Source: Kordia algicida OT-1 (GTDB lineage: Bacteria > Bacteroidota > Bacteroidia > Flavobacteriales > Flavobacteriaceae). Taken from it: 64,000 nucleotides of DNA. How positions within the stretch are numbered: the first letter of the stretch is position 1; every line of letters starts with the position of its first letter. Below the pieces are notes generated by a model that had not been told where the DNA came from, made no database searches, and saw only the letters and a list, made by a program, of their open reading frames with translations. Of this stretch, positions 1-64,000 are shown one piece after another. Both the position numbers and the translations under genes were made by a program. The DNA lies in contig NZ_DS544873.1 in assembly GCF_000154725.1 (NCBI RefSeq), positions 2,927,397 to 2,991,396 of the forward strand, given 5' to 3'.

Positions 1-289
1 TAAAAGCATTTGATAATTCTCCTTGATGTAGTTCAACAGTGTTCCAATGTTTTTTACTCATATGAAAACCTGGTTTGATACTTTCATATTCGCCACGCAA
101 TTCTTCTGCTTTATCTGGATCACATTTTAGATTGACAGATGGTGTTCCTGATTCCCAACCTTTTAAAGAAGTTAGGGCAAACATTTTTCCCAAGACTTTA
201 AAAACTAATACATCTTCATCAAAAGGAAATGTTTCTGTGACCGCTAGTTTTGAAATGCAATATTCTCGTAACAATTCGATATTCATCAT
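1..289 (-). CDS. MmcQ/YjbR family protein, 3' end outside the window
   Basis: The first ~96 residues of a leftward gene are visible; it begins MMNIELLREYCI and runs off the left edge. The pattern (LREYC start, FPFDEDVLVFKVLGKMFAL, then VNLKCDPDKAEELR and PGFHMSKKHWNTV) matches the MmcQ/YjbR (DUF419) fold, small ~115-residue proteins related to the CyaY fold and often called DNA-binding on weak evidence. Two adjacent ATGs (289 and 286) could serve as start. No partner gene is visible on this side, so no specific role is proposed. Confidence 0.82.
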   Translation of the reverse strand, partial: MMNIELLREYCISKLAVTETFPFDEDVLVFKVLGKMFALTSLKGWESGTPSVNLKCDPDKAEELRGEYESIKPGFHMSKKHWNTVELHQGELSNAF

Positions 290-353
290 ACAAATTTGAA
301 AACAAGATATAAAAAACTTGCCAATAATTTAGCGTAGCATTTCAATTTTGAAG

Positions 354-491
354 TTATGCGTTGATATCAGAGCTATCACGCAATTCTTTAGTTTTAGTTT
401 TCCCTTTTGCTCCTGTTTTTTGAATTGGTGCAATATCTAGGCTTACAAGAACATCATTTAGATAATAAACTACTTTATCGATTAGTGACAT
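354..491 (-). CDS. small hypothetical protein (45 aa)
   Basis: A short ORF reads MSLIDKVVYYLNDVLVSLDI and continues with a Lys/Thr-rich stretch (GAKGKTKTKE) to the end DSSDINA. It starts at an ATG at 491 and fills most of the gap between the MmcQ-like gene and the DUF4230 gene, on the same strand as both. It has no signal peptide or membrane segment. I do not recognise it. The amphipathic start followed by a charged tail looks protein-like, but homologues would be needed to call it real. Confidence 0.35.
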   Translation of the reverse strand: MSLIDKVVYYLNDVLVSLDIAPIQKTGAKGKTKTKELRDSSDINA

Positions 492-684
492 CTTATTGTT
501 ATTTTTAGGTTGTTGCAAATATACAGTAAGAATGTGTAAAAGCAGGTTAGGTTTTCTTTAAATCTATATAAAATTTCGATAAAATACGGCTTTGCAAGTT
601 GAATCGCCTATAAAACTAGTAGGGAAATCAAAATCCATCTACAAAATCATAACTTTCAATTAGTTACAATAGTTTCAAAATTGA

Positions 685-1299
685 CTAATTGTTTTTAAGG
701 TATGAGATATCTTCTTCAGGCAATGTTATTTCCGAATAATCCAATTTCCAACCAATAGTTTGCACAATTTTTTCGATGATTAGTATTGCATCTAGTGCTT
801 CTTTTTTGGCAGATTCTATCAACCCACTTTCGGGAACTCTATCAATAATATGTTGTTTTGCTTCCTTATTGAGTTTGGTTAAATCTTCAGCGCCAAACTT
901 GTTGAGCAAACCATCTTTTTTATCATAATAGGTAAAATCAGTTTCTACCGTTAGAATTTCTGGTTGTGGAAAATGGATGAGTTTGATACTCTTATTATCT
1001 TTGTTTGCTTCCAAACGCAACTTTTTTAAATCATATCCTACACTGGCTTTTGCTTTGATAACAATAAGTGCACGTTTTTTACTTGAAATCATACGTAAAA
1101 AATGTGCAGATCGATCTTCATAATGATATATCTCGCTAAAATCACCTTCTACTGTTGTGAGTTTGCAAACACTTTTAATTTTATCAAGCAATAAATGTGA
1201 TTGACGCTTAGTGCGCTTTTCTGATTGTTTTTTACCGACGAAATCATAAACAAAGTATGAAACAATTCCTCCGATTAATACTGCTAAAACTATATCCAT
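685..1299 (-). CDS. DUF4230 domain-containing membrane-anchored protein
   Basis: A 204-residue protein with one N-terminal membrane segment (about residues 3-22, DIVLAVLIGGIVSYFVYDFV) followed by a basic stretch (GKKQSEKRTKRQ) and a soluble domain. The middle and C-terminal part (KRALIVIKAKASVGYDL, LTVETDFTYYDKKDGLLNKF, then a helix-rich end) matches the DUF4230 family, which is common in Bacteroidota and Firmicutes and has no known function. The topology suggests a single-pass anchor with the domain outside the cytoplasm or on its face; the sequence alone does not decide. It stands alone on the minus strand. Confidence 0.8.
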   Translation of the reverse strand: MDIVLAVLIGGIVSYFVYDFVGKKQSEKRTKRQSHLLLDKIKSVCKLTTVEGDFSEIYHYEDRSAHFLRMISSKKRALIVIKAKASVGYDLKKLRLEANKDNKSIKLIHFPQPEILTVETDFTYYDKKDGLLNKFGAEDLTKLNKEAKQHIIDRVPESGLIESAKKEALDAILIIEKIVQTIGWKLDYSEITLPEEDISYLKNN

Positions 1300-1411
1300 A
1301 TACGAGCATTTACAATAACCATACCTGATTATTTCGCTGGTAAATTTACAGTATTTTTAATTAAAACGATACTGCAACGCCTGACGTGATGTAAAATATG
1401 ACAACAACAAC

Positions 1412-1672
1412 TTACGTTATGCCTAATATTCGATTTCTTGCTTCTGTAGTTTCTTTAATGTCTTCCTGCGTACGAACAAACAACTCAATGATTGCATTTT
1501 CAATATCTTCATTTTCATTTAATCCATTAAATACATTTCGAATCATTGAGGAGCCATAAGGCTTACCATTTCTGCTCGTTATTTTTTTCTCTTTTAATAT
1601 TTTTAGAACACCTTCTGTGTAATGATATCCCAAAACTTCTTTTAATTTTTTACGTTGTTCCTTTCTTATCAT
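1412..1672 (-). CDS. hypothetical small basic protein
   Basis: An 86-residue protein rich in Lys/Arg at its start (MIRKEQRKKLKEVLGYHYTE) with a central ITSRNGKPYGSSMIRNVFNG that resembles a short helical DNA-binding segment, and an acidic-basic helical tail. I do not recognise a named family. It is divergent from the first of two tandem helix-turn-helix genes, with about 135 bp between them, so the two may share regulatory DNA. A regulator-like role is inference from this position and its composition. Confidence 0.6.
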   Translation of the reverse strand: MIRKEQRKKLKEVLGYHYTEGVLKILKEKKITSRNGKPYGSSMIRNVFNGLNENEDIENAIIELFVRTQEDIKETTEARNRILGIT

Positions 1673-1707
1673 ATGTAGCTAATAGTTTATATATAATTTA
1701 CAATTGC

Positions 1708-1715
1708 TATATTTG
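1708..1715 (+). promoter_or_regulatory. possible -7 element (TATATTTG)
   Basis: TATATTTG fits the Bacteroidota TAnnTTTG core and lies about 93 nt before the first helix-turn-helix gene. I see no TTG at the usual distance upstream, so support is partial. Confidence 0.35.
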
Positions 1716-1741
1716 TGTCGATTTTATGACACACTTTATAG

Positions 1742-1751
1742 ACTGACAGTA
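1742..1751. promoter_or_regulatory. candidate operator half-site upstream of HTH gene 1
   Basis: The 10-mer ACTGACAGTA lies 56 nt before the first HTH gene. Its exact reverse complement occurs at 2368-2377 upstream of the second paralogue. The pairing suggests a shared regulator-binding sequence, perhaps bound by the paralogues themselves. The site is short, so chance is possible. Confidence 0.35.
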
Positions 1752-1807
1752 TAATATTACAAACTATTTTCTACATAAAGAAACTTTATATAGAATAATT
1801 TCCTAAA

Positions 1808-2203
1808 ATGATGAAAATAATCGACAGAATAATCCTCTTTGTTAAGCACAAAAATTTGAGCATGCGTGCCTTTGATATCTCAATAGGTGTAGGAAATGGA
1901 TATACGAGCAAGCAATCGAAATCAGGTGGTTCTGTAGGTAGCGATGTCCTAGAGAAGATTATCGATACGTATCCCGATTTGAGTCCGCTGTGGCTCATTA
2001 CTGGAAAAGGTGATATGATTATTGACGTAGATCGTGTGGAAGAACCTGTTCCTGATTACGGAAAGTCAATGGATGAAATTCTAGAATATAAAATTGAGCG
2101 CATCGTAAAACGACAACTTCAAGCATTTAGCGATAAGCTGGAAAATTTCCCTACGCTGGAAGAAATCAGCAAAGAAATTCAGAAAAACTTAAAAGGAGCA
2201 TAA
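1808..2203 (+). CDS. helix-turn-helix regulator, paralogue 1
   Basis: A 131-residue protein. Residues ~1-70 (IIDRIILFVKHKNLSMRAFD, GVGNGYTSKQ, SDVLEKIIDTYPDLSPLWLI, TGKGDM) match the phage-repressor-like XRE helix-turn-helix domain frequent in Bacteroidota, whose recognisable tail is PxWLlTGKGxM. The C-terminal half is charged and probably helical (MDEILEYKIERIVKRQLQAF), possibly for oligomerisation. The second ATG (1811) aligns with the start of the paralogue at 2454. No peptidase domain follows, so it is not a self-cleaving LexA-type repressor. No phage genes are nearby. Confidence 0.82.
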   Translation: MMKIIDRIILFVKHKNLSMRAFDISIGVGNGYTSKQSKSGGSVGSDVLEKIIDTYPDLSPLWLITGKGDMIIDVDRVEEPVPDYGKSMDEILEYKIERIVKRQLQAFSDKLENFPTLEEISKEIQKNLKGA

Positions 2204-2367
2204 TTCGTTTTCTTACAAGGGCTGCAAAGTAACTTTTATTTCTACAGAAAACAGATATTTTCAAAAATATTGAGAATCAACGGTATACAATTCCTGTCTT
2301 TTCAGAAAAAATTCTATATCGCAATTAAAAATTATGTATATTTATAGTCGCTTCATTTGTGCTGATT

Positions 2368-2377
2368 TACTGTCAGT
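2368..2377. promoter_or_regulatory. candidate operator half-site upstream of HTH gene 2
   Basis: TACTGTCAGT is the exact reverse complement of the 10-mer at 1742-1751. It lies about 76 nt before the second HTH gene and just after a near-consensus -7 sequence (TTCATTTG, 2352-2359). Confidence 0.35.
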
Positions 2378-2453
2378 TTAAGTGACGTTTTGCAAATTAC
2401 CAATACTATTTTCTATGAAAAACCTCTATTTCATGGTTTAATTTCTATATAAA

Positions 2454-2846
2454 ATGAAAATAATCGATAGAATAATCATCTTTATCAAGCATAAAAATAT
2501 GAGCATGCGCTCCTTCGATATGTCAATAAAAGTGGGCAATGGCTACACAAGTAAGCAATCAAAATCTAACGCTTCTATTGGAAGTGATGTTTTAGAGAGA
2601 ATAATCGATACGTATCCTGAGCTAAATCCGCTTTGGCTTATTACAGGTAAAGGAGACATGATTTTAGATGTTAATAGTTCTGGAGAGCCACTTCCCGATT
2701 ACGGTAAATCTATTGATGAAATTCTCGAAAATAAAATCAAACGTATTGTGCAAGAGCAATTGAAAGATTTTAGCGAAAAACTAGAATCATTTCCAACGTT
2801 AGATCAAATCAGCAAAGAGATTCAGAAAAACTTAAAAGGGAATTAA
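2454..2846 (+). CDS. helix-turn-helix regulator, paralogue 2
   Basis: A 130-residue tandem paralogue of the preceding gene, colinear over its whole length: MKIIDRIIIFIKHKNMSMRS, GNGYTSKQSKS, SDVLERIIDTYPELNPLWLI, TGKGDM, then a charged tail ending EIQKNLKGN. Its stop directly abuts the end of the convergent cyclase-family gene. The two copies differ at scattered positions, so the duplication is not recent. Each has its own ~250-bp or shorter upstream region, which suggests separate promoters rather than one operon. Function is inferred as DNA binding; targets are unknown. Confidence 0.82.
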   Translation: MKIIDRIIIFIKHKNMSMRSFDMSIKVGNGYTSKQSKSNASIGSDVLERIIDTYPELNPLWLITGKGDMILDVNSSGEPLPDYGKSIDEILENKIKRIVQEQLKDFSEKLESFPTLDQISKEIQKNLKGN

Positions 2847-3596
2847 TTATTTTACAATTTTATATAAAATAGGTTTGCTCGGCGTTGCATCATTCTCAAA
2901 TGGTGCAATTTGAATGTTTACATAGTACGCGCCATCTTTTATGCTATTTGCTACATAGATAAATTCTGTAATCGTAGCATCCATGCGCATGTTTCCCGAA
3001 GTATTCCAAAATGCATTGTGCGCCAACAATTTGCCTTCATCTTTTTCTTTATCAATACTTGGCAAATCGATCAATAAATGTTTGATTCCTTTTTCACGAA
3101 GATATATTGCTGCAGCTTCTTCTAAATATGGTGGATTTGTGTGTGAATATTGCTTATGTTGCTTGTCTTTAAAATTTGGCAACGTTCTCACAACAATTGC
3201 TTCCCGTTTTTTGTTTCCAATAACATGTTGTAATTGCTTTTTTGAAATTACATAATCATCTTGGCTTCTTTCAGGAACAACCGTAACAACCTCAGCATAA
3301 AAGAAAAATTGTTTTAAATGCTGATTTACCGAATGTACTTCTTCCGTAATATGACCAACACATTCTGTATGTGTTCCGTGCGCATGTGGATTGAAACTGA
3401 TATTGTTAAAATTGACATCGCCGCCTTCTTTTACACTTCCAACCCAATTGTCAGAACGTACAGGAGAAATCTGTGGTTCATCCAAATACCAAGCATTTAC
3501 GTTCTCTTTGGAAGCGCGCAACGGAATGGAAATGTCTAAAGGTTTTGATAAATCTATCTGATGTTTGGTCGTTTTACGTTGTATGGTACATATCAT
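2847..3596 (-). CDS. cyclase family protein (kynurenine formamidase-like)
   Basis: A ~249-residue protein of the cyclase/formamidase (Cyclase, PF04199) superfamily of metal-dependent hydrolases. The metal-binding region is visible as FNPHAHGTHTECVGH, the family's HxGTHxD-like motif with Glu in place of Asp, followed by LLIDLPSIDKE and a late HNAFW. The substrate is not determined; no other tryptophan-degradation genes are nearby. The ATG at 3596 (MICTIQRK) is the first ordinary start; an in-frame TTG lies 15 nt upstream. A TATTTTTGC sequence ends only a few bases before this ATG, so the message could have almost no leader. Confidence 0.82.
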   Translation of the reverse strand: MICTIQRKTTKHQIDLSKPLDISIPLRASKENVNAWYLDEPQISPVRSDNWVGSVKEGGDVNFNNISFNPHAHGTHTECVGHITEEVHSVNQHLKQFFFYAEVVTVVPERSQDDYVISKKQLQHVIGNKKREAIVVRTLPNFKDKQHKQYSHTNPPYLEEAAAIYLREKGIKHLLIDLPSIDKEKDEGKLLAHNAFWNTSGNMRMDATITEFIYVANSIKDGAYYVNIQIAPFENDATPSKPILYKIVK

Positions 3597-3672
3597 GCCG
3601 CAAAAATACAAATTGATTTTTCAAAGTTGAAGTGATTTGCTAAAAAGTGTTTTTAAATGTAAATCTTCTTTC

Positions 3673-4797
3673 TTAAACCTTAAAAAAATCAGCAGCAATT
3701 CCGTCACATAAAAATTTTCCTTTTTGTGTAGTTTTGATCGCTTCCGCAGAACATTGAATGGTGTTTTCTTCCAAATGTTGTTGGGCAATATGTTTTGTGT
3801 GTTGTAGATAGCTTTCGCCAAAATTTTCTTTGATGTATCCCAACGAAATTCCCCAAATGGTCCGCAAACCTGTCATCACATATTCGTTGTACTGATCGTC
3901 TTTTGAAAGCTTTTCAATAGTAAGTGGAAGAATATTTTCTTCAATGCTTTTTATGTATTTGGTATTGTTTGAAACATTCCAGCTACGTGTTTTGGTATCA
4001 AACGAATGTGCGCTTGGACCAATTCCGATGTATGTTGCGCCTTTCCAATAGGAAGTATTGTGTTTCGAAAAATAATTGGGTTTTCCAAAGTTGGAAATTT
4101 CATAATGCACAAAACCTTGTTTTTTGGTTGCAGAAACCAACTCGTTAAAATGTGCCAGCGATGCTTCTTCAGAAACATCTTTAACCTTTCCTTGTCGGAT
4201 GAATTTTTCCAGCGCCGTTTTCGGTTCTACCGTAAGCGCATAACTTGATATGTGATTGATTCCGAAGTTAAAAACAGTTTCCAAATTTGTTTTCCATTGT
4301 TCCATAGTCATATTCGGCACACCGTAAATCAAATCGATGGTAATATTTTCAAAATACTTTGTGGCAATTTCCAGACACTTTTTAGCTTCTTCGCTATTAT
4401 GCGCACGATTCATCAATTGCAAATGTGCTTCGTAAAACGACTGAATTCCAATACTTAACCGATTTATTGGAGACTTGGCAAGTTCTTTTATTTTGGCTTC
4501 CGTTACATCATCTGGGTTTGCTTCTAAGGTAATTTCTGGATCGGAACTAACTGAATAATTTTCATAAACAGTTTGTAAAATTGCCTGTATTTCTTCTAGC
4601 GAGAGCATGCTTGGTGTTCCGCCGCCAAAATAAATGGTTTCCACAGGTGTTTCTGCCAATTCTGCTTTGCGCAGTTGCAACTCTTTTTGCAAAGCATTTA
4701 ACACACGATCTTTCTTCGCCAAAGATGTAGAGAAGTGAAAATCACAGTAGTGACATGCTTGTTTGCAAAATGGGATATGTATGTAAATTCCAGCGAT
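3673..4797 (-). CDS. hemW: radical SAM heme chaperone HemW, non-AUG start
   Basis: A full-length (~374 aa) HemW, the HemN-like radical SAM protein involved in heme handling. The reading frame contains AGIYIHIPFCKQACHYCDFH with the CxxxCxxC cluster motif at residues 11-18, then YFGGGTPSML and the IGIQSF and LIYGVP segments. No ATG, GTG or TTG lies upstream of the cluster in this frame: an in-frame TAG (4803-4801) is followed by GCT, then ATC (4797-4795) exactly where homologues have the ATG before Ala-Gly-Ile. The next ordinary start (TTG at 4722) would delete the cluster. An ATC start, coupled to the upstream gene ending 17 nt before, or a sequence error would explain this. Confidence 0.85.
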   Translation of the reverse strand: MAGIYIHIPFCKQACHYCDFHFSTSLAKKDRVLNALQKELQLRKAELAETPVETIYFGGGTPSMLSLEEIQAILQTVYENYSVSSDPEITLEANPDDVTEAKIKELAKSPINRLSIGIQSFYEAHLQLMNRAHNSEEAKKCLEIATKYFENITIDLIYGVPNMTMEQWKTNLETVFNFGINHISSYALTVEPKTALEKFIRQGKVKDVSEEASLAHFNELVSATKKQGFVHYEISNFGKPNYFSKHNTSYWKGATYIGIGPSAHSFDTKTRSWNVSNNTKYIKSIEENILPLTIEKLSKDDQYNEYVMTGLRTIWGISLGYIKENFGESYLQHTKHIAQQHLEENTIQCSAEAIKTTQKGKFLCDGIAADFFKV

Positions 4798-4814
4798 AGC
4801 CTATTCGTATTTAA

Positions 4815-5102
4815 TTAATCAGAACAACGCACTACCAAACGAACAATCACCAGAATGAATATGAGAATACTCAATACTGTTCTCCAAACTGGCACAGGTT
4901 TTTCATTGCCTTCACCCAAAATGTCTGCTTCTTGCATTGCTTTTCGTCCTGCAATCTTTTTTTCTTCTTCAATATCCTTTTTAAACTCTGGACAGGTGTC
5001 TATAAATGTTGGTTTTCGTCTAGTTAGACCGCAAATTATTCCTTCTGAGGAAGTGAAAGAACGATTTACACATTTTTTACAAAATTCTAATTGGTGGCTC
5101 AT
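4815..5102 (-). CDS. cysteine-rich small membrane protein
   Basis: A 95-residue protein with an N-terminal zinc-ribbon-like part (FCKKCVNR, then GIICGLT and DTCPEF, giving four to five spaced cysteines) and a C-terminal membrane segment (about residues 71-91, VWRTVLSILIFILVIVRLVV). Proteins of this layout are common and uncharacterised in Flavobacteriia. It lies directly upstream of hemW on the same strand, 17 nt from the putative ATC start, so translation of the two may be coupled. Metal binding is inferred from cysteine spacing. Confidence 0.75.
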   Translation of the reverse strand: MSHQLEFCKKCVNRSFTSSEGIICGLTRRKPTFIDTCPEFKKDIEEEKKIAGRKAMQEADILGEGNEKPVPVWRTVLSILIFILVIVRLVVRCSD

Positions 5103-5152
5103 ACAGTTTTTAGTGTTTTAGTAGATGGAAATATACAGAAATCATCTTAAAA

Positions 5153-5728
5153 TTATTTTTTTACTCTTTTTTCGTTCTGTTTTACAAAACTTGCCCAACC
5201 TGAATAATTTTTTCCCACTTCTACCCTGCCTTCGTTATAAAAGTGACACACTGCCGCAGCTAAACCATCCGTAGAATCTAAGTTTTTTGGCAATGTTTTT
5301 AGTTGCAATAAGCTTTGTAGCATTTTGGCAACTTGCTCTTTGCTGGCATTTCCGTTTCCAGTAATTGCCATTTTTATTTTTTTGGGAGAATATTCTGTGA
5401 TAGGAACTTCGCGAGACAAACCTGCAGCCATGGCAACACCTTGCGCACGACCAAGTTTCAACATGGATTGTACGTTTTTACCAAAAAAAGGAGCTTCAAT
5501 AGCAATTTCGTCAGGATGATAGGTGTCAATCAATTCCACAGTGCGTTCAAAGATGAGTTTTAGCTTTAAGTAATGATCTTTGTATTTCTGCAATTGCAAT
5601 TCGTTGAGTTGTAAAAAGTGCATTTTTTTACCCACTACTTTTATCAGTCCAAAACCCATAATGGTGGTTCCTGGATCAATTCCTAGAATGATTTTTTCTG
5701 TTTTTATCGCCTTTTTTTTCTGATTCAT
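5153..5728 (-). CDS. ruvC: crossover junction endodeoxyribonuclease RuvC
   Basis: A 191-residue RuvC, the Holliday-junction resolvase that acts with RuvAB in recombination and repair. The RNase H-like active site is visible: Asp18 in ILGIDPGTT, Glu78 in IAIEAPFFGKN, and Asp151/Asp154 in LDSTDGLAAAVCH. A short Lys-rich extension (MNQKKKAIKTEK) precedes the core, and the C-terminus is basic. The length is typical. It is divergent from the flippase-like gene and shares a short intergenic region with it. Confidence 0.96.
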   Translation of the reverse strand: MNQKKKAIKTEKIILGIDPGTTIMGFGLIKVVGKKMHFLQLNELQLQKYKDHYLKLKLIFERTVELIDTYHPDEIAIEAPFFGKNVQSMLKLGRAQGVAMAAGLSREVPITEYSPKKIKMAITGNGNASKEQVAKMLQSLLQLKTLPKNLDSTDGLAAAVCHFYNEGRVEVGKNYSGWASFVKQNEKRVKK

Positions 5729-5774
5729 CTAATTTCAATCTATATCTCTGTTGCGAAATGCTTTTCTTTGTAGT

Positions 5775-6758
5775 ATGCAGACTTCGGTATCTCACAAATC
5801 TAAGCAATTATTTGGCTTTGCTATAAAATTAGCCATTGTTATTGGCGCGGGTTATTTTATTTATGACAAGTTGATGCACAATTCGCAATTGGATTTTGAT
5901 ACGTTTGTTGCACAAGTAGAAGCTTCTCGACTGTTTTCGGTAACGACAATTTTTGTGCTGTGTTTGGCAACTTTTTTAAATTGGTTGATAGAAATCATCA
6001 AGTGGAAAACACTCGTAAAACATATCAAATTTATTTCAATTTGGGAAAGTACTGCGCATAGTTTGGGCGGATTGACCGCTTCGTTATTTACTCCAAATCG
6101 TATTGGCGAATATGGTGCCAAAGCCTTGTATTTTCCTAAATCGGAACGAAAGTATGTGTTTGGACTGAATTTTCTTGGAAATATAGCACAATTATTGACA
6201 ACCGTTTTTTTCGGATTGATCGGATTTGCCTTTTTCGTAGTTGAATTTGGTGTCGAATTGCCTTGGCAGAAGATTGCTCGCATCAGCATTTTTGGAATTC
6301 TTTTTGGCGGAATATTTTTATTTGTAAGCAAGCAGAAACGATTTCAGATTAAAGGCTATTCATGGAAACGTTTGCATGATTTTATGCGGAATGTTTCTAG
6401 GGAAATTCATTTAAAAAATATGAGTTTTTCCATCATTCGCTATGTAATTTTTGCACATCAATTTTACTTTTTATTGCTTCTTTTCGGGTTCAATACTTCA
6501 TATGTAACCATAATGAGTGCAATTACTGCCATGTACTTGATTACTTCTTTGATTCCGATGTTGTTTATTTTTGATGTTGTTGTAAAAGGAAGTGTTGCGG
6601 TTTGGCTATTTGGATTTTTGAATGTTCCTGAATTATCAATTCTTTCAGTAGTATTGCTGATGTGGATTTTCAATTTTGTTATTCCGAGTATTTTTGGAAG
6701 CTATTTTGTACTGAATTTTAATCCTGCGATCGTAGCAGAAAAATCTGTAATTACATGA
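5775..6758 (+). CDS. lysylphosphatidylglycerol synthase TM-like (flippase-like) membrane protein
   Basis: An integral membrane protein of ~327 residues with about eight hydrophobic segments, matching the LPG_synthase_TM / UPF0104 family. The family motif region is visible as SLGGLTASLFTPNRIGEYGAKAL. Such proteins are seen as putative lipid-linked flippases. The ATG at 5775 (MQTSVSHKSKQ) is preferred over one at 5751, which leaves almost no room for a promoter next to ruvC. The stop overlaps the start of the glycosyltransferase by 4 nt (ATGA), so the two are almost certainly cotranscribed and may act on the same lipid-linked sugar. Confidence 0.85.
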   Translation: MQTSVSHKSKQLFGFAIKLAIVIGAGYFIYDKLMHNSQLDFDTFVAQVEASRLFSVTTIFVLCLATFLNWLIEIIKWKTLVKHIKFISIWESTAHSLGGLTASLFTPNRIGEYGAKALYFPKSERKYVFGLNFLGNIAQLLTTVFFGLIGFAFFVVEFGVELPWQKIARISIFGILFGGIFLFVSKQKRFQIKGYSWKRLHDFMRNVSREIHLKNMSFSIIRYVIFAHQFYFLLLLFGFNTSYVTIMSAITAMYLITSLIPMLFIFDVVVKGSVAVWLFGFLNVPELSILSVVLLMWIFNFVIPSIFGSYFVLNFNPAIVAEKSVIT

Positions 6759-7882
6759 TCGTTGGAATTTTTTGTGCAGTTCTTACTTGTTATGTTTTGC
6801 TTATTTTAAGTTTGATGTATGGTTTTTGGAAATTACCCAAGATCAAACAACAACATATCGCTTCAACAGTAGATTTTTCGGTGATTATTCCGTTTCGAAA
6901 CGAAGCGACACATTTACCAAAATTATTACAATCTATTGCACATTTAAAGTATCCAATTCCGAAGATGACTTTTTGGTTTGTTGATGATGCTTCTGAAGAT
7001 GATTCTTGCAAAATCATTGAACAATTCCGCAAAGAACATTCAACATTCAACATTTATATTTTACAGAATAAACGCGTTTCCAATTCGCCAAAAAAAGACG
7101 CGATTACTACCGCAATTTCACAAATACAAAGTGATTGGATTATCACCACAGATGCCGATTGTATGTTACCAATGAACTGGCTTGCGTTTTTCAATCAGGA
7201 GATTGCCATAAAACAGCCAAAAATGATTGCTGCGCCAGTTACGTATCAAAAAACAACTTCGTTTTTTAGTTATTTTCAATTGCTTGATTTTTTAAGTTTA
7301 CAAGGAACCACGATGGGAAGTTTTGGCTTGCAACTTCCGTTTATGTGTAATGGTGCGAATTTGGCGTATCAAAAAGAAGCTTTTTTGGAAGTACACGGAT
7401 TTTCAGGAAATGATACGATTGCGAGTGGTGACGATGTTTTTTTGCTGGAAAAATTCATTCAAAAATGGCCAAAAAAAGTTGTGTACTTAAAAACAAAAAG
7501 TGCATTGGTACACACTTACGCTGTAAATACGTTTAAAGAATTGGTTTCGCAACGCATGCGCTGGGCTTCTAAAAGTGCCAATTATACGCTTCTGAGAGGA
7601 AAACTTATTGGAGTTTTGGTGCTACTTATGAATCTTCTTTTTTGCATACTTCCATGTTTGGTATTTACTTCGGTTTCGTGGAAATTCCTTCTTTGCGTTG
7701 CCGTTTTAAAAATTCTTATTGATAGTTTTTTATTGGCACAAACACTACATTTTACACAGCAAAAATTCAAGTTTTTCTACTTTCTATTCAGTACGTTATT
7801 GTATCCGTTTTTCACGATTTTTATCTTCCTAAAATCGTTAGTTTCTACGTATACTTGGAAGAATCGCGTGTTTAAGAAATAA
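6755..7882 (+). CDS. glycosyltransferase family 2, membrane-anchored
   Basis: A 375-residue GT-A fold enzyme. An N-terminal membrane segment (residues ~1-22) precedes the catalytic domain: FSVIIPFRNEATHLPKLLQS, FVDDASEDDS, TTDADCMLP (DxD motif), SGDDVFLLEKF and SQRMRWASK (Q/RxxRW motif of processive-type enzymes). Three or so membrane segments follow in the last 90 residues. The acceptor is not known. It overlaps the flippase-like gene by 4 nt, which suggests joint work in membrane-linked glycan or glycolipid synthesis. Confidence 0.9.
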   Translation: MIVGIFCAVLTCYVLLILSLMYGFWKLPKIKQQHIASTVDFSVIIPFRNEATHLPKLLQSIAHLKYPIPKMTFWFVDDASEDDSCKIIEQFRKEHSTFNIYILQNKRVSNSPKKDAITTAISQIQSDWIITTDADCMLPMNWLAFFNQEIAIKQPKMIAAPVTYQKTTSFFSYFQLLDFLSLQGTTMGSFGLQLPFMCNGANLAYQKEAFLEVHGFSGNDTIASGDDVFLLEKFIQKWPKKVVYLKTKSALVHTYAVNTFKELVSQRMRWASKSANYTLLRGKLIGVLVLLMNLLFCILPCLVFTSVSWKFLLCVAVLKILIDSFLLAQTLHFTQQKFKFFYFLFSTLLYPFFTIFIFLKSLVSTYTWKNRVFKK

Positions 7883-7950
7883 TCATTTTCGTGATAAAAT
7901 CATGAACCTAAAGTATATTTTTTATTAGTATTTTTAACAAAAATCAACAT

Positions 7951-8697
7951 ATGAGTTTATTCGGATTGTCAACTTCAAATCCTGCATTTACTGGTTATTT
8001 TTGGAAGAATTCTAGACAACAGAAAGCACGTGGAAAAATGTCACTTCGTGGTGTCGTTTTGAAATCTATTTTTTGTTTGCTCTTGGTTTGTTTGACAGCC
8101 GCCGTGATGTGGAAATTATTTTTTGATGGTGTTGAAATTAAATGGTTTACTACTGGTGGCATTTTAATTGCGATTGTTTGTAGTATTTTAATTTCTGTAA
8201 AACGCGAATGGGTTTTGCCACTTACTATTGTGTATGCGCTTGCAAAAGGTGTTTTTATTGGCGGATTTAGCGCATATATCCACAAAAGTTATCCAAATTT
8301 ACCGTTTCAAGCTGTGATTGTTACTATGGCTACTTTTTTCATCATGCTGCTGTTGTATGTGACAAGGATTATTAAAGTGACTCAAAAATTTAAAAGTGTC
8401 GTGATTACAGTGACAACCGTGATTTTTATCATTTACATTACTTCTTTTATTTTACGTTTTTTCGGAATTGTTATTTCTTTTCTTTGGGATAGTTCTTGGT
8501 TTGCCATTATTTTTAATATTGTTGTCGCCATTTTTGCTGCTTTGAGCTTGCTTCTTGATTTTGACTATATAGATCGGTATGTTGGAAAAGCCAAAAAACA
8601 TTATGAATGGTTTACCACTTGGGGATTATTGGTTACGATTATTTGGTTGTATGTGGAAGTGTTGCGACTGTTGCGAAAGTTGGCAGTGCGATCTTAG
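7951..8697 (+). CDS. Bax inhibitor-1/YccA family membrane protein
   Basis: A 248-residue multi-pass membrane protein with about seven hydrophobic segments. The start SLFGLSTSNPAFTGYFW and the later YALAKGVFIGGFS and LLLDFDYIDRYVG patterns match the Bax inhibitor-1/YccA-like family found in many bacteria (the branch with an N-terminal SNP-x-F motif). Members are proposed to be pH-sensitive Ca2+ leak channels or membrane stress proteins; the role here is unknown. A 68-nt gap separates it from the glycosyltransferase, so it may have its own promoter. Confidence 0.8.
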   Translation: MSLFGLSTSNPAFTGYFWKNSRQQKARGKMSLRGVVLKSIFCLLLVCLTAAVMWKLFFDGVEIKWFTTGGILIAIVCSILISVKREWVLPLTIVYALAKGVFIGGFSAYIHKSYPNLPFQAVIVTMATFFIMLLLYVTRIIKVTQKFKSVVITVTTVIFIIYITSFILRFFGIVISFLWDSSWFAIIFNIVVAIFAALSLLLDFDYIDRYVGKAKKHYEWFTTWGLLVTIIWLYVEVLRLLRKLAVRS

Positions 8698-8700
8698 GAA

Positions 8701-8770
8701 TTGTGTTTTGTTTTTTGTGGGTTTGTTATTTGAAAAAATAATCAGGCTTACAACAAAGAACAAAACACAA
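8701..8770. terminator. inverted repeat between convergent genes
   Basis: TTGTGTTTTGTTTTTTGT (8701-8718) pairs with ACAAAGAACAAAACACAA (8753-8770) with one mismatch, across a 34-nt loop. It lies between convergent genes ending at 8697 and 8795. The long loop and A/T-only stem make it an unusual terminator; it could stop transcription from both sides. Confidence 0.4.
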
Positions 8771-8794
8771 AGAACAAAAAAACACAGCATAAAC

Positions 8795-9274
8795 CTACTC
8801 CTTTACATTCAGAATGATTGGCAATATAAATTTTGTAGTTACAGGAATACCTCTTTTGTTTGCTGCGGAAGCTTTTGGCAAGTTGTTGATGCTTGCATGA
8901 ATCAGACTGTCTAAATTTGGCAAATGTTCTCCTGTTACCACTTTTTTGTTGATACTTTCAATGTTAATGATTCCCAAAGTATCTATTTGTAATGCAACTT
9001 GAATGGTGTCTTGAATGTTTTTTGAAACAGTAAAGTCATTTTGCGATAAATGCTCGTAAATTTGATTCGTTAGCGTTTCAAAAAAGCAATTTTTCTGTGC
9101 TTCTTTTTCTAGATGATCGCAACTTGCAAACGACGGAAATTCATCTACTGTATCCAAATCAATACTCTGTTTTTCCTGTGCTACAATCGTTTCTTCTTTT
9201 ACTACAGAACGATTGATAAAGTCACAAGAAACACAAACTACGAGCAATAGAGAATATGTAAATAGTCGTTTCAT
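8795..9274 (-). CDS. lipoprotein with TonB C-terminal-like domain
   Basis: A ~159-residue protein. It starts MKRLFTYSLLLVVCVSC, a lipoprotein signal with the lipid-accepting Cys at about residue 17. After a linker, the region FPSFASCDHLEKEAQKNCFF to the end (TTKFILPIILNVKE) resembles the C-terminal TonB-like domain of the M56 protein two genes upstream, which has FPGCEGLATLEELKNCF and ends VKYMLPIVFKIQ. The ATG at 9274 gives a proper signal peptide; one at 9289 adds five residues. It is the last gene of the BlaI-BlaR1-like operon. A periplasmic partner role is inferred. Confidence 0.72.
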   Translation of the reverse strand: MKRLFTYSLLLVVCVSCDFINRSVVKEETIVAQEKQSIDLDTVDEFPSFASCDHLEKEAQKNCFFETLTNQIYEHLSQNDFTVSKNIQDTIQVALQIDTLGIINIESINKKVVTGEHLPNLDSLIHASINNLPKASAANKRGIPVTTKFILPIILNVKE

Positions 9275-9333
9275 CAGTACAAATATCATGAAAAATACGA
9301 CTTTTAGCCATTTTGTGATAATTTTCCGTTCTT

Positions 9334-10476
9334 TTATTCTGATTTTAAGTGAATTTCCTCTTTGAGTTCACGAATTCGCGTCTTGACAATATTTTGCATT
9401 TCGATTTTCGCTTTGGGGAATTTTTCTAGGAAACGCTCGTACATTTTTAGCTTTTGTTTTAAGTCAGCATAGTAATTGTCTGCACACAATGCCAATTGAA
9501 ATTGTGCCGCTTCATAGTCTGGATTTTCATCCAACGCCATTTTAAAAAGTTTGATGGCTTTTCCATGTTCTTTTCGATCAAAATGCACCAATCCTAAAAT
9601 ATAATAATCGCCCGAAGGATCTGTCATTTTCCCTAGAATTGCTTGCGAAGCATGATGTTCTGCTTTTTTCATTGCTACATCTTGATAGTACAGTTTTGCC
9701 AATTGCGAATGGTAAAAGTAGTTGCCACGATCTCTTTTTAAAGCTTCTTCGTAATAGTTGATCGATTTCGTAATTTGTCGCACGCGATACGCACAAAATG
9801 CCGCTTTTTCATAGACATAACGTGTTGCTTTTTTTCGATGGATGAGTTTTTCAAACCATGCCAACGCTTTTCGATGTTCTTTGTATGCATAATATAGTTG
9901 CGCTTTAAAGCCAATAATTTTTACATCGTCTGCGTTGTTTTTTAAACCAACTTTTATGACAGCTTCTGCGTCCTCATACTTTTGAGTTTCCATGTAGTTT
10001 TTGATAAGCTTGTAACTACTTTTTTGGTGTTGCGAATCTAATGCAAAAGCTGTTTCGTATGCGTTTATAAAATCAGGTTGTAGTAATGCTTCTTTTGCTA
10101 ATCCAATTTGATAGTGAAAGTTTGGGTTGAGTGTGTCTTTTTCCTTTAATTTTTCAAAGATTGCAAGCGATTTTTCTAGTTTTCCTGTCGAATACAAGAG
10201 CTTTCCATAATCATATAACACCAATACATTTTCTACATCTACTTCTAAGACCATTTCATAGCTTTTTATGGCCTTTTTCGTATTTCCTAAGGCTTTATAA
10301 GCTTTGGCGATTTGCGTATTGGTATAGCTTGTATTTTCAAGTTTATGGTAAGATTCAATGGCTTTGGAATAATTACCAATTTTGTATAAACTATCTGCCA
10401 CAAATAAAGTCGAAGATTGCGCTCCGACTTTAGTTGTAATTATACAGATTGTAGCTATGAGAAGTATTCTAATCAT
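9334..10476 (-). CDS. secreted tetratricopeptide repeat protein
   Basis: A 380-residue protein with an N-terminal signal peptide (MIRILLIATICIITTKVGAQ) and roughly nine TPR units across residues ~25-360 (for example YKIGNYSKAIESYHKLE, YKALGNTKKAIKSYEMVL, FDRKEHGKAIKLFKMAL). It is periplasmic or cell-surface by signal peptide. It starts 5 nt after the M56 peptidase gene, so it is in the same operon and could be a scaffold for that sensor system. No enzymatic motif is visible. Confidence 0.85.
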   Translation of the reverse strand: MIRILLIATICIITTKVGAQSSTLFVADSLYKIGNYSKAIESYHKLENTSYTNTQIAKAYKALGNTKKAIKSYEMVLEVDVENVLVLYDYGKLLYSTGKLEKSLAIFEKLKEKDTLNPNFHYQIGLAKEALLQPDFINAYETAFALDSQHQKSSYKLIKNYMETQKYEDAEAVIKVGLKNNADDVKIIGFKAQLYYAYKEHRKALAWFEKLIHRKKATRYVYEKAAFCAYRVRQITKSINYYEEALKRDRGNYFYHSQLAKLYYQDVAMKKAEHHASQAILGKMTDPSGDYYILGLVHFDRKEHGKAIKLFKMALDENPDYEAAQFQLALCADNYYADLKQKLKMYERFLEKFPKAKIEMQNIVKTRIRELKEEIHLKSE

Positions 10477-10481
10477 ACGTT

Positions 10482-11972
10482 TTATTGAATTTTAAATACA
10501 ATAGGCAACATGTATTTTACGCTCACTGTTTTTCCATCTTTTTCTGCTGGTGTAAATTTTGGAAGACTTTTGATGACGCGTTCCGTTTCTTCTTTTAATA
10601 CAGGATGTGGCGCTCTTGCAAAAACTTCTTTGATTTCTCCGTTTTCGTCTACGATAAATTTTACAAAAATTCTGTTTAATCCTTCCAAACCTGCTTCGTC
10701 TGCTTTCTTTGTATTAAAATTATGATTTACATGTATTTGCACTTTTTTAGAGAAACAATTTTTCAATTCTTCTAATGTTGCCAAACCTTCACAACCAGGA
10801 AAAACAGGCGCTTTATCAATCAATTTAAATTCTATAGCTTCTTGCTCTAGTTCGCTATAATTATTAACTTCAGCAATACTCTTTTTGCGAGCTTTAACGT
10901 ATTCTTCGTATGAACGCATTTCACCCAAATTAGACTGGAGTTTTTCGTCTTGATCGCTTATTAAATTTGCTATTTCTTCAAGTAGTTGCGTTTGTTTTTC
11001 ATATTGGCTTTCAGATAAAATTTGATTTTTTTCAAGATTTTCATTGAGTTGATTTAACTCTTTAACCAAATCTTGAAGTTGCGCCTTTTTCGCATTAGCA
11101 TCAACGGTTTCTACTTTATCTTGCGAGTCTGTAATCGAGGTTTCTTCACAAGAAGTATAGAGTAAAGACATGATTAAAATTGGTACTAAAACTAGGTATT
11201 TTAGTTTTAAAATTTCTCGGGATTTCTGTTTTGTCAACATAATGATTCGTTTTTTTATTAATGAATGTTTAAAGAATTGATTGGTAAACGAAAAATGTTG
11301 TGTCTGAAAAACTTCAGCTAACAATTTTTCATAATAATCGGATTTATTTTTGTGTTTTACTACTGCCGCGTCAGCAATGTATTCGTGTAATTCTGAGATT
11401 CGTTTTTGGTAGATGTATACTAATGGATTAAACCAACACAAGATGCGTAAGATTTCGAAATACAATAAGTCTAATGAATGTTTTTCATGAACGTGTACCA
11501 ATTCATGTGATAGAATATCGTCTATTTTTGTTTCTTCAATATCTTCTCCAATAAATACGTAGTTGAAGATGGAAAATGCCATGGTGCTTTTTGGTAAGGT
11601 AACAATTGTGTATTTGTCATACTTTATAAAGCGTCCTTTGAAACGCAAACGAAGTAATTGACCAATTTTATAGATAAATAAAATGCTACTTATCACAATG
11701 CCAATGATGAGAAACCAATTCCATACAGGTTCTATGGGAGCAACTGTTTTTTCTGGTGTCAACACAATTTCTGGCAACAGCACAACATATTCTTGCGGTA
11801 CCGCTTTTTGAAAACTTTCTAGTTTTATAAACGGTAATGCAAACGAGATTAGCGAAGAACAGATTAAATATATTCGGTTCCAACTAAAAAAGGTTTCTTT
11901 TTTCAGAAATAGATCGTAACTGAGTAAAAATAAGAGCTGAAACGCAACGACTTTGATAAAATATGCAATCAT
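10482..11972 (-). CDS. BlaR1-like M56 family metallopeptidase with TonB C-terminal domain
   Basis: A 496-residue membrane protein. N-terminal membrane helices (residues ~1-20, 35-50 and 85-105) surround an M56 zinc-peptidase region with DILSHELVHVHEKHSLDLLY (HExxH). A further membrane segment (YLVLVPILIMSLLYTSC) follows, then a coiled coil (~290-360) and a C-terminal TonB-like domain (~395-496: LNRIFVKFIVDENGEIKEVF, LPKFTPAEKDGKTVSVKYML). BlaR1/MecR1 relatives sense a signal and cleave a BlaI-type repressor. Here a TonB-like domain replaces the penicillin-binding sensor. The start overlaps the blaI-like stop by 4 nt. Confidence 0.9.
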   Translation of the reverse strand: MIAYFIKVVAFQLLFLLSYDLFLKKETFFSWNRIYLICSSLISFALPFIKLESFQKAVPQEYVVLLPEIVLTPEKTVAPIEPVWNWFLIIGIVISSILFIYKIGQLLRLRFKGRFIKYDKYTIVTLPKSTMAFSIFNYVFIGEDIEETKIDDILSHELVHVHEKHSLDLLYFEILRILCWFNPLVYIYQKRISELHEYIADAAVVKHKNKSDYYEKLLAEVFQTQHFSFTNQFFKHSLIKKRIIMLTKQKSREILKLKYLVLVPILIMSLLYTSCEETSITDSQDKVETVDANAKKAQLQDLVKELNQLNENLEKNQILSESQYEKQTQLLEEIANLISDQDEKLQSNLGEMRSYEEYVKARKKSIAEVNNYSELEQEAIEFKLIDKAPVFPGCEGLATLEELKNCFSKKVQIHVNHNFNTKKADEAGLEGLNRIFVKFIVDENGEIKEVFARAPHPVLKEETERVIKSLPKFTPAEKDGKTVSVKYMLPIVFKIQ

Positions 11973-12337
11973 GATTTCTTGTTATTTTTTTCGACTTCTT
12001 TGAGAATATCTTCCAATTCAGAAGTACTGATATCATTTTTTTGCATAAAAAACGATACCATACTTTTAAAAGATCCTTGAAAATAACCATTTACCAATTT
12101 TGAAATGGATTGATTGCTATATTCAGATTGTGCTAAAAGCGGAAAATATTCATGTCCTTTTCCCACTTTTTCATAACCTACAAATCCTTTACTTTCAAGA
12201 ATTCGCACAATGGTAGAAACTGTATTGTAAGCTGGTTTTGAACCTTCAAAATTTTCAATGATGGTTTTGACATTTGCTTTTTCAAGTTTCCACAAAATTT
12301 GCATGATTTCTTCTTCTGCTTTTGTTAACTGCTTCAT
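11969..12337 (-). CDS. BlaI/MecI/CopY family transcriptional repressor
   Basis: A 122-residue winged-helix repressor: MKQLTKAEEEIMQILWKLEK, then TIIENFEGSKPAYNTVSTIV, RILESKGFVGYEKVGKGHEY, all typical of BlaI/MecI, followed by the dimerisation helices where the cognate peptidase normally cuts. It is the first gene of a four-gene leftward operon with the M56 peptidase, TPR protein and TonB-domain lipoprotein. Two AACTAAA/TTTAGTT palindromes lie directly upstream, so autoregulation is likely. Confidence 0.93.
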   Translation of the reverse strand: MKQLTKAEEEIMQILWKLEKANVKTIIENFEGSKPAYNTVSTIVRILESKGFVGYEKVGKGHEYFPLLAQSEYSNQSISKLVNGYFQGSFKSMVSFFMQKNDISTSELEDILKEVEKNNKKS

Positions 12338-12357
12338 ATATTCAATCGTATTTTTTC

Positions 12358-12373
12358 AACTAAATCTTTAGTT
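12358..12373. promoter_or_regulatory. second BlaI-type operator (16 bp)
   Basis: AACTAAATCTTTAGTT is a near-perfect palindrome (7 of 8 paired positions) with the same AACTAAA ... TTTAGTT half-sites as the larger palindrome just upstream. It lies 21-36 nt before the repressor start codon. Confidence 0.65.
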
Positions 12374-12388
12374 CAACGAAACAAATAT

Positions 12389-12422
12389 AACTAAAAAATT
12401 AGTTTAAACTAATTTTTTAGTT
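12389..12422. promoter_or_regulatory. perfect 34-bp palindrome, likely BlaI-type operator
   Basis: AACTAAAAAATTAGTTT (12389-12405) is followed without a gap by its exact reverse complement (12406-12422). It sits between the divergent BlaI-like gene (start 12337) and the DUF456 gene (start 12475) and contains repeated AACTAA/TTAGTT half-sites. Position and symmetry fit a dimeric repressor operator; it might influence both flanking promoters. Confidence 0.75.
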
Positions 12423-12474
12423 GGAAATATTGTAACATTTTTTATTTCTATACGTCTTACTGAAAAATTGGGCT

Positions 12475-12975
12475 ATGGATATTTTCTTAACGGTAATTGG
12501 TTTTTTCTTGATGCTTCTCGGCATTATTGGCAGTTTTTTGCCAGTGTTACCGGGACCAATTACAAGTTGGATAGGCTTACTTTTACTCTACTTAACAAAA
12601 GCTATTCCTAACGATTGGACATTTTTAGGAATTACTTTCGTTGTTGCATTGTTTGTTTTTATTTTGGATTATATTATTCCTGCGCTAGGTACAAAACGTT
12701 ATGGCGGCAGTAAATATGGGATTTATGGAACAACCATCGGACTGATAATTGGATTGCTTTTCTTAGGACCTTTCGGAATCATTATTGGACCCTTTTTAGG
12801 CGCATTAATTGGTGAACTCGCTTTTGCTGAAAAAGATGCTTCTAGTGCTTTTAAAGCGGCTTTCGGATCATTTTTAGGCTTCTTATTCTCTACTTTTTTG
12901 AAATTTATTGTAGCATTGATTTATTTTGGCTTTTTCCTGAGTGATTTTTGGGAGTATCGAAGTGTGATTTTTTAG
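12475..12975 (+). CDS. DUF456 domain-containing membrane protein
   Basis: A 166-residue protein with four to five membrane segments. The start (FFLMLLGIIGSFLPVLPGPI) and the glycine-zipper region (GIYGTTIGLIIGLLFLGPFG then IGPFLGALIGELAF) are diagnostic of DUF456, a widespread inner membrane family without assigned function. It is divergent from the BlaI-like operon; the palindromic operator lies about 50 nt upstream of its start, so the same repressor might control it. Confidence 0.88.
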   Translation: MDIFLTVIGFFLMLLGIIGSFLPVLPGPITSWIGLLLLYLTKAIPNDWTFLGITFVVALFVFILDYIIPALGTKRYGGSKYGIYGTTIGLIIGLLFLGPFGIIIGPFLGALIGELAFAEKDASSAFKAAFGSFLGFLFSTFLKFIVALIYFGFFLSDFWEYRSVIF

Positions 12976-13356
12976 AAACCTTGGAGAGATTGTGGAATTT
13001 TAATTTTACTTCAGGATTAGTTCAACTAACAACTTTAAGTGCGTCCTTCAGACTGCTTGATATGAAATTCAATGAAAATTTGTGGGAATCAAAAAAAACT
13101 AGCGGAAAAATCATAAGGTACTGACATTCGTCAGGATTAACTCAACTTTCGATTTTCAATTCGTCCTTTGGACTTTTGAAAGCCGAGTTTCGTTAAAATA
13201 AAAAAGCATCCCTATTTTCAGTAAAGAAAAAAGGAAAGCTTTTCATTGGTTTAACTACTAAACCAAGGTAAATCAACGATTTACCTTAAACAACACAACT
13301 AAATCATTTTGCCAAAAAAAGCTTCTCCACGAAAGAGAAGCTTTCTGCAATTTTAG
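12976..13356. other. gene-free stretch with diverged direct repeats and tandem hairpins
   Basis: I see no credible ORF. Two ~50-bp segments (13011-13060 and 13131-13180) are diverged direct copies exactly 120 bp apart, sharing TCAGGATTA, TCAACT and CGTCCTT. Two tandem perfect hairpins follow, TTGGTTTA/TAAACCAA (13246-13266) and AAGGTAAAT/ATTTACCTT (13265-13287), each with a 5-nt loop. The tRNA-Asp terminator follows. Confidence 0.6.
13314..13344 (-). terminator. terminator of tRNA-Asp
   Basis: AAAGCTTCTC (13318-13327) pairs with GAGAAGCTTT (13335-13344) across a 7-nt loop, and on the minus strand it is followed by a T run (13314-13317 and the stem edge). Confidence 0.8.
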
Positions 13357-13430
13357 CGGTCTGGACGGGATTCGAACCCGCGACCCCATGCGTGACAGGC
13401 ATGTATTCTAACCAGCTGAACTACCAAACC
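13357..13430 (-). tRNA. tRNA-Asp (GTC)
   Basis: A 74-nt cloverleaf on the minus strand: acceptor GGTTTGG/CCAGACC, D-arm with AGTTCAGCTGGTTAGAAT, anticodon loop CTGTCAC with anticodon GTC, T-arm GCGGGTTCGAATCCCGT and discriminator G. CCA is not encoded. Confidence 0.95.
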
Positions 13431-13516
13431 GTTGCTTGATTGCGGATGCAAATATACACTACAATTCTATTTATACAAACATATTTGAATAAAAATTCAA
13501 TTTTTTTTTGACCTTA

Positions 13517-14446
13517 TTATGCAAACTTTTGTCTTTCAACTAAATACGTTAGTAAAATTTTTTCAAAATTTTCGTTAATATCAGCCGCAACATACTTGAT
13601 TCTGTATTGTGCACATTTCATTTTTAATCGTAAAAAATAGTCAGAAACCGCTTTTTGATAATTTTCTTGAACCGTATCTGCGTAAATATCGATATGTTCG
13701 CCCGATTCTACATCAATAAATCGTTTTGGCTTGTTGTCAAATTCGAAGTTTACTTCTTTTTCTGAATCAAATACATGAAATAAAATGACTTCATGTTTGT
13801 TGTATTTTAAATGTTGCAATGCTTCAAACAGTTTTTCGTCTTCTACGCCATCTTGAAACATGTCTGTAAAGAGGAAAATGAGGCTTCTACGGTGTATTTT
13901 CTCTGCAATTTGATGTAGATAGGTGTATGTGTCTGTTTTTTTATTGATTCGCTTTGTAGTGACTGTTTCGTCAAGGGCATTTAGTAACAATTGATGATGT
14001 CGCTCGCTTCCTTTTTCTGGCGCGTAAAAATCATAGTTATCTGAGTACACACTTAAACCGATAGCATCGCGTTGTTTTTTGAGAATGTTCATCAAAGAAG
14101 CGGTTGCCAATACAGAAAATGCAATTTTATTTAGGTTTTCTAACGAAGGTGTTTCTACTTCAGGATAATGCATAGAAGAAGAATTGTCAATGATAATGTG
14201 ACAGCGCAAATTGGTTTCTTCTTCGTATTTTTTAGTGTATAATTTGTCCGTTTTTGCAAAAAGTTTCCAATCAATATGTTTGGTACTTTCACCAGCATTG
14301 TAAATTTTATGTTCGGCAAATTCCGCAGAAAAACCGTGAAATGGACTTTTATGCATTCCAGAAATAAATCCTTCTACTACTTGTTGTGCAAGCAGTTCTA
14401 AGTTTTTAAATCCTGAAGTTTTATTGAATTCTTGTTGTAAATTCAC
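13517..14446 (-). CDS. DUF58 domain-containing protein
   Basis: A ~309-residue DUF58 protein of the kind usually encoded with MoxR ATPases and von Willebrand-type membrane proteins. The conserved core is visible: FHGFSAEFAEHKIYNAGEST, KHIDWKLFAKTDKLYTKKY, then a vWA-like segment IIIDNSSSMHYPE and LIFLFTDMF. I place the start at GTG 14446 (VNLQQEFNK). A longer frame to 14551 lacks a domain match and would include the thioredoxin terminator hairpin (14530-14558), so it is probably not translated. No moxR gene is next to it here. Confidence 0.85.
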   Translation of the reverse strand: MNLQQEFNKTSGFKNLELLAQQVVEGFISGMHKSPFHGFSAEFAEHKIYNAGESTKHIDWKLFAKTDKLYTKKYEEETNLRCHIIIDNSSSMHYPEVETPSLENLNKIAFSVLATASLMNILKKQRDAIGLSVYSDNYDFYAPEKGSERHHQLLLNALDETVTTKRINKKTDTYTYLHQIAEKIHRRSLIFLFTDMFQDGVEDEKLFEALQHLKYNKHEVILFHVFDSEKEVNFEFDNKPKRFIDVESGEHIDIYADTVQENYQKAVSDYFLRLKMKCAQYRIKYVAADINENFEKILLTYLVERQKFA

Positions 14447-14529
14447 AAGCGTTTTATTTTTTGAGCATGTATTTTTATGCAATTGGGAAGCACTACGCGT
14501 TAGTGCTTTTTGAATTTTACACAAAATAA

Positions 14530-14558
14530 AAAAGGTTTGGCAATACGCCAAACCTTTT
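14530..14558 (-). terminator. terminator of trxA
   Basis: AAAAGGTTTGGC (14530-14541) pairs perfectly with GCCAAACCTTTT (14547-14558) across a 5-nt loop. On the minus strand it comes 23 nt after the thioredoxin stop and ends in a T run. Confidence 0.88.
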
Positions 14559-14580
14559 CTGTTGTATATCTAACTATTTT

Positions 14581-14901
14581 TTAAGCTAATAACTTATCTA
14601 GTACATCTGTATAAGCATTTTTTGGAGCAACACCTACTTGACGTCCTACTAATTCTCCGTTTTGAAAAACTAATACTGTTGGAATGTTACGCACGCCAAA
14701 TTGAGCTGCGTATTGTTGGTTAGCATCAACATCTAACTTTCCTACAACAGCTTTTCCTTCGTATTCTCCTGCAATTTGTTCAACTACAGGACCTAACATT
14801 TTACATGGTCCGCACCAAGCTGCCCAAAAGTCAACTAATACTGGTTTGTCGCTATTCATTACTACTTCCTCGAAGTTAGCATCTGTGATTTCTAAAGCCA
14901 T
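14581..14901 (-). CDS. trxA: thioredoxin
   Basis: A 106-residue thioredoxin, the cytoplasmic disulfide reductase. The active site FWAAWCGPCKMLGP has the canonical WCGPC, and the cis-Pro loop (VRNIPTVLVF) and the buried-Asp region (KPVLVDFWA) are all present. Its length is typical. No signal peptide is visible. It ends just before a strong hairpin terminator, so it is probably monocistronic, or the last gene of a unit with its own promoter in the 155-nt gap upstream. Confidence 0.97.
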   Translation of the reverse strand: MALEITDANFEEVVMNSDKPVLVDFWAAWCGPCKMLGPVVEQIAGEYEGKAVVGKLDVDANQQYAAQFGVRNIPTVLVFQNGELVGRQVGVAPKNAYTDVLDKLLA

Positions 14902-15056
14902 AATATGTATATTTTAAATTTATTTTATTGTTAATATGCAATATTAGTCAAATATTCTGCCAAAACTTACATCGCAAGTATTAGTTTTGATTATACTTCA
15001 ATTGATTTTTCTTATTACAAATTTTGATAAGAAGTTCAGCATCAAAAATATACTTA

Positions 15057-16085
15057 TTATTTGGAAGTCGCTTTTTTAACTTCAAAGGAGTAAGAAGAAA
15101 TTAAATCTTTTTTGATGTATAGATGCACATCGTAGTAACCTGTTGCCGTGAATTTGTGTCCGATTGTTAACGATAAATTTTCTATAGAAACCATTTCTGG
15201 CTTTACTTTGTATTCATGAAATGTATTTTCTACGACAAGTGTAACATCTTCTTTTTGTATGTTTTTTTGTAGTTGTAATTTGAAAATAACTGCTTCATTT
15301 TTACGTACTGTATTTTCTAGTTTTTGCGGCGCATTGTGACTGTTGAAATGTGCGTACGCCTGACCGTAAATGATTGGAGCTTCCAAAAATGCTTCAAAAG
15401 TAGGTTTGGCATCTTCTAGAAGAAACCATTTTTCATCCGCAGGAAAGTGATTTACAGAAAAGATATGTGGATCAGACAAGAAGAAACCATCATTAAACTG
15501 AAATTCAAATTGCGCCGAAGACGGATTTGGAATTCCGCTTGCCCAAGTTGGGTCGCATAAATACCATTTTCCATTGAGTTTTACTGCATTCCATGAATGA
15601 TTTGGCACATCTAAGTTTTTGATATTCATCGTACTCGTTCTGGCGAAACCGTGTACAATTTCACAATCAATTCCAGCCAAATTTGCCAATTCTTTTATTA
15701 AATATGCATACCCTGTACAGATTGTTTTTCGGTCATCTAAAAGTTTTTCAAAGACAATTTTATTGAATCGATAGTTCCAATCTTTCAATCGTAAACTGTC
15801 ATTTTTATATCGAAGACGCTTTCGTTTGTTTTTTGAATACAAATAGTAATCGTTTGCCACATTGCTACAAACCCATTTAAAAATAGCTCTGAAACGTGCT
15901 GCATCTGTGGTTAAATTTGAAGTAAGTTTAGAAGATAAATCGGGCAAATTGTGCAATGTTTCATCTTTGTATTCCAATGCAATTGCGTCTGCTTTTTCAA
16001 AATCAATACTTTTGAAATCAGCTAATTGCGCATTCGATTGGAATACAAAAATGAATAAAAAAGTGTATCTTATAAAAACCTTCAT
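15057..16085 (-). CDS. secreted transglutaminase-like domain protein
   Basis: A 342-residue protein with an N-terminal signal peptide (MKVFIRYTFLFIFVFQSNAQ). The transglutaminase-like/CYK3-type domain spans residues ~60-190, with a Cys-His-Asp triad visible in KTICTGYAYLIKELA, VPNHSWNAVKL and WYLCDPTWASG. A beta-rich C-terminal domain follows (~230-340). It is probably a periplasmic or surface protein; whether it cuts or crosslinks peptides is not shown. It lies 13 nt downstream of the small secreted protein, so the two may be cotranscribed. Confidence 0.85.
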   Translation of the reverse strand: MKVFIRYTFLFIFVFQSNAQLADFKSIDFEKADAIALEYKDETLHNLPDLSSKLTSNLTTDAARFRAIFKWVCSNVANDYYLYSKNKRKRLRYKNDSLRLKDWNYRFNKIVFEKLLDDRKTICTGYAYLIKELANLAGIDCEIVHGFARTSTMNIKNLDVPNHSWNAVKLNGKWYLCDPTWASGIPNPSSAQFEFQFNDGFFLSDPHIFSVNHFPADEKWFLLEDAKPTFEAFLEAPIIYGQAYAHFNSHNAPQKLENTVRKNEAVIFKLQLQKNIQKEDVTLVVENTFHEYKVKPEMVSIENLSLTIGHKFTATGYYDVHLYIKKDLISSYSFEVKKATSK

Positions 16086-16098
16086 GCACGTTTGATGC

Positions 16099-16497
16099 TT
16101 AGTTTTTACGTTTCGATTTGTAACGTTTGTCCGTATTTAAATCGCCCATAAATTCAATAACCTCATCAGACATTACCGTTTTGATAAAGCTTGTTTCAGG
16201 TTTAATTTTGAATTCTACAGAGCGATATCCTAAGTAACTAAATAACAAAACATCGCCAGGTTTTAATGCCACAGGAAACGTGTATTCGCCTTTTTTGTTA
16301 GAAACTGTTCCTTCGTTTGCTCCTTTTAGAATGATATTTACACCTTCTAATGGACCATGAACATTGCTCACAATTCCTTTGATTGTTTTTCCTTGTTGCG
16401 CCGTAGATTGTCCGTACATCGGGCTAAACGCAAATGCTACCATCATCAAAATCGTAACATACCATAATTTTCGTGTAAAAGTGATTTGTGTCTTCAT
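16099..16497 (-). CDS. small secreted carboxypeptidase-regulatory-like domain protein
   Basis: A 132-residue protein with a signal peptide (about residues 1-29, ending in SPMYGQ) and a CarboxypepD_reg-like (CNA-B-type) beta-sandwich: KTIKGIVSNVHGPLEGVNII, LKGANEGTVSNKKGEYTFPV, LLFSYLGYRSVEF. This module usually forms the N-terminus of SusC/TonB-dependent receptors, but here it stands alone and ends in a basic tail (DKRYKSKRKN). It may be a remnant or an independent small surface protein. Confidence 0.82.
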   Translation of the reverse strand: MKTQITFTRKLWYVTILMMVAFAFSPMYGQSTAQQGKTIKGIVSNVHGPLEGVNIILKGANEGTVSNKKGEYTFPVALKPGDVLLFSYLGYRSVEFKIKPETSFIKTVMSDEVIEFMGDLNTDKRYKSKRKN

Positions 16498-16632
16498 AAT
16501 TCTAAATATTTTATGTTTTTCAAATATATTGTTCCGTACTTACTTCTAAAACTAGCATTGAGTAAACTCACCATTTGAATGAGTAAAAGCTTAATTTGCT
16601 GTAATTTACTGTTTTATTGTGCGATTTACAAT

Positions 16633-16705
16633 GAAGTGATTTAAACTTTTTTGATTTGCTAAAAAATTCTGTTTTCACTTAAACCCGAAAAGTTTAAATC
16701 ACTTC
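16633..16705. repeat. 73-bp element with perfect 18-bp terminal inverted repeats
   Basis: GAAGTGATTTAAACTTTT (16633-16650) is the exact reverse complement of 16688-16705. The right arm supplies the last codons and stop of the HAD phosphatase gene. A related pair of arms occurs at 32969-33129, and part of the internal sequence (TGATTTGCTAAAAA, 16652-16665) recurs at 3633-3646. This fits a small palindromic repeat or MITE remnant, though it could also act as a terminator for the HAD gene. Confidence 0.55.
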
Positions 16706-17361
16706 AATAATTTCATATCAAACTCCTCAAAATTAACATAATGATGTTTCGCTCCTTGAGCAGCAAGTTTTTCACGATTTTGTGCTCCGATTCCGATGAA
16801 TTCTATACCGAGATTTTGCGCCGTTTTTACGTCCCAAATTCCATCTCCAAGAGAGATAATTCTTTTAAAATGTGTTACGTTGAAGTAGTTTTTTGCTTTT
16901 GCTATGGCGGAATTGACAATTGCTTCTCTAGTAAAATAATCATTCGAAGCTTCTAGCAACGCTTGATCGTACACAATTCCTGCACGTTCTAGTTTTAGTT
17001 TGGCAGGCAATACCATAGAACCCGTAGCAAAGCAAACTGCGTAGTTTGTTTCCTTGATAATTTTCTGCAAGAATGCATTTGCTCCAGCTATTTCTGTAAC
17101 GTTACAATTTTGGATTTCTTTTAGAAACTCAGCTTCAAATCGTGTTAAGAGTTCTTTTGAAAACGCACAATTTACATCACGTTCATAGTTTTCTTTTGCG
17201 ATAAAACTGTCGGTTAAATGTGTGTAACTTTCCCAATTGGTATTCACGAATTCTACACCAATTTTCTGCAACGCGTTTACAAAACCTTTTTGATGAATAT
17301 TTTCACTATCGAGTAATGTTCCGTCAATATCAAAAACCAGAAGATTTTCTTTTTTCATCAT
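16699..17361 (-). CDS. HAD family hydrolase (phosphatase)
   Basis: A 220-residue HAD-superfamily phosphatase with a helical cap. Motif I is FDIDGTLLDSENIH with the nucleophile Asp and acid/base Asp, motif II is CFATGS, and motif IV lies in IISLGDGIWDVKTAQ. It resembles phosphoglycolate phosphatase/beta-phosphoglucomutase-type enzymes; the substrate is unknown. Its start overlaps the upstream membrane protein by 4 nt, and its stop lies inside the right arm of an inverted repeat. Confidence 0.88.
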   Translation of the reverse strand: MMKKENLLVFDIDGTLLDSENIHQKGFVNALQKIGVEFVNTNWESYTHLTDSFIAKENYERDVNCAFSKELLTRFEAEFLKEIQNCNVTEIAGANAFLQKIIKETNYAVCFATGSMVLPAKLKLERAGIVYDQALLEASNDYFTREAIVNSAIAKAKNYFNVTHFKRIISLGDGIWDVKTAQNLGIEFIGIGAQNREKLAAQGAKHHYVNFEEFDMKLLK

Positions 17362-17771
17362 GAAGTTCTTGTTAATCGTTTTCCAACAGTAAATTCAAAT
17401 GCAGAAAGCAGTAAGAGTATTAAAATTTCAACGAAAATATATGTCCAACCCAAAGTTGTAAGCGTGTCTTTATGGTAAAAAGCGAATCCCATGGAAACCA
17501 TACAATATTGTAGATTTAGCAGAGCAATCATTTTTAAGAATATTCCTGTCTTTTTGTGTTTTTTTAGATAGCAATACATATCAAAAAAGACAAATACTAT
17601 TGGAAAGGCTGCAAGTAAATATAACGTATTTGCTGGCATTCCAAAATAATCTTTAAACTGAACTAGCACAAATCCTACTAGAAAAGCGGACAACAATGCA
17701 CCAAGACCATCTATAAGAAAAAGTTTCTTAGGATTGTTTTCAGCTTTTTTTATGATGTGTTGAAATAACAT
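17358..17771 (-). CDS. hypothetical membrane protein
   Basis: A 137-residue protein with four probable membrane segments (around residues 22-42, 48-68, 80-103 and 108-128) and a conserved-looking start NPKKLFLIDGLGALLSAFLV. I know it only as an uncharacterised Bacteroidota membrane family. Overlap by 4 nt with the HAD phosphatase indicates an operon, but no joint function is evident. Confidence 0.75.
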   Translation of the reverse strand: MLFQHIIKKAENNPKKLFLIDGLGALLSAFLVGFVLVQFKDYFGMPANTLYLLAAFPIVFVFFDMYCYLKKHKKTGIFLKMIALLNLQYCMVSMGFAFYHKDTLTTLGWTYIFVEILILLLLSAFEFTVGKRLTRTS

Positions 17772-17822
17772 TTTTTACAGTTCGATGAATTCTGAAAAAC
17801 CAATTCAAAATTTAATACAAAT

Positions 17823-20800
17823 TTAGTTAATCTTATACTTCACATCTTCCATTTCCAATGCATCCAACAATTCCTGCGTAATGTCTACTTTTTTCTTCTT
17901 ACTTGGCGCTTGTAATTTTATTTTTTCTTTTGCTTCATATAAGGTAAAATGCAGAGATTTATCTCCTTTATGTGTTTCTAGAATTTCGTAGATAAAATCA
18001 AGTTTTTGTTCTTCCAATTTATTGACATCTAATTGAATTGTAAGCTTTCGTGCCGCAGTTGCCATGACGTCTTGTAATAATTGCATCGAATTGAACTGAA
18101 TTCTTGGATCGCCACGTTTTCCTGTGTCTTTGTTTACCCAACCTTCTTTGATGAATGCTTTTATAAACACGAATGAATTCGGCACAAAAAAGTGTCTGAA
18201 TTTTAGATATTCTTCTCCGAAAATTCGAAATTCATACGATTCTGAGTAATCTTCTACCGTAAATAATGCCCAACCTTTTCCGTTTTTTGAAACTCTGTGT
18301 TGTACTTCTGTGACAACACCCGCAAAAGGAATTTCACGATTGACATATTCTTCCATCCTAGAGAAATAAGACAAATCGCCTTTGCAGAAAAATTTCATTT
18401 CCGCTTTAAAATCATCCAACGGATGTCCAGAAATATAGATTCCGACAACTTCTTTTTCGCGCGCCAATTTTTCCATGGTTCCCCATTCTTCACATGGCGG
18501 CACTTTTGGTTCTTCAATTTGCACTTCGCTAGCTTCGCCAAATAGGCTTACTTGCGCTGAGTTTTTATTTTCTTGAAATTTTGCTCCGTATTTTACTGCT
18601 TTTTCTAAAAATGTGATTCCATCATTTTCGGTGTGAAAGTATTGTGCTCTGTGCGTATCTCCAAACGAGTCAAATCCGCCAGCCAATGCTAAGTTTTCAA
18701 AGGCTTTTTTATTCGCCGCACGCAAATCAATTCGTTTCGCCAGATCAAATACAGATTTGTATTTTCCTTCCGAACGTTCTTTTACAATCGTTTTTACAGC
18801 GCCATGTCCCACACCTTTTATTGCGCCCATTCCAAAACGTACAGCACCTTCATCATTTACTGTAAATTTATAGAACGATTCGTTGACATCTGGACCTAAC
18901 ACGTCTAGTTTCATACGTTTACATTCTTCCATAAAGAAGGTAATCGTTTTGATATCGTTCATATTGTTAGAAAGTACTGCCGCCATGTATTCCGCAGGAT
19001 AATGTGCTTTTAAGTATGCCGTTTGATAGGCAATCCACGCATAACAAGTTGAGTGAGATTTGTTGAAGGCATAAGCTGCAAATGCTTCCCAGTCTTTCCA
19101 GATTTTTTCGAGTTTATCTTCGGCATGTCCTTTGGCAGAAGCTTGCGAAATGAATTTTGGCTTCATTTTGTCAAGAACCGCTTTTTGCTTTTTACCCATC
19201 GCTTTACGCAAGACATCGGCTTCACCTTTGGTAAAATCTGCCAATTTCTGCGACAGCAACATCACTTGCTCTTGATAAACGGTAATTCCGTAAGTTTCTT
19301 CTAAGTATTCTTGACAAGCATCTAAATCGTACTCAATATCTTCTTCTCCGTGTTTTCTTCTAATGAAACTCGGAATGTATTCCATTGGTCCAGGACGATA
19401 CAAAGCGTTCATTGCAATGAGATCGGCAAACGTAGTTGGCTTGAGCGATTTCATGTGCTTTTGCATTCCGGGCGATTCGTACTGAAACACACCTACCGTT
19501 TCTCCTCGTTGGAATAATGCATAGGTTTCTTCATCGTCAAGCGGAATGTTTTCAATATCAATATCGACATCGTGCTTGTATTTGACAAGTTTGACCGTAT
19601 CTTTAATCAGCGTTAACGTTTTGAGCCCTAAGAAGTCCATTTTTAGCAGCCCTGCACTTTCTACTACCGAGTTATCAAACTGCGTACAATACATGTCTGA
19701 ATCTTTCGCTAAAGCGACAGGAACAAACTTGGTAATATCGTCTGGTGTAATGATAACTCCACACGCATGAATTCCCGTGTTACGAACAGAACCTTCTAAG
19801 ACACGCGCCATGTTTACGGTTTCCGCAGCCAATCCGTCTTCTTCAGAAATATTGATTAATTCGTTGATTAATAACACTTCTTCTGAACGGAATTTTTGTT
19901 TGAGTTCTGCTTCAGATTTTCCAAAAATCTTTGCCAATTTCGTATTCGGAATTAGTTTGGCAATTCGGTCTGCTTCACTTAGTGGCAAATCTAACACACG
20001 CGCTGTATCACGAATAGATGATTTTGCAGCCATGGTTCCGTACGTGATAATTTGTGCGACTTGATTTGCACCATATTTATCAATTACATAATCCATCACA
20101 CGACCACGACCTTCATCATCAAAGTCAATATCAATATCGGGCATGGATACACGATCAGGATTTAAGAAACGCTCAAAAAGTAAGTCGTATTTTATGGGAT
20201 CTATATTGGTAATCCACAAACAATACGCAACTACGGAACCTGCTGCCGATCCACGACCTGGACCAACTGAAACATCCATATTTCGTGCTTCGCGAATAAA
20301 ATCTTCTACAATTAAGAAATATCCTGGATAACCTGTGTTTTCAATGGTTCCTAATTCAAAATCGAGTCGTTCTTCAATTTCTGGTGTAATTTCACCATAT
20401 CTTTTTTTCGCACCTTCGTACGTTAAATGTCGTAAGTATTTGTTTTCTCCACGTTTTCCTCCATCAATTTTATCTTCTTCAAACTGGAATTCTTCTGGAA
20501 TGTCGAATGCTGGTAAAAGTACATCACGTGCTAGTTCAAATGGTTCTACTTTGTCTACTATTTCTTGTATGGAAAGTATGGCATCTGGTAGATCCTTGAA
20601 TAAGGTTTTCATTTCGTCTGGCGACTTGAAATAGTATTCCTGATTTGGCAATCCGTAGCGATATCCGCGACCGCGACCGATTGGAGTTGCTTGTTTTTCA
20701 CCATCTTTTACACAGAGTAAAACGTCGTGTGCCGTTGCATCTTCTTGCGCAATGTAATAGCTATTGTTTGTAGCAACGAGTTTTACTTCGTGTTTTTTAG

Positions 20801-22205
20801 CAAGCCTTACCAAAACTTCATTGACACGGTTTTCATCTTCCTGATTGTGACGCATGATTTCTACATACAAATCGTCTTGAAAGGTTTCTTTCCACCAAAG
20901 CAATGCTTCTTCCGCTTGACTTTCTCCTATATTGAGCACTTTATTTGGTACTTCTCCGTACAAGTTTCCTGTCAACACTATGACATCTTCTTTGTACTGC
21001 TCAATGACATTTTTATCGATTCGCGGTACGTAGTAAAATCCTTTTGTATATGCAATAGAGGACATTTTTGCCAAGTTGTGATAGCCATTTTTGTTTTTGG
21101 CTAAAAGGACTATTTGATAACCGTTGTCTTTTCTGGTTTTGTCTTCGTGATTTTCGCAAACGAAAAATTCGCAACCTATTATTGGTTTTAGAATTTGAGC
21201 ATCTATCGCTTCTCCTGTTGCTTCGGCTTCTGCGATTTTTGCTTTGATGCTTTTGTTGTAGTTACTAACTTCTTTTACAAAGTGAAACGCTCCCATCATA
21301 TTTGCATGATCGGTCAAAGCGACTCCTTGCATGTTGTATTTTCCAGCAGCTTTTACTAAATCGCTAATACTTGAAGTAGATTGTAATACTGAGAATTGCG
21401 AATGATTGTGTAAGTGTGAAAACGGCGCATTTTTTAAAGCTTCAAGATTTTCGGCGATTTCCTGTTTGGAAATTCCGCTTCCGCCTTGTTCTTTTTCGAG
21501 TCGCTTACGTATTTTTTCAGAAGCTGCTTTGAGATTGATGTGTTTCAATCCGATCATTTCGATCGGTTGCGGATTGTTTTCCGAGAAACGTTCAAAGTAA
21601 TCTGGCGCAACATCAAGTTGCTCAATGGTGTATTCTTTTCTTCGGATGAGTTCGAGAAAACAACGTGTCGTTGCTTCTACATCGGCGGTTGCGTTGTGTG
21701 CTTCACCAAAACCAACTCCAAAAAGATATTGATGTAATTCTGTTAATGTTGGTAGTTTGAATTTTCCTCCACGTCCACCTGGAATTTGACAGAGTTGTGC
21801 AGTATCTTCCGTACAGGTATCTAAAACTGGTAATTCTTGCAATTTGTTGGCAACATTTTCTCTGTAAAATTCTGCTCCCATAATGTTGACATCAAATCCA
21901 ACATTTTGTCCTACAATAAATTTTGTTTTGGAAAGTGCTATGTTAAATTTCTCCAATACTTCTTGCAACGAAATTCCTTGTTCGGCTGCCAATTCGGTAG
22001 AGATTCCGTGAATTTTTTCAGCATCGTATGGAATATTGAAACCATCTGGTTGTACTAAATAATCTTGATGTTCGATCAAATTTCCTAGTTCGTCATGCAA
22101 TTGCCAAGCGATTTGTATGCATCTTGGCCAGTTATCAGTGTCAGAAATAGGTGCGTCCCATCGTTTTGGTAACCCTGTGGTTTCGGTATCAAATATTAAG
22201 TACAT
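17823..22205 (-). CDS. dnaE: DNA polymerase III alpha subunit with N-terminal exonuclease domain
   Basis: A 1460-residue replicative polymerase. Residues ~1-190 form a DnaQ-like DEDDh exonuclease (Asp6/Glu8 in IFDTETTGLP, NVGFDVNIMG, and HNATADVEA). A PHP domain follows (FSHLHNHSQFSVLQ, LTDHANMMGAFHF), then the polymerase core (GPGRGSAAGSVVAY, PDIDIDFDDEGRGRVMDYV with catalytic Asp, GVFQYESPGMQ), the helix-hairpin-helix region and an OB-fold (IPFAGVVTEVQHRVSKNGKG). Ordinary proteobacterial DnaE is ~1160 aa and has no exonuclease; this fused form is typical of Bacteroidota, so proofreading can be carried in cis. Confidence 0.97.
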   Translation of the reverse strand: MYLIFDTETTGLPKRWDAPISDTDNWPRCIQIAWQLHDELGNLIEHQDYLVQPDGFNIPYDAEKIHGISTELAAEQGISLQEVLEKFNIALSKTKFIVGQNVGFDVNIMGAEFYRENVANKLQELPVLDTCTEDTAQLCQIPGGRGGKFKLPTLTELHQYLFGVGFGEAHNATADVEATTRCFLELIRRKEYTIEQLDVAPDYFERFSENNPQPIEMIGLKHINLKAASEKIRKRLEKEQGGSGISKQEIAENLEALKNAPFSHLHNHSQFSVLQSTSSISDLVKAAGKYNMQGVALTDHANMMGAFHFVKEVSNYNKSIKAKIAEAEATGEAIDAQILKPIIGCEFFVCENHEDKTRKDNGYQIVLLAKNKNGYHNLAKMSSIAYTKGFYYVPRIDKNVIEQYKEDVIVLTGNLYGEVPNKVLNIGESQAEEALLWWKETFQDDLYVEIMRHNQEDENRVNEVLVRLAKKHEVKLVATNNSYYIAQEDATAHDVLLCVKDGEKQATPIGRGRGYRYGLPNQEYYFKSPDEMKTLFKDLPDAILSIQEIVDKVEPFELARDVLLPAFDIPEEFQFEEDKIDGGKRGENKYLRHLTYEGAKKRYGEITPEIEERLDFELGTIENTGYPGYFLIVEDFIREARNMDVSVGPGRGSAAGSVVAYCLWITNIDPIKYDLLFERFLNPDRVSMPDIDIDFDDEGRGRVMDYVIDKYGANQVAQIITYGTMAAKSSIRDTARVLDLPLSEADRIAKLIPNTKLAKIFGKSEAELKQKFRSEEVLLINELINISEEDGLAAETVNMARVLEGSVRNTGIHACGVIITPDDITKFVPVALAKDSDMYCTQFDNSVVESAGLLKMDFLGLKTLTLIKDTVKLVKYKHDVDIDIENIPLDDEETYALFQRGETVGVFQYESPGMQKHMKSLKPTTFADLIAMNALYRPGPMEYIPSFIRRKHGEEDIEYDLDACQEYLEETYGITVYQEQVMLLSQKLADFTKGEADVLRKAMGKKQKAVLDKMKPKFISQASAKGHAEDKLEKIWKDWEAFAAYAFNKSHSTCYAWIAYQTAYLKAHYPAEYMAAVLSNNMNDIKTITFFMEECKRMKLDVLGPDVNESFYKFTVNDEGAVRFGMGAIKGVGHGAVKTIVKERSEGKYKSVFDLAKRIDLRAANKKAFENLALAGGFDSFGDTHRAQYFHTENDGITFLEKAVKYGAKFQENKNSAQVSLFGEASEVQIEEPKVPPCEEWGTMEKLAREKEVVGIYISGHPLDDFKAEMKFFCKGDLSYFSRMEEYVNREIPFAGVVTEVQHRVSKNGKGWALFTVEDYSESYEFRIFGEEYLKFRHFFVPNSFVFIKAFIKEGWVNKDTGKRGDPRIQFNSMQLLQDVMATAARKLTIQLDVNKLEEQKLDFIYEILETHKGDKSLHFTLYEAKEKIKLQAPSKKKKVDITQELLDALEMEDVKYKIN

Positions 22206-22528
22206 ATATAGCTTTTGTGTAGGGAAATTTGAAAGTATAAAATTACATATTTTTTTCCTGTTTTTGACATGAAGTTATGAACACCGTATTACGTGGTTGC
22301 GTACATTCGACCACGCTCCAAATGAACTAAAATTATCAACTATTGATGACACTTTAAAACATTCTCCATAAAGTTATTAACCATTTTTATTGATTAAAAA
22401 GCTATTACAACACTTTTTCATATAGAAATACAAAAAAAAGTTATTTTAAGTAGTTGTGTTTCAGAAATAATAGTATTTTTGCAAGCTCATTAATAACCGA
22501 GGTCGTGAACCTCACAAATTAATTTTTT
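22206..22528. other. divergent intergenic region between dnaE and rpsP
   Basis: This AT-rich gap holds the rpsP promoter near its right end. I see no ORF, repeat or clear dnaE promoter in the remainder. Confidence 0.6.
22454..22482 (+). promoter_or_regulatory. promoter of the rpsP operon
   Basis: TTG (22454-22456) and TATTTTTGC (22474-22482) are separated by 17 nt, matching the Bacteroidota sigma-70-type consensus. Transcription would begin about 40 nt before the S16 start codon. Confidence 0.8.
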
Positions 22529-23032
22529 ATGCCTGTTAAAATTAGATTACAGAGACATGGTAAAAAAGGGAAACCTTTTTACTGGATTGTTGCCGCTGAT
22601 GGGCGCGCAAAAAGAGATGGTAGATATTTAGAGAAATTAGGTATTTACAATCCAAACACAAATCCTGCAACTATTGAATTAAACCTTGATGGTGCTGTTC
22701 AATGGTTACAAAACGGTGCTCAACCAACTGATACTGCAAGAGCAATCCTTTCTTACAAAGGAGCTATGTACAAGAATCATTTACTTGGTGGAGTTCGTAA
22801 AGGTGCTTTGACTGAAGAACAAGCTGATGAAAAGTTTAACGCTTGGATCGCTGAGAAAGAAGGAAAGGTACAAGGTAAAGTAGATAGTTTAGCAAAAGCT
22901 GAGGCTGAAGCAAAAGCAAAAGCTTTTGAAGCAGAGAAAGCTGTAAACGAAGCTCGTATTGCCGCAAATGCTCCTGTTGTAGAAGATGCAGCTGAAGATG
23001 CTGGAGAAACTGCTTCTGGTGAAGAAGAATAA
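22529..23032 (+). CDS. rpsP: 30S ribosomal protein S16
   Basis: A 167-residue S16. The first ~80 residues are the classic core ([54 protein letters not shown]). The remainder is a Bacteroidota-type extension, first [18 protein letters not shown] and then an Ala/Glu/Lys-rich helix ending in an acidic tail. It begins a rightward group with rimM and the TrmN6-like methyltransferase, following the widespread rpsP-rimM order. Confidence 0.97.
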
Positions 23033-23055
23033 ATTATAGACAACATATAATTTTT

Positions 23056-23090
23056 AGCCTAGTAAATCTTAAATTTGCTAGGCTTTTTTT
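23056..23090 (+). terminator. terminator or attenuator after rpsP
   Basis: AGCCTAGTAAAT (23056-23067) pairs with ATTTGCTAGGCT (23073-23084) with a single G-T pair, then eight T's follow. It lies only 12 nt before the rimM start, so partial read-through would set the S16:RimM ratio. Confidence 0.8.
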
Positions 23091-23101
23091 ATGATATTGA
23101 T

Positions 23102-23629
23102 ATGCGAATTGAAGATTGTTTTTATTTAGGAAAGATTGTTAAGAAATATAGTTTTAAAGGTGAATTGCTGGCAAAACTTGATACAGATCAACCTGATTTG
23201 TATGACGATCTAGATGCCGTTTTTGTACAGGTAGGACGCAATTTTTTGCCGTTTTTTATTGAAAAGTCGTCGCTGCACAAGTCAGATTTGTTGCGATTGA
23301 AGTTTGAAGATATTGACACGGAAGAAGATGCCGATCAGTTGTTGAAATGTGAATTGTATTTACCATTGGAGTTTTTGCCGAAACTTGAAGGAAATAAATT
23401 TTACTACCATGAAATTATTGGTTTTACTATAGAAGATGCTTCTTTTGGAACTGTCGGAAAGATTGTTAGTGTGAACGATACTACTGCACAACCTTTGTTT
23501 GAAGTAGAACGCGGATCGATTGAAATTTTGATTCCCATGAATGATGATATTATTAAAAAAGTAGATCGTGAGCGCAAAACAATTCATATTGAAGCGCCCG
23601 AAGGTTTAATTGATTTGTATTTGGAATAA
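23102..23629 (+). CDS. rimM: ribosome maturation factor RimM
   Basis: A 175-residue RimM, which binds S19 and helps mature the 30S head. The N-terminal beta-barrel (CFYLGKIVKKYSFKGELLAK, family signature GxxxxxxGxxG-like) is followed by the PRC-barrel domain (YYHEIIGFTIEDASFGTVGK, EVERGSIEILIPMNDDII). The ATG at 23102 (MRIEDCFYLGK) is chosen because upstream in-frame starts lie within the hairpin after rpsP. It is 3 nt from the following methyltransferase gene. Confidence 0.93.
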   Translation: MRIEDCFYLGKIVKKYSFKGELLAKLDTDQPDLYDDLDAVFVQVGRNFLPFFIEKSSLHKSDLLRLKFEDIDTEEDADQLLKCELYLPLEFLPKLEGNKFYYHEIIGFTIEDASFGTVGKIVSVNDTTAQPLFEVERGSIEILIPMNDDIIKKVDRERKTIHIEAPEGLIDLYLE

Positions 23630-23632
23630 ACC

Positions 23633-24346
23633 ATGAGCAAACCATTTCGATTTAAAGAATTTACTATTGAGCAAGATAAAACAGCCATGAAAGTTGGAAC
23701 TGATGGTGTTTTGTTAGGTGCTTGGACTTCGATAGAAAATCATCCGTTTTCAATTTTAGATATTGGTGCTGGTACAGGTTTGATTGCTTTACAATTGGCA
23801 CAACGTTGTCATGCAGAAGTGATTGATGCTATTGAGATTGATGCTGCTGCGTATGAACAAGCCGTAGATAACTTTGAAAATTCTCCATGGAGTGATCGAC
23901 TGTTTTGCTACCATGCAGGTTTGGACGAATTTGTAGATGAAATTGAAGATACGTATGATTTGATTGTATCGAATCCGCCATTTTATACCGAAAATTATAA
24001 AACAGAAAGCGCACAACGTGACACTGCTCGTTTTACAGATGCATTACCCTTTTCAGCACTTTTGTCTGGCGTTGCAAAATTGTTAGCACCTACAGGAACG
24101 TTTCACACCATTATTCCTTTTAAAGAACACGAACATTTTATCAATCTGGCGAAAGCCAACAAGTTATTCCCAAAGAAAATATGTCATGTAAAAGGAAATC
24201 CGAAAGCTGATTTTAAACGCAGTTTACTATCTTTTTCATTTGAAAATGTAGAGAATACTGAAGAAGAATTGGTAATTGAAACAGCAAGACACCAATATAC
24301 AGCAGCTTACATTTCGTTGACAAAAGATTTTTATTTAAAATTATAA
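23633..24346 (+). CDS. tRNA1(Val) (adenine(37)-N6)-methyltransferase-like
   Basis: A 237-residue class I SAM-dependent methyltransferase. Motif I is ILDIGAGTGLIALQLA, motif II lies at DAIEIDAAAYEQA, and the catalytic IVSNPPFYTE (NPPY/F motif of N6-adenine methylases) is present. The N-terminal FRFKEFTIEQDKTAMKVGTD is diagnostic of the TrmN6/YfiC group. It is 3 nt downstream of rimM, so all three genes of this unit serve ribosome or tRNA maturation. Confidence 0.9.
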   Translation: MSKPFRFKEFTIEQDKTAMKVGTDGVLLGAWTSIENHPFSILDIGAGTGLIALQLAQRCHAEVIDAIEIDAAAYEQAVDNFENSPWSDRLFCYHAGLDEFVDEIEDTYDLIVSNPPFYTENYKTESAQRDTARFTDALPFSALLSGVAKLLAPTGTFHTIIPFKEHEHFINLAKANKLFPKKICHVKGNPKADFKRSLLSFSFENVENTEEELVIETARHQYTAAYISLTKDFYLKL

Positions 24347-24356
24347 CAATTTGTCT

Positions 24357-24387
24357 TTGTTTTGTGACATTTCATTAATTACTTTTG
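24357..24387 (+). promoter_or_regulatory. promoter of the acyl-CoA dehydrogenase gene
   Basis: TTG (24357-24359) and TACTTTTG (24380-24387) are 20 nt apart and lie about 64 nt before the start codon, fitting the Bacteroidota consensus. Confidence 0.65.
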
Positions 24388-24450
24388 TGAATGCGGTTTG
24401 TGAACATTCCGTAAATTTGAGTATTAAAAAATGCTATAAACACACGATTG

Positions 24451-25629
24451 ATGAAACCAGATTTATTCCAAGCTCCTGATTACTACAATTTAGACGAGCT
24501 TTTAACAGACGAACATAAATTAGTACGAGATGCAGCCCGCGAATGGGTAAAGAGAGACGTATCTCCAATTATAGAAGATTATGCACAACGTGCAGAATTT
24601 CCTAATCAAATTATTAAAGGATTGGCAGATATTGGAGCTTTTGGACCTTATATTCCTGAAGAATATGGTGGTGCTGGATTGGATCAGATTAGCTACGGAT
24701 TAATCATGCAAGAGATTGAACGTGGAGATTCTGGAGTTCGTTCTACAGCTTCTGTACAATCGTCTTTGGTTATGTATCCAATTTGGAAATACGGAAACGA
24801 AGCACAACGTAAGAAATATTTACCAAAATTAGCTTCTGGTGAATGGATGGGATCTTTTGGTTTGACAGAACCAGATCACGGAAGTAATCCTGGAGGAATG
24901 ACGACAAATTATAAAGATATGGGCGATCATTATCTTTTAAATGGTGCAAAAATGTGGATTTCTAATTCGCCATTCTGTCAAATTGCAGTCGTTTGGGCAA
25001 AGAATGAAGAAGGACGTATTCACGGATTAATCGTGGAGCGCGGTATGGAAGGCTTTTCCACTCCAGAAACGCACAACAAATGGTCATTGAGAGCTTCTGC
25101 CACTGGCGAATTGATTTTTGACAACGTAAAGGTTCCTAAGGAAAATTTATTACCAAATAAATCTGGACTTGGAGCGCCACTTGGCTGCTTAGATTCTGCT
25201 CGTTTTGGAATTGCTTGGGGAGCAATTGGAGCTGCAATGGATTGTTATGATACCGCTTTGCGCTACAGTAAAGAACGCATTCAGTTTGGAAAACCTATCG
25301 GACAGTTTCAGTTGCAACAAAAGAAATTAGCCGAAATGATTACCGAAATTACAAAAGCACAATTATTGGCTTGGCGTTTGGGAGTTTTGCGTGAAAATGG
25401 AAAAGCGACTTCTGCACAAATTTCTATGGCAAAACGTAATAATGTAGAAATGGCATTAAAAATTGCTCGTGAAGCTAGACAGATGTTAGGTGGAATGGGA
25501 ATTAGCGGAGAATATTCTATTATGCGTCATATGATGAACTTAGAAAGTGTTGTTACGTATGAAGGAACGCATGATATACATTTATTAATCACAGGACTTG
25601 ACGTTACTGGATTAAACGCTTTCAAATAA
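24451..25629 (+). CDS. acyl-CoA dehydrogenase (glutaryl-CoA dehydrogenase-like)
   Basis: A 392-residue FAD-dependent acyl-CoA dehydrogenase. The sequence shows the GPYIPEEYGGAGLDQISYGL and FGLTEPDHGSNPGGM regions, the FAD site KMWISNSPFCQIAVVW, and the catalytic glutamate in VVTYEGTHDIH. The YSKERIQFGKPIGQFQLQQK and QMLGGMGISGEYSIMRHMMN segments resemble glutaryl-CoA dehydrogenases, which oxidatively decarboxylate in lysine/tryptophan degradation. Substrate assignment is inference. The ATG at 24451 is used; a TTG 3 nt upstream is in frame. It stands alone with its own promoter. Confidence 0.92.
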   Translation: MKPDLFQAPDYYNLDELLTDEHKLVRDAAREWVKRDVSPIIEDYAQRAEFPNQIIKGLADIGAFGPYIPEEYGGAGLDQISYGLIMQEIERGDSGVRSTASVQSSLVMYPIWKYGNEAQRKKYLPKLASGEWMGSFGLTEPDHGSNPGGMTTNYKDMGDHYLLNGAKMWISNSPFCQIAVVWAKNEEGRIHGLIVERGMEGFSTPETHNKWSLRASATGELIFDNVKVPKENLLPNKSGLGAPLGCLDSARFGIAWGAIGAAMDCYDTALRYSKERIQFGKPIGQFQLQQKKLAEMITEITKAQLLAWRLGVLRENGKATSAQISMAKRNNVEMALKIAREARQMLGGMGISGEYSIMRHMMNLESVVTYEGTHDIHLLITGLDVTGLNAFK

Positions 25630-25645
25630 AAAAACAAAGGCTTTT

Positions 25646-25810
25646 TTACGAAGCTTTTTTCAATAAATCAAAACATGGGCAACGTTTACAACGCTTGCCC
25701 TTTCCTTTTTTGTATTTTTTACAACACTTACTTTTTACATTTCCTGCAACCTTAATTTTCTTCTTTTTAGATTTTGCAGGAGCTTCTTCTATGGCAATTA
25801 AAAAAGACAT
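25646..25810 (-). CDS. tiny Lys/Cys-rich conserved-type protein (54 aa)
   Basis: A 54-residue ORF reading MSFLIAIEEAPAKSKKKKIK and then VAGNVKSKCCKKYKKGKGKR and CKRCPCFDLLKKAS. It is very basic, with a CC and a CxxCxC cluster near the end that could bind a metal. I recall similar small proteins in Flavobacteriaceae, without known function. It is convergent with the acyl-CoA dehydrogenase gene and ends 16 nt from it, followed by a 660-nt gene-free stretch upstream. Confidence 0.7.
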   Translation of the reverse strand: MSFLIAIEEAPAKSKKKKIKVAGNVKSKCCKKYKKGKGKRCKRCPCFDLLKKAS

Positions 25811-26059
25811 AATACTTTATTCATAAATTAGGTTACAAATATACCTATTTTAATTTATTCTAAATAAAGAAGTATGATGATATTTATAAATTCAGGCAAG
25901 GTTTTTTTGGAGTTTTTTGTGCCGAAAACAAAGTTTGGGAAATCCCTTTTTAGGTTAATGGAAGTTATTTTTAACTACTAAATGAGACCCCCTAATTTCT
26001 CAATTTAATACATAACTAACTTTTATATTTCTCTAAGTTTCCTCAGCAACACTAAAAAA

Positions 26060-26093
26060 AAAAGGGAGTAATCACAAGAATGATCTCCCTTTT
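26060..26093. terminator. bidirectional terminator-like hairpin in a gene-free stretch
   Basis: AAAAGGGAG (26060-26068) pairs with CTCCCTTTT (26085-26093), with an A run before and T's after. No protein gene ends immediately on either side, which hints at a small RNA ending here. Confidence 0.6.
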
Positions 26094-26410
26094 ATCTAAT
26101 AGAATAATACTATTATAATGAGATTCCCCTAAACCTCAATATGTTTTTTGCTAAGTTAAACTTTATCTGTTTAGTTAAATAAGATAAAACATTACTTGTG
26201 TTACGGTTTTACCGTAATTATAGTAGGTTTTGATTTCTAAATAAAGTTAAACACTTTAAAATCAATTGTTTAAAATTAAAAAGACTTCTTGATTTAAAAA
26301 AAGAAACTATAATTTCTCCTATTTTTTTACAAGTTACGATGAAATGCTCAAACTACGCAAGAGTACTATTTAAATACATTTTATAACTTATATGGTTATT
26401 TTAATAATCA

Positions 26411-26455
26411 AAAAAAACAAACCTCTCCACGCAAGGTTAAAGAGGTTTATTTTTC
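26411..26455 (-). terminator. terminator of the metalloprotease gene
   Basis: AAACCTCT (26419-26426) pairs with AGAGGTTT (26441-26448) across a 14-nt loop. On the minus strand a T run follows (26411-26417), about 30 nt after the stop. Confidence 0.75.
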
Positions 26456-26476
26456 TATTGAGATTGAGTGTTATTA

Positions 26477-29400
26477 TTATTTCACCATCAATTTTTTCAC
26501 TTCTGATTTGTGTCCTGTTTTTGAGATGAATTGCACAAAATAGATTCCTTTAGGATACCTACTGATATCAACTGTTGTAGATTGGTTAGCATCGTTCATG
26601 CGATTTATAACTACACCATTGAATGATCGTATGATGTATTCACCTTTGGTTTCTTGATCTGTACTTACTCTAAATTCCACTTTTGAAGTAGCAGGATTTG
26701 GCGTAATGGACAAATTTAATAGCTCCTTAGGTTCTTGTAAATCTCCTCCTCTTGGCGGATCGTCAAAACAATACGAGCATTGTTTGTCGCTCCAAACAGT
26801 TTCACTTAAACCATCACATTTTGCACCTATTCTAAAGGATAAGCAATTATTTTCAAGGTCTCTTGGGAAAATACGAACTTCAGTTCGGTCACCTATATTC
26901 CATGTATCAGTACTTACGGTTCCTCCAAAGCAGAAACAATCAGGATCGTTCCAAATAACTTCCACCACATACTGATCTGCACCCGCTACAGGGTCAAATG
27001 TTGCCATATACGTGTCGCAATTGTAGTCTAGATTTGTAGGCGCACCTTCAATTCGGCAACATGTTCTACAGCTTGGTTCTCCCCAAATAGTGATCCCATC
27101 ACAAACAACTCCTAGTTGCATTGTTATACATTCAGCATCTTCTGCATCAGGTATTGTATAACTATTTTGAGTATAATTAAAATATTTAGTAAAAGTTGGC
27201 TGTGCTAATTCTGTTTTACAACATTCACCTTGATTAATATATACACGTAAAACATAACCATCTACATTGGGTTGTTGCCCCCAAGAAACGGTGCCTGTAT
27301 CACAATTAAAAAAGAATTTATTAATTTTTGAATCACAAGGGAAATGCGTGTCAACAATATCACAGTCAATGACTTCTTTTGGCGTTGAAATAATTGGTTT
27401 AGCATTTGGTCTTCCTGAGATAAAAATTGTTCTCGCAAAACATACTTCCCCACAAGGCGTACGCAATTTATGAATGAGTTTGTATTCTACATCAAATTGT
27501 GCACCTCCATAACTAATGTTTCCTACGGAAGATGTTACAGGAAGATATCCGCCACTACCATCACTTTTTAGTAAATACCATTCGTGAACGACATTATGAC
27601 TATTGTAGGTTTCAAAGTTAGAGGAAGATATGTTATATGTACTACCTGAACCACCATTTGTAGCAGGGAAGAAACTAGCGTCCCAAATATCATTACAACA
27701 TTGAACGGTAAATTTCTTTTCTACAGGAGTCCACACTCTACATTTATCAAGATTTGCAAACGCAATGGTAAGTATGTATTCGCCCGGAGTAAAGTATTTA
27801 GGATTATCAAGCGAAGCAAATTCTTCAGAGATGTTCACTTCGTTCATATTTCCATAAAACCATCCTATGGAACCAAACCATTGCTTCTCACCATTGACAA
27901 GTCGCCATGCATGAATATTATATCTTTCTTCTCCAATGGTGGCATTTCCATCTGCAATGATATCTTCTCCTATACAAAACACCTCTTTTTCGTTGTCATT
28001 TTCGTTTTCTAATTTGAAATCGGCAGGTTCTACATAGAAAGGCTCTATAGCGATACGGCGTTCACGCCAGCCATAACAAAAATCACTCCAAATACCATGT
28101 TTAATGTAGTATCTTTTAGATTGATCTAACCAGCCCCAATGTGCCGTAAGACCACTTTGTATGCCGCCAATTGGACCATCAACAGTATGTCCATCACCGA
28201 CTTCCCCTTGTGTATCGGTTTGATAAAGTCCCCACCAATGATTTTGTGGATCTAAGTCTGATGCGGTTACACTGACTTTCCAAGTACCATTGTCACAATA
28301 GGTTTCTATTTCGAAATTAGCGTTGTCTGTCGTATCGCAAGGAAAGCAACCACTTAGGCAATTTGCATCATCCACTCTATCTCTTAAAAGATCTCCTGGC
28401 TCATTACCAAATCCCAACGCAAGATTAATTCCTGGTCCTCCAGAACCATGGCAATATGACATTATTGTTCCTCCTGCAGCTGGAATAATTGTATTATCAT
28501 CATCACAATCATCAATATCTGCCCATAAAGCACTTCCGCAATCATCGATTTGTTCATTTCCATTTGGTCCCCATGCACAATCATGTGTGTGACGCGAACC
28601 TACAGTATGTCCCATTTCATGAGCAAAAACCATCACAGACCACGAATAATTAGGTACTGTTCCTATAAATGTACGTACATCTGAATACGCATGCGCATCG
28701 TCTTTATCGCATAGTTGATCTCTCCTAGCTCTGCCGCCATTTCCTCCAGGATCCATGTCTACTAAATGTGCTATATCGCCAACATAATTGTCATCGAGTT
28801 CACTACGGAAGTCGCTTAATATATCTGCTGAGTCGCTATCTGCATACGGATCGTCTGTGTCCCACACTAAAATTTCTGAAATATCTATAGGAATATTTTC
28901 ATTTTGATATAAAACTGCTACTTGATTGAATAGACTTATGACATATGTTTCACTATCGGCGACGCTTCCACGATTGGTAAATAGTTCGAATCCTGCTTCT
29001 ATATAGACTTTAATGCAAGTAGACTCAAAAGCTTCAGGGTTTGTATTTCGTTTGTTTTTATCATTTTGAGGAGATGAATCGCCTTCTTCTACTTCACAAA
29101 TAAAATCTGGAAAAGATGTAATATCTGCATCTTTATATACAACATGTATTGCTTCGTTTTCCATTTTACCAATGGAAAAGTTTCCTAAATGGGGTAGTGA
29201 AAACATTCCGTTTATTTCTGATTGTCCAATGGTTAAAGCTGCAATTCCTTTCACTCCATTATAAACAACTTCTCCTCTAAGTAGCTTTAAGCTTTTTTTA
29301 ATACTATTGTAGCTTTTTCCACTACTTGTTCGAACAGTGTAATCGCTTATGAGGTTTGAACTCTCTATCAGATTTAATTGTGCAAAAGTTCCATCCGATA

Positions 29401-29680
29401 AAGGAACAGATATTGTAAAAAATCGTCCTTCTGACTTATGAATTTGCTCAAAAGCTATTGTTGATACATTGAGCAATTGAAAAGTTTTTACATCTTTTTG
29501 AAGTTTTCTACTTAGCCGCGCATTTGAAGTTTTTTCAAAAAACTGTATTTCTTCAAAATGGACATTGGCTTGTTTTAACTTAGTGATATTCTCAATAATA
29601 GCACCTCCATTTTGCTCTTGTGCTTTTAAGGATAAGCATCCCAAAAGACAAAAGCTTAGTATTAAAATTATTCTTTTCAT
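26477..29680 (-). CDS. T9SS-exported reprolysin-like zinc metalloprotease
   Basis: A 1067-residue secreted enzyme. A signal peptide (MKRIILILSFCLLGCLSLKA) precedes a propeptide-like region (~25-210) and a metzincin catalytic domain with HEMGHTVGSRH at residues 354-364 (HExxHxxGxxH) and MSYCHGSG as the Met-turn. A disulfide-rich middle follows, then two tandem Cys-rich FnIII-like modules (~770-960) with a repeated NCDT start and CDG ... C..C end. The last ~75 residues (SITPNPATSKVEFRVSTDQ, then YPKGIYFVQF, ending KKLMVK) are a type A T9SS sorting domain. It is probably a surface or extracellular protease. Confidence 0.93.
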   Translation of the reverse strand: MKRIILILSFCLLGCLSLKAQEQNGGAIIENITKLKQANVHFEEIQFFEKTSNARLSRKLQKDVKTFQLLNVSTIAFEQIHKSEGRFFTISVPLSDGTFAQLNLIESSNLISDYTVRTSSGKSYNSIKKSLKLLRGEVVYNGVKGIAALTIGQSEINGMFSLPHLGNFSIGKMENEAIHVVYKDADITSFPDFICEVEEGDSSPQNDKNKRNTNPEAFESTCIKVYIEAGFELFTNRGSVADSETYVISLFNQVAVLYQNENIPIDISEILVWDTDDPYADSDSADILSDFRSELDDNYVGDIAHLVDMDPGGNGGRARRDQLCDKDDAHAYSDVRTFIGTVPNYSWSVMVFAHEMGHTVGSRHTHDCAWGPNGNEQIDDCGSALWADIDDCDDDNTIIPAAGGTIMSYCHGSGGPGINLALGFGNEPGDLLRDRVDDANCLSGCFPCDTTDNANFEIETYCDNGTWKVSVTASDLDPQNHWWGLYQTDTQGEVGDGHTVDGPIGGIQSGLTAHWGWLDQSKRYYIKHGIWSDFCYGWRERRIAIEPFYVEPADFKLENENDNEKEVFCIGEDIIADGNATIGEERYNIHAWRLVNGEKQWFGSIGWFYGNMNEVNISEEFASLDNPKYFTPGEYILTIAFANLDKCRVWTPVEKKFTVQCCNDIWDASFFPATNGGSGSTYNISSSNFETYNSHNVVHEWYLLKSDGSGGYLPVTSSVGNISYGGAQFDVEYKLIHKLRTPCGEVCFARTIFISGRPNAKPIISTPKEVIDCDIVDTHFPCDSKINKFFFNCDTGTVSWGQQPNVDGYVLRVYINQGECCKTELAQPTFTKYFNYTQNSYTIPDAEDAECITMQLGVVCDGITIWGEPSCRTCCRIEGAPTNLDYNCDTYMATFDPVAGADQYVVEVIWNDPDCFCFGGTVSTDTWNIGDRTEVRIFPRDLENNCLSFRIGAKCDGLSETVWSDKQCSYCFDDPPRGGDLQEPKELLNLSITPNPATSKVEFRVSTDQETKGEYIIRSFNGVVINRMNDANQSTTVDISRYPKGIYFVQFISKTGHKSEVKKLMVK

Positions 29681-30045
29681 GACTAAACATTTAATTATTC
29701 CTACTCTTATTAGTTAGCTTTTCAGATTCCGTTTTTAACGTATCGCTATATAAATAAAGACTAGTAGGTTGTATTTTGTTACCCGAAGAATATTTTTAGC
29801 TGACGTAAATCTATTTTATGCGAAGTTTAGTTTTTAGTGATTATTAGTGTGTTGGAAGATAGTTTTTGATATGAATGAATAATTGCAGTAATTATTGGTA
29901 CATGCTAAGTGATTTGAAGCATCTTACTTTAGTGTTATTTTTAGCAGGGAGAAGTATTAGAAAACGTATAATTCTATAAAAAGACTTCAAAAACGTTAAC
30001 GCATAAAAAAACCCTTCAAAATCAAAAGATTAAGAAGGGCTTTCG
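29681..30045. other. gene-free stretch upstream of the metalloprotease
   Basis: It probably holds the protease promoter, although I see no clear TAnnTTTG element. The left part is AT-rich without repeats; the right edge carries the tRNA-Leu terminator. Confidence 0.5.
30005..30041 (-). terminator. terminator of the tRNA-Gly/tRNA-Leu unit
   Basis: CCCTTC (30012-30017) pairs with GAAGGG (30034-30039); on the minus strand a run of T's follows. Confidence 0.75.
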
Positions 30046-30129
30046 TACTCGAGGCGGGACTTGAACCCGCACGGCCCAAAGGCCATTGGATTTTAAGTCC
30101 AACGTGTCTACCAATTCCACCACTCGAGC
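30046..30129 (-). tRNA. tRNA-Leu (TAA)
   Basis: An 84-nt class II tRNA on the minus strand: acceptor GCTCGAG/CTCGAGT (with one G-T pair), D-loop TGGTGGAATTGGTAGACACG, anticodon stem-loop TTGGACTTAAAATCCAA (anticodon TAA), a variable arm (TGGCCTTTGGGCC region), T-arm GCGGGTTCAAGTCCCGC and discriminator A. No CCA is encoded. Confidence 0.95.
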
Positions 30130-30145
30130 GTGGATTTTTATATTG

Positions 30146-30218
30146 AGCGAAAAACGGGGCTCGAACCCGCGACCTCAACCTTGGCAAGGTTGCGCTCTAC
30201 CAGCTGAGCTATTTTCGC
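30146..30218 (-). tRNA. tRNA-Gly (GCC)
   Basis: A 73-nt cloverleaf on the minus strand: acceptor GCGAAAA/TTTTCGC, D-arm AGCTCAGCTGGTAGAGC, anticodon stem-loop CAACCTTGCCAAGGTTG with anticodon GCC, T-arm CGGGTTCGAGCCCCG. It lies 16 nt upstream of tRNA-Leu and is probably cotranscribed with it. Confidence 0.95.
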
Positions 30219-30340
30219 AATTTGTTAAAGAGCACGCAATACTACTACTGTATTGCGGATGCAAATTTAAAACATTTCTTTAAATACCAAAACGTTTTGA
30301 TGAAAAAGAATGAATTATTTTTTAATCGGCTCGTAATCAA

Positions 30341-32950
30341 CTACTTTTTTTTGCGTACCAACATGCGTTTGATCTCGTTGAGCTTCATCAAGGCTTCTAC
30401 TGGCGTGAGTGTATCGATATCTGTCATGAGAATTTCTTCCTTGATTTCTTCTAATAACGGATCATCCATATTGAAAAAACTCAATTGCATATCGTTTTCT
30501 ACACTCTTTAAATCGTCCGCCAATTCTTCACTCGAATGCGATTTTTCTAGGCGTTTTAGTATTTTGTTTGCTTTGTGAATGACTTGCTGCGGCATTCCCG
30601 CCATTTTTGCCACGTGAATTCCGAAACTGTGTTCGCTTCCACCTTTTACCAATTTACGCAAGAATAATACGTTGTCTTTCAATTCTTTTACCGAAACATT
30701 GTAATTCTTTATTCGATCAAAAATCTCCGTCATTTCGTTCAATTCGTGGTAATGTGTCGCAAATAAGGTTTTTGCACGTGATGGATGTTCATGTAAATAT
30801 TCTGAAATTGCCCACGCAATCGAAATTCCGTCATACGTACTCGTTCCACGACCAATTTCATCTAACAATACCAAACTACGTTCTGAGATATTATTTAAAA
30901 TTGAAGCCGTTTCGTTCATTTCTACCATGAAAGTCGATTCGCCCATCGAAATATTATCACTCGCTCCTACTCTGGTAAAAATTTTATCAACCAAACCAAT
31001 TCTAGCGGAATCTGCTGGTACAAAACTTCCCATCTGCGCTAAGAGTACAATTAATGCTGTTTGACGCAAAATCGCCGATTTACCACTCATATTTGGTCCT
31101 GTAATCATAATGATTTGTTGCGTATTGCGATCAAGATAGACATCATTTGCAATATAACTTTCGCCTATTGGCAACTGTTTTTCAATTACTGGATGACGCC
31201 CATTTTTAATCTCTAAATCAAACGAATCGTCAATTTTCGGATAGCTGTAATTATTAGCTTTTGCCAACGTTGCAAATCCGCACAAACAATCCAATTTTCC
31301 AATAATATTCGCATTTTGTTGCACGGCTTTTATGTATTGATTGATCCAAACGACCAAATCTGCAAACAACTCTTGTTCGATTTGCATGATTTTTTCCTCA
31401 GCGCCGAGAATTTTCGTTTCGTATTCCTTTAATTCTTCAGTAATATAACGTTCTGCATTGACCAAGGTTTGCTTTCGCGTCCACGTTTCTGGAACTTTCG
31501 CTTTGTGTGTATTTCGAACTTCAATATAATAGCCAAAAACATTGTTGGAAGCGATTTTTAACGACGGAATTCCTGTCGCTTCACACTCGCGTTCGAGCAT
31601 TTTATCTAAATAATCTTTCCCAGAAAAAGCAATGCCGCGTAATTCGTCTAACTTATCCGAATAACCACTTGCAATGGCGTTTCCTTTTAAAATATTAACA
31701 GGTGCTTCTTCGTTTAAGGTTTCTTTAATTTTGGAACGAAGCAATTCGCATTCATGGATCGTATCGCCAATAACTTTTAACGCTTCATTCGTACTTTTAC
31801 TCGTAATTTGTTTGATAGGAACAATCGCTTCTAAAGAGTTTTTTAGTTGAATAACTTCTCTTGGCGAGATTTTACCCGTAGCAACTTTAGAAATCAAGCG
31901 TTCAATATCACTGATATGTCGAATATGTTGCTGAATTTTCCCTAATTCTTCTTCTTGATGCAACAGAAAATTTACTACTTCATGTCGTTGTTTTATCTGC
32001 TGACTATTTTTTAATGGCAACGCCAACCAACGTTTCAATAAACGTCCACCCATTGGCGAAATGGTTTTGTCAATTACATCTAATAAGGTAATGGCATTGA
32101 ATGAGGTTGAAGCGTACAATTCTAAGTTTCGCACCGTAAAACGATCCATCCAAACGTAGGCATCTTCCGCAATACGAGCAATGGACGTAATGTGTTGGAG
32201 TTTGTTGTGTCGTGTTTCCGATAAGTAATATAAAACCGCACCAGAAGCGATGATTCCTTCTGATAAATCTTCTATTCCAAAACCTTTCAGCGAACTTGTA
32301 TCAAAGTGCGTGATGAGTTTTTCGTTGGCAAAATCGGCTTTAAAAACCCAATCTTCTAAGTAAAATACATGATGATTGGAACCAAATGTATCTGCGAATT
32401 CTAGCTTTTTTTGCTTCGGAATGAGAATTTCACTCGGTTTAAAGTTTTGCAACAGTTTGTCAATATATTCTGCTGAACCTTGTGTAGTCATAAATTCTCC
32501 CGTAGAAACATCTAAAAAGGAAATTCCTAAGAGTTTTTTCCCATAATGAATGGCACACAAAAAATTGTTGGTTTTGGCTTGTAAAACCTCGTCATTAAAC
32601 GCAACTCCTGGTGTGACTAATTCGGTAACGCCACGTTTGACAATTTTTTTGGTTTGTTTCGGATCTTCTAATTGATCGCAAATTGCCACACGTTCGCCAG
32701 CTTTTACCAACTTTGGCAAATACGTATTTAGTGAATGATGCGGAAAACCTGCGAGTTCAATATTGTCGCCACCATTGTTTCGATGTGTTAATACAATTCC
32801 TAAAATATTGGCTGCTTTTACGGCATCTTCTCCAAAGGTTTCATAAAAATCTCCTACTCTAAATAGCAACAAAGCATCCGGATACTTGGTTTTGATACCG
32901 TTGTACTGCTTCATTAAAGGAGTTACTTTTTTCGCGCTTTTTTTTGCCAA
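30341..32950 (-). CDS. mutS: DNA mismatch repair protein MutS
   Basis: An 869-residue MutS1. The mismatch-binding F-x-E is in [13 protein letters not shown] near residue 35, followed by connector, lever and clamp domains. The ATPase shows Walker [16 protein letters not shown], the DxxxxGxS region ([20 protein letters not shown]) and Walker [17 protein letters not shown]. The start must be TTG (32950): an in-frame TAG lies three codons upstream, and the Ala-Lys-Lys start aligns with flavobacterial homologues. The weak start could limit MutS levels. Confidence 0.96.
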
Positions 32951-32968
32951 AGTTTGCTATTTTTGATG

Positions 32969-33129
32969 GAAGTGATGTAAACTTTTTCTTCTGACTGTAA
33001 ATGTATCTTGTTTTACTTTGATTTTGACTTTTTTTCGTACCGTAGCAATGACTATGCTACTCAAAAAATGCTTCATCAAACCAAAAAATCTTTAATTTTC
33101 GTTTCAAAACAAAAAATTTAAATCACTTC
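32969..33129. repeat. element with 18-bp inverted arms related to 16633-16705
   Basis: GAAGTGATGTAAACTTTT (32969-32986) and AAAAATTTAAATCACTTC (33112-33129) are inverted copies with two mismatches, separated by 125 nt. They match the perfect arms of the element at 16633-16705 closely. It fills most of the gap between mutS and the divergent methyltransferase gene. Confidence 0.5.
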
Positions 33130-33132
33130 TGT

Positions 33133-33141
33133 TATTTTTGC
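33133..33141 (+). promoter_or_regulatory. -7 element of the SpoU methyltransferase gene
   Basis: TATTTTTGC fits the Bacteroidota core. It begins 4 nt after the right arm of the inverted repeat, and no TTG is present at -33, so the repeat arm occupies that position. Confidence 0.5.
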
Positions 33142-33196
33142 AGAAATATTGAATTGCGCAATTTAAATAAATTCAAGGAAAACTCACGAATTACCT

Positions 33197-33727
33197 ATGA
33201 GAAAACTTAAAAATAGTGAACTAAACCGATTGAGTGTAGACGAATTTAAATCGTCTGAAAAAACCTCATTAATTGTAATTCTTGATAACATTCGCAGTTT
33301 GAATAATATTGGTTCGGTTTTTAGAACGAGTGATGCTTTTTTGATTGAAAAGATTTATTTGTGTGGAATTACTGCAAAACCACCACATAAAGATATTCAC
33401 CGAACGGCACTTGGCGCTACAGATTCGGTTGTTTGGGAATATTGTGAAGATACACTAGCATTGGTAAAAGAACTGCAAGAAAACGACGTAAAAGTTGCGG
33501 CTATTGAGCAAGCTGAAAACGCCATGATGCTCAACGAATTTCAACCTGAGAAACAACATACGTATGCATTGGTTTTTGGAAACGAAGTTAAAGGCGTACA
33601 ACAAGAAGTTGTTTCTGCAAGCGATTATGTATTGGAAATTCCGCAGTTTGGAACGAAACATTCATTGAATATTTCGGTAAGTGCAGGAGTTGTACTTTGG
33701 GATGTATTTAGAAAACTTCGTTTTTAG
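33197..33727 (+). CDS. TrmH/SpoU family RNA methyltransferase
   Basis: A 176-residue SPOUT methyltransferase with the trefoil-knot motifs: motif 1 ILDNIRSLNNIGSVFRTSDA, motif 2 YALVFGNEVKGV, motif 3 LEIPQFGTKHSLNISVSAGV. The length is that of the single-domain group with no added N-terminal RNA-binding domain. The 2'-O-methylated target (tRNA or rRNA) cannot be set from sequence. It is divergent from mutS. Confidence 0.9.
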   Translation: MRKLKNSELNRLSVDEFKSSEKTSLIVILDNIRSLNNIGSVFRTSDAFLIEKIYLCGITAKPPHKDIHRTALGATDSVVWEYCEDTLALVKELQENDVKVAAIEQAENAMMLNEFQPEKQHTYALVFGNEVKGVQQEVVSASDYVLEIPQFGTKHSLNISVSAGVVLWDVFRKLRF

Positions 33728-34046
33728 ACTTCTTAGGTTTTTAGATCGCTTCGCAATTAGATCGGCTTCACTTCGACAAGCTCCGTGAAAAGCCTTTTAG
33801 ATTTTTTACTCTTGTGTTAGTTTGTTGGCATATATCATACGCCTTTGCGAGCGTTTGAGAAAATTGTGGCAATTTGAAAATGTATCAATTAATTTCAAAC
33901 AACACTCAAATTTGTCTTATAAACTCATTTAAAATTTAAAAATCAGCATCTTACATAAAACAAATAATGCTATCTGAAACAACATTGGATCATTGAATTT
34001 TTAAATCTTTGAATTGAGCGAAGCGAACCTAAAAGCATTGGCGTTA
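33728..34046. other. intergenic region between convergent genes
   Basis: I see no ORF or obvious hairpin terminator. A few GATCG/GCTTC-containing words recur near 33750-33790. Nothing else is recognised. Confidence 0.5.
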
Positions 34047-34667
34047 CTAACTAAACATATACTTCAATAACTGCACACAACCAATCACAAACAACAAAAC
34101 ACCAATCACACGATTGATAACAGTTGCAATATTTTGTACTTTGTTTTTGATGAATATACTAAATCGGCTGTAGCCGTAAAGCGTTAATAATTTTCCTAAA
34201 TACACGCCTGAGAAGAACACAAATAGAATTGCTAAAGACGAATTCATATTCAATTGAAAGTTGTTTTGGTTTAAATACGAAATCATAAATAACCAATAAA
34301 CCAACACTGGCGGATTTAATAATCCGAGAAATAATCCTGTGACATATTTGGACATTTTAAACTTTTTTTCACGTGCTGTTTTTTGTTTTTTGAAGAATAA
34401 AATTCCGCCAATTAAAAATAGTACTATGGCGATCAGCACTTGTATCCACTGATTCATATCAATAAAATTTGCAACCATCATGCTGCAATGAAGCGCGTAA
34501 AATGAAATGATAATTTCTGCAATTCCCGCCGCAAAAGCAATCTTCATTGCATTGCGTGCATCTGCTTTTAATGTGGTATTTATGACCGAAATATTTACCG
34601 TTCCCAAAGGAACTGCGCCAATAAATGTCACTAAAATTCCAACCGCAAAGTATATTAAAAATTCCAT
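34047..34667 (-). CDS. LysE family amino-acid exporter
   Basis: A 206-residue membrane protein with six predicted helices. The N-terminal FIGAVPLGTVNISVINTTLK corresponds to the LysE/RhtB signature (GPxxxxV..), and GLFLGLLNPPVLVYWLFMIS matches the second conserved helix with the NP motif. It would export an amino acid or related small molecule; the substrate is unknown. It lies ~110 nt downstream of the AsmA-like gene on the same strand. Confidence 0.85.
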   Translation of the reverse strand: MEFLIYFAVGILVTFIGAVPLGTVNISVINTTLKADARNAMKIAFAAGIAEIIISFYALHCSMMVANFIDMNQWIQVLIAIVLFLIGGILFFKKQKTAREKKFKMSKYVTGLFLGLLNPPVLVYWLFMISYLNQNNFQLNMNSSLAILFVFFSGVYLGKLLTLYGYSRFSIFIKNKVQNIATVINRVIGVLLFVIGCVQLLKYMFS

Positions 34668-34777
34668 GAGGTATTGGTAGGAACTTTTTTAAGATCATTA
34701 CAGTTTTTTTGAAATTAACTTGAAATTGAATCTGAAACTAAACTTGAAAATTTGATTCTACGACTGATTTACAATGA

Positions 34778-37489
34778 TTAGTTTACAGAATCTTGTACTT
34801 TTTCCTGCTGTTTTTTTGCTTCTTCTTCGGCTTTTGCCTTCGCTGCTGCTTCTTGTCGCGCTTTTTCTTCGGCTTCTTTTTTCTTTTTTCGATTTCCTAG
34901 TAAATTCCCCAAAACACTTCGTACTTTATCGCCTGTAGAATTTGGTGTCGTTACGGTAGAATCTTTTTGAGTTTCATTTTTATCACCTTTAATCAATCCG
35001 CCTAAAATACCATCAACAGTATCGCTTCCTGTATTGATGTTTCCTAGCGCTTCTTGCGCTTTTACTTTGGCTAATTTTATGGCTAAATCTTTGGTGGCAC
35101 TTGCCAAATCGGTTGTGAAACTTGGACTTGTAAAGTTTCCTGAAATCTTCGTAGATACAGGAATTGTAATATTCTTTGCTTCTTCCGATTTTATATCTGA
35201 TAATAAAGCTGTAATTTCCGAGCCTAAGTATTTTGCAGGAATTTGAAACGTTGCATTATAATTGAGCGATTGGTCAAAACCGTGACTTCCATCAACTGTA
35301 ATTTCAATGTCTTTGTAGTTGAATGAAAATGGTTTTACGTTTACTTTTCCATCGTCAAAAGACAAACGCGTTTTAATGTCTTCAATACTAACTTTATTTA
35401 AATCAATAAACGTAAGTTTTTCATTGATTTTATTGAATAAATCAATATTTCTTGTCTTTAATGTTGTTGTGATTAATTCGGCAAATGCGTTTCCAGAAAT
35501 TGTTGTTAGATTTGGCGTATAATTTTCTCCCAAATTACCTTTTAGCGAAATATTTGTATTCAATTTTCCGTTCAATGCTTTTGCAATTGGCGCAATGGTT
35601 TGCAACAATTCTAAACCATTGAAAGATTCTGATAAATCGAACGAATCCATTCCTAAATCCATCGCAAATGTTGGTGTGTCATTTTTGGTAGAAACCAAAC
35701 CACTCATTTTAATTTTTCCGCCAAAAACATCAGAAGTTACATTGTTTAAAATCGCTTCTCCATCATCAAGTGCTAAACTTCCTTTTACGTTCGTTAACGT
35801 GATATTATCGTAAAATACCTTATTAGAATTTACATTGATGTTACAATCTAAAAATTCAGGAATTTTTAAAGCTTCACCTTGCGTAACTTTTGTATTTTGA
35901 TTTTTACTTCCTTCCGCACTTGCAACCATAAAATCGTTTACGTGAAATTCATTGGAGTTTACCTTAAAATTTCCTTTTAGTTTGTCTTCATTAAAAAGAA
36001 AACCTAATAAATTTTCAATTGTTCCAGTGGCATTAAAATCACTTTTTCCGCTTTTGGCATCAAACTTTTTGAGCGAGATTTTTCCAGGAACAAAATCAAT
36101 TGTTGCTTCTGAGATTGCTAACGGATTTACCACATCTTTTGAAGAAAATAAAAAATCAGAAATCTTTAAATTTCCATTATTTTTAATGCGTTGATATTGT
36201 TCTTTTTCAATTGCATTCATGTCAAAATTTGTCGTCAAATTTGCATCGAGAATTCCGCTTAATTCTTTGTTTTCTATTGGATAAGCCTTCGTAATATTAC
36301 TTAAGTTTAGCTTTCCAACAATCGTTGCATTTACCTTCGGATTTGTGGTTAATTGTGAAAGTCTTCCGTTTCCACGGAATGCATCTTCGTCAATTTTAAA
36401 CGCAAGATTATTTATATCTACATACGTATCTTCTGTTTTTCCTGTCGTATTTTTTAATTGTGCGTTAATGTTAATGTTTTCAACGCTTTTTGGTAAATCT
36501 GGATATTTAAAAGAAGCATTGTTAGAAACTACTTTGATGTCAATAGTTGGAATACGCGTTTCGGTAACGAGACCTTTGATTTCTCCTGAAACTTCAAAAT
36601 TTCCAGCAGTTTGTACCGTGGAAATATTTTTCGCATACGCTTCTGGAATGACGGCTAAAAAGTTTTTAAAATCGGAAGAAGGTGTTTGCAAACTAATGTC
36701 AACTTCTTGCGAATCAGGATTTACTTTTACAAAACCTTCAAACTTTAGTGGCAACTGATTTACCAACGCTTCGTTTTCTAAAAATGTATATTTTCCATTT
36801 TCTAAATCCATTCCAATGAGTGCATCTAGTTTTATGTGCTGTTTGTCAATATAGTTCATGTCACCTATAGCAAACGAAACCAATGCATCTGTTTGTGTAT
36901 CAAGCTCAGAAGTAGCTAATGAGAAATCGCCAAAACCTTCATGTTGCACATCTTTTAGCGCAAGTAGCGTTTTACTTTTTGCATCAAAATAGTTGATGTC
37001 GGTATTTAGAATATGATAATTGTCTATTTTGAACTTAAAATCAGATGTTTTAGATACATTTTCAGGAGTTTCAGTCGTGTTGGGTTTTGCAATGTCATAA
37101 TTAGCATTTCCGCTTTCATCAACTTGAATATTTAATTTTGCATTATCAATCGTAAAACTATATACTTGAATCGCTTCATCAGTACCTTTAAAGAGTTCAC
37201 CAATTGCTGTCGTGATTGCTACTTCTTTACCATAAAAAAGTGTGTCATTTTCAAAAGGTGCGTTATTGATAACTTCTACATCTTCTAACACAATAGAAGC
37301 TTTTGGGAAATTTCTAAAAAAGCTTACATCAGCATCTGTAAAATCAACCTGTGCATTTACATTTTTATTGATGTTATCTTTCACCATTGCAATAATTTTA
37401 CCTTTAAATAGATACGGTGTAACTGCCAAAGCGATTATTAGAACTAGAAGTGTAATTCCTGTTATTTTTAATATTTTTTTCACTTTCAT
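34778..37489 (-). CDS. AsmA family protein
   Basis: A 903-residue envelope protein with one N-terminal membrane anchor (residues ~8-28, ITGITLLVLIIALAVTPYLF) and a long periplasmic repeat-beta region. The N-terminal domain (NVNAQVDFTDADVSFFRNFP) and the C-terminal AsmA_2-like part (LSGNAFAELITTTL..., GKVNVKPFSFNYKDIEITVD) match AsmA. The family is linked to bridge-like lipid transport between membranes. The last ~60 residues are a charged Lys/Glu/Ala coiled tail (RKKKKEAEEKARQEAAAKAK). Confidence 0.88.
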   Translation of the reverse strand: MKVKKILKITGITLLVLIIALAVTPYLFKGKIIAMVKDNINKNVNAQVDFTDADVSFFRNFPKASIVLEDVEVINNAPFENDTLFYGKEVAITTAIGELFKGTDEAIQVYSFTIDNAKLNIQVDESGNANYDIAKPNTTETPENVSKTSDFKFKIDNYHILNTDINYFDAKSKTLLALKDVQHEGFGDFSLATSELDTQTDALVSFAIGDMNYIDKQHIKLDALIGMDLENGKYTFLENEALVNQLPLKFEGFVKVNPDSQEVDISLQTPSSDFKNFLAVIPEAYAKNISTVQTAGNFEVSGEIKGLVTETRIPTIDIKVVSNNASFKYPDLPKSVENININAQLKNTTGKTEDTYVDINNLAFKIDEDAFRGNGRLSQLTTNPKVNATIVGKLNLSNITKAYPIENKELSGILDANLTTNFDMNAIEKEQYQRIKNNGNLKISDFLFSSKDVVNPLAISEATIDFVPGKISLKKFDAKSGKSDFNATGTIENLLGFLFNEDKLKGNFKVNSNEFHVNDFMVASAEGSKNQNTKVTQGEALKIPEFLDCNINVNSNKVFYDNITLTNVKGSLALDDGEAILNNVTSDVFGGKIKMSGLVSTKNDTPTFAMDLGMDSFDLSESFNGLELLQTIAPIAKALNGKLNTNISLKGNLGENYTPNLTTISGNAFAELITTTLKTRNIDLFNKINEKLTFIDLNKVSIEDIKTRLSFDDGKVNVKPFSFNYKDIEITVDGSHGFDQSLNYNATFQIPAKYLGSEITALLSDIKSEEAKNITIPVSTKISGNFTSPSFTTDLASATKDLAIKLAKVKAQEALGNINTGSDTVDGILGGLIKGDKNETQKDSTVTTPNSTGDKVRSVLGNLLGNRKKKKEAEEKARQEAAAKAKAEEEAKKQQEKVQDSVN

Positions 37490-37651
37490 AAACTCATTTT
37501 TTTCTGCTACTTCGAATAAAGTAAAAATTTAAAAAATTTCTGTTAAGAAGGTGATAAATTTTTAGAATTGAATCATTTGAGTCAATATCTACATTGATCG
37601 CGTTAGTTGTAAAATGCAATGAAAGCTTTTTTCTGCCAAAATGGGTTTCGC

Positions 37652-38368
37652 TTAAGCGGAATACGTATCTAAGTTAATTTCTTCTCCAACTTTTAACTTA
37701 AAGCGTTTTCTGAACACATAAACAATTAGATACAAAAAAGGTGTGTCTAGAAAAGCAACTAAAACTTTAAAGATAAAACCACTAGCGATGAGTCCTAAAT
37801 ACAAATCCCAAGGTAAAATTTCAAATACACATAAAAGCGTGATGACAGAAAATGTGTCTACAAATTGTGAAGCGAACGTAGAAAAGTTATTTCGCAACCA
37901 TAAATGTTTTCCTTTGGTCAGTTTTTTCCAAAAATGATACAGTTGAATGTCAATAAATTGTGCAAATAAATAGGAAAGCATAGAAGCAAAAACTGCTAGA
38001 GATGTATTGCCGAATACTTTTGAAAACGTTTCGTCATTTATGGGTGAATTATCTAAGGCAGGAACACTTTGGGAAACATAAATGATTCCTAAGGAGAAAA
38101 ACGACGCAAAAATACCAGCAATAACTACTTGATTAGCTTTCTTTTTACCATAAATCTCTGAAATGGCATCTGTGATTAAAAATGTTAATGGATATGGTAA
38201 CAAACCAACAGAAAGTTTGAATAAGCGTTCACCAAAAACTTCCATTTCAAATGGATACCAATAGAAAAACTTTTGAAAAATTAAGTTAGAAACTACTAAG
38301 GAAGTTATGAAAAGCGCAGCTAAATATAGGTAGATTTTAGCGGCTAGTTTTTTGTCGGCTACTGTCAT
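37652..38368 (-). CDS. queuosine precursor transporter (YhhQ/VUT family)
   Basis: A 238-residue membrane protein with six helices. The VUT_1/YhhQ signature is seen in LLPYPLTFLITDAISEIYGK (PxTFxxxDxxxExYG) and in LFAQFIDIQLYHFWKKLT and the STFASQFVDTFSVITLL helix. The family imports queuine precursors such as preQ0/preQ1 for tRNA modification. It is a single gene, followed by the AsmA-like gene after ~160 nt. Confidence 0.9.
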   Translation of the reverse strand: MTVADKKLAAKIYLYLAALFITSLVVSNLIFQKFFYWYPFEMEVFGERLFKLSVGLLPYPLTFLITDAISEIYGKKKANQVVIAGIFASFFSLGIIYVSQSVPALDNSPINDETFSKVFGNTSLAVFASMLSYLFAQFIDIQLYHFWKKLTKGKHLWLRNNFSTFASQFVDTFSVITLLCVFEILPWDLYLGLIASGFIFKVLVAFLDTPFLYLIVYVFRKRFKLKVGEEINLDTYSA

Positions 38369-38489
38369 TTGGTAAAGATACTAAACTTTCTTCGATGTCA
38401 TTTGTGGCGATTTTAAAATCAGATCAAAAGTAACAGTCGTAATATATAAATTACGAGTCGTTATTTATAAATGACTGATTATAAGTGTT

Positions 38490-38519
38490 TTGATTTGATT
38501 TTGTGGGAATGTAGATTTG
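38490..38519 (+). promoter_or_regulatory. promoter of the RiPP precursor gene
   Basis: TTG (38490-38492, within TTTTG) and TAGATTTG (38512-38519) are 19 nt apart, a full Bacteroidota consensus, 30 nt before the ATG of the small peptide. Confidence 0.75.
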
Positions 38520-38548
38520 TTTCAATATTAATCACAAACTTTTATATT

Positions 38549-38779
38549 ATGAAGAAAAAAGGATTTAAAAACTTGTCCCTAAACAAAAAATCAGTTTCTA
38601 ATTTATCAAACATGAGTGAGAGATTAAAAGGAGGAACTGGCTCTGTTGAAACGTGTACAGGTTGGGCTAGTTGTGGTAATTGTACAGTTGACTGTGGAAC
38701 CAATCCTTATGAAAGTGTTCAGCTTTGCTGGCATTCGTTAAATATTGGACCACTTCCATGTAACCAAAACAAAAAGTAA
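38549..38779 (+). CDS. class I lanthipeptide-like RiPP precursor peptide
   Basis: A 76-residue peptide. The leader reads MKKKGFKNLSLNKKSVSNLS then NMSERLKGG: the LxLxKxxIxxL-like motif (LSLNKKSVSNL) and the double-glycine end (residues 28-29) are typical of Bacteroidota class I lanthipeptide leaders. The 47-residue core has six Cys (ETC, ASC, GNC, VDC, QLC, LPC) and several Ser/Thr. No LanB, LanC, C39 peptidase or transporter gene is in this window, so the modifying enzymes must act in trans, or the peptide may stay unmodified. A longer in-frame start at 38471 lies before the promoter and is rejected. Confidence 0.82.
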   Translation: MKKKGFKNLSLNKKSVSNLSNMSERLKGGTGSVETCTGWASCGNCTVDCGTNPYESVQLCWHSLNIGPLPCNQNKK

Positions 38780-38795
38780 GCCGCAGTAGAAACAA

Positions 38796-38827
38796 AAAAA
38801 GCCTTTCCAGAAACAGAAAGGCTTTTT
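38796..38827. terminator. bidirectional terminator between RiPP gene and sppA
   Basis: AAAAAGCCTTTC (38796-38807) pairs perfectly with GAAAGGCTTTTT (38816-38827) over an 8-nt loop, flanked by A and T runs. It can serve both the precursor gene and the convergent sppA gene. Confidence 0.88.
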
Positions 38828-38849
38828 CATGTGATTAATAACTAACAAA

Positions 38850-40619
38850 TTATTTAATCTCAATTTCATACGGTAATAACAATTGTGGACCTTCCATCTT
38901 TGTTATTTGCTTCATTTTTTGAAGAATTAAATAGTTTTTATCACCCAATTCTTCTTTCATCATTTCTTCTTTACTTTGGATGAATCCGCCTGTAAATTGA
39001 TTTAAGATGCTTTCTAAATCTTTTTCATATACAGGTAATTCTTCAATTTTATACTCTGTCATGTCAGCAGCATCTGCGGCAGCTTGTAATGCCATATCTA
39101 GTCCGCCAATTTCATCGACCAAACCAATTTTAATAGCGTCGTTTCCTGTCCAAACACGACCTTGACCAATTTCGTCTACCGCTTCTTGCGTCATTCCACG
39201 TCCGTCAGCAACACGTTGTGTAAACAAGTCATAAATATCTTCAATTCCTTCTTTTATCAACGCACGTTGTTCGTCGCTCATTGGTTCAAATATGCTGTAA
39301 TCAACAGCATTTTTATTGGTCCCTACTTGTTCAGCATTGATTCCTAAATCTTCTGCGAGTTTGTGCATATTCGGAATCGTTCCAAAAACGCCAATACTTC
39401 CCGTAATAGTATTTGGTTCGGCATAAATTTTATCTGCGTTACAAGCAATATAATATCCGCCAGAAGCGGCTAAATCTCCCATAGAAACAATGACAGGTTT
39501 TTCCTTTTTAGTCAATTCAATTTCTCTCCAAATTAACTCACTTGCCAGAGCACTTCCACCAGGAGAATTTACACGTAATACAATTGCTTTTACGTTTTCA
39601 TCTTCTCTTGCTTCTTTCAACGCTTTGTTTATCACACCTTGTCCGATAAAATTTTCATTACCTTCGGCATACATAATTTGACCCTGTGCATAAATAACAG
39701 CGATTTTTTCGTCACTTTTCTTTACTGTTGGTTTTTTATCAGCAGTATACTCGGCATAATCATAAATGTTCACTCGGTTGATGTCACTATTTTCGCCCAT
39801 TGCATATTGAATTCCCGCTTCATATTCGTCTTCATAACCAATTTTATCAATTAATTTTACATTCAAAGCTCGTGTTGCGGTTCTTCCTGCGAGTTCGTCT
39901 GCTAAGGTATTTAAGTGATCTGATGAAAGGTTTCTGCTTTCAGCAATTTCAGTACGCATTTCGTCCCAAATTGATTGTAAAAACACAGAAATTTGCTCAC
40001 GATTCGCTTCACTCATTTCCTGATTTAAATATCCTTCAACAGCACTTTTATATTTTCCGTGACGAATCACTTCCATTTTTATACCGTATTTCTCTTGAAA
40101 ATCTTTGTAATACATGCGTTCCATCGATAAACCTTTAAAATCCAATCCGCCAACAGGATTCAGATATACAGTATCTGCTACAGAGTTTAAGTAATAATCT
40201 TTTTGAGAATAATAATCACCATAAGAAACGATGAATTTGCCGGATTCTTTAAATGCTAATAAAGCATCACGCAACGCTTTTGTTTGCGCCATTCCAGCTT
40301 GAAGTGTATTGTTTTTGATAGAAATTCCTTTAATCTTATCGTCATCTTTTGCATAGTGAATTGCGTCAATAATATTGAACAATCCGTCGTGCACTTGATC
40401 TTGAGGATAAAAAGGAACTTTACTAAAATCAAATCTTCCTGCGTAATCGTCAATTGGAGCATCAAGATTCAATTCTATAATGGAATTGCTTTTTACGGAA
40501 ACAATATTTTTATCAGATCCTGCGCTTGCAAAAACGAAAATCAGTAACAATAAAAAACAAAGTCCGAAGAAAACACCAATTCCAACAACTGTTGAAAGTA
40601 CTCGTTTAAAAAAATTCAT
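38850..40619 (-). CDS. sppA: signal peptide peptidase SppA (67K type)
   Basis: A 589-residue membrane-anchored serine peptidase that removes leftover signal peptides. An N-terminal helix (VLSTVVGIGVFFGLCFLLLL) is followed by two tandem S49 domains. The catalytic lysine lies in IRHGKYKSAVEGYLNQ and the catalytic serine in VNSPGGSALASELIW; MGDLAASGGYYIAC and NTITGSIGVFG also match. I use the ATG at 40619 (MNFFKRVLS), since 24 extra upstream residues would place the helix too deep and include the promoter. Confidence 0.93.
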   Translation of the reverse strand: MNFFKRVLSTVVGIGVFFGLCFLLLLIFVFASAGSDKNIVSVKSNSIIELNLDAPIDDYAGRFDFSKVPFYPQDQVHDGLFNIIDAIHYAKDDDKIKGISIKNNTLQAGMAQTKALRDALLAFKESGKFIVSYGDYYSQKDYYLNSVADTVYLNPVGGLDFKGLSMERMYYKDFQEKYGIKMEVIRHGKYKSAVEGYLNQEMSEANREQISVFLQSIWDEMRTEIAESRNLSSDHLNTLADELAGRTATRALNVKLIDKIGYEDEYEAGIQYAMGENSDINRVNIYDYAEYTADKKPTVKKSDEKIAVIYAQGQIMYAEGNENFIGQGVINKALKEAREDENVKAIVLRVNSPGGSALASELIWREIELTKKEKPVIVSMGDLAASGGYYIACNADKIYAEPNTITGSIGVFGTIPNMHKLAEDLGINAEQVGTNKNAVDYSIFEPMSDEQRALIKEGIEDIYDLFTQRVADGRGMTQEAVDEIGQGRVWTGNDAIKIGLVDEIGGLDMALQAAADAADMTEYKIEELPVYEKDLESILNQFTGGFIQSKEEMMKEELGDKNYLILQKMKQITKMEGPQLLLPYEIEIK

Positions 40620-40646
40620 AGCGTATATATTTATGTAAGCCTTTTG

Positions 40647-40655
40647 GCAAAAGTA
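40647..40655 (-). promoter_or_regulatory. -7 element of sppA
   Basis: TACTTTTGC on the minus strand lies ~28 nt before the sppA ATG. The TTG box is not found at the expected distance. Confidence 0.5.
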
Positions 40656-40832
40656 TTTATTAATTGAATAACTAGAAAGTAAGTGTGACAAATTGTTAAA
40701 ATGTTACACTTTTTAAGAAATAAATAACAGAATCTTTTTAAAGTTAGAAATAAAGCGACTTTTCATCAATTGATACATGCTAAAAAAGAACGGCAAATGT
40801 AATTTTTGCAAAAGCGATCCGTATATTTTGAC

Positions 40833-40840
40833 TATATTTG
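40833..40840 (+). promoter_or_regulatory. -7 element of folK-dNK
   Basis: TATATTTG lies about 33 nt before the TTG start of the fusion gene and matches the consensus core. A TTG 24 nt upstream is further than usual. Confidence 0.5.
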
Positions 40841-40873
40841 GCGCAGCTATTTTTTGGCTAAAAACCTATTCAA

Positions 40874-42007
40874 TTGCATCCAAACTTGTTACACACTACA
40901 TATATATCTATCGGAAGTAATGTTGGCGACAAACGAGCGTATTTACAACAAGCCATTCAGCAACTTTCTGCGAATGTTGGTCGTGTGGTAAAAATTTCTC
41001 CGATATACGAAACGCCAGCTTGGGGTTTTGAAGGCAGCGACTTTTACAATGCCTGTTTGTGTATTGCTACAGCGTTGTCTCCTGCTGAAATGATGTCTGA
41101 AATTTTAGAAATTGAAGTGACGCTTGGTCGTGTAAGAAGTGCTAAAAAAGGCTATCAAAATAGAACAATTGATATTGATATTATTTTCTATGAAGATGAA
41201 AGCATGCAAACGGATTTGTTAGTGTTGCCGCATCCGTTGGCACATGAACGTAAATTTGTCATGCAACCATTGAGTGATATTGCGCCGAGTAAAATTCATC
41301 CAACGTATAAAAAAACAGTTTCGCAATTGAATGAAATGATAGTTGCAGACGGAATTCAGAAAAGTGAAGAAACCTTGCAAAATCCGGATGGTAAAAAGAA
41401 TTTTTCTCGCTTTAATTACATTGCCATAGAAGGCAACATTGGTGCGGGAAAAACCTCGTTAGCCACTAAAATTGCTGAAGATTTCAATGGAAAATTGATT
41501 TTAGAGCGTTTTGCAGACAATCCGTTTTTGCCTAAATTCTATGAAGACAACAGTCGTTATGCATTTCCACTAGAAATGTCGTTCTTGGCAGATCGGTATC
41601 AGCAAATTTCAGACGATTTAGCGCAGTTAGATTTGTTTAAAGATTTTATTGTGTCAGATTATGATGTGGTAAAATCGCTCATTTTTGCCAAAGTGACGTT
41701 GCAAAACGAAGAATACAAACTCTATAGAAAACTGTTTGATATCATGTACAAGGAAATTCCGAAGCCTGATTTATACATATATCTATATCAAAACACGGAA
41801 CGTTTGTTAAAAAATATCAAAAAACGCGGACGTGATTATGAACAAAAAATTCCTTCGGAATATCTAGAAAAAATTAACAATGGATATCTGGAGTTCATCC
41901 GAACACACAAAGACTTAAATGTAAAAATCATTGATGTTTCTGATTTAGATTTTGTTGCCAATGCGAATGATTATCAGAAGATTATTTCGGAAATTCATGA
42001 AGCGTAG
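40874..42007 (+). CDS. folK: FolK fused to a deoxynucleoside kinase
   Basis: A 377-residue two-domain protein. Residues ~1-160 are HPPK (FolK), with SIGSNVGDKRAYLQQAI, SPIYETPAWGF, and the RTIDIDIIFYED and LPHPLAHERKFVMQPL motifs of folate synthesis. Residues ~175-377 are a deoxynucleoside kinase: P-loop IAIEGNIGAGKTSLATKI, ERFADNPFLPKFYED, DRYQQISDDL and the lid LKNIKKRGRDYEQ. No ATG precedes the HPPK motif, so TTG at 40874 (or 40886) is the likely start. The fusion is known in Flavobacteriia; it joins folate supply and dNTP salvage in one chain. Confidence 0.92.
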   Translation: MHPNLLHTTYISIGSNVGDKRAYLQQAIQQLSANVGRVVKISPIYETPAWGFEGSDFYNACLCIATALSPAEMMSEILEIEVTLGRVRSAKKGYQNRTIDIDIIFYEDESMQTDLLVLPHPLAHERKFVMQPLSDIAPSKIHPTYKKTVSQLNEMIVADGIQKSEETLQNPDGKKNFSRFNYIAIEGNIGAGKTSLATKIAEDFNGKLILERFADNPFLPKFYEDNSRYAFPLEMSFLADRYQQISDDLAQLDLFKDFIVSDYDVVKSLIFAKVTLQNEEYKLYRKLFDIMYKEIPKPDLYIYLYQNTERLLKNIKKRGRDYEQKIPSEYLEKINNGYLEFIRTHKDLNVKIIDVSDLDFVANANDYQKIISEIHEA

Positions 42008-42035
42008 GCTTCGACTCCGCTCAGCCTACTTTTTT
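42004..42035 (+). terminator. terminator of folK-dNK
   Basis: GTAGGCT (42004-42010) pairs with AGCCTAC (42023-42029), followed by six T's. The stem begins within the stop codon. Confidence 0.75.
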
Positions 42036-42310
42036 AGATTCGCTTTGCTCATTGTTAAAATAAACATTATTAAAATGCACAAAGGGTTCATTTATTTTTT
42101 TAGCAGTTAGATATGAAGAATTTTCAAAGCTGATCTCAATACAATTTTTCTGCGTTTTACTGCGAAAAATCACTCTGACGTTTTGGAAAGTTTTAGATAT
42201 TTATATTGAATTCATCTTTTCCGTGCAACGAAATAATTCGTACTATATCTCACAAGAAAAAACGCAAAGTCAATCCAATTATAAAATTGAAACATTTTCA
42301 AATTAGCACC
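42036..42310. other. intergenic region between convergent genes
   Basis: AT-rich sequence with no ORF of note. A second terminator for the leftward DUF2797 gene would be expected here, but I do not see a strong hairpin. Confidence 0.45.
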
Positions 42311-43105
42311 TTAAGAAATCGCCAAACTCACCACCAAACCTTCATTTCCACGCACATTAAAAACGGTATTATCTTCAAAAATTAAATATTGTCCTTTAAT
42401 TCCTTTTAAAACACCAGAATAATTAGGCGTTTTGATGAGGTTTAAACTTTTTACCTTTTTAGGATACGACAATACAGGAAAATCTAATTCTACCACTTCC
42501 CTATTTGCTAAATAATAATCTTGTGCTTCTTCGGGAATGAATTGTTGCAATGCTTCTTTTTTTGCTAACAAATCTGCATCTTCATTTAAGTTTTGAAGCA
42601 TTTTTCGCCAATTTGTCTTATCAGATACATGCGATTTTAAAGCAACTTCCGTAATTCCCGCCAAATATCTGTTGGGAACTTCCACAATTTCTACAGCTTT
42701 TACAGCTCCTTGATCTATCCAACGCGTAGGAACTTGCGGTTTGCGCGTAACACCAACTTTTATTTCGCTAGACAACGCCAAATACACAATATGCGGTTGT
42801 AATTGTACTTTTTTCTCGTATGCCAAATCACGATCTTCAACATCCAAATGTGCGGTGCTCAATTCAGGACGCATAATCCAATCGCCTGCCGTTGGAATTT
42901 CAAAAAAACAACTCTTACAAAATCCTTGGCGGTAAATTTGCTTCTCCAAATGACAATTTAGGCATTCAAATTTTTCAAAATTCAAGGTCAGTGTTTTATT
43001 AAGTAATTGATTCATATTCAGGAAATCATCTTCAAAATTTAGGTAATATTGAATCGGTTTTCCAAACTCCGTTTGCATTTTTGTTAAAACACCTTGATAC
43101 ATCAT
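42311..43105 (-). CDS. DUF2797 domain-containing protein
   Basis: A 264-residue soluble protein. An N-terminal zinc-ribbon (ECLNCHLEKQIYRQGFCKSC, with CxxC and CxxC) precedes the DUF2797 body (IVYLALSSEIKVGVTRKPQV, PTRWIDQGA). This family is common in Bacteroidota and Actinobacteria and uncharacterised; the KVGVTR segment resembles GIY-YIG-like nuclease folds, but no function is shown. ATGs at 43105 and 43102 are equivalent choices. Confidence 0.85.
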   Translation of the reverse strand: MMYQGVLTKMQTEFGKPIQYYLNFEDDFLNMNQLLNKTLTLNFEKFECLNCHLEKQIYRQGFCKSCFFEIPTAGDWIMRPELSTAHLDVEDRDLAYEKKVQLQPHIVYLALSSEIKVGVTRKPQVPTRWIDQGAVKAVEIVEVPNRYLAGITEVALKSHVSDKTNWRKMLQNLNEDADLLAKKEALQQFIPEEAQDYYLANREVVELDFPVLSYPKKVKSLNLIKTPNYSGVLKGIKGQYLIFEDNTVFNVRGNEGLVVSLAIS

Positions 43106-43236
43106 TAAAGATTTTTGCTATTTTTATTCACTTAAAGTATGATTGCTTCCGAAGAAGATCGATGACGAATGTAAAAAACTTTTCGCGAGTAGCCATATTT
43201 TAACAACTAAAATCACAACCGAATAATCTTTTAAAA

Positions 43237-44757
43237 ATGCCGATACCATTAGTAAATTCTATCGCTTCTTGGTTTTTAAAAAAACGCATCTCCCAAATAG
43301 AGCTTTTTTTAAGCAACCCAAACGAAGTTCAGCTAGAACTGCTCATGTCATTAATTACAACGGCGAAAAAGACTGAAATCGGGAAACAGTACGATTTTGC
43401 TTCTATTACCGACTACAAAACTTTCTCTGAACGCATTCCGGTAACAAGATACGAAGACATTCAACCTATGATTGAACGTTCCCGCAAAGGCGAATCGAAT
43501 ATTTTTTGGCCAAAACCTATTAAATGGTTTGCTAAATCGAGCGGAACGACCAATGCAAAAAGTAAATTTATTCCTGTAAGTGATGATTCTTTAGAATTGT
43601 GTCATTATGCCGCGAGTAAAGATCTGCTTTGCATGTATTTGAACAATAATGAAGGTTCGCAGATGTTTAATGGAAAAAGTTTGCGTTTGGGCGGAAGTAA
43701 AGAATTATATGAGCAAAACGGAACATTTTACGGTGATTTATCAGCAATTTTAATAGATAATTTACCGCTTTGGGCGGAATTTAGCAGTACGCCGAGCAAT
43801 AAAGTATCGCTTATGGGCGATTGGGAAATTAAGATTGATGCAATTATTAAAGAAACATTACGCGAAAACGTGACGAGTTTGGCTGGCGTTCCTTCGTGGA
43901 TGCTCGTTTTATTAAATGAAGTATTGGAGCAGACTCAGAAGGCAAATTTATTTGAAGTTTGGGAAAATTTAGAAGTGTATTTTCACGGTGGTGTAAGTTT
44001 TGCTCCGTATGAAGAACAGTACCGAAACTTGTTGCCCAAACCTGAATTTAAATATTACGAAATTTACAATGCTTCCGAAGGTTTCTTTGCCATTCAAGAT
44101 CAGAATGACTCTGATGAACTTTTATTAATGTTGGATTACGGCATTTTTTACGAGTTCATTCCGATGGAAACTTTTCATACTCCGAATCAAAAAGTAATTC
44201 CGTTAGCTGACGTAGAAGTTGGACAAAATTATGCCGTTGTTATTACGACCAATGCAGGTTTGTGGCGTTATATGATTGGCGATACCGTTCGATTTACCTC
44301 AACAAAACCACATCGTATAAAAGTTACAGGAAGAACAAAACATCATATTAATGTATTTGGTGAAGAATTAATCATCGAAAACGCAGAAGATGCGCTAAAG
44401 AGAGTTTGTGCCGCTACCAAATCTAAAATTGTAGAATATACTGCCGGTCCTGTTTTTATGGAAGGAAACGAAAAAGGTGCACATGAGTGGATTGTGGAGT
44501 TTAAAAAATTACCAGAAAACATTGATGAATTTGCTTTTTTGCTGGATGAAGCACTTCAGAATATCAATTCTGACTACGAAGCAAAACGTTTTAATAATAT
44601 TACTTTAAACAGTTTAAAATTGCACGTAGCACGCACAGGATTATTTTATGATTGGCTAAAAAAGAATGACAAACTTGGTGGACAGCATAAAATTCCACGA
44701 TTGTCCAATCAACGTGATTACTTGGACGAATTACTACAAATGAATCGAAAATCGTAA
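43237..44757 (+). CDS. GH3 family acyl-adenylating enzyme
   Basis: A 506-residue protein of the GH3 auxin-responsive promoter family, acyl-acid amido synthetases of the ANL fold. The ATP-binding loop is WFAKSSGTTNAKSKFIPVSD, and the later YNASEGFFAIQDQ and GLWRYMIGDTVRFTS segments match. Plant members conjugate hormones to amino acids; the role of bacterial ones is unknown. It is monocistronic as far as can be seen. Confidence 0.9.
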   Translation: MPIPLVNSIASWFLKKRISQIELFLSNPNEVQLELLMSLITTAKKTEIGKQYDFASITDYKTFSERIPVTRYEDIQPMIERSRKGESNIFWPKPIKWFAKSSGTTNAKSKFIPVSDDSLELCHYAASKDLLCMYLNNNEGSQMFNGKSLRLGGSKELYEQNGTFYGDLSAILIDNLPLWAEFSSTPSNKVSLMGDWEIKIDAIIKETLRENVTSLAGVPSWMLVLLNEVLEQTQKANLFEVWENLEVYFHGGVSFAPYEEQYRNLLPKPEFKYYEIYNASEGFFAIQDQNDSDELLLMLDYGIFYEFIPMETFHTPNQKVIPLADVEVGQNYAVVITTNAGLWRYMIGDTVRFTSTKPHRIKVTGRTKHHINVFGEELIIENAEDALKRVCAATKSKIVEYTAGPVFMEGNEKGAHEWIVEFKKLPENIDEFAFLLDEALQNINSDYEAKRFNNITLNSLKLHVARTGLFYDWLKKNDKLGGQHKIPRLSNQRDYLDELLQMNRKS

Positions 44758-44895
44758 CTATTTAAAAATCAAATGAAAAGCTTTTTCTATAGGTAAAAAC
44801 ACCTGTTTTTTATACCACTGAACTCCCATTTTGTACTACTCATCGAATTTATACGTCATTTGACCAATAAAATACAGGCTACTGAATTGCTGCGT

Positions 44896-44903
44896 TATAT
44901 TTG
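44896..44903 (+). promoter_or_regulatory. possible -7 element of the OmpA-family gene
   Basis: TATATTTG lies 42 nt before the ATG. No TTG is found at the usual spacing. Confidence 0.4.
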
Positions 44904-44944
44904 GTGTATCAGATTATTAACAATTTACAATACCAAATTTTAAA

Positions 44945-46576
44945 ATGAGAAAGTTTACACCAGCGGTGCTAGTTCTTTTAGCACTGTTCACCGTAACTTT
45001 CGCAACTGCACAAGGGCCAGAGGCAGAAGCGATTGAGACGAGTGAGACCTACAGCAATGTAGCCGCCAAAGACATGGAAAGTAAGGCAATCAAAGCTTTA
45101 GATCCAAATGGATACATGTACGAATTCGAAAATCTTAATATCAACACACCTTATTCTGAGCATGCGACTGCATTTTTTAGAGATAAGGTTATTATTTCTT
45201 CTGCGAAAAAAATTGGGGCGTTTTTCACGAAGAAAGATAAAAATACAAACGAAGGTTTTTACAACTTATATTGTGGAGATTTAAGTCAAAAAGGAGATGT
45301 AAAAAATTTAGTGAATTTTTCTCGATCTATCAATACTAGAGAAAGTCACGAAGGTTCTATTGCTTTATCAAATGAGCAAAATGTTGTTTTCTTTACAAGA
45401 AGTGTTGAGGAAAACGGACAGCATAATTTAAAAATTTTTAGAGCAGAAATGCCAGAATATGAATGGACAAATATTGAAATGTTACCATTCAACGTAGAAG
45501 GATATTCTATTGAGAATCCAGTTTTATCTCCAAATAACAAAACAATTTACTTTTCATCAAACATGCCAGGTTCAAAAGGTGGATTTGATTTGTTCTCAGT
45601 AACAATTAACGATGACGGAACGTATTCTAAACCAAAAAATTTAGGAAGCGAAATCAACACGCACAAAGATGAAAGATTTCCATACATCATGGGAGACAAC
45701 AGTGCTTTGTATTTTTCTTCTAACGGACATTACAATTTAGGTGGACTAGATGTTTTTGAGAGTAAAATCATTGATGGAAAATTCAATTTTCCTGTAAATA
45801 TGGGAAGCTCTTTAAATAGTACTGAAGATGATTTTGGTTTCTTAATGGATCAGTCAAACTCTGGTTTCTTTACTTCTAACAGGCCAGGAGGAAAAGGTGG
45901 AAATGATATCTACTATTTTAAAAGAGAAAAAACAACACAAATATTACAAGGAACTATTGTTGATTATAAGACAAATATGATTTTACCAAATGCTACGGTA
46001 ACAGTTGTTGACGCTTACGGTCGTGTAGTAGATAAAATTACTTCTGACGATAAAGGAGTTTTTACAACAACAGTGATTCCTTACAATTCTTATACATTGC
46101 ATGCTTCTAAAGATGGTTTTATTGAAACTGAGGAAGAATTTGAATCTTTTAGAGGTGATGATTTTAAGCATACAGTAACCATCAAGTTGCCACAAGCAAA
46201 AGCTGAAATCGTAAAAGAAGATGAAAAATTAATGATTAAAATAGAAAATATTTATTTTGACTATAATAAATGGATGCTCAAAGATGAGTCAACATTATCT
46301 TTAAATAAGATTATTGATGTATTGAATGAGAATCCAGAAATGAAAATTGAAATCAACGCGCATACTGACAACCGAGGGAGAGCAACTTACAACAGCAAGC
46401 TATCTAACAAACGAGCTGCTTCTGCTAGAGCGTATTTGCTTAAAAACGGAATAGATGCTAGCCGTGTGATTTCTAATGGATATGGAGAATCGCAACCTAT
46501 AGAAGATTGTGGCACAAAATGTTCAGAGGCGCAACACGAGACGAACCGAAGAATCGAGTTTCTTATCGTGGAGTAA
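44945..46576 (+). CDS. OmpA family outer membrane protein with PD40 repeats
   Basis: A 543-residue envelope protein. A signal peptide (MRKFTPAVLVLLALFTVTFA) precedes a WD40-like PD40 propeller region (NPVLSPNNKTIYFSSNMPGS, ERFPYIMGDNSALYFSSNGH), a CarboxypepD_reg-like domain (~335-415: LQGTIVDYKTNMILPNATVT) and a C-terminal OmpA peptidoglycan-binding domain (NAHTDNRGRATYNSKLSNKR). The layout is similar to gliding/adhesion-related OmpA proteins of Flavobacteriia. It has its own strong terminator downstream. Confidence 0.9.
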   Translation: MRKFTPAVLVLLALFTVTFATAQGPEAEAIETSETYSNVAAKDMESKAIKALDPNGYMYEFENLNINTPYSEHATAFFRDKVIISSAKKIGAFFTKKDKNTNEGFYNLYCGDLSQKGDVKNLVNFSRSINTRESHEGSIALSNEQNVVFFTRSVEENGQHNLKIFRAEMPEYEWTNIEMLPFNVEGYSIENPVLSPNNKTIYFSSNMPGSKGGFDLFSVTINDDGTYSKPKNLGSEINTHKDERFPYIMGDNSALYFSSNGHYNLGGLDVFESKIIDGKFNFPVNMGSSLNSTEDDFGFLMDQSNSGFFTSNRPGGKGGNDIYYFKREKTTQILQGTIVDYKTNMILPNATVTVVDAYGRVVDKITSDDKGVFTTTVIPYNSYTLHASKDGFIETEEEFESFRGDDFKHTVTIKLPQAKAEIVKEDEKLMIKIENIYFDYNKWMLKDESTLSLNKIIDVLNENPEMKIEINAHTDNRGRATYNSKLSNKRAASARAYLLKNGIDASRVISNGYGESQPIEDCGTKCSEAQHETNRRIEFLIVE

Positions 46577-46601
46577 TTGTAAATAATACTGATATTGCCC
46601 A

Positions 46602-46632
46602 AAAAAAGGAACGCGCCCTGCGTTCCTTTTTT
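46602..46632 (+). terminator. terminator of the OmpA-family gene
   Basis: AAAAAAGGAACGC (46602-46614) pairs perfectly with GCGTTCCTTTTTT (46620-46632) across a 5-nt loop. Confidence 0.92.
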
Positions 46633-46762
46633 ATTTTTTGTAAACTCTTGTTTTGCGCGTAAAACTTCTTATCAACCTTTCCTTTAAAGTAAAATATTCT
46701 TTTTTAATGAAATATAAAATAGTTCACATACTTAACAAAAAAACACAATAAGGGTATTAAAA

Positions 46763-46794
46763 AAAAGAGCAGTAACATACATTACTACTCTTTT
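46763..46794 (-). terminator. terminator of the beta-propeller gene
   Basis: AAAAGAG/CTCTTTT (46763-46769 with 46788-46794) and AGTAA/TTACT (46771-46775 with 46782-46786) form a stem with one mismatch, followed on the minus strand by a T run. Confidence 0.8.
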
Positions 46795-46820
46795 CACAAA
46801 ACTATAAAATGTGCCTTGAA

Positions 46821-48341
46821 CTATCTTTTATTCACTTTAATAGTTTTGCTTCCTTGATTACTTTGGATATTAATCAAGTAGCTTCCCGCAGATAGATTGT
46901 TCATATCTATGCTAACGTTTTCAATACTATTGACATTTTTCTCAAAACATAATCTACCTGTAAGATCATATACTCTTACAGTGCTTATAGGATGGTTAGA
47001 CACATTACTTATAGTGACAATTCCGGAAGTAGGATTGGGATAAATTTTGATGTTTGTATTTTGTATAGATTCTTTTACTGATAAGGTTGAAAAATCAGCG
47101 TAGCTTTTGATAACTCCAGGAATACCATTTGGATTGTTTTGAGCTAATGTGTTTGTGAATAATACATTGCCGTCGGCAGTAAGCGCAACTGTGTCACCAT
47201 CGCCACTTGTAGCATCATCATCGTATTCTCCTTGACGTGAATACCAATGGTTTACGCCGCCTTGCAACTCTCTTTTATACAAGTATACTTTTCCATTGTT
47301 GCCCCCAAAAGTATCATTTTGTGATGCACCAACAGCCATAAATATTCCATTATCGTTTAGCGAAATTGATTCTCCAAACCTGTCATTCACATTTTCCCCA
47401 GAAACATCTCTAAAATACACATACGTATTACTTGAAGAACTGTAACCATACGTACGTACATACCCACTATCTGCGCCACTTTGCGTTGCTCCAACAGCCA
47501 ATACACTTTTATTTCCACTTAAGGCAACTGCTCTTCCAAAATTGTCATTCATACCAACAACACCGGCTGCCGTAAAAATGTTAGTCCAATCTGTTGTGTA
47601 CTCAAATACTTTTACCTGACCTCTATTCTGCCCAGAAGGTGTTCCGTTTGCATCCACAAAAGGCGCTCCGACTGCTAGAAATGTTCCTGCATCATCTAAA
47701 TCGATAGAAAAACCAAATTGATCGTTGTTTACCGCTCCAGATAGCGTACTCCCTACTTGTGTCCAAACTGCTCCGTTGTAATTGTACACCTTCACTTCTC
47801 CTCTACCTGTATTGGCGCCAATAGCACTAATAGCGACACGCATTCCGTCTGCACTTAAACTGATACTTGATCCTAAGGCTCTACCTGCTGTTTGCCCTTC
47901 AAATGTAGCACCTAGTTGTACCCAATTTGCACCATCGTATTGATATACTTTTACATATCCTGCTTGAGTGACACCATTTGGATCTCCCGATTGTGCTCCA
48001 ACAGCTATTATTGACCCTGTGGCATTCATAGCAATTGTTCTTCCAAATTCATCCCCTGGTTGTTCTCCGATAATGTCGCCACCTATCTTCATCCAATCAG
48101 TACCATTATATTCGTACATCGCCACTTTTCCAGTATTTGTGTTTAGCGGTAAAGATGGACCATCATATGCGCGTGAAGCTACTAATATTCTACTACCATC
48201 ATCACTTACTTTTATGGCAAACCCAAAGAGTTCTTGATCGGCTCCTACTGGATCATATATGTCAGCTCTATACGATTCATACGTTTGTCCATAAATTAAT
48301 AATGGTAATAGTAAAGCATAAAATAATAATTGTTTTTTCAT
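46821..48341 (-). CDS. T9SS-exported FG-GAP-like beta-propeller protein
   Basis: A 506-residue secreted protein. A signal peptide (MKKQLLFYALLLPLLIYGQ) is followed by about seven repeats of ~55 residues with the pattern GxxFGxxIxxxxDGxxxAVGA (for example DEFGRTIAMNATGSIIAVGA), an integrin-like FG-GAP propeller. The end (IKIYPNPTSGIVTISNVSNH, ... GSYLINIQS) is a type A T9SS sorting domain. It is probably displayed on the cell surface; no enzymatic motif is seen. Confidence 0.9.
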   Translation of the reverse strand: MKKQLLFYALLLPLLIYGQTYESYRADIYDPVGADQELFGFAIKVSDDGSRILVASRAYDGPSLPLNTNTGKVAMYEYNGTDWMKIGGDIIGEQPGDEFGRTIAMNATGSIIAVGAQSGDPNGVTQAGYVKVYQYDGANWVQLGATFEGQTAGRALGSSISLSADGMRVAISAIGANTGRGEVKVYNYNGAVWTQVGSTLSGAVNNDQFGFSIDLDDAGTFLAVGAPFVDANGTPSGQNRGQVKVFEYTTDWTNIFTAAGVVGMNDNFGRAVALSGNKSVLAVGATQSGADSGYVRTYGYSSSSNTYVYFRDVSGENVNDRFGESISLNDNGIFMAVGASQNDTFGGNNGKVYLYKRELQGGVNHWYSRQGEYDDDATSGDGDTVALTADGNVLFTNTLAQNNPNGIPGVIKSYADFSTLSVKESIQNTNIKIYPNPTSGIVTISNVSNHPISTVRVYDLTGRLCFEKNVNSIENVSIDMNNLSAGSYLINIQSNQGSKTIKVNKR

Positions 48342-48577
48342 AGATAATTGATTTAATAGTTAGTATTGAAAACATTTTTACACATGTGTTAGTTTGATTG
48401 CATGTGCGTATTATTTTGATACTACAAATCAATGAGAAATGCGTTTCCAGAAGAAATTTTTGGGGACTACAAAAGGGCTACAAGGGCTTTTATAGCGCAT
48501 AAAAACAGCTAAATAGGTGTTTTTCCTGTATAGACGTAAGTGTTTTTCCTTTTACTTTTTACGGGAATAAAAGGGAA

Positions 48578-50461
48578 TTATATTTCAAATAGGAAGTTTT
48601 TTAAATCATCTTCTTGACCCAATTCTAGTTTCTTTTTGAGTCGATAGCGTGTCATTTTTACACTTTTGGGAGTCACGTTGGTTAGTGTTGCAACTTCTTT
48701 GGTAGAAAGATTCATTCGAATGTAGGCACAAGCTTTGAGATCATTATTGGTTAAGTTTGGATATTTTGCATTGAGCGTTTTGAAAAAATTAGGATGTACA
48801 TTGGTAAAATGTTTTTGAAATGTTTCCCAATGATCGTCAAAATTTAAGCCTTGCTTTACTATATTATTCAATTCTTTAATAAAATCGGCTTTGGAAGTTT
48901 CACTTTCTTTAAAAGCAGTTATTGTATCATTCAATTCCTCAAGCAGTTTGTTTTTTTGAAGCGATTTCATAGTGAGCGAACTTAATTCTACAGCTTTTAA
49001 TTCTAATTCTTTCTTTTGTAACTGTGCTTCAAGTTCGGATGCTACTTTTTCTTTTGTCAAGATGGTTTCTTTGAGCTGAAATGATTTTTGCTTGATTTTG
49101 TAACGATTGTATAATAACAAAAGGGTTATAATTAATAAGATAGAAAATACAATTGCCCAATTTCGATAAGTTTTTGTCAACGCAATGTCTTTATCTTTTT
49201 TAATCGTTTCTATTTGAAGAATTTGAATTTCCTTGGCTTTCTTTTCGGCTTCGTATTGTTCTTGGTAAAAAGCTACTTTTTCAGAGAGATCTTTTTTAAA
49301 GAGACTGTCTTGCATTTTGGTATACATTTGAAAATTAGCATACGACGCATCATAATTTTTTAGTTGATGATTAGAATCTGTAAGTCCTAAATAAGCTTCT
49401 TTTAGATAGGATAATGATCCTGACTTTTCAGCATTTGCCAAAGCTTCTTCATAATACGCTTGCGATTTTGCATAGTTTTTTTGGTTGTATTCCAACGTAG
49501 CCAAATTGACAAAAGTCAGCGCTAGGTTTTCTGTATCTCCTATATTTTTAAACAAGTCATTTGCATTGGTATAATACGAGATTGCTTTTGCTACATTATT
49601 TTCTTGAACGCTTATGTTTCCTAAATTCGAATATGCTCCAGCCAACGCTCTTTTATCGTTCATTTTTTTGGCAAAGCCTAAATATTTTACATAGAATGTT
49701 TTCGCCTTTTCAAGATTGTCAGTTTCGTAGTATACAGTTGCTAAGTTGTTGGTAGAGCTCGCTATGAGTCGTGGATTTTTAATCAATTGTCTGAGTTCGT
49801 AAGCTTCTTCCAGGTATTGAATAGCATTGTCATAATCTTCTAGGTCTTTGTATAGCAATCCGATACCGTTTAACGCATCTGAGGTTTCTTTTTTTAATTC
49901 ATACTTCTTATAGATTGGTAACGCCTTAAAGTAGTATTGCAACGCTTCTTCGTAATTTCCTTTTTGCCTGTATAACGCAGCAATATTATTATAAGAACGT
50001 GCTACTTGTGATGAATCTTCTAGTTTTTTCCGATAACGAACAGATGCTTTATAATTCGTTAAACTAGAATCTACTTTTCCCAATCGCTGAAACAAAACGC
50101 CCATATTATTGTATGCATCACCTTTCTTTTTGGTATTTTCTTCGGGAACGCTTCGCAAGGATTTTCGCCAATAGACTTCCGTACTGTCATATTTTCGCAG
50201 ATAAAAATAAGCTGTTCCTAAGTTTTTATATGAGTCTATAAGTCCGTCTGTATACTTTAGTTCTTCACTTAACGCAATCGCTTCAGGCAAATAGGTAAAT
50301 GCTAATTTGATATTTGAATTGAACGATTTACGACCAATTTGATTCAACAATTTAACCTTGTTCGTATCTTTCGGTACAGTTTGAAGTTGTGTAATAAGTG
50401 AATCAATTTGAGAAAAGGAAAATTGAGCAATACATAGAAATAATAGCGTAATTTTTTTCAT
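48578..50461 (-). CDS. TPR sensor-like protein with C-terminal LuxR-type HTH
   Basis: A 627-residue protein with signal peptide (MKKITLLFLCIAQFSFSQ), about nine TPR units (~40-370, e.g. RQKGNYEEALQYYFKALPIY), one membrane helix (~412-432, NWAIVFSILLIITLLLLYNR), a coiled coil (~440-520) and a cytoplasmic C-terminus (NNDLKACAYIRMNLSTKEVA, then TNVTPKSVKMTRYRLKKKLE) that matches the LuxR/SpoIIE-type helix-turn-helix of Bacteroidota one-component regulators. It would carry an extracytoplasmic signal directly to DNA. Confidence 0.88.
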   Translation of the reverse strand: MKKITLLFLCIAQFSFSQIDSLITQLQTVPKDTNKVKLLNQIGRKSFNSNIKLAFTYLPEAIALSEELKYTDGLIDSYKNLGTAYFYLRKYDSTEVYWRKSLRSVPEENTKKKGDAYNNMGVLFQRLGKVDSSLTNYKASVRYRKKLEDSSQVARSYNNIAALYRQKGNYEEALQYYFKALPIYKKYELKKETSDALNGIGLLYKDLEDYDNAIQYLEEAYELRQLIKNPRLIASSTNNLATVYYETDNLEKAKTFYVKYLGFAKKMNDKRALAGAYSNLGNISVQENNVAKAISYYTNANDLFKNIGDTENLALTFVNLATLEYNQKNYAKSQAYYEEALANAEKSGSLSYLKEAYLGLTDSNHQLKNYDASYANFQMYTKMQDSLFKKDLSEKVAFYQEQYEAEKKAKEIQILQIETIKKDKDIALTKTYRNWAIVFSILLIITLLLLYNRYKIKQKSFQLKETILTKEKVASELEAQLQKKELELKAVELSSLTMKSLQKNKLLEELNDTITAFKESETSKADFIKELNNIVKQGLNFDDHWETFQKHFTNVHPNFFKTLNAKYPNLTNNDLKACAYIRMNLSTKEVATLTNVTPKSVKMTRYRLKKKLELGQEDDLKNFLFEI

Positions 50462-50678
50462 AGAAATTAGTTGATGTATTTGCTAGAGCAAAACGTTCCA
50501 ACCTGCATTATTCACTTACATTTGCCCTAAACTTTTAGATTTGATTTTTCAAAATACAAAAAAAATGACATTTGCTGTTTTTCTCCTTTATGTTATTGGA
50601 ATTTAATTGTATAAATTTAAAATTGCTTAAAAACGCAAAAGCCTCAAAAGGGACTTTTATACCAAATATCGAATTGCT

Positions 50679-51953
50679 TTAATTATTTTTAGCGACTATA
50701 TTTTGTGAAGTAGTTACCTCTTTTTTTGGCAGCATCTTTTTATAACGTCCATTTCCTACGTACGTATAGATCAATTCTGAGAGATAGAAGCGTTTATTGC
50801 GCCATGAATCTCCTAAACGAACAACAATAATATTTTCTGTTGGATTCACATATACATGCTGCCCTAAGATGCCAAGTGCGTTGTAATCGTCTCCTTGAAA
50901 GTATGATACATATTTACCGCTTTTTAACTTTTTAGAGCTTATAAATTCTTTTCCGTTTGCTGCTGCATATGCTTTTCCTTCATCTTCTGTATCAAATATT
51001 TCGTAGTGCGAACTTGTCCACCATTTATTTTTGTATCCAAAGTGACTTCTGATTTTTTTCCCGCTGTCCGTTTTAGCAACCCAAGCCGCAGGAACAATTT
51101 GTTTCCCTTTGTATTTTCCTCCATTCAAGTACAATCTTCCTAATTTTGCAAAATCTTCTGCTGTAGCGTTGATTCCGCAAAATGCTTTTACCATTTTGTT
51201 ACGATCACTGTCTACAGACCAAGTTGCATCTGACGTCATTTCTAATGGTTTCCACAATTTTTCTGATAAATATTCTTCTACTGGCATTTTTGTCACACGT
51301 TCAAGAATAACTCCTAATACTTGTGTATCAATACTTCTGTAGTTAAAACGTCCTGGCGCTTCTTCAATGGTCATTCCGTGCGTAATTTTTGTACGAATAT
51401 TAGTTCCGTAATACAAACGTGCCATTCCTGTAAACGGATTTAATCGTGGGTATTCATCAAATTTGATTCCGCTTTGCATGTTTAGCAAGTGTTTTACGGT
51501 GATTTTCTCAAAATCTTTGTCTTGTTTCAATAATTCTGGCAAATACGTTGTTATTGGTTCATTTTCGTTTAGTAAGCCTTCTCCTTGCGCAATTCCAACC
51601 AACGCAGACACAAAAGATTTTGCCACTGAAAAAGAAGTGTGTAATGAATTTTCATCGTAGTTGTTGAAATATTTTTCATAAATAATCGTGTCATTTTTAA
51701 TTACCATAAATGCGTTGGTGTTACTTCCTTCTAAAGATTTATCTAAAAAAGCAGCCAATTCAGTATCGGTTTTTTTAGCAAATTCAAAATCAGTTGTCCC
51801 TTTTTCAACGATTACTTTTGGTTGCCATTCATGATCGGTTACGTCTGCTTGTCCGTGTGCAATGGATCTATAAACTACGGTGCAACTTTCTAAATTAAAA
51901 GCTGTAATTACAAGTAAAGTGCAGGCTAAAATTCTAAATATTGACTTTTTCAT
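50679..51953 (-). CDS. lipoprotein serine hydrolase, beta-lactamase/PBP-like
   Basis: A 424-residue protein with a lipoprotein signal (CTLLVITAFNLESC, lipobox Cys at ~24). The class C beta-lactamase/PBP fold is visible: SxxK in LHTSFSVAKSFVSAL (nucleophile Ser), YxS-type second motif in GRFNYRSIDTQVLGV, and a C-terminal YNALGILGQHVYVNPTENII. Such enzymes are esterases, peptidases or D-Ala-D-Ala hydrolases; the target is unknown. It is anchored in the envelope. The neighbours give no pathway. Confidence 0.88.
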   Translation of the reverse strand: MKKSIFRILACTLLVITAFNLESCTVVYRSIAHGQADVTDHEWQPKVIVEKGTTDFEFAKKTDTELAAFLDKSLEGSNTNAFMVIKNDTIIYEKYFNNYDENSLHTSFSVAKSFVSALVGIAQGEGLLNENEPITTYLPELLKQDKDFEKITVKHLLNMQSGIKFDEYPRLNPFTGMARLYYGTNIRTKITHGMTIEEAPGRFNYRSIDTQVLGVILERVTKMPVEEYLSEKLWKPLEMTSDATWSVDSDRNKMVKAFCGINATAEDFAKLGRLYLNGGKYKGKQIVPAAWVAKTDSGKKIRSHFGYKNKWWTSSHYEIFDTEDEGKAYAAANGKEFISSKKLKSGKYVSYFQGDDYNALGILGQHVYVNPTENIIVVRLGDSWRNKRFYLSELIYTYVGNGRYKKMLPKKEVTTSQNIVAKNN

Positions 51954-52070
51954 AATGAACTATTTTGATTGTTTGACAGTTCAATATTCCAACATTTACC
52001 CAGTGTTTACAACTAATTGTGGCGAATGAATCGATTTGAGTGGCGAAAATTTTCCACTTTGGCGAATGGT

Positions 52071-52883
52071 TTATTCTGCGGGATTAACGAATTTTTCAAC
52101 CAACGCTTTTTTGTAGGTTTTTGATACAGGAATTTCTGTGACCGCTGGCTTTAATATGAGAATTGTTTGTGAAGATTCACGTTTCCATTCCAAAAAATGA
52201 ATTGGATTTATTAAGAATGATCGATGTGTTTTTAGTAAGAACGGAAATTCTTTTTGTAAGACTGATATTTTGTTTCTGAATAGTTCACTTTTTAATTGAC
52301 CTTGCAATAAGTAGTATACTTTTACATAATTGTTCGCAGATTCAATATATACTAATTCAGATTCTTTGAGATGTAATACTTCTGCCTTGTTTTCGCCTTT
52401 GATGACAATTGTTGGTTCTTTAGTGGAAGTGGCGGGTTCGTGTACTATGACTTTTTCGCTAAATAACCAGCGCAAAAAAATCATTACAGGCAAAATTAAA
52501 AATACTGTTGGAATTACGTTTTGAAAGAAGAAGAACCAAAAAGTGTGTGCATCTGGGTCATTTTCAAGTAGAATAATTTTAAAGAATAAATACGAGATTC
52601 CACCTGCAATTATGATAAGTGACAACAAAAACAATCCTTCTTGCAAAAACGACCATTTCCCTGCCGATCTGTAAAGAAATCGCTGAATAGGGATGGTAAT
52701 GATATAGGTTAAAACTCCAATAATACTATACCCAAATACAGCTAACATCCGCTCGTCTCGTGCTAGCTGATACATATCAAATGGTTCTATATAATAAAAG
52801 AACAGAAACAACCAAAGTCCAATAAAAAATCCAATCAATAACTGTTTAGCTACTGATTGGATATAGAAATTTTGTATTTGCAT
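52071..52883 (-). CDS. LytTR family DNA-binding membrane protein
   Basis: A 270-residue regulator. Four membrane helices (about residues 12-32, 48-68, 82-105 and 117-138) precede a C-terminal LytTR domain (~170-270): ELVYIESANNYVKVYYLLQG, FPFLLKTHRSFLINPIHFLE and IPVSKTYKKAL. There is no receiver domain, so it is a membrane-bound one-component LytTR protein. It ends 188 nt after the clpX-side gene start and lies just downstream of clpX on the same strand. Confidence 0.88.
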   Translation of the reverse strand: MQIQNFYIQSVAKQLLIGFFIGLWLFLFFYYIEPFDMYQLARDERMLAVFGYSIIGVLTYIITIPIQRFLYRSAGKWSFLQEGLFLLSLIIIAGGISYLFFKIILLENDPDAHTFWFFFFQNVIPTVFLILPVMIFLRWLFSEKVIVHEPATSTKEPTIVIKGENKAEVLHLKESELVYIESANNYVKVYYLLQGQLKSELFRNKISVLQKEFPFLLKTHRSFLINPIHFLEWKRESSQTILILKPAVTEIPVSKTYKKALVEKFVNPAE

Positions 52884-52893
52884 TACCGTTGTT

Positions 52894-54126
52894 TTATGAT
52901 ACTGCTTTCAATTTTTTGATCGCTACTTTCGATAGCTTTTTTTCAGCGTATGTTTTGGTAATTTTTAGTTCTTTTTCGTCAGAACCTGGCAAATCAAACA
53001 TCGCGTCAGTTAAGATGGTTTCACATAATGAACGTAATCCACGTGCACCCAATTTGTACTGAATTGCTTTTTCCACGATAAATTCTAACGCACCTTCTGT
53101 GATATCAAACTCAATACTATCCATTTCAAATAGCTTTTTGTATTGTTTGATGATCGCATTTTTTGGTTCTGTTAAAATCGCGCGAAGCGTATTTGCATCT
53201 AGCGGATTCATGTGTGTTAATACTGGCAAACGACCAATAATTTCAGGAATTAATCCGAAATCTTTTAAGTCTTTTGGAATGATGTATTGCAACAAGTTAT
53301 CCGTATCAATTGCTTCTTCATCCTTGGAAGCACTATACCCAACAGCTTGCATGTTTAATCTACGTGTAATGACACGATCGATTCCATCAAAAGCTCCACC
53401 AGCAATGAAAAGAATGTTTTCAGTATTTACTTCGATGAATTTTTGATCTGGATGTTTTCTTCCTCCTTTTGGCGGAACATTTACTACAGTTCCTTCTAAA
53501 AGTTTTAATAAAGCTTGCTGTACACCTTCTCCAGAAACATCTCGTGTAATAGATGGATTGTCACTTTTACGAGCAATTTTGTCTATTTCGTCAATAAATA
53601 CAATTCCACGCTCTGCTTTTTCTAGGTTGTAATCTGCTGCTTGTAGCAAACGTGTTAGGATACTTTCTACATCTTCTCCCACGTATCCAGCTTCCGTTAA
53701 AACAGTAGCATCTACAATTGCTAATGGAACGTTTAGCATACGCGCAATGGTTTTTGCCATTAACGTTTTTCCCGTTCCCGTTTGTCCAACCATGATAATG
53801 TTACTCTTTTGGATTTCGATATCATCTTTGGTTGGTGCTTGTAATAGTCGTTTATAGTGATTGTACACGGCAACCGACATTACTTTTTTGGTAGCTCCTT
53901 GACCGATGATAAATTCGTCCAAAAAGGCTTTGATTTGTTTTGGTTTTCGAAGCACCAATTCAGAAGACAATTCATCATTGCTTGACTGTTTTGATTCTTC
54001 TAGAACAATCCCGTGAGCTTGCTCTATACACCTGTCGCAGATATGCGCATCCAAACCAGCAATCAACAGATTGGTTTCTGGTTTTTTTCTACCACAGAAT
54101 GAACATTCTAATTCTTCTTTCGCCAT
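52894..54126 (-). CDS. clpX: ATP-dependent Clp protease ATP-binding subunit ClpX
   Basis: A 410-residue AAA+ unfoldase. The N-terminal zinc-binding domain ([12 protein letters not shown], then [10 protein letters not shown]) precedes the ATPase with Walker [18 protein letters not shown], Walker [13 protein letters not shown], the sensor region [13 protein letters not shown] and [13 protein letters not shown]. The length is typical. It lies 25 nt downstream of clpP and forms ClpXP with it. Confidence 0.97.
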
Positions 54127-54151
54127 TATTATTGTTATTCACTTGTAAAGA

Positions 54152-54844
54152 TTATTCTCTTACAAGTATTTCGTCAATCATTCCGTATTCTTTAGCTCTA
54201 TCAGCTTTCATCCAGTAATCTCTATCTGAGTCTTCATATATTTTCTCGTAGGGTTGCCCTGAATGCTTAGAAATGATTTTGTATAATTCTTCTTTTAATA
54301 TTAAGATTTCTCTCGCTGTAATTTCAATATCACTCGCTTGTCCTTGAGCGCCACCAAGTGGTTGGTGAATCATCACTCTTGAGTGTGTAAGCCCAGAGCG
54401 TTTTCCGGCTTGACCGGCACAAAGTAAAACTGCTCCCATAGAAGCTGCCATACCTGTACAAATGGTTGCTACATCTGGCTTGATAAACTGCATGGTGTCA
54501 TAGATTCCCAAACCTGCGTATACGCTTCCTCCTGGAGAGTTGATGTAAATTTGAATGTCTTTTGATGAATCTACACTTTCCATAAACAATAATTGCGCCT
54601 GTACAATATTTGCAACTTGGTCGTCAATTCCTGTTCCTAAAAATATAATTCTATCCATCATTAAACGAGAGAAAACATCCATTTGTGCTACATTCATCTG
54701 GCGTTCTTCAATGATGTAAGGTGTCATTCCTACTGGGTTTGAAAATGCCGATGGAGACATACGACTTACAATTTTGTCGTAGTACATATTGTTGATACCG
54801 TGATGTTTAGTAGCGTATTTATGAAATTCTTTTTTATAGTTCAT
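54152..54844 (-). CDS. clpP: ATP-dependent Clp protease proteolytic subunit ClpP
   Basis: A 230-residue ClpP serine protease. The catalytic Ser is in [16 protein letters not shown], His in [16 protein letters not shown], and the Asp in [34 protein letters not shown] forms the oxyanion-forming loop. A slightly longer N-terminal extension (~35 residues) precedes the core. It is transcribed between trigger factor and clpX, in the conserved tig-clpP-clpX order. Confidence 0.97.
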
Positions 54845-54872
54845 TTCGTGTCTTTCTATTTTTTGATTAAAA

Positions 54873-54903
54873 AAGGCGTTAAAAATTATGATTTTAACGC
54901 CTT
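54873..54903 (-). terminator. terminator or attenuator after trigger factor
   Basis: AAGGCGTTAAAA (54873-54884) pairs with TTTTAACGCCTT (54892-54903). On the minus strand a T run follows, before clpP, so tig may be terminated or attenuated before clpP. Confidence 0.85.
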
Positions 54904-54923
54904 AAATATAAGTATTTTATTTC

Positions 54924-56252
54924 TTACTCACTATCTCCGTATACTTCTTTAACGAAGTTTTCGTAAGTTACTTCCTTCTTTTTAAGGTTTGCTTTTTCTT
55001 TGAAAAGTTCTAATAGTTTTTGACTCAACAATTGATCTGTAAGTCTACGAACTTCTTCTTGGTTTGATAAAATTCTTGCAGCAATGTCTTCTAATTCTTG
55101 ATCGCTAGGATTCATTTGTCCAAATTGTGCCATTTGCGCGCGAATCATTTGCTTTGAAAATTCTTTTAAATCTTCAAATTGCACTTGCACTTCATTGTCT
55201 TTTACCAATCTGTCTTGGATTAATTGATAACGCAATCCTTTTTCAGATTTTGTGTATTCTTCTTCGGCTTGCTCTGGCGTTAATTCTTGCTCTCCAGCAG
55301 ATTGAATCCACTTTTTTAGGAAGTCAGCTGGCAAGTCGAATTTAGTGTTTTCGATCAATCCTTCTGTAACGTCGTTTAGCAAACGTTGATCTGATTGCTG
55401 TACAAATTGTCTTTCTGCATCTTCTTTGATCTTTGCTTTTACTTCGTCTACAGTTGTTACATTCCCTTCTCCAAATAATTTGTCAAACAATTCTTGGTTT
55501 AATTCCGCCAATTCTCTTGTGTTTGCTTCGTTAATTTTGAAAGAAACTTCGATATCTAAGTCGTGTACGTCATCATGAGCAACTTTTAGGAAGTTCATTA
55601 AATCATGATCGTCGTTAAATAAACTTTTTGTTTTTAAGGTTAGAGTGTCACCAACTTTTGCACCTACAAATTTATTTAGGTTTCTCTTTCCTTTGATTTT
55701 ATCTAGACTGAACGTAGCGTTTTCTTCAATTTCTTTTTCTTCATTTGTAAAAACACCTGTTACTTCAGAATCTTCGGTAACTTCATCTTGAGAGATTAAT
55801 TTTCCATATTGCTTTCTGATGTTTTCAATTTGTCCGTCAATCATTTTATCATCAGCAACAATATCGTATTGTGTGATTTCATTTTCTTTTAAGTCAACAG
55901 TAAACTCAGGAGCCAATCCTAATTCAAATTCAAAAGAGAACGTTTCTGCATCCCAATCAAATTCTTCTTGCATTCTTGGTAATGGATTTCCAAGAATATC
56001 AAGTTTTTCTTCAACTAAGTATTTGTTTAAATTTTCTTGCAAAAGTTTGTTTACCTCATCTACAAGTACTGCTTTTCCGTATTGTTTTTTTACCAATCCC
56101 ATTGGTACATGTCCTTTTCTAAACCCTGGAATATTCGCAGTTTTTTTGTAATCTGTTAAGATTTCAGTCACTTTGTCGCTATAGTCATCTTTTTCAATAT
56201 TAACTGTAACAACTGCATTTAACGCATCTATATTTTCTCTTGTTATATTCAT
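54924..56252 (-). CDS. tig: trigger factor
   Basis: A 442-residue ribosome-associated chaperone. The N-terminal domain carries the ribosome-binding motif in NIPGFRKGHVPMGLVKKQ, followed by a divergent PPIase-like middle region (KENEITQYDIVADDKMIDGQ...) and a long helical C-terminal arm domain. I use the ATG at 56252 (MNITRENIDALN), which fits the promoter 30 nt upstream; a longer frame begins before the promoter core. The PPIase domain looks reduced, as in other Bacteroidota. Confidence 0.92.
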   Translation of the reverse strand: MNITRENIDALNAVVTVNIEKDDYSDKVTEILTDYKKTANIPGFRKGHVPMGLVKKQYGKAVLVDEVNKLLQENLNKYLVEEKLDILGNPLPRMQEEFDWDAETFSFEFELGLAPEFTVDLKENEITQYDIVADDKMIDGQIENIRKQYGKLISQDEVTEDSEVTGVFTNEEKEIEENATFSLDKIKGKRNLNKFVGAKVGDTLTLKTKSLFNDDHDLMNFLKVAHDDVHDLDIEVSFKINEANTRELAELNQELFDKLFGEGNVTTVDEVKAKIKEDAERQFVQQSDQRLLNDVTEGLIENTKFDLPADFLKKWIQSAGEQELTPEQAEEEYTKSEKGLRYQLIQDRLVKDNEVQVQFEDLKEFSKQMIRAQMAQFGQMNPSDQELEDIAARILSNQEEVRRLTDQLLSQKLLELFKEKANLKKKEVTYENFVKEVYGDSE

Positions 56253-56281
56253 CTTCGTTTTTGTGATATGAAAATTGGCTT

Positions 56282-56313
56282 GCAAAAGTACATTATTTTT
56301 AAAAGCGAATCAA
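56282..56313 (-). promoter_or_regulatory. promoter of tig
   Basis: On the minus strand TTG (56313-56311) and TACTTTTGC (56290-56282) are 20 nt apart, matching the Bacteroidota consensus, about 30 nt before the ATG. Confidence 0.78.
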
Positions 56314-56434
56314 GTTTTTAAACAATTGTGTATCAGTTTATTTTTGCTGCAATTACAGAATTTTTAGAGCATTTTGCTTTTGTTCCTTTATTTACCATAT
56401 ATAATGCTGGTGTTTTGAAATTTTTTGAGCTAAA

Positions 56435-56460
56435 AAAAGCACTGATTTCTCAGTGCTTTT
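56435..56460 (-). terminator. terminator of the SGNH lipoprotein gene
   Basis: AAAAGCACTGA (56435-56445) pairs perfectly with TCAGTGCTTTT (56450-56460), followed on the minus strand by further T's. Confidence 0.9.
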
Positions 56461-56484
56461 GATATTTATTTTTTTGAAAAAATT

Positions 56485-57999
56485 CTAGTTCGTCGGAACT
56501 ACCGTAACTCCAGGATAATATCCTGCGGTTACTCTTGGTACATCTGCACCATATTTTTCATTGATAACTCTAATGAATTCGTCGGCTACAATTGCGTAAC
56601 CTCTAGCATTTGGATGTACACCATCTAAAGAAAATACTGTTGTAGAAATGGCGTTACTAGATCCATCAAAATAGTTGTTTGTATAAATTTGTCCGTCAGT
56701 TGTACGCAAACCAGAAACCAATTCTTCTAGTTTTACAGCCATGTCAGCTACTGCTAAATCATTTGCTGCTGCGATAGATACAATTGCATTGTTGTAAGCA
56801 GTTCTTGCTGTTCTTACCATTTGTACTTCTGTTGCTGTTAAAACCCAATTATCAGCTAATGGTACTCCAACTCCGTTTACAGAAGCAGGATTTGTTGGAT
56901 CAGCCAATGTTCCGATGAAAGCAGAAGAAGGCAGAATTAATAAATCATCAACCGTTGCCATTCTATAACTTGGAATTCCTAAAGCAGTTAGAGGTGTTAA
57001 GTCTTCATCAACAATTACTACAGCATTTTGACCTGCTGAAAACTGAATGGTACGTTGTGCAACTTCAGCCGCTGTGATTAAACCATTAGCCGCAGCTAAT
57101 TGTAATCCTCCATTATATTGTGCATACGCTCCGTTAGCAAAAGCTGCCGTTTGCGCATCCATTGGAATTGGGTTGTAAGGCACAGTTGTAAAGTAAGGAA
57201 TTGATGTTACATCTGGCAATGTAGCTACGACTCCTTTTGCTCCGTTTGCTGTTAAAGCATCTACTAAACCTTGATATGTGAATGCAAATACTCCAGGATC
57301 TGTAATATCATTGAATCCATAAGATAATACGTTTGGATTTCCTGTTTGATCTACACCTGTTCCTCCAGAAGTAGCAAATGATAAAATATCATTGTTTCCT
57401 ATCCAAAGTGTAAAGAATGTAGGGTTTAAAGATGTTGCATCTTCAATTACGGTTACATTTGGAGATGTTGCATGTCTTACAAAGTAAGGATTTGCAGCAC
57501 CAACAGCAAGGTTTGCAATGTTTCCATATCCAGGAGCTCCTAAATGGAATGATTTTGCTCCAGGAACACCCATATTGTTATACGCTGTTGCTTGTAAGTT
57601 AGAAACTTCAACGGTAGATGCAACATTTAAGTTTTCTGGTCCGCCCTGACTTGCATCAATAACTAAACGTGTATCAAAACCTGGTAGTGGGTTTCCTCCT
57701 AATAAGAATCCACCAGCATCATTTACATCATCTTCATAAGATGGTTGCGTAAATGTTCCTCCTCCGGCAAACGCAAATTTTTCTGCCATGATGTTTGGAA
57801 ACGAATTTTGCTGACCGCTTCTAAAAACCGTTCCATCCATAAAACCAGCGGTTAGTGAGTTACCAACTGCTACGTATGTTGAAAAGTCTGCTGATCCACT
57901 TGTGTAAGTTCCGTTTTCTTCAATTGGATTATCAAATTCTGGCTCACAGGCAAATAATCCTAATGCTAATACTGCTAAATATTTTATATTATTTTTCAT
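56485..57999 (-). CDS. SGNH/GDSL hydrolase family lipoprotein
   Basis: A 504-residue lipoprotein (signal MKNNIKYLAVLALGLFACEP with Cys18). The SGNH esterase core is visible: block I YVAVGNSLTAGFMDG with the nucleophile Ser, block III IGNND, and block V SLDGVHPNARGYAIV with the catalytic Asp-x-x-His. It lies 15 nt downstream of the FadL-like porin, so the pair could act on fatty-acid or ester substrates at the cell surface. This pairing of hydrolase and OMP is frequent in Flavobacteriia. Confidence 0.88.
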   Translation of the reverse strand: MKNNIKYLAVLALGLFACEPEFDNPIEENGTYTSGSADFSTYVAVGNSLTAGFMDGTVFRSGQQNSFPNIMAEKFAFAGGGTFTQPSYEDDVNDAGGFLLGGNPLPGFDTRLVIDASQGGPENLNVASTVEVSNLQATAYNNMGVPGAKSFHLGAPGYGNIANLAVGAANPYFVRHATSPNVTVIEDATSLNPTFFTLWIGNNDILSFATSGGTGVDQTGNPNVLSYGFNDITDPGVFAFTYQGLVDALTANGAKGVVATLPDVTSIPYFTTVPYNPIPMDAQTAAFANGAYAQYNGGLQLAAANGLITAAEVAQRTIQFSAGQNAVVIVDEDLTPLTALGIPSYRMATVDDLLILPSSAFIGTLADPTNPASVNGVGVPLADNWVLTATEVQMVRTARTAYNNAIVSIAAANDLAVADMAVKLEELVSGLRTTDGQIYTNNYFDGSSNAISTTVFSLDGVHPNARGYAIVADEFIRVINEKYGADVPRVTAGYYPGVTVVPTN

Positions 58000-58014
58000 C
58001 TTTTTCTGCTCTTT

Positions 58015-59268
58015 TTATAGTTTGTACGATACTCCAATTCCTGCTACTAAAGCATTCGATTTATATTCTCCACCGAAAGACGTACGTTGTCCTGCTTCTA
58101 CAAAGTAGTCGTAAGAGTTCTCAATTTCATTTGAATGTACATATAATACAGAAGCATCAATTGCCCATCTGCTGTTTAAGTTGTATGAGAAACCTGCTGT
58201 AAAGTTTACTGAATCTGGTCTTGGTGTCTCTGGCGCGAAAAATCCGTCTCTAATTGGCGATTCGTCAAAGTAGAATCCTGCTCTTACCGTTACTTTTTGT
58301 GTTGCATCGTATTGCGCACCAATTTTGTAGATAGATGAGTTTTTGTAGTTTCTTGGGTTTCTTGATAATCCTGCTGCATTGAAGAATTGTACATCTAAAG
58401 ATTCGTAAGCATCCCAGAAAGTTCTGGTGTAATCGAAAGCAATCAACCATTTGTCAGAAGGTTTAAAAGAAGCTCCAAAAGTTAATTCTGCCGGTAACGG
58501 TAAGGAAGCTGTAAAATCTCCATCAGCGAAACCTGGTGCCAAAGCGCCTGGCAAGTTTTCAAAATCTGCTGTTCCGTCTCCTCTTTCAACATTCATGTCA
58601 ATTTTTGATCGGTAGTTAAAACCTAAATTGATATTTTCTGTTGGGCGAAACATTGCGCCTACTGTATATCCCCAAGCGTTGATTCCAGAAGCATCTATTG
58701 TTACGTTTGAACGGTTTCCTTCTTCATCTGTTAAACTTCTAGAAAGGTTTCTGTTAAAGTTTACCGCTCCAGTTACGTAAATTGGTCCACCACCAACACT
58801 TAATTTGTCTGAAAGTTTGATAGAAATTGTTGGCTGCACAAAGATTGCCGATAATTCAATATTGTTTACTAAGTGAGAACCTTCCCAATCCGTTGGCCAT
58901 TCTACTCTACTTCCATATGGCGTGTATACTGCTATTCCAGCAGATAACCAGTCTGTAATTTTATAAGATCCATATGCATAAAATGGAGTTCCAACAGGAT
59001 TGTCTGCTTCTGAAGTATATCCGAACTCTCTGTTTTGATATGATGTATTTGAAAGTACCGCAGCTGCTCCGAGCGATACATTTAGCTTTCCATCCAAGTA
59101 TACCAAACCTGCAGGATTAAAAAATGCCGATTCAGCACTTGTGACAACCGCAACTCCGGTATGTCCCATTGCTAATTGCTTATGACCTTGTACTCCGACT
59201 CTATATCCTCCAGCGTACATTACCGAAGCCGAAAACGCGATGGTCAATACCAATAATAGTTTCTTCAT
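58015..59268 (-). CDS. OmpP1/FadL family outer membrane transporter
   Basis: A 417-residue outer membrane beta-barrel with signal peptide (MKKLLLVLTIAFSASVMYAG). The N-terminal plug region GYRVGVQGHKQLAMGHTGVA and SAFFNPAGLVYLDGKLNVS fit the FadL signature (NPAG). The C-terminus (VAGIGVSYKL) ends in a barrel strand. It would take up hydrophobic compounds. The SGNH lipoprotein gene follows after 15 nt, which suggests coupled ester hydrolysis and uptake. Confidence 0.92.
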   Translation of the reverse strand: MKKLLLVLTIAFSASVMYAGGYRVGVQGHKQLAMGHTGVAVVTSAESAFFNPAGLVYLDGKLNVSLGAAAVLSNTSYQNREFGYTSEADNPVGTPFYAYGSYKITDWLSAGIAVYTPYGSRVEWPTDWEGSHLVNNIELSAIFVQPTISIKLSDKLSVGGGPIYVTGAVNFNRNLSRSLTDEEGNRSNVTIDASGINAWGYTVGAMFRPTENINLGFNYRSKIDMNVERGDGTADFENLPGALAPGFADGDFTASLPLPAELTFGASFKPSDKWLIAFDYTRTFWDAYESLDVQFFNAAGLSRNPRNYKNSSIYKIGAQYDATQKVTVRAGFYFDESPIRDGFFAPETPRPDSVNFTAGFSYNLNSRWAIDASVLYVHSNEIENSYDYFVEAGQRTSFGGEYKSNALVAGIGVSYKL

Positions 59269-59394
59269 AATAATTAAATTGATGATTTAAGGTTAAATTT
59301 TTGTAAAATCAGTGCTTCAAAATTAGCATAAATTATGATAAACACAAGAATTAAACGAATTTATTATGCATTCATAGTAAATTTAAAACGATTC

Positions 59395-60162
59395 TTAAGA
59401 ATTCAAAAAAAGCAAGGATTTTTCAAAAAATTCTTTTGGGTTTTCAGCATGCAACCAATGTCCTGAATTGGAAACTTCTTCAATGGTTGCTTTTGGAAAA
59501 TATTGATGGATTAATTTTTCATCACCTGTAAGAATATATTCTGATTTATCTCCTTTTAAGAATAATGTTTCTTTTGTGTAGGTAGCAATTCCTGAAAGTG
59601 CTTCTCCAATTTCTCCAACATTTTCAACGAGTGCTTTTAAGTTGATACGCAATCCGAGTGTTTTATTTTCTTGCCAATATAAATTTTTGAGTAAGAATTG
59701 ACGTGTTCCAAAGTCTGGAACGTATTTTTCCATGATATCTTCTGCATCACTTCTACTCGTTAGTGTTTCTTGCTGTATTGCTGCTAAACCTGCTAATATT
59801 TGCTCATGATGTGTTGGATAGAATTTTGGACCAATATCTACTATGACTAATTTTTCAAGCATTTCAGGATATTCTACTGCGAATAACATGGCTGTTTTTC
59901 CGCCCATGGAATGTCCAATTAGTGAAATCGTAGTTAATTTATGGTGTTCGCAGTAACGTTTTACATCTTCCGCAAGGAGATCATAATTAAATTCGTCTGA
60001 GTGAAAACTGCGTCCGTGATTCCGTTGATCGATCAAATGTACTTGAAAACCTTCTTTAGCAAATTTTTTCCCAAGCGTTTTCCAGTTATCAGACATTCCC
60101 AAGAAACCATGTAAAATTAGTAATGGCTTTCCTTCTCCAATAATGTTTGAGTGTAAAATCAT
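59395..60162 (-). CDS. alpha/beta hydrolase
   Basis: A 255-residue alpha/beta-fold hydrolase. The HGFLGMSDNWKTLGKKFA oxyanion region, the nucleophile elbow SLIGHSMGGKTAM, the acid Asp near KLVIVDIGPKFY and a late His in SNSGHWLHAENPKEF form a complete triad. The length and N-terminal pattern resemble YbfF-type esterases. It overlaps the pdxJ stop by 4 nt and is in its operon. Confidence 0.9.
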   Translation of the reverse strand: MILHSNIIGEGKPLLILHGFLGMSDNWKTLGKKFAKEGFQVHLIDQRNHGRSFHSDEFNYDLLAEDVKRYCEHHKLTTISLIGHSMGGKTAMLFAVEYPEMLEKLVIVDIGPKFYPTHHEQILAGLAAIQQETLTSRSDAEDIMEKYVPDFGTRQFLLKNLYWQENKTLGLRINLKALVENVGEIGEALSGIATYTKETLFLKGDKSEYILTGDEKLIHQYFPKATIEEVSNSGHWLHAENPKEFFEKSLLFLNS

Positions 60163-60878
60163 CTTTTTAGTTTATTAAGATACATGTTTACTACATTTTC
60201 TACTCCTAAATATAAAGACTCTGCAATCAATGCATGTCCGATAGAAACTTCTAGCAATGCTGGAATTTCCTTTGCGAAGAATTGTATGTTGTCTAAACTT
60301 AAATCGTGACCTGCATTGACGCCAATTCCCAATTCGTTAGATCGTACTGCACAATCAATATATGGCTGAATTGCTTTTTTGTTTCCTAAACTATATTGGT
60401 GTGCAAATTCTTCTGTGTATAATTCTATGCGATCGGTTCCAACTGCTTTTGCGCCATCAATCATTTCCAAAACTGGATCTACAAATATTGATGTGCGAAT
60501 TCCGTTATTTTTAAATTCTGCAATCACTTCCGTGAGAAAGTCCTTGTGTTTTATCGTATTCCAACCTGCATTTGACGTAATGGCATCAACGGCATCTGGC
60601 ACCAAAGTTACTTGCGTAGGTTGTACTTCTAACACCAAATCCATAAACTTCTGAATCGGATTTCCTTCAATATTATATTCTGTATGTACAATCGGTTTTA
60701 AATCGCGTGCGTCTTGATAGCGAATGTGACGTTCATCTGGTCGTGGATGAATTGTGATTCCTTGCGCACCATAATTTTGTACATCTTTAGCAAATTTTAT
60801 CAAATTTGGAACATCGCCACCTCTTGAGTTTCGTAAGGTAGCAATCTTATTAATGTTCACACTGAGTTTTGTCGTCAT
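60159..60878 (-). CDS. pdxJ: pyridoxine 5'-phosphate synthase
   Basis: A 239-residue TIM-barrel enzyme that condenses 1-deoxyxylulose 5-phosphate with 3-amino-2-oxopropyl phosphate in vitamin B6 synthesis. The start LSVNINKIATLRNSRGGDVP, the IHPRPDERHIRYQD phosphate/active-site segment, TLVPD and GVNAGHDLSLDN are all diagnostic. The ATG at 60878 is chosen over one 45 nt upstream because it aligns with the family start. The alpha/beta hydrolase gene overlaps its end. Confidence 0.95.
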   Translation of the reverse strand: MTTKLSVNINKIATLRNSRGGDVPNLIKFAKDVQNYGAQGITIHPRPDERHIRYQDARDLKPIVHTEYNIEGNPIQKFMDLVLEVQPTQVTLVPDAVDAITSNAGWNTIKHKDFLTEVIAEFKNNGIRTSIFVDPVLEMIDGAKAVGTDRIELYTEEFAHQYSLGNKKAIQPYIDCAVRSNELGIGVNAGHDLSLDNIQFFAKEIPALLEVSIGHALIAESLYLGVENVVNMYLNKLKR

Positions 60879-60903
60879 TGCGTTATATTTTTTTAACTGA
60901 GCA

Positions 60904-60911
60904 CAAAAATA
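60904..60911 (-). promoter_or_regulatory. -7 element of pdxJ
   Basis: TATTTTTG on the minus strand lies 26 nt before the ATG. A TTG is found 14 nt further up, shorter than usual. Confidence 0.45.
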
Positions 60912-60974
60912 CAAAGTTAGCATACCAAGAAGTAGTTATTTTTAATTAATTTGCGCTCACAAATCTTTTGTTCT

Positions 60975-61631
60975 ATGAATATTGCACAATACATTCTTAA
61001 TGATGTTACACCATTAACTACAACTGATGCTGTAAAAGAAGCGCAATTAGTTTTTAATCAACTTACATTTTCACACATTCCTATCTTTCAAGATGGCGTA
61101 TATTTAGGATGTTTGTCTGAGACAGATTCTCATTGTTTTGATGCCGATAAAGAAATTAGTGAATATCGTTATGCTTTAGAACAGTTTTTTGTGCGTGAGC
61201 AAACCAATTGGATTGACGTTTTGGAAGCATTTGCACAAAACTCGTCGAACATCATGCCGATTTTGAACGAAAATAACAAATACATCGGCTATTACGAACT
61301 CAATGACATTATCAATGTTTTTAATGATACGCCATTTTTACATGAACTTGGAAGCGTGCTTATTGTTGAAAAAGGCATAAAAGATTATTCGTTCAGTGAA
61401 ATTTGCCAAATTGTAGAATCAAATAACGGTCGCATTCTTGGCGTATTTATTTCTAAAATTGAACGCGACGTGGTACAGTTTACCATCAAACTAAATAATA
61501 TTGGCTTGAATGAAGTGGTACAATCATTTAGAAGATATAGTTATAATATTGTTTCTGAATTTGCGGAAGACTCATACATGCAAAACCTGAAGGAACGCTC
61601 GGAATACTTAAACAAATACTTAGACATTTAA
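60975..61631 (+). CDS. CBS domain-containing protein
   Basis: A 218-residue protein with two CBS-type regions (about residues 10-60 and 80-125, e.g. FSHIPIFQDGVYLGCLSE and NIMPILNENNKYIGYYELND) and an ACT-like C-terminal part. CBS pairs bind adenosyl ligands in regulation. It is 3 nt upstream of NAD kinase, so it could tune that enzyme or the following genes; the link is inferred from the operon only. The ATG at 60975 is preferred over an upstream in-frame start. Confidence 0.82.
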   Translation: MNIAQYILNDVTPLTTTDAVKEAQLVFNQLTFSHIPIFQDGVYLGCLSETDSHCFDADKEISEYRYALEQFFVREQTNWIDVLEAFAQNSSNIMPILNENNKYIGYYELNDIINVFNDTPFLHELGSVLIVEKGIKDYSFSEICQIVESNNGRILGVFISKIERDVVQFTIKLNNIGLNEVVQSFRRYSYNIVSEFAEDSYMQNLKERSEYLNKYLDI

Positions 61632-61634
61632 GGT

Positions 61635-62519
61635 ATGAAAGTTGGTATTTACGGTCAATTTTATCACAAAGACTCTGGCGAATATGTTACGTACTTGCTA
61701 AAAAACCTCCATCATTTTGGTGTGGAAATTTTCTTTGAGAAAAAATACTACGAAATTTTTACACAGAAAGTAACCGTTACAGAAACTTATAAGACTTTTG
61801 AATCTTACAATGATTTGGATGAATCGTTCGATTTGTTTTTTAGTATTGGTGGCGATGGAACTATTTTACGAACCATTACGCTCGTGCAAGATTTAAACAT
61901 TCCTATTTTAGGAATTAATACGGGAAGACTTGGTTTTTTAGCTACGATTCAAAAAGAAGAAATCAAAGACGCTATCTCAAAAATTATTAGCAAAGAGTTT
62001 ACCGTCATAGAACGTAGCGTACTTGCGGTTGAAACTTCTCCAACGAATGAAGATATTTTGGAAATGAATTTTGCCTTAAACGAAGTCACGGTTGCCCGAA
62101 AAGATACCACTTCCATGATTACGGTAAAAACGCATTTAAATGATGAATACTTAAACTCGTATTGGGCAGATGGATTAATTGTGGCAACACCAACAGGTTC
62201 TACAGGATATTCGTTGAGTTGTGGCGGACCTGTCATTACACCTAATAATAATAATTTTGTATTAACACCTATAGCGCCACACAATCTGAATGCGCGTCCA
62301 TTAGTAATTCCCGATCATACAACCATACAATTAGAAGTTTCTGGACGTGAAGACAAACACCTTATTTCTTTAGATTCACGAATTGCTACGGTAGATATTA
62401 ATAGCATCATTACCATAAAAAAAGCACCATTTACCGTAAAGTTAGTAGAGCTTGAAGGGCAAAGTTTCTTAAACACACTTCGAAAAAAGCTTCTTTGGGG
62501 CGAAGATAAACGAAATTAA
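61635..62519 (+). CDS. nadK: NAD kinase
   Basis: A 294-residue ATP-NAD kinase that makes NADP. The nucleotide loop is SIGGDGTILRT, with NTGRLGFLAT and the C-terminal NAD-binding TPTGSTGYSLSCGGP. It lies 3 nt after the CBS gene and ~100 nt before the DUF6089 gene, which has its own promoter. Confidence 0.96.
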   Translation: MKVGIYGQFYHKDSGEYVTYLLKNLHHFGVEIFFEKKYYEIFTQKVTVTETYKTFESYNDLDESFDLFFSIGGDGTILRTITLVQDLNIPILGINTGRLGFLATIQKEEIKDAISKIISKEFTVIERSVLAVETSPTNEDILEMNFALNEVTVARKDTTSMITVKTHLNDEYLNSYWADGLIVATPTGSTGYSLSCGGPVITPNNNNFVLTPIAPHNLNARPLVIPDHTTIQLEVSGREDKHLISLDSRIATVDINSIITIKKAPFTVKLVELEGQSFLNTLRKKLLWGEDKRN

Positions 62520-62572
62520 AAGCAATAAAATCGCGCAAATTATGTTTAAAAGCCATAGGCTTAGTTTATGAA

Positions 62573-62604
62573 TTGCCTATAACAAAAGAGAATACTATAT
62601 TTGC
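62573..62604 (+). promoter_or_regulatory. promoter of the DUF6089-uppS unit
   Basis: TTG (62573-62575) and TATATTTGC (62596-62604) are 20 nt apart, the full Bacteroidota consensus, 17 nt before the DUF6089 ATG. Confidence 0.8.
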
Positions 62605-62620
62605 AAACTTTTTAACACCT

Positions 62621-63307
62621 ATGAGAAGACTCGTTATACTATTGGTTGCTTTTACTTTAGCCCAAACGCTGAACGCACAACTCCATGAAATTGGAGCATA
62701 TGTTGGGTACAGTAATTTTATTGGTGACGTAGGATCAACACAATATATCAATCCAAATCATTTGGCATACGGAGCCATCTATAAGTGGAACCGAAGCGAA
62801 CGCCATTCGTTTAGAGCTTCTATTACCAGAACATTACTAGAAGGAAAAGACATCAAATCAGATGATCCAGCAAGACAATTGCGCGGATTAGAATTTACAA
62901 ATACCATTACAGAATTAACGGTTGGTATCGAATTTACTTTTTGGGAATTCAACCTACATGAAATAGATCCGCAAGGAACACCCTATTTATTTACAGGAAT
63001 TTCCTATTTTAATTACGACACCTTATTTTTGGAAAATGGTCGTATTGTCCCGTATGGAGACGACAATACATTTGCCATTCCAATGGTGCTTGGTTACAAA
63101 ACCACTATTTCAAACAATTTTATCTTAGGTTTGGAGCTTGGTGCTCGATATACCTTTACAGACGATATTGACGGAAGCAACCCAGTAAATGACAAAGCAG
63201 ATTTCGACGCTTTAAAGTTCGGAAATATAAATAGTAATGATTGGTATATGTTTATGGGAATTACTTTAACCTATACCTTTGGAAAAAAACCCTGTTTCTG
63301 TTACTAG
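62621..63307 (+). CDS. DUF6089 family outer membrane protein
   Basis: A 228-residue protein with signal peptide (MRRLVILLVAFTLAQTLNAQ) and a beta-barrel-like body (LHEIGAYVGYSNFIGDVGST, ITELTVGIEFTFWEFNLH, ending MGITLTYTFGKKPCFCY). DUF6089 proteins are conserved next to uppS and bamA in Bacteroidota and are thought to be envelope proteins. The ATG at 62621 is used because an earlier in-frame start lies upstream of the promoter core. The uppS start follows after 20 nt. Confidence 0.88.
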   Translation: MRRLVILLVAFTLAQTLNAQLHEIGAYVGYSNFIGDVGSTQYINPNHLAYGAIYKWNRSERHSFRASITRTLLEGKDIKSDDPARQLRGLEFTNTITELTVGIEFTFWEFNLHEIDPQGTPYLFTGISYFNYDTLFLENGRIVPYGDDNTFAIPMVLGYKTTISNNFILGLELGARYTFTDDIDGSNPVNDKADFDALKFGNINSNDWYMFMGITLTYTFGKKPCFCY

Positions 63308-63327
63308 CGTAGCAAGCAAAAATACGA

Positions 63328-64000
63328 ATGAGTTTAGAGGAAAAAATACAGAAAGACTTTTTGCCGCAGCATTTAGCCATTATTATGGACGGAAATGGAC
63401 GTTGGGCAAAACAAAAAGGGAAACTTCGTGTATTTGGTCATGAAAATGGAAGTAAAGCTGTAAAGCAAACGGTGGAAGCCTGTGCCAGACTTGGCATTAA
63501 GAATTTAACACTCTATGCATTTTCAACAGAAAACTGGAATCGTCCAAAACTAGAAGTAGAAGCTTTAATGCGACTTTTAGTTTCTTCCCTAAAAAAAGAA
63601 CAAAAATTACTTCTTAAAAATAATATTAAACTTCAAGCTATTGGTAGTTTAGAAACACTTCCTAAAAAGGCAAAAAAGGAGTTGTTTGAAGTCATAGAAA
63701 AGACTAAAGACAACACACACATGACATTAACACTTGCGCTCAGCTATGGTTCGAGAGAAGAAATTAAAAATGCTGTTAAAGAAATATGTCATAAAGTTAA
63801 AAATAATATAATTTCTTTGGAAACTATTGATGAATCCATTATTAATCAGCATCTTTACACGCAAAATTTACCAGATGTAGATTTACTTATACGCACCAGT
63901 GGTGAACACCGTATAAGTAATTTTTTGTTATGGCAAATAGCATACGCTGAACTATATTTTACCAATGTATTATGGCCAGATTTCAGCAAGGAACATTTAT
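63328..64000 (+). CDS. uppS: isoprenyl transferase (undecaprenyl diphosphate synthase), 3' end outside the window
   Basis: The first ~224 residues of a cis-prenyltransferase that makes the undecaprenyl carrier for wall and glycan synthesis. The catalytic HLAIIMDGNGRWAKQKG, the FSTENWNRPKLEVEAL region and LLIRTSGEHRISNFLLWQ are present; the family is ~245 residues, so about 20 are missing. The gene runs off the right edge and continues the operon in which bamA normally follows. Confidence 0.95.
   Translation, partial: MSLEEKIQKDFLPQHLAIIMDGNGRWAKQKGKLRVFGHENGSKAVKQTVEACARLGIKNLTLYAFSTENWNRPKLEVEALMRLLVSSLKKEQKLLLKNNIKLQAIGSLETLPKKAKKELFEVIEKTKDNTHMTLTLALSYGSREEIKNAVKEICHKVKNNIISLETIDESIINQHLYTQNLPDVDLLIRTSGEHRISNFLLWQIAYAELYFTNVLWPDFSKEHL

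Follow-up and report, generated by a model that had tools for sequence, protein, structure and literature searches.

The small gene at 38549-38779 of the window, which is the whole 64,000-base stretch analysed here (positions 2927397-2991396 of the Kordia algicida OT-1 contig), encodes a 76-aa peptide whose leader is shared by over a hundred precursors scattered in this genome. This is the main point that the earlier note, made from the window only, had missed. The peptide is probably a class I lanthipeptide-type precursor, predicted from its sequence to be modified in trans by the single LanB and a LanC of the genome, cleaved after its GG end and exported.

The precursor gene and its flanks

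The ORF had been correctly placed on the + strand, and its features are listed in Table 1. The earlier description of a Bacteroidota-type leader with a GG end, followed by a 47-residue core with six Cys, was right in both coordinates and counts, and LSLNKKSVSNL (residues 9 to 19) fits the LxLxKx5L motif exactly. The core had also been said to hold relatively few Ser/Thr, which is wrong, as it contains nine Ser/Thr for six Cys. No match was obtained when the Pfam models were searched with the 76-aa peptide, and model NF038153 (lant_leader_L1a) scored it at 15.7 bits, below the curated cut-off of 22. A scan of named genomes, from which close records were possibly excluded, gave only a 13-residue Micromonospora match that was taken as chance.

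Table 1. Features of the precursor gene and its surroundings (positions in the window)
Feature	Position	Strand	Basis or remark
Left neighbour, 238-aa protein	37652-38368	-	Occurs in 11/11 Kordia genomes
Promoter-like string TTG-N19-TAGATTTG	38490-38519	+	Pattern not enriched in the family
Family-conserved start context	38536-38548	+	AAA at -13 to -11, A at -3
Precursor peptide gene, 76 aa	38549-38779	+	ORF list; one of 92 same-leader ORFs
Leader MKKKGFKNLSLNKKSVSNLSNMSERLKGG, 29 aa	38549-38635	+	LxLxKx5L motif, GG end
Core of 47 aa (six Cys, nine Ser/Thr)	38636-38776	+	Ser/Thr at -4 or -5 for 4/6 Cys
Probable terminator, a hairpin flanked by runs of A and T	38795-38828	.	Folding
Right neighbour, SppA-like	38850-40619	-	Start picked by eye within ORF 38850-40691

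Among the 92 family genes described below, the bases preceding the start codon are conserved, with A at -13, -12 and -11 in 82-89% and A at -3 in 87%; the corresponding figures for 175 control ORFs are 50-62% and 41%. In Flavobacterium johnsoniae, A at -3 favours initiation, according to excerpts of a published study (PMC6847099). The family start context is also present before the ATG at 38549, which is therefore favoured over the in-frame upstream ATG at 38471.

A consensus promoter had been proposed for the gene. The string is indeed present, and yet the TTG-N19-type pattern occurs within the 200 bases upstream of only 3/92 family genes, compared to a shuffle mean of 1.7, and before 7/163 control ORFs. 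Since the pattern is not enriched before family genes, the string is no evidence of a promoter, and the promoter was rejected as a feature of the family. The terminator proposed downstream fared better, as a folding energy of -15.6 kcal/mol (z -3.74) was computed for positions 38780-38840, none of 200 shuffles being as good, and the strong hairpin found there is a probable terminator. Because it is placed between convergent genes, this hairpin may serve both of them. The right neighbour is presumably a SppA-like signal peptide peptidase, and we take the left one to be yhhQ. In loci L075, L076, L078, L079 and L082 to L084, the 238-aa neighbour is 80-90% identical to the window copy, and the SppA-like neighbour is about 49-60% identical over the parts compared.

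A dispersed leader family and its candidate enzymes

The own genome consists of one contig of 5,033,129 bases. When it was searched with the 76-aa peptide, 73 matches were obtained at E <= 10 (the peptide itself included), mostly over the leader. A leader profile refined on stretches representing 9% of the genome accepted 92 ORFs in these stretches (worst E 5.6e-5), while 0/4356 reversed and 0/4356 shuffled segments matched at 0.01. The whole genome was then searched with an alignment of 91 of these leaders, one ORF with masked bases being omitted both here and from the core counts. This search, which had been suggested for other LSLNKK leaders, gave at least 128 matches at E <= 0.01, a lower bound because the best 150 of 231 candidates were scored. 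The gene had been called an orphan, which is thus wrong at the scale of the genome.

The 92 leader ORFs are spread from 0.17 to 4.69 Mb over 54 places (3 kb linkage), including 31 singletons, and the largest group contains five. All of them (92/92) carry the leader motif in a relaxed form and 60/92 the strict LxLxKx5L, the 76-aa peptide included. The class I lanthipeptide leader model NF038153 matches 68/91 leaders at E <= 0.05; the other models matching were NF038158 (9 leaders), TIGR04149 of the rSAM family (3) and a darobactin model (1). The mean pairwise identity is 0.51 for the leaders and 0.26 for the cores, compared to 0.25 for shuffled cores (1439 pairs). Despite their common leader, the family cores are therefore as dissimilar as shuffled sequence.

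As had been noticed from the window, no LanB, LanC or C39 match is found in it at E <= 0.001, and all 11 LanB, LanC-like and C39 matches of the genome lie outside positions 2927397-2991396. Searching the rest of the genome, as the earlier note had advised, recovered all three. The single LanB (PF04738 at 3416113-3418083) lies 450 kb from the precursor gene and is split into a 759-aa Lant_dehydr_N protein followed by a 304-aa Lant_dehydr_C protein, at about 3.416-3.419 Mb. It is preceded by a LanC of 405 aa, and beyond it are a TPR protein that carries an AraC-type domain and then, on the opposite strand, HlyD and a C39-ABC transporter. In an alignment of LanB with NisB, R83, R87 and T89 are kept (hand count along the alignment), and these residues presumably have a catalytic role. 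LanC carries H197, C264 and C314-H315, which we take to be the zinc-binding residues. Three precursors with the same leader are located 3.3-5.8 kb from the LanB start and are weaker members of the family (42.8, 21.4 and 28.5 bits), while 89/92 precursors of the examined stretches are more than 20 kb away from LanB.

The own genome also contains six C39 matches, one of them weak, and three further LANC_like proteins besides the LanC adjacent to LanB. In this genome and in that of K. antarctica (G002), the LANC_like frames have 356-426 and 407 aa, respectively, and none is LanM-sized. At L057 (1588398-1592170) and L059 (3477797-3479650), a LanC-like gene is found with a nucleotidyltransferase and same-leader precursors, and without LanB. 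One of these two LanC-like genes has intact zinc residues and the other has none of the motifs sought; the pairs could correspond to an added tailoring step or to a different activation chemistry. Locus L055 (3078926-3085477) encodes, in a row, a Subtilase, a 138-aa ORF, a 329-aa Cys/Thr/Gly-rich ORF, an APH-like kinase, a HopA1-family protein and a LanM-type LanC, an arrangement which we take to be of the class V lanthipeptide type. At L051 (1817763-1818537), a C39 peptidase match adjoins a SPASM match, possibly as a separate radical SAM peptide locus.

In the proposed mechanism, the common leader would be recognised in trans by the only LanB of the genome, its 759-aa protein acting in glutamylation and its 304-aa protein in elimination. 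LanB would dehydrate Ser/Thr residues of the core, and the adjacent LanC would close thioether rings onto Cys that follow at a distance of a few residues. Cleavage after GG and export would then fall to a C39 transporter, either the C39-ABC/HlyD exporter near LanB or a different one. We infer the action of LanB on the 76-aa peptide, its ring pattern, the transporter used and an extracellular action of the product. By analogy, we expect the products to form a diversified set of cyclic peptides, secreted to deal with other organisms.

Leader, LanB and ring spacing in Kordia and its family

All 11 Kordia genomes contain the leader in large numbers, from 113 to at least 150 copies per genome (at least 150 in 4/11), with a sum of at least 1,544 matches, orthologues included. 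Each of the 11 genomes has exactly one LanB match. In K. antarctica, 122 leaders occur with a single LanB and a single LANC_like match, and the other ten genomes have 3-6 LANC_like matches each. Three genomes bear LanM-sized LANC_like frames of 974-982 aa (G001:C34:229372-230421, G004:C2:129796-130845 and G006:C5:128579-129628), so that LanB may not be the sole dehydratase there, and frames of this size make additional class II synthetases possible in G001, G004 and G006. When 1.5-kb flanks of LanB were inspected, 2/10 congener loci showed a leader ORF.

The co-occurrence of leader and LanB was examined in 299 genomes of the host's family, evenly drawn from a larger group, with a leader threshold of E <= 0.001. 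The leader was found in 13/299 genomes and LanB in 25/299, and all 13 are within the 25 (P 2.8e-16). When the own genus was removed, the 11 remaining leader genomes were still all among the 23 LanB genomes of 297 (P 4e-14). In 9/13 genomes (G000, G028, G087, G148, G158, G187, G220, G226 and G306), a leader ORF is at most 4 kb from LanB; the distance is 284 kb in G112 and 70 kb in G297, the two are on separate contigs in G204, and for G004 scoring was limited to the 28 best candidates. The other 12/25 LanB genomes of this survey gave no leader match, and their precursors may carry other leaders. Since the leader was found in these 299 genomes only where LanB is present (13/13), it is tied to LanB and not merely to GG export. 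Together with the exact motif fit and the single split LanB of the genome, with LanC, HlyD and C39-ABC nearby, this gives good support to the earlier proposal of a class I leader and of modification in trans. In another genus of the family, G087 and G297 contain at least 13 and at least 24 leader copies (at most the 28 best candidates being scored per genome) with one LanB each. These genomes represent a second, smaller expansion outside Kordia.

Modification of the precursors by a radical SAM (SPASM) maturase instead of LanB was also considered. SPASM matches are present in all 11 Kordia genomes (1-7 per genome), TIGR04149 matches 3/91 leaders, and a published survey reports, in the sections available, ambiguity between both classes (PMC11118758). 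On the other hand, the class I lanthipeptide model fits 68/91 leaders, leader occurrence follows LanB across the family genomes, and three precursors of the same type lie near LanB. We therefore give very little credence to a SPASM maturase and favour LanB.

The cores themselves were inspected for a ring signature, by keeping the Cys positions fixed and shuffling the remaining core residues. In the 91 own cores, Ser/Thr are enriched at -5 of Cys (125 vs 79 expected, z 6.2) and at -4 (103 vs 79 expected, z 3.2); they are also enriched at +2 (z 5.0) and depleted at -2 and +1, and no enrichment was seen at +4 or +5. When 63 non-redundant own cores were used, the -4/-5 sum was 179 vs 126.3 expected, a value reached in 0/4000 shuffles, and the +4/+5 sum was depleted (76 vs 104.4 expected). 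The -4/-5 positions, picked from the own-genome cores, gave a weak excess (63 vs 51.1; 78/4000 shuffles) in 29 congener cores dissimilar to all own cores, for which the range -3 to -6, picked after seeing the congener result, gave 128 vs 101.5 (2/4000 shuffles). When 104 congener cores were used with their redundancy, the Ser/Thr peak was at -4 and -3, not at -5. Cores shorter than 15 aa were excluded from the non-redundant tests, the sizes of the non-redundant sets (55, 28, 63 and 29) vary with threshold and ordering, and the 106 peptides that supplied the congener cores were taken from the best-scoring leader matches and further loci, which is not a random draw.

These data bear on the alternative offered in the earlier note, in which the peptide is exported without modification. 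In that case the leader would serve only for GG cleavage and C39 export, and the core would be a disulfide-bonded or free Cys peptide. Several features are compatible with this alternative, namely the C39 matches of the genome, the GG end and the Cys-rich core. Moreover, the Ser/Thr spacing of the 76-aa peptide taken alone is not significant: 4/6 of its Cys have Ser/Thr at -4/-5, which 10% of the shuffles match. At the level of the family, however, Ser/Thr lie upstream and not downstream of Cys, and this directional spacing disfavours disulfides because lanthionine rings need a direction whereas disulfides do not. The Cys number is odd in 36/91 cores (54 are even and one has none), which is not decisive alone; Ser/Thr are at least as numerous as Cys in 91/91; and the leader was found only alongside LanB among the 299 family genomes. 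Unmodified export is thus disfavoured for the family as a whole, less clearly so for the 76-aa peptide considered alone, and we regard it as unlikely compared to LanB-dependent ring formation.

Turnover of the slot and comparison with known systems

The slot next to the 238-aa neighbour, where the precursor gene lies in the window, contains same-leader precursors in 10/11 Kordia genomes. There is one in each of G000, G001, G002, G004 and G006, three in G005 and four each in G003 and G009. G007 has two complete precursors and one cut short (L082), and G008 has three complete ones and a fourth truncated where the locus ends. No precursor was found in the slot of G010, the two flanking matches being 173 bases apart. 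The 3.7-kb loci of G003, G008 and G009 end before the SppA-like gene. The occupants have different core types, one being found in G001, G002 and G004, a second in G003, G005, G006, G008 and G009, and a third in the own genome; the own slot core and the second type have the NCTxDC motif in common, by eye. The four-precursor arrays of G003 (L077, 167-1303) and G009 (L080, 189-1307) consist of mostly closely similar members.

The core closest to that of the 76-aa peptide occurs in G003 at a different locus, with 26/35 aligned core residues identical. Between these two genes, dN is 0.27 and dS 1.28 in the leader, and dN is 0.25 with a saturated dS in the core. Low dN and high dS indicate that the encoded protein has been kept. 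Shuffling of leader and core between the two was also considered; the leader score of 79 is close to 78, the 90th percentile among all leaders, and nothing firm could be concluded. For close pairs in general, core dN is below dS in 51/52 measurable cases of 67, the pairs having been chosen by core identity, which biases the result, and the 15/67 without finite distances having been excluded. Positive selection on the cores was thus not seen.

It could be asked whether most dispersed copies, including the 76-aa gene, are decaying and unexpressed duplicates. Some members are short or without Cys (1/91 cores has no Cys), the L082 copy is truncated and one own-genome copy has masked bases. Against such decay stand the dN and dS values of the close pairs, with their biased selection, those obtained against the G003 relative, and the conserved start context. 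We consider it very unlikely and retain the view of precursors modified in trans.

On balance, we favour the interpretation that the genus Kordia as a whole possesses a class I counterpart of the prochlorosins on a larger scale, with one split LanB per cell and more than a hundred hypervariable precursors. These would occupy conserved intergenic slots in which precursors appear, disappear, multiply or give way to others from one species to the next, and a single constant enzyme would thus supply the genome with a rapidly changing repertoire of secreted ring peptides. If this is true, the layout of one enzyme and many substrates is not confined to class II enzymes or to one phylum, having arisen with LanB/LanC chemistry too. 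Kordia would then also provide a class I dehydratase that is promiscuous by nature, and a large set of its own substrates from which the tolerance of LanB could be learned. Mining for gene clusters misses nearly all such precursors, because 89/92 are so distant from LanB.

Kordia was described as RiPP-rich in the TrRiPP survey, with up to 176 precursors in one Bacteroidota genome, and LanC with a nucleotidyltransferase was reported beside Kordia precursors (PMC11118758, in the sections available). These sections describe no leader shared around a single LanB, no ring spacing and no slot turnover (PMC11118758). Likewise, searches of the open-licence literature listed no paper with a title or abstract beginning that gives an account of one shared leader, more than 100 dispersed precursors and one LanB.

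Pinensins are clustered with their own enzymes, unlike the dispersed Kordia precursors. They originate from Chitinophaga and are, like the products proposed for the Kordia precursors, class I lanthipeptides of Bacteroidota (PMC7268733, in part). Class I clusters of Bacteroidetes with LxLxKx5L leaders, GG ends and C39 proteases were described in the available part of Walker et al. (2020, PMC7268733), and the Kordia system has the same leader motif, GG end and C39 protease. That account, in the same part, proceeds per gene cluster and the largest class I example it names has 10 precursors (PMC7268733), whereas 89/92 precursors found in the own genome are remote from LanB.

The closest parallel in layout is offered by the prochlorosins and synechococsins of picocyanobacteria, in which ProcA and SyncA precursors are modified by ProcM and SyncM. 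According to excerpts of one account, ProcM has 29 substrates and SyncM 79 precursors, and one strain has 143 precursors with two ProcM-like enzymes (PMC10783134). As far as these excerpts go, the Kordia system resembles them in the promiscuous single synthetase proposed here, in precursors scattered singly and in tandem, in the GG leader and in the variable Cys core. Membership in the strict prochlorosin family was rejected, the own genome and that of K. antarctica having no LanM-sized LANC_like frame and the peptide having no Pfam match. Prochlorosins are class II products of LanM with a Nif11 leader, whereas Kordia has a split class I LanB with LanC and the LxLxKx5L leader, in Bacteroidota. 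In its layout the system is nevertheless prochlorosin-like throughout the genus, as one LanB faces 113 to at least 150 leaders in 11/11 genomes, with some reservation for the three congeners that have LanM-sized LANC_like frames as well.
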